From positions 1 through 35,344 of the forward strand of contig JASJDT010000006.1 in assembly GCA_030065655.1 (NCBI GenBank): a stretch of DNA of 35,344 nucleotides, read 5' to 3'. Source of the DNA: Desulfocapsaceae bacterium. Lineage in GTDB: Bacteria > Desulfobacterota > Desulfobulbia > Desulfobulbales > Desulfocapsaceae. Of this stretch, positions 1 through 35,344 are shown in pieces. The notes under the pieces were generated by a model, which was given only the letters and a program-made list of their open reading frames with translations, was not told the origin of the DNA and did no database searches. The translations under genes and the position numbers were made by a program. How positions within the stretch are numbered: the stretch's first letter is position 1; every line of letters begins with the position of its first letter.

Positions 1-413
1 CCCCGTATTTCTTTACGCAGTCGTATGTTTTCCCTTAGCAGGGAATAATGTTGAGCGGCTTTGTTGATGTTGACAACAAGCTCATCGTTGGAAAAAGGTT
101 TGGCAATGTAGCTGAAGGCACCGTTCTGCATGGCCTCCACGGCTTTGTCTACCTCGGCAAATGCGGTGATGATTATAACCGGAAGCTCACCATTTATTTT
201 CTTGATCTCCTGGAGAAACTGCAATCCATCCATTACCGGCATTTGCATATCCGTTATGACCAGATCAAGATCGACTTCCTGGATTACGGTTAAGCCGTCA
301 TTGCCGCCGGCAGCTGTGTAAACTTCAAATCCCTCCTCACGTAACAGCTCGGAAAGCACAACGAGATAATTCGGTTCATCGTCGACAACAAGAATTGAAT
401 ACATTGAGCTCAT
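1..413 (-). CDS. NtrC-type response regulator, N-terminal receiver part (truncated by window edge)
   Basis: This is a partial gene missing from the ORF track because it runs off the left edge. I translated the minus strand: it begins MSSMYSILVVDDEP and reads open for 137 codons. It is a CheY-like receiver domain with the acidic pair (VVDDEP), the phospho-acceptor Asp in VITDMQMPVMDG, the conserved Thr in IIITAFAE and the Lys in YIAKPF. The sequence after the receiver (LLRENIRLRKEIRG) is the linker helix typical of NtrC/AtoC-type sigma-54 activators, so an AAA+ domain and a Fis-type HTH probably lie outside the window. A second Met three codons in (404) is an alternative start; neither has a clear Shine-Dalgarno. 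The partner sensor kinase is not visible. The receiver call is firm; the downstream domains are inferred. Confidence 0.88.
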   Translation of the reverse strand, partial: MSSMYSILVVDDEPNYLVVLSELLREEGFEVYTAAGGNDGLTVIQEVDLDLVITDMQMPVMDGLQFLQEIKKINGELPVIIITAFAEVDKAVEAMQNGAFSYIAKPFSNDELVVNINKAAQHYSLLRENIRLRKEIR

Positions 414-449
414 TGTTTTTACAGTTTGCTAGTAATAGAAAGTTGATAG

Positions 450-1289
450 TTAGCTATTCAGCCTATGGCGCATCTCCTCGAGGATCTCGGTTGGTACATA
501 GACATTATTGCCGCCGGCCAAGTCAGTGTGCGGTCGAACATCTCCGTGGAAATCACTCCCTCCACTAATAACCATATCATATCTTTTAGCAATTTTTTTG
601 AGATTTTTACGTGTCTTAGCAGAATAACCAGGATAGTAGACCTCCAGTCCATCAAGGCCGCAATCTACTAGCCTGCCAACTAACAACTGCAGTTCCTGGT
701 ATCCGGAAACAAGCTGAGCCGGGTGGGCAAGTATGGCAAGACCACCGCACATTTTGATAATATCTATAGCTTCTGTACCTTTATAGACAAATCTGGATAC
801 ATATGCTCTGGCATCTTTTTTCAGATATCTCTCAAAAGCTTCATCCATTGATCTGACTACACCCTTTGCCATCAAAACCTGAGCAATGTGGGGCCGGCCC
901 GTCTGGCCCGTTGAAGATATTTGAGCGACTTCGTCTTCATCTATTTTAATTCCGAGTTTTTGGAGCTTGCCAATTATCTTTTTGTTACGGATGTTCCGAG
1001 CATCCTGAAGAACAGCTATTTTTTCCCGGAAATCTCTGTCAGTATGATCGAAAAAATAACCGAGAAGATGAAGGTGGTTATCTCCGAATACCACACTCAA
1101 CTCAATGCCGGCTACTGCCTCAACATCAGCTTCCTTTCCAGCAGCAATCAATTCAGCAACACCCTCAACACTATCATGATCGGTAACAGAGATAGCGGAT
1201 AGACCTCGGGCTCGGGCAAGTTCAATGAGCTCGCCAGGTGTATGAGTGCCATCAGAAAAACATGAATGAAGATGGAGATCGATCGACAT
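450..1289 (-). CDS. PHP-domain phosphoesterase (RNase AM / YciV-TrpH-like)
   Basis: A 279-aa polymerase-and-histidinol-phosphatase (PHP) domain protein. Metal-binding motifs are all visible: HLHSCFSDG (His6, His8, Asp13), TDHDSVEG (Asp37, His38, Asp39), the Glu in AGIELSVVF, AHPAQ, and the C-terminal GGSDFHGD. Length and motif order fit the YciV/TrpH family, known as 3',5'-nucleotide bisphosphate phosphatase and as the 5'-3' exoribonuclease RNase AM that trims rRNA 5' ends. It is likely cytoplasmic and monocistronic. The start is supported by AAAGGAAG about 9 nt upstream of the ATG. In E. coli the homologue sits beside the trp operon; here the trp operon is 9 kb away, so no link is claimed. 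Substrate choice (nucleotide or RNA) cannot be told from sequence alone. Confidence 0.85.
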   Translation of the reverse strand: MSIDLHLHSCFSDGTHTPGELIELARARGLSAISVTDHDSVEGVAELIAAGKEADVEAVAGIELSVVFGDNHLHLLGYFFDHTDRDFREKIAVLQDARNIRNKKIIGKLQKLGIKIDEDEVAQISSTGQTGRPHIAQVLMAKGVVRSMDEAFERYLKKDARAYVSRFVYKGTEAIDIIKMCGGLAILAHPAQLVSGYQELQLLVGRLVDCGLDGLEVYYPGYSAKTRKNLKKIAKRYDMVISGGSDFHGDVRPHTDLAGGNNVYVPTEILEEMRHRLNS

Positions 1290-1564
1290 TTAGGAGAACT
1301 TCCTTTGTGAGTAAACAAGCAGCATAGTATTAACTTGAAATTGCATTTCCTTATTATTGATGAGCCAATCAGACGGAATTGGTCTAAGTAATAGGCTGTA
1401 ATTATGAAACGCTCTCGATCGTTGAATGGCCACCTTCTCTCGAAGAAACATGTTAATATGATGCAATATAGGTTACCTCGCCCTGCAGAAAAACAAATCT
1501 TTACCTATACTTTAACAATCTCCATCCGATATAGTGGAATCGATATATTATATACGGAGCCACT

Positions 1565-2242
1565 ATGCGAAATATCATTCTAATACTAAGCGTAAGTTTT
1601 TTTCTTAGTTCATGCGCGAGAATACCCGAACCAATAGGATATGAATATTCAACTCAAGAAAAAATGCAGGCCGCTCATCACTGGAACGTCCTCGCCAAAG
1701 ATCTTGCCAATAGAATCAACAATGAGCTCATTCGCAGTGACTTTCTCAGTACTCCTATCTTTGTCAAGCCTACCTGTGGAGATGACCAGACACCCTGCGA
1801 ACAAGGAACAACATCCGACTTTAACGAGGCATTTCGTGACCTGTTGATCACCGAACTCGTCAGTTTCGGAATTCCTACAAGTGCCGTTCCCAACCCTGAA
1901 GCAATCAATGTCGAATACAAGGTGCAGCTGGTGCACCATCGGACACATCGGTTGAGAACTGTTCGTCCCGGAGTTATTACCGCGCTCACCACGGCGATAT
2001 CGGTATTTCGTAATGCAGCTCCCGAAGTTCTGGCAATAACATTGGCAGCAGGAGCAGATTATGCCAACACGGCCTATGCTCATAAGACCGATTTCGAAAC
2101 CATTATCACCACCTCGATGGTTTTTAGAAAATCGTATTTCTTCAGATCATCGGATATCTACTACATTAACGGCGCTGATTATCATCACTATTACCGGCCC
2201 AGCAACAGCGCTAAAGAAATCCAATTATCCAGCACCAAATAA
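1565..2242 (+). CDS. Predicted lipoprotein, function unknown
   Basis: A 225-aa protein with a short lipoprotein signal: charged MR, hydrophobic core, lipobox LSSC with Cys17. The residue after Cys is Ala, so outer-membrane sorting is the default expectation. I do not recognise the mature domain. It contains a Cys pair region (PTCGDDQTPCEQ) and a Gly/Ala-rich hydrophobic stretch (VITALTTAISVF...LAAGADYANTAYA) that could be a second membrane-associated segment. A GGAG sequence lies 7 nt before the ATG. It is followed after 41 nt by another lipoprotein with a FlgO-like domain, so the two are probably co-transcribed and may act together at the outer membrane. No flagellar genes are present nearby. 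Confidence 0.75.
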   Translation: MRNIILILSVSFFLSSCARIPEPIGYEYSTQEKMQAAHHWNVLAKDLANRINNELIRSDFLSTPIFVKPTCGDDQTPCEQGTTSDFNEAFRDLLITELVSFGIPTSAVPNPEAINVEYKVQLVHHRTHRLRTVRPGVITALTTAISVFRNAAPEVLAITLAAGADYANTAYAHKTDFETIITTSMVFRKSYFFRSSDIYYINGADYHHYYRPSNSAKEIQLSSTK

Positions 2243-2283
2243 GTCTTTTCAATATTACACTAATCCTACATAAATTACCTTAA

Positions 2284-2943
2284 ATGGAAACAATGCTAAT
2301 AAATTTCAAAAATTTACAAGGCTGCAAACTTATCGCCCTGGCCAGTGTATTCTTATTTTTCACCCTGTCAGGATGCGCTACCTTCAACGGTACAAAGTTC
2401 GAAGGGATGCTCGGGACAAAGGAAAATCTCATTAATCTGGCCTATACTATTGCAGAAGATCTCGAAAGACAGGCATATCCACCTCTCACCCCAAGGAACC
2501 AGGACCTTCCTATACTGACAACAACGTTTGTCAATAATAATAACCTGGAGCAGACTTCCCACTTTAGCAGAATCCTCCAGGAACATCTCACCTCACGTTT
2601 TGTTCAGATGGGTTACACAGTCAGAGAAATTAAGCTTCAAAAAAATCTGCTCATTCAACCTGGTATTGGTGAAAAAATGCTTTCCCGCAGGATCACTGAT
2701 ATTAAATCGACCCAAAGTGCTCAGGCAATTACTGCTGGCACCTTTTCGTTGACCAGCAATGATATTTACATCTCCGCCCGTTTAATCAATCCAGAGAATG
2801 GTAATATCATATCATCGGCAGATTATTCGGTACCAATGAACAAGGAATTGATGGTCATGTTCGGCTTGCACAAGGAACCTAATGTCCCCACAGATCCGGT
2901 GAAAGAGCCGAAAACATCGTTCATAACCTGGCTATTTTATTAA
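2284..2943 (+). CDS. FlgO-like domain lipoprotein
   Basis: A 219-aa protein with a lipoprotein signal ending in lipobox LSGC (Cys31). The mature part resembles the FlgO domain: NLAYTIAEDLERQ, then ILTTTFVNNNNLEQTSHFSRILQEHLTSRFVQMGYTVREIKL, a middle segment ending in AQAITAGTFSLTSNDIYISARLIN, and an 'ENGNIISSADYSVP' strand. FlgO in Vibrio is an outer-membrane lipoprotein needed for flagellar function, but the domain is widespread in proteins with no flagellar link. There are no flagellar genes here. The start is uncertain: ATG 2284 and ATG 2293 lie close together and neither has a good Shine-Dalgarno; the signal peptide is intact with either. It is downstream of another lipoprotein in the same direction. 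The family call is from remembered motif order, not from a search. Confidence 0.7.
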   Translation: METMLINFKNLQGCKLIALASVFLFFTLSGCATFNGTKFEGMLGTKENLINLAYTIAEDLERQAYPPLTPRNQDLPILTTTFVNNNNLEQTSHFSRILQEHLTSRFVQMGYTVREIKLQKNLLIQPGIGEKMLSRRITDIKSTQSAQAITAGTFSLTSNDIYISARLINPENGNIISSADYSVPMNKELMVMFGLHKEPNVPTDPVKEPKTSFITWLFY

Positions 2944-3022
2944 ATGGCCAATTACAGCACTGCTGGATTAAAATTACACGGACAAAAAAGTTTATCTAAG
3001 ATCGTTGCCTTTATAGCTGTGT

Positions 3023-3685
3023 TCAACGATAGCTCAAGGCATCCCTGTCCTTGATGGTTATTTTCCTACCGTCAACTTCAATCAACCCTTCTTCCGTCAT
3101 TTTTGCGAAAATACGAGAGAGTGTCTCTGGAATCGTTCCCAGCAGACTGGCAAGCTGGCCTTTTGAAATCTCAAGGTTAACCTGATCCCCACCTCCTTGT
3201 TCCTCAACAAGATAAAGTAGATAACCGGCCAGGCGCCCTGGTACTTCCTTGAGTGAAAGATTCTCAATTTGGGTGGTAAATCTTCGTAACATCATTGAGA
3301 GAAAAGCTAGCATATTCATGGCAATGGTTGGGTTTTGATGCAAAAGCTCGACAAAAGGCTGCCTCGGAAAGAATAGTAATTTGGATTTGACCAACGCTTC
3401 TGAGGATGCCGGAAAGGGTCGACCGTAAAAAACCGGCACTTCACCAAACATCTCACCAGGTCCGAAAATGTGGAGTATTTGCTCCTTTCCGTCAGGCGAC
3501 ATCTTATAGACTTTTATTTTGCCAGTGGCAATGACATAGAGACCATCACCATCATCTCCTTCAAAAAAAATATTTTCTCCTCTGCCAAAAGATTTTTCAA
3601 AACAAATTCTGGTGATATCCCGTAATTGTTCGTCGGTGAGACCGCTGAATAACACACATTCACGAATAGTATCAATTTTTTGCAT
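3023..3685 (-). CDS. Crp/Fnr family transcriptional regulator
   Basis: A 220-aa regulator. An N-terminal cyclic-nucleotide-binding-type beta barrel (about residues 10-125) contains GENIFFEGDDGDGLYVIATGKIKVYK and GPGEMFGEVPVFYGRPFPAS. A long dimer helix (about 115-150) is followed by an HTH_Crp domain (about 150-210) with SKGQLASLLGTIPETLSRIFAKMTEEGLIEVDGRKITI. The Arg expected in the cAMP phosphate-binding loop is not in the canonical place (GRPFPASSEAL), and there is no N-terminal Fe-S cysteine cluster as in FNR, so it may sense another ligand such as NO via heme, like the Dnr/HcpR groups. That is inference. It is divergently transcribed from dinB; the shared 141-bp region contains a partial CRP-like half site (TGTGATATCA), so autoregulation is possible. 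Confidence 0.88.
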   Translation of the reverse strand: MQKIDTIRECVLFSGLTDEQLRDITRICFEKSFGRGENIFFEGDDGDGLYVIATGKIKVYKMSPDGKEQILHIFGPGEMFGEVPVFYGRPFPASSEALVKSKLLFFPRQPFVELLHQNPTIAMNMLAFLSMMLRRFTTQIENLSLKEVPGRLAGYLLYLVEEQGGGDQVNLEISKGQLASLLGTIPETLSRIFAKMTEEGLIEVDGRKITIKDRDALSYR

Positions 3686-3741
3686 ATAACAAATCCTGTA
3701 TTTGGTTGAGAGAAGTTACTTGTCCTGCATTTTTAACACTA

Positions 3742-3769
3742 TTATCAATATTTCATCAGATGTTATAAT
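3742..3769 (+). promoter_or_regulatory. Candidate sigma-70 promoter for dinB
   Basis: TTATCA, 16-nt spacer, TATAAT (perfect -10). The start point would fall near 3776, leaving a leader of about 50 nt before the dinB ATG. The 8-bp palindrome TGATATCA (3771-3778) overlaps the expected transcription start. Confidence 0.55.
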
Positions 3770-3826
3770 GTGATATCATGATCCAGAAATTTTTCAATCA
3801 TTATAATATGTACTCCTTTTCCAACC

Positions 3827-4906
3827 ATGACCGGCTTGCGTAAAATCATACATATAGATATGGATGCTTTTTACGCCTCAGTTGAACAGATGGACAACCC
3901 CAAACTGAAGGGAAAACCGGTAATTGTTGGCGGAGATCCGCGTAAGCGTGGAGTAGTTGCTGCCTGTTCATACGAGGCCAGGCAGTTCGGCATTCACTCT
4001 GCCATGCCATGTGCTAAGGCAGCAAAGCGTTGCGCCCATGCCGTATTCACTCCTCCAAGGATGTGGCGCTATCAGGAAATTTCACGACTGGTGATGCAAA
4101 TTTTCTTGAGCATAACGGATCTGGTTGAGCCCTTGTCTCTTGATGAAGCTTTTCTCGATGTGACCAATAACTCCCTGAACAATCCGTCAGCCACCCGTCT
4201 TGCTGAAATTATCCGTCAAAGAATACGTCATGAAACAGGACTCACAGCCTCCGCAGGGGTATCTTATAACAAGTTTCTTGCCAAGATAGCATCTGATCTT
4301 AACAAGCCAGACGGTCTCAGCGTCATCTTGCCAGAGGATGCTGTTAGCTTTCTTGATAACCTGCCGGTAGGAAAGTTTTTTGGCGTCGGCAAAGTCACTG
4401 AAAAGAAAATGGCTAGTTTGGGAATTAAGGTAGGCAGCGATCTACGCTGTTTCAGTAGAGAGGATCTTCTTCATCATTTCGGGAAAACAGGAGCATTTTA
4501 TTACAACATTGTTCGGGGAATTGACGAAAGACCTGTCCAGGCAGAGCGAACAAGAAAATCCATCGGTAGTGAGACCACTTTGCAGGAGGATACTTTCGAT
4601 ATCGACGAAATTGATAAAATCCTTACCCGGCTTGCCGATAAAGTTGAGGAAGCGCTTCTTCGTAAGAAATGCGGCGGATCGACGGTCACTCTTAAGGTAA
4701 GGTATCATGATTTTGTGACAATCACTCGTTCAGCGACTCTACCAGTACCGCTTTTTAATGCAGACCTGATTCTTCAACAGATCAACAGGTTGAAACGATC
4801 AACCCAGATAGGGCGCAAAAAAGTAAGGCTTCTGGGAATTTCACTCTCAAAACTTACCGACAGTAAAGAAAAAAAACCTGTGCAACTCCCCTTACCATTT
4901 GATTAA
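3827..4906 (+). CDS. dinB: DNA polymerase IV (Y-family translesion polymerase)
   Basis: A 359-aa DinB, full family length. It opens with IIHIDMDAFYASVEQ (first catalytic Asp) and has the nucleotide-binding loop KRGVVAACSYEARQFGIHSAMP and the catalytic pair in SLDEAFLDVT. The HhH thumb region (GKFFGVGKVTEKKMASLGI) and the little-finger domain (about 240-350) follow. The extreme C-terminus, VQLPLPFD, matches the beta-clamp binding pentapeptide class (QLxLF-like), which ties it to the replication clamp. It performs error-prone bypass of damaged template. It is divergent from the Crp/Fnr gene with its own promoter; no LexA box was recognised, though LexA sites vary between phyla. It appears monocistronic, with 187 nt to sppA and a separate promoter there. 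Confidence 0.96.
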   Translation: MTGLRKIIHIDMDAFYASVEQMDNPKLKGKPVIVGGDPRKRGVVAACSYEARQFGIHSAMPCAKAAKRCAHAVFTPPRMWRYQEISRLVMQIFLSITDLVEPLSLDEAFLDVTNNSLNNPSATRLAEIIRQRIRHETGLTASAGVSYNKFLAKIASDLNKPDGLSVILPEDAVSFLDNLPVGKFFGVGKVTEKKMASLGIKVGSDLRCFSREDLLHHFGKTGAFYYNIVRGIDERPVQAERTRKSIGSETTLQEDTFDIDEIDKILTRLADKVEEALLRKKCGGSTVTLKVRYHDFVTITRSATLPVPLFNADLILQQINRLKRSTQIGRKKVRLLGISLSKLTDSKEKKPVQLPLPFD

Positions 4907-4984
4907 AGTATAAAACTTGAAATATAAAGCTATTAACATTCTATATTTACATCACAATGCAGCTTTGTTTTGATCCTTGGATCA

Positions 4985-5012
4985 TTGACAGTTCACTTAC
5001 CGCCAATAGTAT
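4985..5012 (+). promoter_or_regulatory. Candidate sigma-70 promoter for sppA
   Basis: Perfect -35 TTGACA, 16-nt spacer, TAGTAT, about 80 nt before the sppA start. A near-palindrome TGATCC-TT-GGATCA (4971-4984) directly abuts the -35 element and could be an operator. Confidence 0.5.
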
Positions 5013-5093
5013 ATGCTTTTCCTTGTATGATGATTACTATTGCCCCTGTTTATGAGTAGATCTATATAACACTTCTTACAGAGATCATTAACT

Positions 5094-6941
5094 ATGAAAG
5101 ATTTAGCAAGCACCATTCTTAACATCTTAAAATTTGCCGGCAAAACGATAACCGTTTTTCGCAATATTGTATTTAATATCCTTTTTCTTGGTCTTCTTCT
5201 TTTCATCATAATTGGTCTGGCCTCTCAAAGGAAAGTCTCAATTACCCCACAGAGCGCTTTGCTGCTCAACATGAAGGGTGATATTGTTGAAGAAAAGCAA
5301 ATAATGGATCCGTTCAGTGACTATCTGAGCAGTTCAATCGGATTTAGCCGGCTTCCGGAAGAAACGCTGCTTCAGGATGTACTCGATGTTATTAACACCG
5401 CTGCAGAAGATAAGCGCATAAGTTCTATCGTCCTTGATATGAGCAAGATGGGCTATGCCTCATTCGGTCAAATGCGTGATATCGGAATGGCGCTTGAGAA
5501 CTTCAAGTCGAAGGGCAAGGAAGTTATTGCAGCCGAAGATTTCTACAGCCAGAATCAATATTTTCTAGCAAGTTATGCCAACAGGATATTCCTCAACCCG
5601 GCAGGCCTGGTTGAACTCCACGGTCTTGGTGCCTACCGCCTGTATTTTCAGGATGCTCTAAAAAAACTGAAAATTAATTACCATGTATTCAGGGTAGGAA
5701 AGTATAAATCCGCTCTAGAGCCAATAACCAGAAACTCCATGTCCAGCGAGGCAAAGACGCAGAACTCACTATGGCTCAGTGCTCTCTGGCAGGAATTTGT
5801 TGATGATGTTACCAAACGTCGGAATATCTCACCTGAAACCGTGGAGCTATATACCAACTCTATCGCATCACTGCTAAAAAATACCAAGGGAGACACTGCG
5901 AAACTTGCCCTTGATATTGGTCTTGTTGATGAACTTAAAACACGTGGCGAGGTAGAATCTTATCTCTCCGAATTAACTGGTTACTCAAGCAAGGGTGAGT
6001 ACAATTACATCAGTTTTAATCAGTATCTATCAAATATTCCACGTTCATATATTCAAGGTCAAAATGGCGACGAGGCAGTCGGCATCATTGTTGCCCAGGG
6101 AAATATCATACCTGGTGAGCAACCTCCAGGTACTATCGGCAGCGAAACCATGCTTAAGCTTCTTGGAAAGGCTGGTGATGATCAACGCATTAAAGCGGTG
6201 GTACTGCGCATTAATTCAGGTGGCGGCTCCGTATTTGCTTCCGAGGTCATCAGAAAAGAGATTCAGGAATTAAGAAAAAAAGGCAAACCCGTTGTTGTTT
6301 CCATGGGTACCCTGGCTGCATCAGGCGGATACTGGATAGCTGCCGAAACTGATGAAATCTGGGCGTATCCAACAACTCTTACCGGTTCAATAGGCATATT
6401 CGGGGCAATTCCAACCTTTGAGGATACCTTGGCAAATATGGGTATCTATAGTGATGGTACCGGCACCACCGAACTTGCTGACGGTCTCAACATTACTCGT
6501 CCTCTTTCAAAAGAAATAAAAGATGCCGTGCAACTTAGCATTGAACATGGCTATGAGAAATTTCTTGATATCGTTGCCGCTGGGCGAAACATTGACAATG
6601 ACGCACTCGAAACTGTAGCTGATGGCCGGGTTTTTGACGGAGCAACTGCAAAAACGCTTGGTCTTGTTGACAGACTAGGTAATCTCGATCAAGCTATTCA
6701 GTCTGCTGCAGCTCTTGCTGATATGGAAAGCACCAATGCCCGCTACATCAGGAGTGGACAGAATTTTTCCGAGCTCTTGCGTGATTATTTCTACAGCAAA
6801 ATTAACCCTTTCTTGTTAAGTGACAAAACCGAATATACTTCGCTCTCACGGCTCTTGTCCTGGTTGGAGTCTACATCCAAGCTGATGTTTTTTAACGATC
6901 CCAAGGGCATGTATGCGCACTGGATGATCCAATACCATTAA
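5094..6941 (+). CDS. sppA: Signal peptide peptidase SppA, long (67K) type
   Basis: A 615-aa protein, the length of the tandem-domain E. coli-type SppA. A single N-terminal membrane anchor lies at about residues 20-45 (NIVFNILFLGLLLFIIIGLAS). Two ClpP-like domains follow. The N-terminal domain (about 60-310) carries the general-base Lys region FRVGKYKSALEPITRNSMS. The C-terminal domain (about 325-550) carries the nucleophile Ser in GTLAASGGYWIAAETDEIWA and the hallmark LTGSIGIFG. It digests signal peptides left in the inner membrane, with the active site on the periplasmic side. The start codon has only a weak AGAG upstream, but the anchor follows immediately, which supports it. It is probably monocistronic, since the next gene is an unrelated ABC permease 115 nt downstream. 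Confidence 0.95.
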   Translation: MKDLASTILNILKFAGKTITVFRNIVFNILFLGLLLFIIIGLASQRKVSITPQSALLLNMKGDIVEEKQIMDPFSDYLSSSIGFSRLPEETLLQDVLDVINTAAEDKRISSIVLDMSKMGYASFGQMRDIGMALENFKSKGKEVIAAEDFYSQNQYFLASYANRIFLNPAGLVELHGLGAYRLYFQDALKKLKINYHVFRVGKYKSALEPITRNSMSSEAKTQNSLWLSALWQEFVDDVTKRRNISPETVELYTNSIASLLKNTKGDTAKLALDIGLVDELKTRGEVESYLSELTGYSSKGEYNYISFNQYLSNIPRSYIQGQNGDEAVGIIVAQGNIIPGEQPPGTIGSETMLKLLGKAGDDQRIKAVVLRINSGGGSVFASEVIRKEIQELRKKGKPVVVSMGTLAASGGYWIAAETDEIWAYPTTLTGSIGIFGAIPTFEDTLANMGIYSDGTGTTELADGLNITRPLSKEIKDAVQLSIEHGYEKFLDIVAAGRNIDNDALETVADGRVFDGATAKTLGLVDRLGNLDQAIQSAAALADMESTNARYIRSGQNFSELLRDYFYSKINPFLLSDKTEYTSLSRLLSWLESTSKLMFFNDPKGMYAHWMIQYH

Positions 6942-7056
6942 TCCGCTTCGACCCTATGATGTGGCAGACTACTGAACTTGTTATGTAGGTATTTTGTTCA
7001 ATGTATTGATGTACTAATTTCAACCACATAAAAGCCAGGATATTACAGCCAAATTC

Positions 7057-8085
7057 ATGAGAAAAAATGCTTCCACCATAACTGTGTTACTCGCAGCAAT
7101 GTTATTTGGCGGCATCGTTCTGGCAACTGGAATGGGATATCTGAAGATTTCTCCCCTTGAAGTAATACACGTCCTCTACAGCCATCTTTTTCTGGATTCG
7201 CCGCCTGATGGTATAAATGAGGTTTTTCCTTTTGTCATCCTTGATGTGAGATTACCCCGAATTCTCATTGCAGTTCTCGTTGGTGGCGGACTTGCCGTGG
7301 CGGGTTGTGTCTTCCAAGCAATACTTCTCAATCCACTGGCCGACCCCTATACCCTGGGAATTTCTTCTGGTGCAGCCTTCGGAGCAGCTGTTGCGCTTAT
7401 TCTTGGAATCTTTGGAATAATTCTCCCGGCCTGGTTTTCGGTGCCGCTATTTGCCTTTCTCGGCGCCATTATTACCCTTTACGTGGTTTTTGCCATTGCC
7501 TCGGGTGATGCCAGTCTCTCTTCGAATACGCTTATCCTTTCAGGGGTAATTGTTTCGGCCATACTATCGGCTGGTATCGGCTTTATCAAATACCTCGCAG
7601 ATGAAGAAGTTTCGGTCATTATCTTCTGGTTGATGGGCAGCCTCGTAGGTTCATCATGGACCGATATCATTCTTATCACTTTACTTTTTATACCAGCTCT
7701 CACGGTCATCATGTTTTTTGCCAGAGACCTCAATATTATGTCACTTGGATCTCAAACCTCGGATACCTTAGGTATCGATACACCTAGAGTAAGAAAGATC
7801 CTCCTAATGAGCGCCTCCCTGATCACCGCTGCATGTGTATCTGTTTCCGGTATAATAGGGTTCATCGGCTTGATTGTACCTCACCTTTTGCGCCTTTTGG
7901 TTGGTGTGGATAACCGGATATTGCTACCTGCCTGCTTCATCGCCGGAGCTATCCTCCTCCTCTTTGCAGACACAATTACCCGAGCATATCTTCCTGCTGA
8001 ACTACCAATTGGTGTTCTCACTTCGCTCATTGGCGGTCCTTTTTTCTGTTATATCTTTCGCAAAAAACAGCTTGGAGCTAGGTGA
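7057..8085 (+). CDS. FecCD/BtuC-type ABC transporter permease
   Basis: A 342-aa, very hydrophobic protein with about ten membrane segments. Family hallmarks are present: LDVRLPRILIAVLVGGGLAVAGCVFQAILLNPLADPYTLGISSGAAFGAAVAL near the N-terminus, and ISGIIGFIGLIVPHLLRLLVGVDNRILLPACFIAGAILLLFADTITR near the C-terminus, which includes the ATPase coupling segment. It forms the inner-membrane channel of an importer for siderophore-iron, heme or cobalamin. The ATPase gene follows 3 nt after the stop. No periplasmic binding protein and no TonB receptor are in the window, so the substrate is open. The 115-nt upstream region holds no cobalamin riboswitch that I can see. Confidence 0.92.
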   Translation: MRKNASTITVLLAAMLFGGIVLATGMGYLKISPLEVIHVLYSHLFLDSPPDGINEVFPFVILDVRLPRILIAVLVGGGLAVAGCVFQAILLNPLADPYTLGISSGAAFGAAVALILGIFGIILPAWFSVPLFAFLGAIITLYVVFAIASGDASLSSNTLILSGVIVSAILSAGIGFIKYLADEEVSVIIFWLMGSLVGSSWTDIILITLLFIPALTVIMFFARDLNIMSLGSQTSDTLGIDTPRVRKILLMSASLITAACVSVSGIIGFIGLIVPHLLRLLVGVDNRILLPACFIAGAILLLFADTITRAYLPAELPIGVLTSLIGGPFFCYIFRKKQLGAR

Positions 8086-8088
8086 GAA

Positions 8089-8874
8089 ATGACAAGTGAT
8101 ATCGTTTTTCATGTTGAGAATTGCACTTTTTGCTACAGCAATACCGATGTGCTCAACACCATCTCCTTTCACCTTTTCCCAGGCAAGTTTTACGGTCTGA
8201 TAGGTCCTAACGGTAGTGGTAAGAGCACCCTTATCAATTTACTCATGGGCACACTGCAACCGGCTGAGGGGAAGGTTTATTTCCGGGGTAAACTGCTTAA
8301 TACATTCAGCCGACGCAATCTTGCTCAACATCTTGCCCTCGTACCACAAGATATCGTTATCGGTTTTGATTTTAGTGTATACGACATTGTTCTCATGGGT
8401 AGACACCCCCACGTTCCCAGGTTTTGCCATCCTTCCAAAGAGGATCTTGCAATAGTTGACAGGACGCTCAAATTACTCGACATTGAATACTTGAAAGAAC
8501 GAACAGTTACCCACCTATCCGGTGGAGAGAGGCAACGTGTTATCGTCGCCCGGGCACTTGCACAGAATACATCAGTGCTCATGCTTGACGAAGCCACCTC
8601 GAACCTAGACATTGAGCATACAATCGAGATTCTCAGAGTGCTGCGAAGTAGGATTAAAACGTCTGGAAACACTGTTATCGCCGCAATTCACGATTTGAAT
8701 TTAGCTGCGGCTTTTTGTGATGAGCTACTGGTTCTTCATGATAAAAGGCTCTATACCATCGGTCCTGTTCAAAGGGTGCTTACTGATACTATGCTCAAAG
8801 AGGTGTTCTCCGTTAACGCAAAAGTCTACCAGAGCAAGCAACATCCGCGTATAGAGTACGATTTAGTCTGTTGA
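8089..8874 (+). CDS. FecE/BtuD-type ABC transporter ATP-binding protein
   Basis: A 261-aa ATPase with Walker A GPNGSGKST (about residue 40), Q-loop region ALVPQDI, signature LSGGERQRV, Walker B LMLDEATSNLD and the switch His in IAAIHDLNLA. The arrangement is that of iron-siderophore/heme/cobalamin importers. It is translationally linked to the permease, with 3 nt between stop and ATG and AGGTGAG as ribosome binding site inside the end of the upstream gene. It powers the permease above. The binding protein must be encoded elsewhere. Substrate is not deducible. Confidence 0.94.
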   Translation: MTSDIVFHVENCTFCYSNTDVLNTISFHLFPGKFYGLIGPNGSGKSTLINLLMGTLQPAEGKVYFRGKLLNTFSRRNLAQHLALVPQDIVIGFDFSVYDIVLMGRHPHVPRFCHPSKEDLAIVDRTLKLLDIEYLKERTVTHLSGGERQRVIVARALAQNTSVLMLDEATSNLDIEHTIEILRVLRSRIKTSGNTVIAAIHDLNLAAAFCDELLVLHDKRLYTIGPVQRVLTDTMLKEVFSVNAKVYQSKQHPRIEYDLVC

Positions 8875-9191
8875 TACTGTTTATTTGAGCTCATCTTTTG
8901 CAATCCCAATTGACAATTCAGCTAAAAACCGGAGTGAAACTCATAATTTTGTTAGAATTATCCTTTAAAAAGATCTCCTAAAGGCAATTATTTTCAACTC
9001 CACATTAAGGTTAGTGAATTTGTAATATCTATTTGTTATTAAATATAAAATTAATCTTAAATAGGTAATAATACCTATATTGACTATCGTATTCCTACCT
9101 ATTTACATCAATCGCAATCGTTGATAAAAAAAATAGAGATCTATTCAAAACAATATAATTCAAAATATGTTTCATAACCAAAAGGTTATAG
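8875..9191. other. AT-rich intergenic region with inverted repeats
   Basis: A 317-nt stretch without a credible gene and markedly more AT-rich than its surroundings. It contains an inverted repeat CCTTTA...TAAAGG (8962-8984, 11-nt loop), the dyad at 9061-9078 (listed separately), another TACCTAT at 9096-9102 and a small dyad AACC-AAAA-GGTT just before the next gene. It probably contains the promoter and control sites of the 78-aa gene. Confidence 0.6.
9061..9078. repeat. Inverted repeat ATAGGTA-ATAA-TACCTAT (candidate operator)
   Basis: Perfect 7-bp arms with a 4-nt centre, 114 nt upstream of the 78-aa gene. The arm sequence recurs singly at 9096-9102, 9440-9446, 9470-9476 and 9952-9958. The dyad looks like a protein-binding site and not a terminator, since the stem is AT-rich and has no T tract. 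Confidence 0.45.
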
Positions 9192-9428
9192 ATGAGCAAG
9201 AAATTATCAAAGCGTCAATCGAAGACAAAGTTGCAGCAATCCAACTCGGCTTCAGTTGAGCAGAATATTAGGTTCATTGTTCCCATGCCTGGTAAGCTTT
9301 CCTGGTACTCTTCAAAAAGAGAGCTTGTCTACAGAAAAGTTCACTCTTTTAGAAACTTGACTGGTGACACTCCTATTGAAGATTTTCAAATACAATTTCT
9401 TATGCAAAGGGAGTATCCGATAGATTAG
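9192..9428 (+). CDS. Small basic protein, function unknown
   Basis: A 78-aa ORF with AAAGGTT about 5 nt before the ATG. I do not recognise it. The first 20 residues are very rich in Lys, Ser and Gln (MSKKLSKRQSKTKLQQSN) and likely disordered. The rest (IRFIVPMPGKLSWYSSKRELVYRKVHSFRNLTGDTPIEDFQIQFLMQREYPID) looks like a small folded unit with alternating hydrophobic residues. It has no signal peptide or membrane segment. It stands alone between an ABC operon and a tRNA, in AT-rich DNA with repeated TACCTAT motifs on both sides. It could be a recently acquired or lineage-specific gene; coding status rests on the ribosome binding site and a plausible protein composition. Confidence 0.5.
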   Translation: MSKKLSKRQSKTKLQQSNSASVEQNIRFIVPMPGKLSWYSSKRELVYRKVHSFRNLTGDTPIEDFQIQFLMQREYPID

Positions 9429-9590
9429 TATTTCCCAGTTACCTATCATATCAATTTGTCTCCTCAAGATACCTATTTCCACTGACTTTAAGATAATAAT
9501 TTACCCCCCTAGCTGTTTGTGGAGTATGGTATCAAATAACACGCATATTAGCAGGCTGAAAAGGTAAGCAGGCATGAGTGCATATCTTTT
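9429..9590. other. Intergenic, no gene recognised
   Basis: Space between the 78-aa gene and the tRNA terminator. It holds two more TACCTAT copies (9440-9446 and 9470-9476), 30 nt apart, and nothing else I can support. Confidence 0.5.
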
Positions 9591-9630
9591 AAACGAAGCA
9601 AGCGGTTCCGGCAGAAAGCCCGAACCGCTT
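9591..9630 (-). terminator. Hairpin terminator of tRNA-Thr
   Basis: Perfect 9-bp arms AAGCGGTTC / GAACCGCTT (9600-9630) with an additional GGC/GCC pairing inside the loop. On the minus strand it follows the tRNA 3' end by 8 nt and is followed by a T-containing but not pure-T stretch (GCTTCGTTTAAAAG). Confidence 0.7.
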
Positions 9631-9638
9631 GTAATATC

Positions 9639-9714
9639 TGGAGCCACTTGGCGGGATCGAACCGCCGACCTACGCTTTACGAGAGCGCCGCTCTACCATC
9701 TGAGCTAAAGTGGC
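9639..9714 (-). tRNA. tRNA-Thr, anticodon CGU
   Basis: Folded by eye on the minus strand: acceptor GCCACTT/AAGTGGC, D stem GCTC/GAGC, anticodon stem GCGCT/AGCGT with loop CTCGTAA (anticodon CGT at 9679-9681, reading ACG), T stem GGCGG/CCGCC with loop TTCGATC, discriminator T, and an encoded CCA (9639-9641). All stems pair, with one G-T. Decodes threonine ACG codons. It is single, flanked by its own promoter and terminator. Confidence 0.95.
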
Positions 9715-9732
9715 TGGTCAACTTTATTGGTG

Positions 9733-9761
9733 AAGATAACGTTTCCAGCTTGTTCCTTCAA
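9733..9761 (-). promoter_or_regulatory. Candidate promoter of tRNA-Thr
   Basis: On the minus strand TTGAAG, 17-nt spacer, TATCTT. Transcription would begin about 12 nt before the mature tRNA 5' end, a normal spacing for a single tRNA gene. Confidence 0.5.
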
Positions 9762-9880
9762 CGACAGAACTGTATATCAATTTATCAACAAAAAAACAAT
9801 ATCAATCAAAAGACGCCAGCTTTTCTACATACCTTCGCTATTTTACTGCTTTAACCTTGCTAATCAAAAAAAAGCTATAT

Positions 9881-9904
9881 CTGGAGGAGGAGATTATGGT
9901 ATAG
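9881..9904 (+). other. Strong ribosome binding site followed by a two-codon ORF (ATG GTA TAG)
   Basis: GGAGGAGG is followed after 5 nt by ATG, then GTA and TAG. The reading frame therefore encodes only Met-Val. It lies 53 nt upstream of the rlpA start, which itself lacks any Shine-Dalgarno. It may be chance or a minigene/regulatory ribosome-loading site. Confidence 0.35.
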
Positions 9905-9956
9905 AGACCAAAGCGATATAAGAATTACCAATTAATTTAAGTTATACGTATTACCT

Positions 9957-10712
9957 ATGACCTTTTCCAAGCAAAAAAGAATCTTCAGAACTCCACTCAT
10001 TTTCATTTTTCTCCTGCTCCTCTTCGGTTGCCATAAAGTATCGGGTAATGTTCCTCCTCCTTCGCAAGGGCCGGTATCAGATAAACCGACACAACGTCCC
10101 TATGTTATCAATAATGTGAGATATTACCCTATTCCTTCTTCAGAGGGATTTGTCGAAACCGGTATAGCCTCATGGTATGGTCGCTATTTTCATGGACGCA
10201 AGACTTCAAATGGTGAACGGTACAACATGTATGCTGATACAGCAGCACACAAAATTTTACCGATGAATACCATGGTCCTGGTAAAGAATCTGGAAAATGG
10301 ACGGGAGATGGTGGTACGCATCAATGACCGGGGACCATTTGTACGCGGAAGAATAATCGATTTAAGCTATGGTTCGGCCAAAAACCTGGGAATCATAAAA
10401 AAGGGTACGGCCAAAGTTCGGATTTATGCTCTGGCTCCAAAGACTGATGGCCGGTTTGCCTCAACACCTGACTTCACCACTGGCGAATTTTATGTACAGA
10501 TAGGTTCTTTTCTGGAAAAAAACAATGCTGAACGTTTGCGTGACAGATTCAAGTTTGCCGGTCATAACGCTATAATTAGTGAATTTCCACTTCGCCAGCA
10601 CACCTATTATCGAGTTCAGATTTACACCGGAACCAAACTAGAAATTGCAAGAAAGGCTGAGGCTGCTCTGCTTCGCAAAGGCTACGATGGAGCCTTTATC
10701 GTGGCCCGGTAA
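9957..10712 (+). CDS. rlpA: RlpA-type septal-ring lytic transglycosylase lipoprotein with SPOR domain
   Basis: A 251-aa lipoprotein: lipobox LFGC with Cys25. A double-psi beta-barrel RlpA domain (about 63-160) is visible as ETGIASWYGRYFHGRKTSNGERYN, VLVKNLENGREMVVRINDRGPFVRGRIIDLSYGSAKNLGI, including the Asp in NDRGPF associated with catalysis. A C-terminal SPOR domain (about 178-250, FYVQIGSFLEKNNAERLRDRF...HTYYRVQIYTG) binds denuded peptidoglycan at division sites. The protein cleaves glycan strands lacking stem peptides and assists daughter-cell separation. Only one ATG fits before the signal peptide; it has no Shine-Dalgarno, and a stop codon 24 nt upstream rules out a longer form. Its 3' end overlaps trpF (opposite strand) by 17 bp. 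Confidence 0.92.
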   Translation: MTFSKQKRIFRTPLIFIFLLLLFGCHKVSGNVPPPSQGPVSDKPTQRPYVINNVRYYPIPSSEGFVETGIASWYGRYFHGRKTSNGERYNMYADTAAHKILPMNTMVLVKNLENGREMVVRINDRGPFVRGRIIDLSYGSAKNLGIIKKGTAKVRIYALAPKTDGRFASTPDFTTGEFYVQIGSFLEKNNAERLRDRFKFAGHNAIISEFPLRQHTYYRVQIYTGTKLEIARKAEAALLRKGYDGAFIVAR

Positions 10713-11361
10713 CCTTATCATCGAAGGCCCGTACCTGAAAGATAAATCTTTCCAGTTCCTCGTGATTTTTGACACCTGGGCTCAGCTCAATACCGGAGTT
10801 AACGTCAACTCCATAAGGTCTGGCTATATCAAGAGCATTGTTGATATTTTCAGGAGATAGCCCTCCAGCGAGCACAAATGGCTTCTGGATATTGAGCCTG
10901 GCCAGTATCTGCCAATCAAAACTCACCCCGGTTCCACCCTCTTGATCTTTTACGTAGCTATCCAAAACGAAACCCTTTACTCGTTCATTGAACGGGGAAA
11001 GGTCTGTTTCCTGGGTATGCTCTCCGACACGAAAAGCTTTCATAACTGTACAAGACGGCAGTGCTCGAACTACTTTCTTACAAAAATCAGGATCTTCATC
11101 GCCGTGCAGCTGAATTGCGCTGAGGCCTAAATAATCGACTGTCTCTTCAATTTCAATAACACCTTCATTAACAAATACACCAACCGTAGTTATAAAAGGC
11201 GGCAGTTCGGCGGTGATCTCTCGAGCTTTCTCCGGCTCGATATACCTGGCACTTGATGGAACAAAAATAAAACCTAGCGCATCAACTCCTAAATCTATTG
11301 CCTTTTGAGCATCATCCAACCTGGTCGTGCCGCACATCTTTATCCGAGTTCTTTGAAACAT
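10696..11361 (-). CDS. trpF: Phosphoribosylanthranilate isomerase
   Basis: A 221-aa TIM-barrel enzyme of tryptophan synthesis converting phosphoribosylanthranilate to CdRP. Visible motifs: RIKMCGTTRLDDA with the catalytic Cys near the N-terminus, LGFIFVPSSARYIEPEKA, VGVFVNEGVIEI, IQLHGDEDPDFC, FVLDSYVKDQEGGTGVSFDW with the catalytic Asp, VLAGGLSPENI, and the phosphate-binding GVDVNSGIELSPGVKN. It is the last gene of trpEGDCF, 12 nt after trpC. It is stand-alone and not fused to trpC as in E. coli. The 3' end overlaps the convergent rlpA by 17 bp, so there is no room for an intrinsic terminator between them. Confidence 0.96.
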   Translation of the reverse strand: MFQRTRIKMCGTTRLDDAQKAIDLGVDALGFIFVPSSARYIEPEKAREITAELPPFITTVGVFVNEGVIEIEETVDYLGLSAIQLHGDEDPDFCKKVVRALPSCTVMKAFRVGEHTQETDLSPFNERVKGFVLDSYVKDQEGGTGVSFDWQILARLNIQKPFVLAGGLSPENINNALDIARPYGVDVNSGIELSPGVKNHEELERFIFQVRAFDDKVTGPR

Positions 11362-11373
11362 AGGAATAATTTT

Positions 11374-12153
11374 TCAGTGATGTAAACGTAATTGAGCAAA
11401 TACACCCGCATCTGATCCTGCTCTCATTAGGGTCTCCCCTATCAGAGCTGCAGTGACACCATGTTCATTCAGTTTCTTGATGTCTTCACCATTTTTTATC
11501 CCTGATTCACTGACAACCGGGATCGTATTGGGAATATTATTCTTCAGACGAAAAGTGGTGCCGATGTCCATGGAAAAATCCTTGAGATTGCGATTATTGA
11601 TACCTATTAAATTACAATCTGCCCGTAGAGCTTTTTCGAGTTCCTGCTCATCGTGAACTTCAACGAGAACATCCATCTGCAACTCCCTGGCATATTTATA
11701 ATAATCACCCAGCTGAACCTCGTCCAGTATTCCCGTAATCAGGAGAACCGCATCAGCACCGTGAATCGCAGCTTCTTGGATCTGTAACTCGTCAATGATA
11801 AAATCTTTTCTGAGCACAGGTAGGGAGACAATCTCTCTGGCTTTGAGTAAATTGAGCATACTTCCCTGAAAAAAATCTACATCCGTTAATACCGAAACTG
11901 CCTGAGCACCGTTTTTTTCATAGTGCCTGGTAATTTTTTTAATATCAAAATCAGCGGCTAGCACGCCTTTAGAGGGCGATGCCTTTTTCGCCTCGGCAAT
12001 AATGGCAACACCTTCAAAATCAAGGAGAGCCTTGCGAAATCCTCGCGGTGGAGCAATCTCCCGTTCTGCAAATTCATCAGGCAATTGCATGCCATTTTTC
12101 CGCAAGAGAGCAACTTCATCTCTTTTTCTGGCAACTATTGTATCTAATATCAT
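11374..12153 (-). CDS. trpC: Indole-3-glycerol-phosphate synthase
   Basis: A 259-aa TIM-barrel enzyme that cyclises CdRP to indole-3-glycerol phosphate. Motifs in order: IIAEAKKASPSKG (catalytic Lys and Glu region), VSVLTDVDFFQGS, LPVLRKDFIIDELQIQEA (catalytic Lys), VLLITGILD, LVEVHDEQEL, IGINNRNLKDFSMD and VVSESGIKNGEDIKKL. Full length for a monofunctional TrpC. It is the fourth gene of the operon, separated from trpD by 72 nt, the largest gap in the cluster. That gap holds no obvious promoter or terminator. The Shine-Dalgarno at the ATG is weak, but the family N-terminus (MILDTIVARKRDEV) begins exactly here. Confidence 0.97.
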   Translation of the reverse strand: MILDTIVARKRDEVALLRKNGMQLPDEFAEREIAPPRGFRKALLDFEGVAIIAEAKKASPSKGVLAADFDIKKITRHYEKNGAQAVSVLTDVDFFQGSMLNLLKAREIVSLPVLRKDFIIDELQIQEAAIHGADAVLLITGILDEVQLGDYYKYARELQMDVLVEVHDEQELEKALRADCNLIGINNRNLKDFSMDIGTTFRLKNNIPNTIPVVSESGIKNGEDIKKLNEHGVTAALIGETLMRAGSDAGVFAQLRLHH

Positions 12154-12225
12154 GATCTTTGCTTATGCCAGGCACCTTTACACTTCTCTAGCCTGGCTGG
12201 TAAATTGAGGTGGTAGATCATCCGA

Positions 12226-13272
12226 TTATCGGCCTGCCTGCAGGTGTTTGGAAAACGCAGCCAAAGCATCAAGCTTGGCTCTGGCCTTACCTGAATCAAT
12301 TATTTCCCCTGCCAAGGCAATCCCTGCCGTAAGGTCTATTACTGCTCCAGCAGCCATGAGGGCGGCACCACTGTTGAGGACCACCATATCTCTTTTTGGG
12401 CCTTGCTCTCCATCAAGAATTGCCTGCATCTGCACTGCTGCCTCTTCGGCGGTGGCCCCTCCACGTAATTGCTCCAATGTTGAGGTCGGCAGATTCAGAT
12501 CTGCAGGGTTGATCGTATAACTTGTTACTTCTTCATCTTTAAGTTCGGACACTCTGGTAATTCCTGTGGTGGTCAACTCATCGAGGTTACCTTCGCCGTG
12601 AACCACCAATGCTCTTCTTGCACCAAGCTTTCCAAGCACCCTTGCCAATGGTTCTGTGAGTTCCTCAGCGAATACTCCCAGTACCTGGACATTCGCCCCG
12701 GCAGGGTTAGTCAAAGGCCCCAATATATTGAAAATGGTACGCACACCGATTTCTTTCCGAGGTCCAATCGCATGCTTCATGGCACCATGGAGAGCAGGAG
12801 CAAAAAGAAAACCAATGCCAACCTCATTGATGCACCGACCAACATCTTCGGCCGACAAGTCCAGCACTACACCGGCTGCTTCCAGTACATCGGCACTGCC
12901 ACAGTTACTTGAAATAGATCTATTTCCGTGTTTAGCAACAGTCAACCCATGACCGGCAACAACAAAGGCCGAGGTCGTAGATACATTAAAGGTGCCTGAA
13001 CCGTCACCACCTGTTCCGCAGGTATCAATAACAATACCGCCCGACTCGGTGTCCACTCCAGTGACCACTCGAGTAGCTTTTTTCCGCATAACTTTGGCGG
13101 CACCGGTAATTTCCTCGACGGTTTCTCCTTTAATCCGCAGAGCAGTAATAAAGGAAGCAATCTGAGCTGAAGTTGCCTCTCCGCTCATGACTTCATCCAT
13201 CACAGCAACCATATCATCTTCACTGAGATTGCCACCTTCTATGACCTGCTTTATCGCTTCTCTAATATCCAT
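12226..13272 (-). CDS. trpD: Anthranilate phosphoribosyltransferase
   Basis: A 348-aa enzyme transferring phosphoribose from PRPP to anthranilate. Diagnostic motifs: [17 protein letters not shown] (PRPP-binding glycine loop), [59 protein letters not shown], and [13 protein letters not shown]. It is stand-alone, not fused with trpG. It starts 37 nt after trpG behind a G-rich leader (GGGGGTGGG next to ATG). The N-terminal helical domain ([49 protein letters not shown]) is complete. Confidence 0.97.
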
Positions 13273-13309
13273 CCCACCCCCAAATTTGCGCTATAGTCGA
13301 TTATTAGGA

Positions 13310-13933
13310 TCACCCCAACGATTCCTGCCAGGCACGCAGCATCTTCGGATAGTCCGGAGAGGTAAAATTTTCAAGAAGTTTTACTCCTGCGGCTGTCATA
13401 ATCGACTCAGGGTGAAACTGAACTCCTTCAACCTGCAAACTCTTGTGGCGAAGCCCCATAAGCTCACCCTGTTCGGTTCGTGCTGTTACCGCCAGACACG
13501 ACGGCAGCGCCGACTCTTCGGCCACTAGGGAATGATAACGCATCCCTTCAAATGGATTGGCCAATCCCTGAAACACTGCTTGATCATCGTGATGAATAGG
13601 ACTCGTTTTGCCATGCATAATCCGGCCGGCTCGAATGGTCTTTCCGCCAAAAGCTTCGCCTATTGCCTGGTGTCCTAGACAAATTCCAAGAACCGGAATT
13701 TTCTTGGAAAAGTAGCGGATCGCTTCGGTGGAAATACCAGCGTCCGCTGGTGTCCCAGGACCTGGTGAGATTAATAGGCGTTCAGGCGACAGCGCATCTA
13801 TTTCTTTAATACTTATCTTATTATTCCTGAAAACCTGAATGTCTGCAGTATTTCCTGCCCTTTTGAAGCTACCAGCAATGGTTTGCACAATATTGTAGGT
13901 AAATGAATCGTAGTTATCTATAATTACAAGCAT
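13310..13933 (-). CDS. trpG: Anthranilate synthase component II (glutamine amidotransferase)
   Basis: A 207-aa class-I glutamine amidotransferase supplying ammonia to TrpE. It begins with the family signature MLVIIDNYDSFTYN. It contains the oxyanion loop SPGPGTPADAG, the nucleophile Cys in VLGICLGHQAIGEAFGG and the His/Glu of the triad in VEGVQFHPESI. In many bacteria such a TrpG is shared with PabB for folate synthesis; here it sits 4 nt after trpE, so the tryptophan role is primary. Upstream AGGA lies unusually close to the ATG, but the conserved N-terminus fixes the start. Confidence 0.96.
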   Translation of the reverse strand: MLVIIDNYDSFTYNIVQTIAGSFKRAGNTADIQVFRNNKISIKEIDALSPERLLISPGPGTPADAGISTEAIRYFSKKIPVLGICLGHQAIGEAFGGKTIRAGRIMHGKTSPIHHDDQAVFQGLANPFEGMRYHSLVAEESALPSCLAVTARTEQGELMGLRHKSLQVEGVQFHPESIMTAAGVKLLENFTSPDYPKMLRAWQESLG

Positions 13934-13937
13934 CTTC

Positions 13938-15440
13938 CTAAAACCCCTTGTCAGCTAACTCTACTGCCCGACGTAAACCCATCGATTTGTTAACGGTTTC
14001 TTCAAACTCGCGGACTGGATCAGAATCCGCAACAATGCCTGCACCAGCCTGAATATACAAATCGTCGCCCTCCATGATGACGGTTCGTATGGTAATACAA
14101 AAATCCATGTTGCCAGAGAAACCGAAGTAGCCGACCGACCCGGCATATGGTCCACGCTTTGCAACTTCCAACTCATCAATTATCTCCATGGCCCGGATCT
14201 TCGGGGCACCACTCACTGTGCCAGCGGGAAAGCAGGCTGCCATAACGTCGAATTGATCTTTGCCAGGAGCAATTTTACCATGAACGCCTGAGACGATATG
14301 CATTACGTGACTATAACGTTCAATAACAGCCAGATCGCGTACTTCAACACTACCACCTTCAGCTATCCGGCCAACATCATTGCGACCAAGATCAACCAGC
14401 ATGAGGTGTTCGGCACGCTCCTTAGGATCAGCGAGTAATTCATTTTCAAGGGCTTGATCCTCTAAGGAATCCTTGCCTCGCTTTCGCGTTCCGGCAATGG
14501 GCCGCAGTTCAATCGAGTCTCCTTCCTTTCGCACCAGAATTTCCGGTGATGAACCTATCTGAATGAGCTTGTCGAGTTTCAAAAAAAAGAGATAGGGGCT
14601 GGGGTTGATATGACGGAGGGCGCGATATATCTGCAGCGGTGGAATTTTGGTTTTGGTATGAAACCGTTGTGATAGCACTACCTGAAATATATCGCCGGCC
14701 AGAATATATTCCCTGGCGTCTTCGACCATGCGATGAAACATTTCAGGCTGCATGTTGGATTCAAATACCGGTTTTTCATCTCGACCGCTTTCCTCACTTC
14801 TATAGAGGCTGGGCGGTACTGGACCGCGAATTTGCTTGATTACCTCTTCTATTTTCCGTGCAGCATCATCATGTAGGGTATTGGACTTCTCTTGTCCGCT
14901 GGTAAGCATCCAGCAGACAACGGTGACCGTTTGTCTGAAACTGTCATGTACCAAAACAACCTTGGGGATGATGAACGAAGAATCGGGAAAATCGAGATCT
15001 TCATGCCGATCCGGCAACTCCTCCATGAAACGAACCATGTCATAGCCTAAAAAACCTACTGCACCGCCACAGAAACGCGGGAGACTCTCATCTTCGAAGG
15101 CATCAAGATCAGCAATCAATTTTTTTAAGACTTCCAGCGGGTTGACATCAATATGTTTTTTTTGCCGTTGCTCGGCACACATCTCGATGGAGACAGTTCT
15201 GTTATAGGAGGTAAATTTGAGCAGCGGCTCAAAACCGATAAAAGAATATCTACCCCATTTTTCACCACCCTCCATGGATTCGAAAAGAAAGATATTCTCA
15301 TGATCATGAGCAAACTTGGCAAACAGGGTCAGAGGAGTATCTAAGTCAGCAACGATTTCTCGACACAAAGGAACTATATCGTTTTCTTCGCAAGCAGCGC
15401 TGAATTTTGTCAAAGAAGGAAAATATGGGTCTGAAGACAT
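13938..15440 (-). CDS. trpE: Anthranilate synthase component I
   Basis: A 500-aa chorismate-using enzyme that makes anthranilate with TrpG. The N-terminal domain (about 30-200) has the tryptophan feedback-binding signature [19 protein letters not shown] (LLES-type Ser and the GRYSFIG loop), so end-product inhibition is expected. The C-terminal chorismate-binding domain contains [72 protein letters not shown], and [23 protein letters not shown]. It is the first gene of the operon. The ATG has no strong Shine-Dalgarno. The upstream region lacks a Trp-rich leader peptide, so classical attenuation is not evident. Confidence 0.97.
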
Positions 15441-15458
15441 TTGGTTTCACACAATCGA

Positions 15459-15487
15459 TATATATAAAAGAGGTAATACCCAGGCAA
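15459..15487 (-). promoter_or_regulatory. Candidate trp operon promoter
   Basis: On the minus strand TTGCCT, 17-nt spacer, TATATA. It would give a very short untranslated leader (about 12 nt) before trpE. A 10-bp palindrome GGCTATAGCC (15536-15545) lies about 50 bp upstream and might bind a regulator. Confidence 0.35.
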
Positions 15488-15659
15488 GATACCATATTAT
15501 TTGGAAAATACCACGAATCTTCCAAAGAGGTTCTAGGCTATAGCCCAACTGAGAAGCAAACAGGAGCGACTTTCACCGAAGAATTTGCCAGAAGCATATG
15601 CAACAGTTTTGAGCAAAATAATGCTGCCAATATACTTTCCGGAAAAATTCCGTTTTATA

Positions 15660-15696
15660 TAAAAAAAGGGTCAGAAAACAGCTGTTTTCTGACCCT
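15660..15696 (-). terminator. Rho-independent terminator of rpsT
   Basis: A perfect 30-bp palindrome AGGGTCAGAAAACAG/CTGTTTTCTGACCCT (15667-15696), followed on the minus strand by a run of seven T. It lies 44 nt past the rpsT stop and isolates the trp operon from ribosomal protein transcription. Confidence 0.92.
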
Positions 15697-15740
15697 AAGA
15701 TAGTTAAGCAAGGTGGCAGTTGTGGTCTCAGTATCTCTTT

Positions 15741-16013
15741 TCACGCACCAGCTTCCATCTTATTGACCCGCTTGGTAAGTCGTGAAATTTTGCGGGAACT
15801 GGTTCGTTTATGAATGGTACCCTTTGAAGCGGTTTTGGCAATTACGGGAATAGCCTCTTGCAAGGCAACCTTCGCCTCTTCTGCAGAACCTTTGGCAATT
15901 GCGTCATTAACCTTGCGGACAGCGCTTTTGACTCGTGTTTTATTTATCCGGTTACGCATACGGCGAACCTTGGATTGTCGGTTCCTCTTTTCTGCAGATT
16001 TGTGATTAGCCAC
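15741..16013 (-). CDS. rpsT: 30S ribosomal protein S20
   Basis: A 90-aa, highly basic protein with the S20 signature: ANHKSAEKRNRQSKVRRMRNRINKTRVKSAVRKVNDAI at the start and KGTIHKRTSSRKISRLTKRVNKMEA at the end. It binds 16S rRNA early in small-subunit assembly. The start codon is GTG (not ATG), preceded by a strong AGAGGAGG about 8 nt away. GTG/TTG starts with good ribosome binding sites are common for S20, which is autoregulated at translation in E. coli. It has its own promoter and terminator. Confidence 0.98.
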   Translation of the reverse strand: MANHKSAEKRNRQSKVRRMRNRINKTRVKSAVRKVNDAIAKGSAEEAKVALQEAIPVIAKTASKGTIHKRTSSRKISRLTKRVNKMEAGA

Positions 16014-16394
16014 GAATTATTTCCTCCTCTGATTATCTCTCATTATCTGTATTCGGTGCTTCCGAAAATGTGTTCTCTAAACACCCTATTTTATAATTAG
16101 GCGTGGTGTTTTCTCTCTGTCGATTATGACTACGAAAAAGAGGTAAATCATTAATACACTCTTGTGTTAAAGTCAACGATAATCATTTGGGCTCCAACTT
16201 TTTTATTTTAATGAAGTAAATTGACACTCACAATCATTGTAGGCTAAGCTATATTGGCAAAGGAATGATACACTTTGACAAGAGACATGAGCAACCAGCA
16301 CTTATAAATTCTCATCATTGCTTAAGGGCAAGTTCTTTTATATTATTGTAAATATAAAATATAACTGATTAACCGTAACAAACCACTCTAGAAA
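16014..16394. other. Intergenic region between divergent rpsT and the cNMP/PATAN gene
   Basis: About 380 nt without a gene. It contains the rpsT promoter (16148-16176, minus). On the plus side, a TTGACA at 16221 and another at 16275 are seen, but neither has a well-spaced -10. A short dyad ACAAT-C-ATTGT lies at 16230-16240. Confidence 0.5.
16148..16176 (-). promoter_or_regulatory. Candidate rpsT promoter
   Basis: On the minus strand TTGACT, 17-nt spacer, TAATGA. This leaves a leader of roughly 125 nt before the GTG start, long enough for translational feedback structure. Confidence 0.55.
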
Positions 16395-17495
16395 ATGGGT
16401 TTTCCAGAAGCAACCTTCAGAATTGTCGAAAACAAAAAATGTCCACTATATGACTTTGGCGATACCTTTCGGGTCATGGGAATTTCAATTCCAATGTCGG
16501 GAGCTGAAGAAAATTCATCGATTACTTCCTCCATTGTTCATACGCCCCTTAACAAAAAGAAATGTAAAATCCTTAATAGTGATTTAACCCGATTGATCAT
16601 TCAGTATGAACGAGGTGATAAAATACCGGTATGCGTGATTAACTGCAGCGGTTGTACAGGTTCTATACGATTGGAGCACACCATAAGTGGAGTTCCAGAA
16701 CATGAAGAAAGTGAAGCCCTTCTCTCGGATGAACTTTCTTCGCTGATGCATTTGATTAGCGGTTTTGCCTTTTTTAAGAGCATCGATAAGAAGAATCTTG
16801 ATAAGGTCGTCCAATTTTTCAAGATGAAAACTTTTGAGCCCGGCGATGTAATAATTCGTAAGGGAGATATAGGTGGGAACTTTTTTATTATTGCCTCTGG
16901 TTCTGTCAATGTTCTCAATGAAGCTGGTATCGCCATATCCACGCTCTCCAAAGGTGATGTCTTTGGAGAAATGAGTCTTATCTGCAACGAGAAAGTCAGC
17001 GCCACCATCAAGGTCAAGGAAACAGCCAAAATACTTTATATAGATCGCAACAATTTTACCGAAATCATCGAAAGATATCCAACGGTACAACTCTATTTTT
17101 CCAGAATGATGGCAGACCGGCTCACCAAATCGAATACCATACGCTCAACAGATTTATCCTCAGGAATGATCGGTAAACTTTCTGAGATTCCAGCTGAAGC
17201 ACTCTTTCAGACGCTGAACATGAATAGCAAAACAGGAACATTAACGATAAACGAGCTTCCCAAGGGCACAGCCCGCTTTTCATTCCGGCAGGGTTCACTC
17301 ATCAAAGCGATGTATGATGATCTGAGTGATGAAGCAGCTTTTTATGAAGTATTACGTGAGAAAAGCGGCAGGTTTCGCTTTACCCCGGGAATCCCGCCGG
17401 AAGATTTTGAAAAACCTGAAATCGGTTATTTCATGAAACTGCTGATGGAAGGTATGCGCCGAGTGGATGAAGGCAAACCCCACCTTGATAATTGA
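16395..17495 (+). CDS. Cys-rich N-terminal domain + cyclic-nucleotide-binding domain + PATAN (DUF4388) protein
   Basis: A 366-aa, three-part protein. Residues 1-95 form a domain with CPLYDFGDTFRVMGI, KKCKIL and CVINCSGCTGSIRLEH; cysteines at 16, 57, 80, 84 and 87 suggest a metal or redox site. Residues about 113-235 are a cNMP-binding barrel (FFKSIDKKNLDKV...GDVIIRKGDIGGNFFIIASGSVNVLN...KGDVFGEMSLI). There is no HTH after it, so it is not a Crp-type repressor. Residues about 250-350 are a PATAN/DUF4388 domain (ALFQTLNMNSKTGTLTINELPKGTARFSFRQGSLIKAMYDDLSDEAAFYEVLREKSGRFRFTPG), a protein-interaction module common in deltaproteobacterial signalling and motility. A signalling adaptor role is inferred. 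No Shine-Dalgarno is evident at the ATG. Confidence 0.8.
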   Translation: MGFPEATFRIVENKKCPLYDFGDTFRVMGISIPMSGAEENSSITSSIVHTPLNKKKCKILNSDLTRLIIQYERGDKIPVCVINCSGCTGSIRLEHTISGVPEHEESEALLSDELSSLMHLISGFAFFKSIDKKNLDKVVQFFKMKTFEPGDVIIRKGDIGGNFFIIASGSVNVLNEAGIAISTLSKGDVFGEMSLICNEKVSATIKVKETAKILYIDRNNFTEIIERYPTVQLYFSRMMADRLTKSNTIRSTDLSSGMIGKLSEIPAEALFQTLNMNSKTGTLTINELPKGTARFSFRQGSLIKAMYDDLSDEAAFYEVLREKSGRFRFTPGIPPEDFEKPEIGYFMKLLMEGMRRVDEGKPHLDN

Positions 17496-17518
17496 TGACA
17501 GATGCGACCCAAAAATTA

Positions 17519-19747
17519 CTATTCCAGTCTGCCCAGATAGTTGAATGTCGGTAATTTTCTGTATTTTCCGGTACCATTTATCCTCTCTGCCAGAATTTCC
17601 ATCTCCTTTCCTGCAGTATTCATTAAGGTTGTGTCTACAACCATATAATCAAATCCTATTGCTTGTAATTCCCCCTTGTAGGGTAGCAGCGAAAATGGCT
17701 GTTCTGGAACAGTTACCAGCAAACCGTCTCTTTTTTTTACCAGGAATCGTTCGTTTTTCGGACTCACCAGGGTCTTATTCAACTGCATGTGCTTGCCCAG
17801 AAGTCTCGAGGTAAAAAGTGGTGGTGTTCCATAAACGGTCAACCCTACCTTGAATCCGCGGTAATTGACACGGTGTTTGCTTTGCTGGCCTGCTGATTTA
17901 TGACCGAAAACAGCACCGGCCATACTGTCACGATCCAGTTCTATGCCAATCTGAGACCCGATAAAGCCTCTTTCCGATAGAAGGTGCAAGGTCTGACCGT
18001 TGCCTGCATTAAGTGTATAATCGCCATAGAGATAGAGACTGCGTTTTGAAAAAAGCTCCTGTTGTCCAAGGTGTCCAAGTTGAAAGCTTCTAAACCCGGA
18101 GCGCACCAGTAGATCAATGTGTTTTGCGTATCCGGACAAGTCCTTTTCGAGGATAATTGGTGGTAAGGCCCAAACCACATCTCGGCTTCTTTTACCGAGG
18201 TATTTTTTAATGGTGGCTGACTGACTGAACATCTTTTTATGCAGGACCAGCAACAGCTTATCAGGGCTAAAGGGCAGACGACTGGTGACCAGCTTCACGG
18301 AGTCGGTTTTTAGCCATAATTCAAGGCCACTCTTTCTTGCCAAAGATTTTTTTTGTTGTCGACCTTTGTTTCTACGAGATCCTGAAACATCTAACTTTAT
18401 ATTTTCTGCCCTACACACTCTTTGCTGGAGTTGATGTATGCGGGAGTTGAGCTTGTTTTCCAAGATCGCCATTGTTTTTCGCGCCTGTCTCATTCTAGGC
18501 GCCAGAATCTTTTTCCCCTCAGGGTTCTCAGCTACGTCGAGCTTGAACAGGTCCACCGGACCACCAGACCCTTCTTTATCGGCAGGTGGGAGTTTCAGGG
18601 TGATGGTGTTACCGGCGGAACCAACTTCCACGTCTTCACCGTCACTCAAAAGCCGGTGCAAGGTAAAAGCCTGTCTCTGACCGCTGTTTCGATAATGAAG
18701 ACGCAGTCTATCGCCCACTGCAAGTTCTGCCTTGAGAGTCAGGGTCGCAAATCTGTCATCTTCACGAACATCAGTAGGGCTAAAATTACCAAGATGGATG
18801 CCCATGTTACCGGAGCGGTGCGGGGTTATAGCCTCAAGGGGTTGAGGGGAGAAAAAATATCCCGGTGATGTTTTTCTCGACATCGCCGCTTCAGCAAGTT
18901 TTGCAGCCTCATGTAAAGCCAGTTGTTGGCCGCCTTCATCAGCGTCAATTACTATTCGGTAGGCTTCGACAATCCTGCTGACATAATTTGCAGACCGCAA
19001 TCGCCCCTCTATCTTTACCGAGGCGATACCCGCTTCTTTCATTTTTGCAACAGCCTCAAACCCAGCCAGATCATTCATCGAAAAAACGTAACTGCCGCCT
19101 TTGGTTTTCTGATCACCTCTGCGGCCTTTTTTCTTCCTCCCCTGTCCTTGCCAACCATATTCCCGTCGACACGGCTGCACACAACGGCCCCTCATGCCGC
19201 TTTTGCCACCCAGGAAAGAGGAAAATAAGCAGTACCCGGAAAATGAATAACACATCGCTCCATGCACAAAAATTTCCAGTTCAGCAGAAACATTTCGCTT
19301 TATACTCAGGATTTCATTTAAGGTAAGCTCTCGAGCCAGGACAACTCGTTGACATCCGAGCACCGCCAAAGAATTCACCCCACTGCTTGTGCAAACACCC
19401 ATGAGTGTTGAGGCGTGCAGTTTAAGATAGGGAAAATAAAGATTAAGCAGGCGCAGCAGGCCTAGGTCCTGAACGATTATGCCATCGGGTTTCAAGGCAT
19501 CCAGGAGAGATATTGTTTTTATGAGTCCGCTAAGATCACGCTCGAGAATGAGACTGTTGGCAGCTAGATAAACTTTCTTTTCATGCTCGTGTGCATACTC
19601 TATCATAGCCGCTATCTCGATAAAAGTGAGATCACGGCTGAGGTTTCTCGCATTTACACCTGGAGCTCCGAGATACACCGCGTCGGCACCTGCCTGCAGA
19701 GCTGCATAAAAATTGTCAACATTCCCTGCAGGGGCAAGCAACTCCAT
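17519..19747 (-). CDS. U32 family protein with DUF3656-type extension (RlhA-like)
   Basis: A 742-aa protein annotated by family as U32 'collagenase-like peptidase'. The N-terminal TIM-like domain starts MELLAPAGNVDNFYAALQAGADAVYLG. The U32 signature region HGAMCYSFSGYCLFSSFLGGKSGMRGRCVQPCRREYGW supplies the conserved cysteines that in characterised members bind an Fe-S cluster. Relatives of this length (E. coli RlhA) use prephenate to hydroxylate C2501 of 23S rRNA; others (TrhP) hydroxylate tRNA. An RNA-hydroxylation role is therefore more likely than proteolysis, but that is inference. A Lys/Arg-rich insert (GQGRKKKGRRGDQKTKGG) follows the Cys cluster. The gene starts 1 nt after the pyrR stop and ends a five-gene operon. 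Confidence 0.85.
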   Translation of the reverse strand: MELLAPAGNVDNFYAALQAGADAVYLGAPGVNARNLSRDLTFIEIAAMIEYAHEHEKKVYLAANSLILERDLSGLIKTISLLDALKPDGIIVQDLGLLRLLNLYFPYLKLHASTLMGVCTSSGVNSLAVLGCQRVVLARELTLNEILSIKRNVSAELEIFVHGAMCYSFSGYCLFSSFLGGKSGMRGRCVQPCRREYGWQGQGRKKKGRRGDQKTKGGSYVFSMNDLAGFEAVAKMKEAGIASVKIEGRLRSANYVSRIVEAYRIVIDADEGGQQLALHEAAKLAEAAMSRKTSPGYFFSPQPLEAITPHRSGNMGIHLGNFSPTDVREDDRFATLTLKAELAVGDRLRLHYRNSGQRQAFTLHRLLSDGEDVEVGSAGNTITLKLPPADKEGSGGPVDLFKLDVAENPEGKKILAPRMRQARKTMAILENKLNSRIHQLQQRVCRAENIKLDVSGSRRNKGRQQKKSLARKSGLELWLKTDSVKLVTSRLPFSPDKLLLVLHKKMFSQSATIKKYLGKRSRDVVWALPPIILEKDLSGYAKHIDLLVRSGFRSFQLGHLGQQELFSKRSLYLYGDYTLNAGNGQTLHLLSERGFIGSQIGIELDRDSMAGAVFGHKSAGQQSKHRVNYRGFKVGLTVYGTPPLFTSRLLGKHMQLNKTLVSPKNERFLVKKRDGLLVTVPEQPFSLLPYKGELQAIGFDYMVVDTTLMNTAGKEMEILAERINGTGKYRKLPTFNYLGRLE

Positions 19748-19748
19748 A

Positions 19749-20285
19749 TCAACTCTCTATGACAACCTCATCGACTGCCGCCTGCTCGTTCATTAACACC
19801 CTGATCCGTTCATTGGCCCTAACACTCGTTACCAGACCTGTATAATCGGGTTGAATAGGTAATTCCCGGCCACCACGATCGACAAGGCAACCAAGTTGTA
19901 TGGAATCGGGTCGGCCGTAATCCATAATGGCATCGAGAGCTGCTCTAATTGTTCGTCCTGTATAGATGACGTCATCGATGAGAATGAGGCTTTTACCCTC
20001 AACACCAAAAGCAATGTCCGTCGTACGTACCACCGGACTCTGGGTAATAAGACTCCAATCATCCCGATAGAGGGTAATATCGAGGCTGCCGGAATCGACA
20101 CCAATGGAACTATTTTTTTGGATGATTTCAACGATGCGATCGGCCAGAAAGACGCCGCAGGTATGTATTCCAACCACGGCTATGCTGTCAGCATTGTGGT
20201 TGTTTTCTAGTATTTGCAGGGCTATACGCTGGAGTGCCAGACCAATGTCCTCTGCATTCATGATAACCTGTCTGTTTGCACTCAC
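19749..20285 (-). CDS. pyrR: PyrR: pyrimidine regulatory protein / uracil phosphoribosyltransferase
   Basis: A 178-aa type-I phosphoribosyltransferase fold. The PRPP loop LILIDDVIYTGRTIRAALDAIMDYGRP is typical of PyrR, followed by IQLGCLVDRGGRELPIQPDYTG and the family C-terminus (VRANERIRVLM). In Gram-positives PyrR binds pyr mRNA and has weak UPRTase activity. Start is GTG, sharing a 4-nt GTGA overlap with the purN stop, so translation is coupled; an internal ATG (20261) preceded by CAGG is an alternative start. No pyr biosynthetic genes are in the window, so its regulatory target is not visible. It sits within a purine/RNA-modification operon. Confidence 0.9.
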   Translation of the reverse strand: MSANRQVIMNAEDIGLALQRIALQILENNHNADSIAVVGIHTCGVFLADRIVEIIQKNSSIGVDSGSLDITLYRDDWSLITQSPVVRTTDIAFGVEGKSLILIDDVIYTGRTIRAALDAIMDYGRPDSIQLGCLVDRGGRELPIQPDYTGLVTSVRANERIRVLMNEQAAVDEVVIES

Positions 20286-20863
20286 ACCGCCACCCGTTGC
20301 CAGAAGTAATCTATACCTTTTTCCGCGACAAGATTTATTGCTTCAGGAAACGCATCACACTCAGCGTCAAACACCTTCGCGGCAATATCATCCGGCGAGT
20401 CCTCATAGTCAAGTGATACGCACTTCTGCAGGATAATGGGACCGTCATCATAAATTTCATTGGCAAAATGAACGGTACAACCGCTCACTGTACAGCCCTT
20501 CGCTTTAACAGCCTTATGAACCCGGGAACCATAAAAACCATCGCCGCAAAAAGATGGGATAAGGGCCGGATGGATGTTGATAACAGCCTTTTCCAGATGT
20601 TTGGGTGGCGAATACAGCTTCAGATAGCCAGCAAGACAAATAATATCTAACTGATAGTCGGCCAGGATTGCATTCGTCTGGTCATTGCCAACAGCGTGAA
20701 AAGCGGGATACCCATATCTTTTCGCCTTCTCCAGACCGAGAGCGTCGGCCACATTGGCAATCACCACCTGGATTTGGGCTTTTAGATTACCTTTTTGAAT
20801 TTTCTCGTGAAAATTATCAAGTGTTCTGCCGCTCCCCGATAAAAGAACTGCCATTTTCAACAT
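20282..20863 (-). CDS. purN: Phosphoribosylglycinamide formyltransferase
   Basis: A 193-aa GAR transformylase transferring formyl from 10-formyl-THF in purine synthesis. Motifs: MAVLLSGSGRTLDNF (phosphate loop), DIICLAGYLKLYSP, INIHPALIPSFCGDGFYGSRVHKAV with catalytic Asn and His, and SGCTVHFANEIYDDGPIILQ with the catalytic Asp. Ribosome binding site AAGGAGAAT overlaps the purH stop; 3 nt separate the genes. Its stop overlaps the pyrR GTG start. 'SFCGDGFYG' replaces the more usual 'PSFPGxxxYG' of E. coli but is within family variation. Confidence 0.95.
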   Translation of the reverse strand: MLKMAVLLSGSGRTLDNFHEKIQKGNLKAQIQVVIANVADALGLEKAKRYGYPAFHAVGNDQTNAILADYQLDIICLAGYLKLYSPPKHLEKAVINIHPALIPSFCGDGFYGSRVHKAVKAKGCTVSGCTVHFANEIYDDGPIILQKCVSLDYEDSPDDIAAKVFDAECDAFPEAINLVAEKGIDYFWQRVAV

Positions 20864-20866
20864 GAT

Positions 20867-21487
20867 TTATTCTCCTTGGAAGTATTCATTACTATCGACA
20901 TCAACGTTATCCAGCCACTCTGAAATGGTTGTATCGTACCGAGATGTCAAGGCAAAGACCTTGGTTGCCAAATAAAACCTAGTCTTCAACGTGGTATTCC
21001 CACTGGTTCTAATCTCACCAAGGACCAGTTCATAATCGTTAGGATCGACAATAACGGTTACATCTCGAAAATTTTTGGCGGAGGCACGCAGCAACGTCGG
21101 TCCTCCGATATCAATGTTTTCGATGGCATCGGCCAGGGTACAGTTCGGGTCTGCCACTGTTTTTTCAAAGGCATAGAGATTAACCGCCACCAGATCAATA
21201 TTCTCAATGCCATATTCCCGGCACTGGTTGCGATGCATTTCATTGTCGCGTTGATTAAGTATTCCCCCATGTACTTTTGGATGCAACGTCTTTACCCGGC
21301 CATCGAGCATCTCTGGAAATTGGGTGAACTCGGCGACATCTTTGACCTCCACTCCTGCATCGCGAATTTTTTTGGCAGTACCTCCCGTAGAGAGTATCTC
21401 AATGCCTAGATTTTTAAGATCTTTGCAGAACTCTTCAATTCCTGACTTATCGGTCAAACTGATTAGAGCCCGCTCTATCTTTTTCAT
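20867..21487 (-). CDS. purH: Stand-alone IMP cyclohydrolase (N-terminal PurH domain only)
   Basis: A 206-aa protein matching only the N-terminal MGS-like IMP cyclohydrolase domain of PurH. It contains [53 protein letters not shown] (catalytic Lys region), [10 protein letters not shown] and [24 protein letters not shown] (Asp and Lys of the active site). Bifunctional PurH is over 500 aa; here the AICAR formyltransferase domain is absent and purN begins 3 nt after the stop, so the shortening is not a nearby frameshift. The last step of IMP synthesis is thus encoded separately, and an AICAR transformylase must be elsewhere. Good ribosome binding site TAGGAGAATAGC before ATG. Confidence 0.93.
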
Positions 21488-21496
21488 GCTATTCTC

Positions 21497-21889
21497 CTAT
21501 CGTTTTCGAGTAAATTCGCGAATTTTTCTTCTATCCCTCTTGTCCGGCCTTTTGGCAGGTGCTGGTTGGCCGGCTCGGATGAGCTTGCGCTGTTCTGCCT
21601 GTTCACTTCGTTTGGCAATGCTTTCCGAAGACTCTTCGTAGAGTTGCCTGGCTTCAACTGCTGGTCGGCGTTTATCATTGAGAGCAAGTACGATTATTTC
21701 GAATTCCATCCCACTTTTATTTATCAGCAGGGTATCACCAATATTCACTGCTCTCGAGGCTTTAATTCGAGACCCATTGAGATGGACCCTGCCACCATTC
21801 ACCGCCTGGGAAGCAAGAGAACGTGTCTTAAAAAACCGAGCCGCCCACAGCCACTTGTCAAGACGAATTTTTTCATTGGATTCGGTCAT
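21497..21889 (-). CDS. hslR: S4-domain RNA-binding protein, Hsp15-like
   Basis: About 130 aa. The ORF track gives a longer frame from 22114, but the first 75 codons are not protein-like. The ATG at 21889 has AGGCGG 9 nt upstream and is followed directly by the domain, so I use it. The S4 domain is clear: IRLDKWLWAARFFKTRSLASQAVNGGRVHLNGSRIKASRAVNIGDTLLI. The C-terminus is a charged tail (KRSEQAEQRKLIRAGQPAPAKRPDKRDRRKIREFTRKR) as in Hsp15, which binds 50S subunits carrying stranded nascent chains. It heads the purH-purN-pyrR-U32 operon, 9 nt before purH. Confidence 0.9.
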   Translation of the reverse strand: MTESNEKIRLDKWLWAARFFKTRSLASQAVNGGRVHLNGSRIKASRAVNIGDTLLINKSGMEFEIIVLALNDKRRPAVEARQLYEESSESIAKRSEQAEQRKLIRAGQPAPAKRPDKRDRRKIREFTRKR

Positions 21890-22151
21890 TTTTAAATACC
21901 GCCTGTAATACACTCGGATACCACTAACCACTCGTTTTGGAGGACTAATGGCTACATCATAATCGCTTGAAAAATTTTTTCTATGATAAACAACCGAAGG
22001 AGAATATTGTTGAATCTCTTTAAAAAGAATAGTACAGAAATGAAACGGCAGACTATCTGCAATATATAAGAAAATAATGCGTCCGTGGCTCAGTACCATA
22101 TCATCTGATGGCACTGAGGTCCCGCCCCACTAGCAGTTACCGAGATATACG
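21890..22151. other. Divergent promoter region hslR / folE2 with two hairpins
   Basis: Contains the dyad GCAGA-CTA-TCTGC (22048-22060) and the stem CTCAGTaCCAT / ATGGcACTGAG (22089-22118, 8-nt loop), which ends 33 nt before the folE2 ATG and could act in the mRNA leader or as an operator. The minus-strand reading frame continuing through this region has no start signal and looks non-coding. Confidence 0.5.
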
Positions 22152-22895
22152 ATGTCAGCACAAATTCAGGTTGTCGGTATCAAGGACATCCAACTTCCCA
22201 TAAAGGTTCGAGAAAAAAGCGGTGGTCTGCAAAATACCGTCGCCACCATGGCTCTTAGAGTAAATGCGCCCGGTAAATACCGAGATAGCTGTCTTTCCGT
22301 CTTTACCAGCGTTCTCAACAAATATTTGAGAAATATTACCTATACCAATTTTTCCAAAATCCTCGAAGATGTGAAGTCAGCTCTGAATGCCAAAAGTGCG
22401 GAGCTGGAGATGAACTTCCCCTATTTCATCGAAAAAAAAGCACCGGTAACTGAAACCAAAGGTTTAATGGAATACGGTTGTGCATTTACCGGCACTTCCG
22501 GCGAAAAACAGGACTTCCTGCTCTCCGTCTGTGCGCCGGTAACTACTCTCTGTCCCTGCTCCAAGGAGATTAGCGAGGCCGGGGCGCATAATCAGCGAGC
22601 CGAGGTGTGTCTTAACGTTAAATTCTCAAAGTTTATCTGGGTTGAGGATCTCGTCGACCTCATTGAACGTTCGGCATCCTGTGAACTTTATTCCGTACTC
22701 AAAAGGCCCGATGAAAAATATGTGACCGAGCAAGCCTACAAAAATCCGATGTTTGTCGAAGACGTCGTCCGCAAAGTTGCTGTTTCTGCCTATGAGCACC
22801 CTGATATTACCTGGTTTTCGGCGGGTGTGGAAAGCTTTGAGTCAATTCATAAGCACAGCGCCTACGCCTATGTTGACAGTAATGAGATGCGCTGA
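22152..22895 (+). CDS. folE2: GTP cyclohydrolase FolE2 (type IB)
   Basis: A 247-aa GCYH-IB enzyme making 7,8-dihydroneopterin triphosphate from GTP for folate (and possibly queuosine) synthesis. Typical features: LPIKVREKSGGLQNTVATMALRVNAP, FPYFIEKKAPVTETKGLMEYGC, and the metal-site segment VCAPVTTLCPCSKEISEAGAHNQRAEV with the active-site Cys. The C-terminus SAGVESFESIHKHSAYAYVD is also diagnostic. FolE2 replaces zinc-dependent FolE1 in many bacteria and can work with other divalent metals. It is monocistronic, divergent from hslR. A hairpin in the 5' region might be regulatory; no Zur-type box was recognised. Confidence 0.95.
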   Translation: MSAQIQVVGIKDIQLPIKVREKSGGLQNTVATMALRVNAPGKYRDSCLSVFTSVLNKYLRNITYTNFSKILEDVKSALNAKSAELEMNFPYFIEKKAPVTETKGLMEYGCAFTGTSGEKQDFLLSVCAPVTTLCPCSKEISEAGAHNQRAEVCLNVKFSKFIWVEDLVDLIERSASCELYSVLKRPDEKYVTEQAYKNPMFVEDVVRKVAVSAYEHPDITWFSAGVESFESIHKHSAYAYVDSNEMR

Positions 22896-22911
22896 CCGCA
22901 GGCGAATAAAA

Positions 22912-22934
22912 GCGATTTACCTACCCCAAATCGC
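22912..22934 (+). terminator. Possible weak terminator hairpin after folE2
   Basis: GCGATTT / AAATCGC 7-bp arms with a 9-nt loop, 17 nt after the folE2 stop. There is no T run immediately downstream, so this would be a weak or Rho-assisted terminator. Confidence 0.3.
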
Positions 22935-23035
22935 CTGAGAACTCTCACCTGCTACAACAGTATTTTTTTCTCCAGGGTTGGCCAAGTTGTTGCTCAACAA
23001 TTTATCCAAGAAAATCAGCCCATCACTTCATACCA

Positions 23036-23578
23036 CTACTTTCCGACCCGTTGTCGACTGTCGAGTTCCGCCTTAATCATACGAAACAATTCACGATAAT
23101 GAGTTTTATTGCGGGTGCGAACGTATTCGTAGGCACATCTTCTCAGATCCTTTTCATCAATGCCTGGCAGCTCCTCGATTATATCCGGAATCAACCCGCT
23201 CGGATAAGCTGGCTCAAAGCTGATCTGCTGCCGACGACATTCTTCCGCCTCCTCCAGAGCTTCATTGATGATGACATCACGCCACCTTTCAGCCTGATGG
23301 AAGCGCTGATTCTTCTGGAGATCGCTGTCTTTCCTGTTTTTTAAAAAGATATAAATTTCATCAAGGGAAACTTGTCTTAATACCTTGGCCAGGTATTTTA
23401 TCTGGCGTTTCCTGGCTCCGGTTTTTAAACCACGGCACTTTTTTATTTCTTCTTTAATTTCTGAATCAGCCGGCAACTTCCTTAAATCGGCATCGCTCAA
23501 GTCGGCCAGTTCACTGGCAAGCTGCTCAACCTGCTTATATAGTCTTTTCTGTTCCGAACGACTGATTTTTTCAACCAT
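23036..23578 (-). CDS. darP: DarP/YjgA-family ribosome biogenesis protein
   Basis: About 180 aa of the DUF615/YjgA family: SRSEQKRLYKQVEQLASELADLSDADLRKLPADSEIKEEIKKCRGLKTGARKRQIKYLAKVLRQV, then a helical region with RFHQAERWRDVII and a C-terminal basic helix (YRELFRMIKAEL). E. coli DarP associates with late 50S precursors and aids maturation of the peptidyl-transferase centre. The track start at 23605 lies inside gpmI and has no ribosome binding site. ATG 23578 is preceded by AAAGG about 8 nt upstream and the product then begins at the family N-terminus (MVEKISRSEQKR), so I prefer it. Either way it follows gpmI closely and is probably cotranscribed. Confidence 0.82.
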   Translation of the reverse strand: MVEKISRSEQKRLYKQVEQLASELADLSDADLRKLPADSEIKEEIKKCRGLKTGARKRQIKYLAKVLRQVSLDEIYIFLKNRKDSDLQKNQRFHQAERWRDVIINEALEEAEECRRQQISFEPAYPSGLIPDIIEELPGIDEKDLRRCAYEYVRTRNKTHYRELFRMIKAELDSRQRVGK

Positions 23579-23582
23579 TTTT

Positions 23583-25223
23583 TTAACCTTTGGTATCTCC
23601 ATCAATCCGGTTCACCAATGATGGTTCATAATCAGCGGGAGGCTCAAAACCAAGAAGCGTAATTAGGGTTGCAGCGATATTTGCTAAACCACCATTTTCT
23701 ATGTCGGCAAGGACAAACCTATTCTCACCGCCAAAATCCTTGATGACAAATGGTACTGGATTTTTAGTATGGGCTACCATGGGAGTTCGCTTGCCTTCCT
23801 TCTCCGTCCACATGCAATCGGCATTACCATGATCGGCAGTAACCACCAGAATACCACCGGTTTTTTGAACCTCTTTAATCAATCGGCCTAAACACATGTC
23901 GACGGTCTCGACAGCGATCCTAACTGCGGCCTCTACACCCGTGTGACCTACCATGTCTCCATTGGGATAATTTATCCTGTGAAACCCATATTTATTACTT
24001 CTCAAAGCATAAATAAGAGAATCGGTAAGTTCATCGGCTTTCATCCAGGGACGTTTATCAAACTCCACCTTGTCAGAAGGAATCTCTTCATATTTTTCCA
24101 GGGACTCATCAATATACCCCGATTTATTGCCATTCCAGAAATAGGTCACATGTCCATATTTCTGGGTCTCAGAAGCAGCATAGGAAGGAATTCCGGTGGC
24201 ACAGAGATACTCACCAATCGTTCGGTTGATTGCTGGCGGCTCGACAAGAAAATTCTTGGGGATCAAGGCGTCGCCATCATACTGCATCATACCTGCATAA
24301 AAAACCTCTGGTATCCGCTTGCGATCAAATTCAGCAAAGTCATTTTCCTCAAAGGCACGGGACAACTCTATGGCCCGGTCTCCTCGAAAATTAAAGAATA
24401 CAACACCGTCTCCATCTTCAATTGTGCCTACGGGAGCTCCATCTTCTTCAATCACGAAGCTTTCCATATATTGATCGGTTATATCTGGGTTCTCCTCGTA
24501 GTAGGTGCTGATGGCCTCGGTCGCCGAAATAAACCTTCTGCCTTCGCCAAGAACATGAGCTCGCCAGCCGTTTTCGACTACATCCCAATTGGCATTGTAC
24601 CGATCCATGGTTGTCACCATCCTGCCGCCGCCTGAACCAATTCGATAATCTTTTCCGTCGCTGGACAGCTCGGCAAGTCGTTTCTCAAGAGGTTCAAAGT
24701 AGCTGAGAGCACTCTTCTGACCGACATCACGGCCGTCAAGCAAGCCGTGTATCCGTAGGCTTTTAATACCTACTTCCGCACACCGGTCGAGCAGTGCATA
24801 GAGATGATGGATATGGCTGTGAACATTGCCATCTGAGATTAAACCGATGAAATGAATTGTTCCGCCCTGGGCAGCATGTTTTTCAACCTGTCGCCAGGCC
24901 GTTCCGGAAAAAAGAGATTTATCAGCAATAGCCTCATTTACCAGCTTGGCCCCCTGGGAGAAAATGCGGCCAGCTCCCAGGGCGTTATGGCCAACCTCGG
25001 AATTACCCATATCATCATCCGTGGGCAAACCAACGGCAGGACCATGTGCCTTTAACCGGGCTTGGAGTGGTTCGTTAAGCAGCTCATCTAGATTTGGTGT
25101 ATAGGAGACATACACACCATCTCTTTCGTCCTGAGAACCAATGCCAATTCCATCCAAGACGACAAAGACCAATGGCCCGCCAATCTCTGGTCCAGGTGTT
25201 TTCTTCAGTACCAATTCATTCAT
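23583..25223 (-). CDS. gpmI: 2,3-bisphosphoglycerate-independent phosphoglycerate mutase
   Basis: A 546-aa alkaline-phosphatase-superfamily enzyme interconverting 3- and 2-phosphoglycerate. Motifs: VFVVLDGIGIGSQDERDGV, DDMGNSEVGHNALGAGRIFSQGAKLVN (catalytic Ser loop), HIHHLYALLDRCAE, HGLLDGRDVGQKSALSYFEPLE, GGRMVTTMDRYNANWDVVENGW, and VVTADHGNADCMW (metal ligands). The start has AAGGAAAGG upstream. darP overlaps or follows directly. Desulfobacterota usually use this Mn-dependent isoform for glycolysis/gluconeogenesis. Confidence 0.97.
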   Translation of the reverse strand: MNELVLKKTPGPEIGGPLVFVVLDGIGIGSQDERDGVYVSYTPNLDELLNEPLQARLKAHGPAVGLPTDDDMGNSEVGHNALGAGRIFSQGAKLVNEAIADKSLFSGTAWRQVEKHAAQGGTIHFIGLISDGNVHSHIHHLYALLDRCAEVGIKSLRIHGLLDGRDVGQKSALSYFEPLEKRLAELSSDGKDYRIGSGGGRMVTTMDRYNANWDVVENGWRAHVLGEGRRFISATEAISTYYEENPDITDQYMESFVIEEDGAPVGTIEDGDGVVFFNFRGDRAIELSRAFEENDFAEFDRKRIPEVFYAGMMQYDGDALIPKNFLVEPPAINRTIGEYLCATGIPSYAASETQKYGHVTYFWNGNKSGYIDESLEKYEEIPSDKVEFDKRPWMKADELTDSLIYALRSNKYGFHRINYPNGDMVGHTGVEAAVRIAVETVDMCLGRLIKEVQKTGGILVVTADHGNADCMWTEKEGKRTPMVAHTKNPVPFVIKDFGGENRFVLADIENGGLANIAATLITLLGFEPPADYEPSLVNRIDGDTKG

Positions 25224-25458
25224 ATCCTTTCCTTGTGTATTGGCATGTTTTCAATCCGCTTAGCAAGCATTTAACTGGAAATTCATTGTTTTGCTAATTG
25301 AGGTGGTATAATTTAGAATACTTATTAATTTCAATAGTAAATTATATGGTATTTGTTTGCACAGCATAACCAATTTTACTTTTTCAGGGTCGCATATTTG
25401 GTGCAAAGCAATCACCTGCCACTTCCGATCCCCCGTGATATACTGAGAAATACGTACA

Positions 25459-26103
25459 ATGTCGTCGATAAATAACATGCCAGTGAAAGACGGTAAAAAC
25501 ATAATACACTCTTGTAAAATTGCTGTTCTTCCTGAGAAAATTGAAGGGTTCACCAGTCTGTTGCAAGCAGGCATTACACTAACATGCCGTGCCGGCACCT
25601 CTGTGGGAGCCTTTCTTCATGATCTTCCTGGATTTGATCTAGAATACATAACAGAACGCATACAAACAATCTTCCTTGATGGCAGCGCTATAGACGATCT
25701 GGAGCAGCAACTGATCGAAAAAGAACATGTCATGGCTCTTTCAGCGGCCATGCCCGGCCTTGCTGGTGCTATATTTCGCAAGAACAGTATCTGTGCTGCA
25801 CTACGTGCCCAAAAAAAAGAAACCGGCAGAGATCTTCAGCACCATGAGGAAATTAGTGTTCATCTTAAACTATTTAATATGATTGCCCGGGAAAAGGGTG
25901 AAGGAATTCTAGGTCATGGAAATGTGTTCAATGGCAAATACCTGCTTGAATTTTTTCAGACTAGACCGCACTTACTAGACGGTATCGTCAATTTTTCTGT
26001 AGATGACAAAAATATTGCCAATACTCAATATTTTGGAATATTTCAACCGGATGAGCAATACCATCTCGTTGTTGTTCAAGCCGCAAAACAGGTTGCAAAG
26101 TGA
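25459..26103 (+). CDS. Unknown protein of the molybdenum-cofactor cluster, possible MoaD-like (beta-grasp) segment
   Basis: A 214-aa protein I cannot assign. Residues about 35-110 (AGITLTCRAGTSVGAFLHD...ERIQTIFLDGSAIDDLEQQLIEKEHVMALSAAMPGLAGAIFRK) read like a ubiquitin-like sulfur carrier: a 'GTSV..FL' helix start, a strand with DG turn, an acidic loop, then a strand ending in Gly-Leu-Ala-Gly, though it is not C-terminal. The remaining 100 residues (EEISVHLKLFNMIAREKGEGILGHGNVFNGKYLLEFFQ...) are mixed alpha/beta. No signal peptide. Its stop overlaps the GTG of moeA by 4 nt, so a role with MoeA in molybdenum or tungsten cofactor handling is likely. ATG 25477 is an alternative start; neither has a clear ribosome binding site. 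Confidence 0.65.
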   Translation: MSSINNMPVKDGKNIIHSCKIAVLPEKIEGFTSLLQAGITLTCRAGTSVGAFLHDLPGFDLEYITERIQTIFLDGSAIDDLEQQLIEKEHVMALSAAMPGLAGAIFRKNSICAALRAQKKETGRDLQHHEEISVHLKLFNMIAREKGEGILGHGNVFNGKYLLEFFQTRPHLLDGIVNFSVDDKNIANTQYFGIFQPDEQYHLVVVQAAKQVAK

Positions 26104-27377
26104 AACAAAGTAACACCCAAGCAAATACTAAAGATATGTTGGGACGTTCATCCCTCATATCTGTTGAAGCAGCCCAGCACCTGCTGCTTGACCATGTGCA
26201 ATGCGTCGGAGAAACTGAACTGGTTGCACTGGAAGATGCCCTTGACCGGATCGTAGCGGTTGCAATAGCAGCTCCTGAGGATCTGCCCAGTCATCCGAGG
26301 TCGACCATGGATGGTTATGCCGTTGTTGCAGCTGACACCTTTGGTGCCTCTGAGTCGATGCCTTGTTACCTTCCCATACAAGGTGAGGTCTTCATGGGCG
26401 AAATGCCTAAGCAAGTGCTGAGCCGTGGCAGCTGTATGCGCATTGCCACCGGTGGTTTACTGCCTGATGGTGCCGATAGTGTGGTTATGTTCGAACACAC
26501 GGTTCCTGTAGACGATAGCCTCATCGAAATTGTCAAAAGTGTAGGCAAGGGAGCAAATATCATCAACAGAGGTGATGATATTGAAAGTGGCAGCATAGCG
26601 CTACCTGCCGGCCGTCGTCTTCTACCACAGGATCTGGGATTGTTGGCTGGACTTGGTATTACTCGCGTTGAAGTATATCGAAAAATTCGATTTGGCATAA
26701 TCTCTACAGGTGACGAAATCGTTGCCTATGACAGCCGTCCGGAACCAGGAAAAGTACGTAACATTAATTCCATAACCCTAGCCGGCCAGGCTAGAAGACT
26801 TGGAGTTGAAATAAACGACTATGGCATCGTTGCCGACCAACAGGAGAGCTTTTTCCCAGCTATCGAAGAAGCCGTTGCCCACAACGATGTAGTTGCCTTT
26901 TCTGGAGGTAGCTCAGTAGGTACCCGGGACCTTGGCGAGCAGGCCGTGGCGATGCTTGGGTCTCCCGGAGTCCTGATTCACGGTGTCGCCCTGAAACCCG
27001 GGAAACCAATCCTTATAGGCCTTCACGACGCCACTCCCCTATTCGGTCTGCCGGGTCATCCAGTTTCCGCCATGGTCTGTTTCGATCTTTTTGTAGCTCC
27101 GGCGATGCAGAAACTCATGGGTTATAAAGAACAATCTTTGAAGAGTGGACCATCGGTCGATGCAGTTCTAGGACGCAATATCGCCTCCGCGCCGGGACGC
27201 AAGGACATAGTGCGAGTCCAATTGCGTTTTTCCGAAGGCTTCATGCAAGCATATCCGGTACTGGGGAAATCAGGATCTATCTCCACTCTGTCACGTGCGC
27301 ACGGCTACATAGTAATTGAGGAAGCCCTACAAGGCTTAACTGCGGAAACACCAGTAAAAGTGTATTTATATCAATGA
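26100..27377 (+). CDS. moeA: Molybdopterin molybdotransferase MoeA
   Basis: A 425-aa MoeA inserting molybdate into adenylated molybdopterin. Motifs: LPSHPRSTMDGYAVVAADTFGA (N-terminal domain), SVGKGANIINRGDDIESGSIALPAGRRL, RFGIISTGDEIVAYDSRPEPGKVRNINS (MogA-like domain start), FSGGSSVGTRDLGEQAVAMLG, VALKPGKPILIGL, and FGLPGHPVSAMVCFDLFVAP. Start GTG overlaps the previous stop by 4 nt (GTGA), and its own stop overlaps the next gene's ATG by 4 nt (ATGA), so the three genes are translationally coupled. An internal ATG (26136) could serve, but the overlap favours the GTG. A second MoeA homologue follows; the pair may divide work between Mo and W. Confidence 0.94.
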   Translation: MKQSNTQANTKDMLGRSSLISVEAAQHLLLDHVQCVGETELVALEDALDRIVAVAIAAPEDLPSHPRSTMDGYAVVAADTFGASESMPCYLPIQGEVFMGEMPKQVLSRGSCMRIATGGLLPDGADSVVMFEHTVPVDDSLIEIVKSVGKGANIINRGDDIESGSIALPAGRRLLPQDLGLLAGLGITRVEVYRKIRFGIISTGDEIVAYDSRPEPGKVRNINSITLAGQARRLGVEINDYGIVADQQESFFPAIEEAVAHNDVVAFSGGSSVGTRDLGEQAVAMLGSPGVLIHGVALKPGKPILIGLHDATPLFGLPGHPVSAMVCFDLFVAPAMQKLMGYKEQSLKSGPSVDAVLGRNIASAPGRKDIVRVQLRFSEGFMQAYPVLGKSGSISTLSRAHGYIVIEEALQGLTAETPVKVYLYQ

Positions 27378-29293
27378 GAAATATATACGTTACCAACACT
27401 CCTCTCCAGCAGGCAAAAGAAGAATGGCGAAAAGCCCTTGCTGATTGTGGTTTTTTCAACAGCGCCCCAAGCGAACTTATCAAGGTTGATGACAGCCTGG
27501 GCCGCTTGACAGCTGAACCCGTGGTTGCTGATAATTCCTCCCCTTCCTATAATGCTGCTGCCATGGATGGGATTGCGGTTCATTTTGGTGATCTGAGCGG
27601 TGCCAGCGAGGCCAGTCCTGTTATCCTTTCAGAAGACCAGTATCAGACCGTTAATACCGGTAATGCTTTGCCTGATCAGGCAGATGCTGTGGTTATGATC
27701 GAAGATGTTCATACCCTTGAAAATGGCAGTGTCGAGCTTATTGCACCGGTAACGCCCTGGCAGCATGTACGCACCATTGGTGAGGATATTGTCGCCACTG
27801 AACTCATCCTACCGGAAAATCATCGAATTCGTCCAATTGATCAGGGAGCGCTCCTGGCCACCGGGGTAACTGAAATTAAGGTTAAATGCGCTCCAAAAGC
27901 GTTGGTCATTCCCACAGGAACAGAACTAATTCAACCAGGAGAGACCGCAAAACCAGGGCAAATTATCGAGTTTAACACCAGAATCCTTGCCGGCTACCTC
28001 AATGATTGGGGTGCTGTCGCCCAGGGATCTTCGCCAATTGCCGATAACCCTGCCCTTCTCCAGGAAGCAATTCAGGCTGCTGCACAGACCAACGATCTGG
28101 TCGTTATTAACGCCGGAGCCTCAGCCGGCACGAAGGATTTCACCGCCTCAGTGCTTGCGGATATAGGTAAAGTTATTGTTCATGGAGTTGCGATAAAGCC
28201 TGGTAAACCGGTCATTCTTGCCCTTGTTGACAACACTCCAGTTATCGGTCTTCCCGGTTATCCCATTTCCGCTGTTTTGACCATGCGGATCTTTGTGAAG
28301 GAGATGATAAATGAATTTCTAGGTGTTGAAACAGTACCAGCCGAAACCATCGAAGCAACAATGTCGAGACCAATTCATTCCTCCATGGGTGTAGACCAGT
28401 TTGTCCGAGTGACTCTAGGCCATGTTGGTAAAAATCTCATGTGCACTCCATCGGGAAAAGGTGCAGGAGCTGTCATGTCAATGGTTCGGGCTGACGGGAT
28501 TCTTACCATTCCTTCCGGTAGTGAAGGAGTGGGTGCCGGAGAAAAGGTCAGCGTTGAATTACTCAGAGGGGTAAATGAAATCGAATCAACCCTGGTAATG
28601 ATCGGTAGTCATGACAACATCATTGATCTGCTCGCCAACCAGCTTCATAAGAATAGACCCTCGATCAGGATTTCATCCGCCCATGTCGGTTCTATGGGTG
28701 GTATTATGGCCATACTGCGCGGTGAAGCTCATCTTGCCGGCAGTCATCTCTTGGATGAAGAAACCGGCGAATACAACATTCCATTCATCAAACGTCTTCT
28801 TAAAAATGTTTCTCTCAAACTCATTAATCTATGCTACCGCGAGCAGGGCTTTATAGTACTTCCAGGAAATCCTAAAAATATAAGTACATTTAAGGATATA
28901 GCGAAAAGCGGTGCCAGCTTTATTAACCGTCAGGGTGGTGCCGGCACACGCTTGTTAACTGATAAGGTTTTGCGTGATGAAGGAGTAGATCCTGAGGAGA
29001 TTACCGGCTATGGTCATGAAGAATACACGCATATGGCAATTGCCGCTGCAGTATCATCGGGTAGCGTCGACACAGGAATGGGAATCCGAGCTGCAGCTCT
29101 GGCCCTGGACCTTGAATTTATTCCTGTAGCTGAAGAACGCTATGATCTCATCATTCCTGAAGAATTTTATAGCGATGAGAAAATTGTTAATCTGCTCAAG
29201 CTTATTACGACCGACGAGCATTTTCATAAAACAATCGTTGAATTAGGCGGATATGATCTGAGAGATTGTGGCAAGGTAATCTACGAACAATGA
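27374..29293 (+). CDS. MoeA fused to a periplasmic-binding-like (PBP-like) domain
   Basis: A 639-aa fusion. Residues 1 to about 405 are a second MoeA: SYNAAAMDGIAVHFGDLSGA, GEDIVATELILPENHRIRP, VIPTGTELIQPGETAKPGQIIEFN, INAGASAGTKDFTASVLADIG, VAIKPGKPVILAL, IGLPGYPISAVLTM. Residues about 413-630 are a substrate-binding-protein-like domain without signal peptide: VMIGSHDNIIDLLANQL, ISSAHVGSMGGIMAILRGEAHLAGSHLLDEETGEYN, EQGFIVLPGNPKN, SGASFINRQGGAGTRLLTDKVL, AVSSGSVDTGMGIRAAALAL. This resembles PBP-like domains found with molybdate regulators and presumably binds an oxyanion or cofactor intermediate in the cytoplasm. The architecture is known in anaerobic bacteria and archaea. It is coupled to moeA by an ATGA overlap. 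Confidence 0.93.
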   Translation: MRNIYVTNTPLQQAKEEWRKALADCGFFNSAPSELIKVDDSLGRLTAEPVVADNSSPSYNAAAMDGIAVHFGDLSGASEASPVILSEDQYQTVNTGNALPDQADAVVMIEDVHTLENGSVELIAPVTPWQHVRTIGEDIVATELILPENHRIRPIDQGALLATGVTEIKVKCAPKALVIPTGTELIQPGETAKPGQIIEFNTRILAGYLNDWGAVAQGSSPIADNPALLQEAIQAAAQTNDLVVINAGASAGTKDFTASVLADIGKVIVHGVAIKPGKPVILALVDNTPVIGLPGYPISAVLTMRIFVKEMINEFLGVETVPAETIEATMSRPIHSSMGVDQFVRVTLGHVGKNLMCTPSGKGAGAVMSMVRADGILTIPSGSEGVGAGEKVSVELLRGVNEIESTLVMIGSHDNIIDLLANQLHKNRPSIRISSAHVGSMGGIMAILRGEAHLAGSHLLDEETGEYNIPFIKRLLKNVSLKLINLCYREQGFIVLPGNPKNISTFKDIAKSGASFINRQGGAGTRLLTDKVLRDEGVDPEEITGYGHEEYTHMAIAAAVSSGSVDTGMGIRAAALALDLEFIPVAEERYDLIIPEEFYSDEKIVNLLKLITTDEHFHKTIVELGGYDLRDCGKVIYEQ

Positions 29294-29617
29294 TCTTTGT
29301 GATTGACAGGGAGCAAATCGCTACGAGTTATGACGCTAAATTATCATGGTAGATAGTACCATTTACTATCTGGCATGGCCAAACTACCTGCAGCAATGAG
29401 GGAATAACCACCAGCTTGAGCATTCGGGTAGACGACATAAAAGAATTGTTCTTTTCCTCATTAACAATCATTGATCTACTAGGGTATGCTTATCGCTCTC
29501 TAGGCGCGAACAGCAGACCATACATTGCTTTTGAGTTTTTCTTTGGGACTATTGGCTCAACTATTTATCCAATACTCCACTATTATTTATATATTTCAGT
29601 TGAGGGGTAGATAACTT
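29294..29617 (+). other. Gap between the MoeA-PBP gene and moaD; hairpin AGATAGTA/TACTATCT
   Basis: 324 nt with no convincing gene (a 64-codon frame at 29416 lacks a ribosome binding site and a recognisable product). A hairpin with 8-bp arms (29351-29371, 5-nt loop) lies 58 nt after the upstream stop; it lacks a following T run. The gap likely holds a separate promoter or a leader for the sulfur-carrier gene. Confidence 0.4.
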
Positions 29618-29842
29618 ATGCAAGTAACCGTTAAACTCTTCGCCTCCTTCAGAAACGATCGCTTTTCCAAACAAGATTTTGAATTTGAAGAAGGCACAAC
29701 CATTGAACAGGTCCTGAATTTTTTTCAGATACCTCTCGGTGAGGTTGGCGTAACCATGATCAATGGCCGTCATCGCCAGATGCATGATACTCTCTCCGAA
29801 AACGATGTGATTGGCATCTTTCCTCTGATTGGTGGTGGTTAA
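29618..29842 (+). CDS. MoaD/ThiS-family sulfur carrier protein
   Basis: A 74-aa beta-grasp protein: MQVTVKLFASFRNDRF strand, EEGTTIEQVLNFFQIP helix, VTMINGRHRQMHDTLSENDVIGIFPLIGGG with the C-terminal Gly-Gly needed for adenylation and thiocarboxylation. It donates sulfur, most plausibly for molybdopterin (MoaD role) given its neighbours. GAGGGG precedes the ATG by about 10 nt. The tail has three glycines, one more than the usual pair. No MoaE or MoeB is in the window, and a tungsten-cofactor or ThiS role cannot be excluded. Confidence 0.88.
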   Translation: MQVTVKLFASFRNDRFSKQDFEFEEGTTIEQVLNFFQIPLGEVGVTMINGRHRQMHDTLSENDVIGIFPLIGGG

Positions 29843-29896
29843 AGATACTTATAACGAAGCGGCATAAAGGCTTATTCATAACGCAAGGATATAGAC

Positions 29897-31048
29897 ATGA
29901 ATGCTATACATAATGCGATACTCGAATGCCGGACCAACTCCCCAAACGATGATATTCTCATCGACAAAATCAATCAATTGACCGATGAACATGGTTCAAG
30001 TATCTACCAGGCCGTTTTCCAAATATTTACAGGTATCGAACTGGCACCTGCTCTCGCCCAAACGTATTGGCAGGAAATAGTCCTACATAGACAGCAATTA
30101 GCATTCAAGCTGGAAAGGAAAATTGATCTTCTGCCATGTATGTATGACTATCTCTCCAGTTCTGAATATGCACTGAACAGCCCAAGACTCATTGAAGAAT
30201 CGGCCTATGCCGAGGTTATATTGCAGAACACCCATGATGGTCTAACCAAACTATTCAATCGCCATTATTTTGACAAACTGCTTGAACAAACCTACTACTC
30301 TGCCAGGCGATATAATAATGATATTACCCTCCTTTTTATGGACATTGATAACTTTAAAGAAATTAACGACACTTTCGGCCACGCCTATGGCGACACCGTT
30401 CTCATTCAGGTAGCCGAGATAATATCGAAACAAAAACGCGACAGTGACATTGCCGCAAGATATGGCGGTGAAGAATTTGTTGTGCTTATGCCCCATACCG
30501 AGAGTATACATGGCTATACCCTGGCAGAAAGAATTCGCAAAAACATCGAGGAAGTTTTCTCTAACACTACCCAGTGGAGCAGTAGCGTCACCATCAGTGG
30601 TGGACTGGCCTCCTATCCGCAAAACTGCAGCACAACCAGCGAGCTCGTCCTGAGGGCTGATAATGCCCTTTACCTTGCCAAGGGTGCAGGTAAAAACTGC
30701 ATTTCCTTGTATAAGCAGGAAAAAAGAAGATACGTTCGCGTTGTCTACAAAGAGTCGGTGAAAATCAAGGAGCTTGGTTTTGACTCTTCACCGGTTTATT
30801 CAGGTGAAAGCAAAGATATCTGTATTGGCGGGATTCTCTTTGAAAATTCAAGTTCTCTGGAAATTGGTTCACGAATTCAGGTCAGTCTGCCCATTGCCGA
30901 AGGCAAGCCCCTGCTTCTTATCGGTACTGTCGTTCGAGTCGAATCTTTAGCCAATGGTAACTATGATATAGGTATGACCATCTCATTCAAGGAGATGGAA
31001 AAGATAGCCAGCACAAAAATTGCCAGCTTTTTACAGAATACCCTTTGA
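29897..31048 (+). CDS. Diguanylate cyclase with C-terminal PilZ domain
   Basis: A 383-aa, soluble protein. An N-terminal helical segment (1-110) has no recognised sensor domain. The GGDEF domain (about 115-275) has DGLTKLFNRHYFDKLL, LLFMDIDNFKEINDTFGHAYGD, an active GGEEF and an RxxD inhibitory site (RDSD) five residues before it, so product inhibition is expected. The C-terminal region (about 275-375) matches PilZ: RxxxR (RRYVR) and a variant DxSxxG (DICIGG, Cys instead of Ser), then LEIGSRIQVSLPI and IGMTIS. It would make c-di-GMP and also bind it. No membrane anchor or signal peptide. The ribosome binding site AAGGAT is 8 nt upstream of ATG. Confidence 0.9.
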   Translation: MNAIHNAILECRTNSPNDDILIDKINQLTDEHGSSIYQAVFQIFTGIELAPALAQTYWQEIVLHRQQLAFKLERKIDLLPCMYDYLSSSEYALNSPRLIEESAYAEVILQNTHDGLTKLFNRHYFDKLLEQTYYSARRYNNDITLLFMDIDNFKEINDTFGHAYGDTVLIQVAEIISKQKRDSDIAARYGGEEFVVLMPHTESIHGYTLAERIRKNIEEVFSNTTQWSSSVTISGGLASYPQNCSTTSELVLRADNALYLAKGAGKNCISLYKQEKRRYVRVVYKESVKIKELGFDSSPVYSGESKDICIGGILFENSSSLEIGSRIQVSLPIAEGKPLLLIGTVVRVESLANGNYDIGMTISFKEMEKIASTKIASFLQNTL

Positions 31049-31150
31049 AAGGTATAATGAATTGCTTGGCTAGCAGAGATGAGGAATGCTCTGCGGTAAT
31101 GTATAGGTTGTTTTCGCTCATCGTTCAGATTGCTTAAAAAGGGGGGAAGC

Positions 31151-31423
31151 ATGCAAACCATACACGCCCGCATAGAAGGTCGTGTTCAGGGAGTTTTCTT
31201 TCGAGATTCAACTCGGAGTGAAGCTATTCGACTAGGCCTCAATGGTTGGGTGAGAAACACGAGGGACGGTGCTGTCGAAGCAGTTTTCCAAGGTGATGAA
31301 GAGAGTTTGAATAACATTCAGGTATGGCTCAAGAAAGGACCACCCCATGCCAGGGTTGAGCAAGTTACTGTCGACCAGCTTGATGATAAGATTGTCTACG
31401 ATAACTTTGAGATCGTTTATTAG
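31151..31423 (+). CDS. acyP: Acylphosphatase
   Basis: A 90-aa enzyme hydrolysing carboxyl-phosphate bonds. The signature [42 protein letters not shown] includes the catalytic Arg and Asn. The track starts at 31130, but GGGGGGAAGC lies just before the ATG at 31151 and the family N-terminus starts there, so I use 31151. It is followed after 8 nt by the fused ABC ATPase and may be cotranscribed with it. Confidence 0.94.
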
Positions 31424-31431
31424 GAGTGCTG

Positions 31432-33033
31432 GTGCTGCTCAAGGTAGATAAACTGAACAGCTGGTTCACTAGTGAAGAAGGTAGCTACAACCAAACGCTT
31501 TGCGATGTTTCGTTTTCAATCGAAAAAGGTGAAACGGTTGCCCTTGTTGGTGAATCCGGATCTGGTAAAACCGTGACAGCTCTTTCTATTTTTCGTCTGA
31601 TTGAGGAAATCACTCCAATAAAGCAAAGTGGTTCGGTTATATTTGAGAATCAGGATGTTTTCAAAATCGGCAGGGAAAAGCTCCGCAGCCTTCGTGGCAA
31701 TTCGATGGCTATGATTTTTCAGGAGCCAATGACCTCGCTCAACCCAGTTTACTCCATCGGTGATCAGCTCGTCGAACCTTTGCTGCAACATCGTGGTATG
31801 TCGAGGGAAGAGGCTACATCCGAAGCTGCTGCCCTGCTCAGCCGCACCGGCATTTCTGAAGCTGAAAAGCGTCTTAATTCCTATCCCCACCAGCTCTCGG
31901 GCGGCCAGCGTCAACGGGTTATGATTGCCATGGCCATAGCCTGCAGACCTAAACTTTTAGTGGCTGATGAGCCCACTACCGCATTGGATGTAACGGTTCA
32001 ATTACAGATACTTGAGCTTCTCAAGAGTCTGCAGCAGGAATTTAATATGGCGATTCTTCTGATAACCCATAATCTCCCACTAGTTCGTAGTGTAGCTGAC
32101 ACTGTCCATATAATGAGAAACGGAAGGATAATCGAGAGTGGTTCCGCCAGTGATATTTTCACTTCACCTGGACAACCGTATACCAGAAAACTGCTACAAT
32201 CCATTCCTTCCTCACGTTCAGCTGTTAAAAAAAACGGCAACCCCTTGATATCCATTGAACAGTTACGCTGTCAATTCACCCTGCGCGGAAAACGTAAAAG
32301 ACTTTTTCTAAAAAATGACAAAATCATCCACGCTGTAGACAACGTTAGTCTGAAAATTCCCCAGGGTTCCACCTGTGGGGTTGTCGGCGAATCAGGATCG
32401 GGCAAGACTACCCTGGGAATGGCGATACTCAGGCTGGTGAAAAGCACAGGGAAAATAGAGTTTGCAGGACTTCAACTCAATTCGCTTAAAGGGAAAGCCT
32501 TGCGTCCTCTAAGAAAACAAATTCAGGTAGTTTTTCAGGATCCTTTTTCCTCCCTTTCACCACGCTTGACCATTGAAGAAATCGTCGCTGAGGGATTGCA
32601 GGTTCATGCACCGGAAATCACCAGTAAAGAAAGAAGAGACAAGGTCTTGAAAACCCTTGCTGAGGTCGGCTTAGAACCGGAAATGGCAAGTCGATATCCA
32701 CACGAATTTTCCGGTGGACAACGCCAACGCATCGCCATCGCCCGGTCACTTATTCTCCGGCCCCAGTTCTTGGTGTTGGACGAACCGACATCCGCACTTG
32801 ACATGACCATCCAGGCTCAGATCATCGAACTGCTCGCCTCACTTCAGCAAAAATATAACATGACCTATCTGTTTATTTCCCATGATTTGCTGGTAGTCAG
32901 GGCTCTGGCTGATTATATCCTGGTTATGCAGCAGGGACGCGTCATAGAAGCCGGTCCTGCCGGAGAGATTTTTTCCTCCCCCCGGCAGGTGTACACCAAA
33001 ATGCTGTTCGAAGCCGCCTATGTTACTAGCTGA
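31432..33033 (+). CDS. Fused dual ABC ATPase of peptide/nickel/microcin type (DppD-DppF / YejF-like)
   Basis: About 533 aa comprising two complete ABC ATPase domains. First: GESGSGKTVTAL, MIFQEPMTSLNPVYSIGDQL, LSGGQRQRVMIAMA, LLVADEPTTALD, LLITHNLPLV. Second: GESGSGKTTLGMA, VFQDPFSSLSPRLTIEEIV, FSGGQRQRIAIARSL, FLVLDEPTSALD, FISHDLLVV. The 'PMTSLNP' and 'DPFSSLSP' motifs are typical of the oligopeptide transporter family (DppD and DppF, fused as in E. coli YejF). The start GTG 31432 has AGGAG 5 nt upstream; the track's GTG at 31426 overlaps that site, so the later GTG is preferred. Permease and binding-protein genes are absent here, so it must serve a transporter encoded elsewhere. Substrate unknown. 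Confidence 0.92.
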   Translation: MLLKVDKLNSWFTSEEGSYNQTLCDVSFSIEKGETVALVGESGSGKTVTALSIFRLIEEITPIKQSGSVIFENQDVFKIGREKLRSLRGNSMAMIFQEPMTSLNPVYSIGDQLVEPLLQHRGMSREEATSEAAALLSRTGISEAEKRLNSYPHQLSGGQRQRVMIAMAIACRPKLLVADEPTTALDVTVQLQILELLKSLQQEFNMAILLITHNLPLVRSVADTVHIMRNGRIIESGSASDIFTSPGQPYTRKLLQSIPSSRSAVKKNGNPLISIEQLRCQFTLRGKRKRLFLKNDKIIHAVDNVSLKIPQGSTCGVVGESGSGKTTLGMAILRLVKSTGKIEFAGLQLNSLKGKALRPLRKQIQVVFQDPFSSLSPRLTIEEIVAEGLQVHAPEITSKERRDKVLKTLAEVGLEPEMASRYPHEFSGGQRQRIAIARSLILRPQFLVLDEPTSALDMTIQAQIIELLASLQQKYNMTYLFISHDLLVVRALADYILVMQQGRVIEAGPAGEIFSSPRQVYTKMLFEAAYVTS

Positions 33034-33107
33034 CGGATTCATCTTCTTTATGAAGAGTAAGAAAACAGCCGCTTCATGTTCTCCTTAATTGTAAAATTTA
33101 TTTGATA

Positions 33108-34448
33108 TCAAGGTGTTGAGACATTCTCGTCAACTTTAAGTCTACATTTTTCTGCACTGACATCGTTTCTAAAAAGTGTTGCTCCTCGCTCCATGGCACA
33201 GAAATCACCGCACATAGTGCAGGTGCTGTCATTTTCCGGTGCCCTGCTCTGACGAATCTCCTTAGCTTTTTCCGGAAACATGAGATGTTCAAAGTGTTCC
33301 TTCCAGGCCGTGTCACGTCTAGCAAGCGCCACCATCTTTTCCTGCTCGCGTCTTTCCGGGTATTTGGCTAGATCGCCGATGCGGGCGGCCAGACGGGTGG
33401 CCCGTACTCCTTCACGCACATCGCTCTCATTCGGCAAAGCAAGATGTTCGGCAGGAGTAATATAACAGATCAGATCGGCTCCATGCCAAGCTGAACTTGC
33501 AGCTCCTATGGCTGCTGTTATATGGTCATAGCCTGCCCCGGAATCAGCAGGCAGAGGACCGAGAACATAGTACGGTGCCCCTCCGCTCATGGCTTTTTCG
33601 AGCATAATATTTCCCTGAATTTCATCAAGAGGCACATGTCCCGGTCCTTCCACCATCATCTGACATCCCATATTCCTACCTAGCTCGGCCAGTTCACAAT
33701 TAATGACCATCTCGGCCATTTGAGCCCGATCATGGCTGTCGTGAATTGCTCCAGCTCGTATACCATTTCCCAGCGAAAGAACAGCATCATATTTTTTCAT
33801 CAGTTCGCAAACTCTATCAAACTGTTTGTAAAGCGGATTCTCCTGATTGTTATATTCCATCCAGGAAACCATGAATGTTCCACCCTTGGAGACCAAACCG
33901 CCGTACCTGAACCCTTGATTGCGCAGGCGTTCGATAGTATAGCGATTTATACCGCAGTGGATGGCCATAAAAGAGATACCATCGGTAAGTTGACGTTCAA
34001 TCAGTTCGAACAAATATTCGCTATCGAGTTTGTTCGGATTGTTATATTCTCTGGCAGCTTCAGCAAACGCCTGATAGAGGGGCACGTTGCCAACAGGCAA
34101 GTTGCAATTGGCAAGTACTTCCCGACGGATGTGATCAAGATCGCCACCTGCTGAAAGCTCCATGAGGGTGTCAGCTTTTTCTTCTTCTGCTACCCTGGCC
34201 TTGCGTACCTCCAGTGCAGCATCGCAAATATCCGACGATGTACCAATCGAGGCGTTGACCTTGGTACGCAGGCCCTTGCCAATGCCAACTATTTTCTGGC
34301 CAGGCCTGTCAGGATGAACGGGGATTACGATCTGACCTTTGGCTACCCTCTGCCGAATCGTCTCTTCTGCACAACCCTCATCTTTTGCCACCTGTCTCAT
34401 TGCCTCAGAAATAGTACCTGCCTTAGCCAATTCAATCTGGGTTTTCAT
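33108..34448 (-). CDS. bzaF: ThiC-family radical SAM enzyme; probable 5-hydroxybenzimidazole synthase BzaF (alternative: ThiC)
   Basis: A 446-aa protein of the ThiC family: VNASIGTSSDICD, MELSAGGDLDHIRREVLANCNLPVGNVPLYQAF, FMAIHCGINRYTIERL, GGTFMVSWMEY, LSLGNGIRAGAIHDSHDRAQMAEMVINCELAELGRNMGCQMMVEGPGHVPLDEIQGNI, YYVLGPLPADSGAGYDHITAAIGAA, and a C-terminal cluster motif CTMCGDFC (CX2CX3C). ThiC makes the thiamin pyrimidine from AIR; its paralogue BzaF makes 5-hydroxybenzimidazole, a cobamide lower ligand, from the same substrate under anaerobic conditions. Sequence alone does not separate them by eye, but the gene lies behind a cobalamin riboswitch (not TPP), which favours BzaF. The start has AGGAG 6-7 nt before the ATG. 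It appears monocistronic. Family certain; BzaF versus ThiC about 70:30 in my judgement. Confidence 0.85.
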   Translation of the reverse strand: MKTQIELAKAGTISEAMRQVAKDEGCAEETIRQRVAKGQIVIPVHPDRPGQKIVGIGKGLRTKVNASIGTSSDICDAALEVRKARVAEEEKADTLMELSAGGDLDHIRREVLANCNLPVGNVPLYQAFAEAAREYNNPNKLDSEYLFELIERQLTDGISFMAIHCGINRYTIERLRNQGFRYGGLVSKGGTFMVSWMEYNNQENPLYKQFDRVCELMKKYDAVLSLGNGIRAGAIHDSHDRAQMAEMVINCELAELGRNMGCQMMVEGPGHVPLDEIQGNIMLEKAMSGGAPYYVLGPLPADSGAGYDHITAAIGAASSAWHGADLICYITPAEHLALPNESDVREGVRATRLAARIGDLAKYPERREQEKMVALARRDTAWKEHFEHLMFPEKAKEIRQSRAPENDSTCTMCGDFCAMERGATLFRNDVSAEKCRLKVDENVSTP

Positions 34449-34493
34449 TCATGTCTCCTGTCATCTGAGATTGTGTAGACCTGTATTGTGGGC

Positions 34494-34535
34494 AAAAAAA
34501 AGTCCATAAACGAGCATGAGCTCATTTATGGACTT
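34494..34535 (-). terminator. Intrinsic terminator in the bzaF leader (riboswitch expression platform)
   Basis: On the minus strand a 16-bp stem AAGTCCATAAATGAGC / GCTCGTTTATGGACTT (one G-T pair), loop TCAT, followed by eight T. It lies between the riboswitch aptamer and the coding region. The upstream segment CGACTTTGTAGTCC can pair with part of the stem (GACTT/AAGTC), giving a plausible antiterminator. Confidence 0.92.
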
Positions 34536-34560
34536 GTCAGGACTACAAAGTCGTTATCTT

Positions 34561-34740
34561 TCAGGCAGGTCTTCTGACTCGCGGATCATTCTCCGGCTGA
34601 ACCTTCCCACCCATATAGCAATCTCTGGCTGTATGGGCAGTGGTATATCTCAGCTTTTGTTCCCGCTCACAGCGCTGGCCCAACGTTACGGATTTTCACC
34701 GTATTCCCTTTTCATCACCCTTGGGTGACACCTGTAAGTT
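34561..34740 (-). ncRNA. Cobalamin (adenosylcobalamin) riboswitch
   Basis: On the minus strand the aptamer reads ACAGGTG (P1/P2 side), AAAAGGGAATACGGTG followed by AAAATCCGT, GCGCTGTGAGCGGG, ACCACTGCCC, a side hairpin ending in ATGGGTGGGAAGG, and the B12 box GAGTCAGAAGACCTGCC (34563-34580). Order and spacing match the cobalamin riboswitch class. With the terminator downstream, the expected logic is B12-dependent premature termination of the ThiC-family gene. Confidence 0.94.
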
Positions 34741-34751
34741 ATTTCATGAAA

Positions 34752-34780
34752 TTTTTACCGAAAAAATGTATGTCTGTAAA
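34752..34780 (-). promoter_or_regulatory. Candidate promoter of the riboswitch-controlled gene
   Basis: On the minus strand TTTACA, 17-nt spacer, TAAAAA. The start point would fall at about 34745, immediately before the aptamer. Confidence 0.55.
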
Positions 34781-34892
34781 GCACAAATCATGACGTTTTC
34801 CAGCTATGGGAAAATCATGGCGCAATGACTACACTATGTTTGCAGCAGACAGATGAATTACCTGATTGTTTTCTAATTATCCTCTATTCAAT

Positions 34893-35344
34893 ATGTTCTC
34901 ACTTGAACTTGTCGCTTCGATTTCGCATTCTCCCGGCGTCTATTTGATGCTCGACGCCAAATCTGCCGTTCTCTATGTCGGTAAAGCAAAGGATCTAAAA
35001 AAAAGAGTCAGCTCCTATGCCAGATCATTAGATACCAGCAGCGGTAAAACCGCTGTTATGCTCTCTCAAGTAAACAAAGTAGACACCATCATTACCCGAA
35101 CGGAAAAGGAAGCTCTGATTCTTGAAGCATCACTTATCAAAAAGCACGGCCCAAAATACAACATTATTCTTCGCGATGACAAAAATTACCCTCTGATCAA
35201 AGTCACTGTTCATGAAACATGGCCGAGAGTTATGATGGCCAGACGCAGAACAAGGGATGGAGCCAGATACTTTGGCCCCTACTCCTCCTCCTCGGCCATG
35301 TGGGCGACCCTTCGACTTATTGCCAAACTCTTCCCACTGCGACG
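34893..35344 (+). CDS. uvrC: UvrC, excinuclease ABC subunit C (N-terminal part, truncated by window edge)
   Basis: Absent from the ORF track because no stop occurs before the window end. Translation from ATG 34893 gives MFSLELVASISHSPGVYLMLDAKSAVLYVGKAKDLKKRVSSYA, the GIY-YIG nuclease domain that makes the 3' incision in nucleotide excision repair. It continues with EALILEASLIKKHGPKYNIILRDDKNYPLIKVT, RYFGPYSS and LRLIAKLFPLR, all typical UvrC. 150 codons are present; the UvrB-interacting, RNase-H-like and HhH parts lie outside. No clear Shine-Dalgarno is seen. It is divergent from the B12-controlled gene. Confidence 0.96.
   Translation, partial: MFSLELVASISHSPGVYLMLDAKSAVLYVGKAKDLKKRVSSYARSLDTSSGKTAVMLSQVNKVDTIITRTEKEALILEASLIKKHGPKYNIILRDDKNYPLIKVTVHETWPRVMMARRRTRDGARYFGPYSSSSAMWATLRLIAKLFPLR

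Follow-up and report, generated by a model that had tools for sequence, protein, structure and literature searches.

A ThiC-family gene behind a cobalamin riboswitch and terminator in a Desulfocapsaceae bacterium: a probable BzaF-type 5-hydroxybenzimidazole synthase

We find that the ThiC-family gene at the right end of the stretch of DNA analysed here very probably (with a probability of roughly 0.93) encodes a 5-hydroxybenzimidazole synthase of the BzaF type that is subject to cobamide feedback, its activity and its ligand response being predictions from sequence. The stretch, which we call the window, is 35,344 nucleotides long and is the entire contig C247 of assembly G000 (3.84 Mb in 286 contigs, 84.5% complete, 4.5% contaminated); the aptamer, the terminator and the gene all sit on its minus strand (Table 1). 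A preliminary description of the window had proposed the BzaF reading, and our analysis bears it out: the protein falls in a clade with Geobacteraceae and Desulfuromonadales genes, it carries the replacements N228S and D383N, and a cobalamin riboswitch accompanies 24 of 29 genes of its group as against 0 of 36 ThiC genes.

Table 1. Features of the riboswitch-controlled gene, in window coordinates.
Feature	Position	Strand	Basis
bzaF-type gene (ThiC family, radical SAM), 446 aa, predicted 5-hydroxybenzimidazole synthase	33108..34448	-	ORF with ATG start; ThiC family (PF01964) 580 bits; BzaF-type clade
ribosome-binding site AGGAGAC	34453..34459	-	read from sequence; AGGAG six bases before ATG
intrinsic terminator: 16-bp stem, 4-nt loop, T8	34494..34535	-	folding and covariation
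cobalamin riboswitch aptamer	34547..34750	-	RF00174 107.2 bits, E 3.9e-26, model positions 1-189 of 189
B12 box GAGTCAGAAGACCTGCC	34564..34580	-	read from sequence
possible promoter TTTACA-18-AAAAAT	34751..34780	-	weak, not above chance

The gene's family score confirms that a ThiC-family gene lies downstream of the leader, as the preliminary description had it. The same description predicted that an automatic 'thiC' label would be wrong; NCBIfam does call the protein ThiC, at 570 bits (cut-off 410) and 511 bits (cut-off 460), while the protein groups with BzaF-type genes. These scores above the ThiC cut-offs are one reason for supposing that the gene is a thiamin ThiC which supplies this organism with HMP-P and has been brought under a cobalamin riboswitch. 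The presence of the thiazole branch thiSGHF is another, and a third is that the window gene is the only ThiC-family member that the family search found in the 84.5%-complete assembly.

The ThiC-family search took in 58 related genomes. Among these relatives, fragments aside, the family scores fall into two separate bands, 607-655 versus 558-590 bits; when full-length genes are scored against the window protein instead, ThiC lies below 403 bits and the second group above 590. We placed 99 proteins, including the Arabidopsis and Caulobacter ThiC of known structure, in a tree whose branch dividing ThiC from the second group has an SH-aLRT support of 100 and a length of 1.59 changes per site. The window protein lies on the second-group side. 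Thus the phylogeny, which the preliminary description had put forward as a check, groups it with BzaF-type genes and apart from thiamin ThiC, the name BzaF being anchored by clade membership and by gene order with Geob_0538-0543 rather than by a characterised BzaF sequence in the tree. The second group also holds genes of Geobacteraceae, Desulfuromonadaceae and Malonomonas, with Geomonas, Geomobilimonas and Desulfuromonas among the genera represented, and the closest relative of the window protein, 86% identical, is encoded in the congener G001.

On three MAG contigs a true ThiC and a BzaF-type gene stand side by side (L087: 351, 1761; L089: 4561, 5962; L102: 4551, 5914), which may go back to a tandem duplication or reflect shared regulation. 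The BzaF-type genes of G016 (C1:1035822-1037074, L069) and G041 (C124:5486-6432, L072) look split over two or three frames, through either sequencing errors or decay, and ThiC-family fragments at contig ends in G008, G035 (L070, L071) and G056 were placed in neither group.

The two types are divided, without a single exception among 148 sequences, by three active-site residues. In 107/107 second-group sequences, the window's included, AtThiC N228 is replaced by Ser, D383 by Asn, and the Arg of SRGG by Lys, whereas 41/41 ThiC sequences have N, D and R at these positions (AtThiC residue numbers were obtained by offset from a printed alignment and verified by the E422-D383 spacing). The CX2CX4C Fe-S cysteines and the equivalents of E422 and C474 (Caulobacter numbering) are kept in all sequences of both groups. 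In AtThiC, N228 and D383 touch the 3'-hydroxyl and N3 of AIR, and the mutants N228D and D383A yield no HMP-P; D383N partly retains HMP-P activity (PMC11117688). Therefore, Asn alone is no bar to ThiC chemistry. As far as residues can tell, the window enzyme should keep radical-SAM chemistry on AIR, probably without the thiamin reaction as known.

The reading of the gene as thiamin ThiC is thus opposed by a position outside the ThiC branch at full support, by replacement of the two residues at which AtThiC mutants lose HMP-P (PMC11117688), and by the 23 of 58 genomes that carry both ThiC-family kinds. We reject, on the tree, the residues and the relatives, the argument that a single ThiC-family gene must be ThiC.

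Regulation separates the two groups as well. Among the matches listed, a cobalamin riboswitch lies within 500 bp upstream of at least 20 of 29 second-group genes, versus 0 of 36 ThiC genes (Fisher p 3.5e-10); after the remaining loci had been scanned, the former count rose to 24/29. The ThiC loci were checked independently for cobalamin control by a B12-box search: a box identical or nearly identical to GAGTCAGAAGACCTGCC is found ahead of 51 of 110 second-group genes and 0 of 39 true ThiC genes. Conversely, a TPP riboswitch lies within 700 bp of 7/36 ThiC genes and 0/29 second-group genes, which again counts against a thiamin ThiC in the window. In G054 and G046 the riboswitch heads a run of cob genes instead of the BzaF-type gene alone, the G046 match being marginal (31.9 bits versus 31.5), and in G042 the contig starts at the second-group gene. 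A sub-clade of BzaF-type genes from Thermodesulfobacteria (L104-L109) has CYVT in place of CYIT; in those of its loci that were tested, the 450 bp upstream contain no B12 box, and Rfam finds no riboswitch in L107.

Gene order ties the group to cobamide synthesis. Malonomonas rubra has a riboswitch-headed cluster cobT-cobS-cobC-cbiA-bzaF-type-cbiD, in agreement with what has been published for bzaF of Geotalea daltonii, where a B12 riboswitch accompanies the order cobU-cobT-cobS-cobC-cbiA-bzaF (PMC13119186). The BzaF-type gene of Geomonas paludis likewise lies in a cluster headed by a cobalamin riboswitch, in which cobT and cbiA could be confirmed, and in G054 the genes cobU-cobT-cobS-bzaF-type-cobD/cbiP-cbiB form one run. 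The local order in the window, uvrC, bzaF, ABC transporter, acylphosphatase (neighbours named by inspection), is the same in G001. Such cobalamin riboswitches and linkage to cob operons throughout the clade make it exceedingly improbable that the window enzyme turns AIR into some other benzimidazole-like compound with a different use, a reading that draws on there being no activity known for any member in this order.

The gene might instead be BzaA or BzaB, that is, one half of a two-protein route to 5-hydroxybenzimidazole. These proteins belong to the same superfamily, and the BzaB model TIGR04386 does match the window protein; its score of 494.6 bits (495 when rounded), however, is far under the curated cut-off of 700. 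Across the 58 genomes, moreover, second-group genes occur one per relative with no paralogous partner, as would fit an enzyme that works without BzaA/BzaB, and the clade agrees with the position of bzaF in Geobacteraceae operons. We consider a BzaA or BzaB identity very improbable.

The leader is a full cobalamin riboswitch, as the preliminary description had claimed in reporting a complete aptamer with a B12 box. Run against the Rfam covariance model, a check which that description had itself suggested, the aptamer passes RF00174 membership at full length, its score standing against a gathering score of 31.5. The terminator has also held up as described: stem and loop occupy 34500-34535, with 16 pairs and a loop of 4, and the T8 run occupies 34494-34501, two of its T lying inside the stem. 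The hairpin has a dG of -24.5 kcal/mol, with a z of -7.2 against shuffles. In an alignment of 19 relatives, 96% of cells are paired and 13 of the 16 stem pairs show compensatory changes, values that 0 of 500 shuffles reached and that slid registers came nowhere near. Such pairing, with compensatory changes beyond those of the shuffles, argues that the hairpin is under selection as a structure. It follows the B12 box at a spacing of 28 nt in the window, and of 25-38 nt in most close relatives. The promoter claimed upstream fared otherwise: the candidate matches at 9 of 12 positions, and the scanned region gave 4 such sites versus 2.7 expected. Since this count is near chance, the match is no evidence of a promoter.

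The rest of the cobamide pathway can be traced in part in this assembly. The corrin pathway, which the preliminary description had proposed to seek along with cobT, is present on contig C50, where the assembly's own cobalamin riboswitch for that operon and an ABC transporter-like pair are followed by cbiA, cbiC, cbiD, cbiE/T, cbiL, cbiF, cbiG and cbiH. CobT was not found in the 84.5%-complete assembly, and both congeners have it. In G001 the order is cobC-cobU-cobT-cobS-cobD/cbiP-cbiB; contig C269 of G000 runs through cbiB and the cobD/cbiP fusion into the final portion of cobS, where it ends. Because C269 stops inside cobS, and cobT is the next gene in G001, the missing CobT falls in an assembly break, and we reject a pathway broken for want of CobT. 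The window gene is thus linked to cobamide synthesis by its cobalamin riboswitch, by the corrin operon and by the cobS fragment beside the missing cobT. No gene in the 58 genomes exceeds the cut-off of the BzaD-type model TIGR04385; a methylated benzimidazole is therefore disfavoured, and plain 5-hydroxybenzimidazole would be the likeliest product. A third cobalamin riboswitch of G000 lies at C33:9349-9527 on the minus strand (L008, 124.7 bits), with no gene evident directly downstream on its strand within the stretch read.

It remains to consider where the cell obtains thiamin. On contig C148 a TPP riboswitch precedes the thiazole genes thiS (named by inspection), thiG, thiH and thiF, and on C88 a second one leads an operon made up of thiM, thiE and an ABC importer whose binding protein is NMT1/THI5-like. 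Importers of this kind are known to bring in pyrimidine precursors, and the C88 operon suggests pyrimidine import. Since it could provide the pyrimidine, this operon, too, weighs against the window gene being the thiamin ThiC, a reading that we regard, all told, as very unlikely. The preliminary description had named a sole ThiC in a thiamin-prototrophic genome as one case that would speak against BzaF. The first half stands, within an 84.5%-complete assembly, but the second does not, import being the sole identified source of thiamin pyrimidine in G000. The second thiC behind a TPP riboswitch that it had thought worth seeking was not found in this assembly; the congener carries both ThiC-family genes, its true ThiC under a TPP riboswitch, and for the surroundings of that thiC in G001, G000 yielded no more than scattered matches. 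The true ThiC of G000 may be genuinely absent or lost in assembly. A BzaF-type gene occurs without ThiC in 8 of the 58 genomes (G000, G002, G015, G027, G028, G030, G032, G051), several of which are about 98-99% complete. There is a slim chance that in such lineages the enzyme also releases HMP-P for thiamin synthesis, in which case a B12 switch would partly govern the supply of vitamin B1.

If the gene is a BzaF-type synthase, we envisage that this radical-SAM enzyme would rearrange AIR to 5-hydroxybenzimidazole without oxygen, and that CobT would activate the product, which would then serve as lower ligand in the cobamide of the cell. Ligand-favoured termination is the usual mode of cobalamin switches. 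When cobamide is plentiful, the filled aptamer would let the terminator hairpin halt transcription ahead of the gene; when it is scarce, transcription would pass the terminator into the bzaF-type gene. Both the benzimidazolyl identity of the cobamide and the B12 response of the leader are what we infer here. In G. sulfurreducens, the 5-hydroxybenzimidazole for the cobamide is reported to come from BzaF (GSU3005; PMC7726332).

BzaF, its reaction and the control of a bzaF-containing cluster by a B12 riboswitch are already known. To this we add a bzaF-type form that stands alone, is controlled by a terminator and is conserved across an order, together with a residue signature and a clear case of systematic mislabelling. 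A literature search that lay mostly outside subscription papers, the original BzaF work among them, found no report of a stand-alone riboswitch-bzaF unit in this order. It is important to correct the label, as a ThiC annotation would give the organism a route to the thiamin pyrimidine which it may not possess, and would overlook its benzimidazole synthesis; the eight genomes with a BzaF-type gene alone would wrongly be made thiamin-pyrimidine prototrophs by automatic annotation. The S/N/K signature, whose earlier publication was only partly checked, could let annotators correct labels across Desulfobacterota and beyond.

Compared with ThiC, the window protein is of the same family, with AIR expected as its substrate and with CX2CX4C and the E422 and C474 equivalents kept, but it differs in N228S, D383N and the SRGG Arg to Lys change, in its separate branch, and in having a cobalamin rather than a TPP riboswitch. 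The reaction expected of it is that of BzaA/BzaB from Eubacterium limosum and Moorella thermoacetica (PMC8123684); two proteins are needed there, whereas the window genome has one gene, which scores far below the BzaB cut-off. The closest likeness is to BzaF (GSU3005, Geob_0543), also a single ThiC-family gene, in the clade of genes from Geobacteraceae cobT-cobS-cobC-cbiA operons and under B12 riboswitch control. Unlike the BzaF of Geobacteraceae, however, the window gene stands alone with its own riboswitch and terminator, and not at the end of a cob operon with a shared riboswitch. The leader itself is like other RF00174 switches that act with a transcription terminator, in its full aptamer, its B12 box and the terminator after the box; there is no essential difference from those systems, and the notable part is the gene that is controlled.
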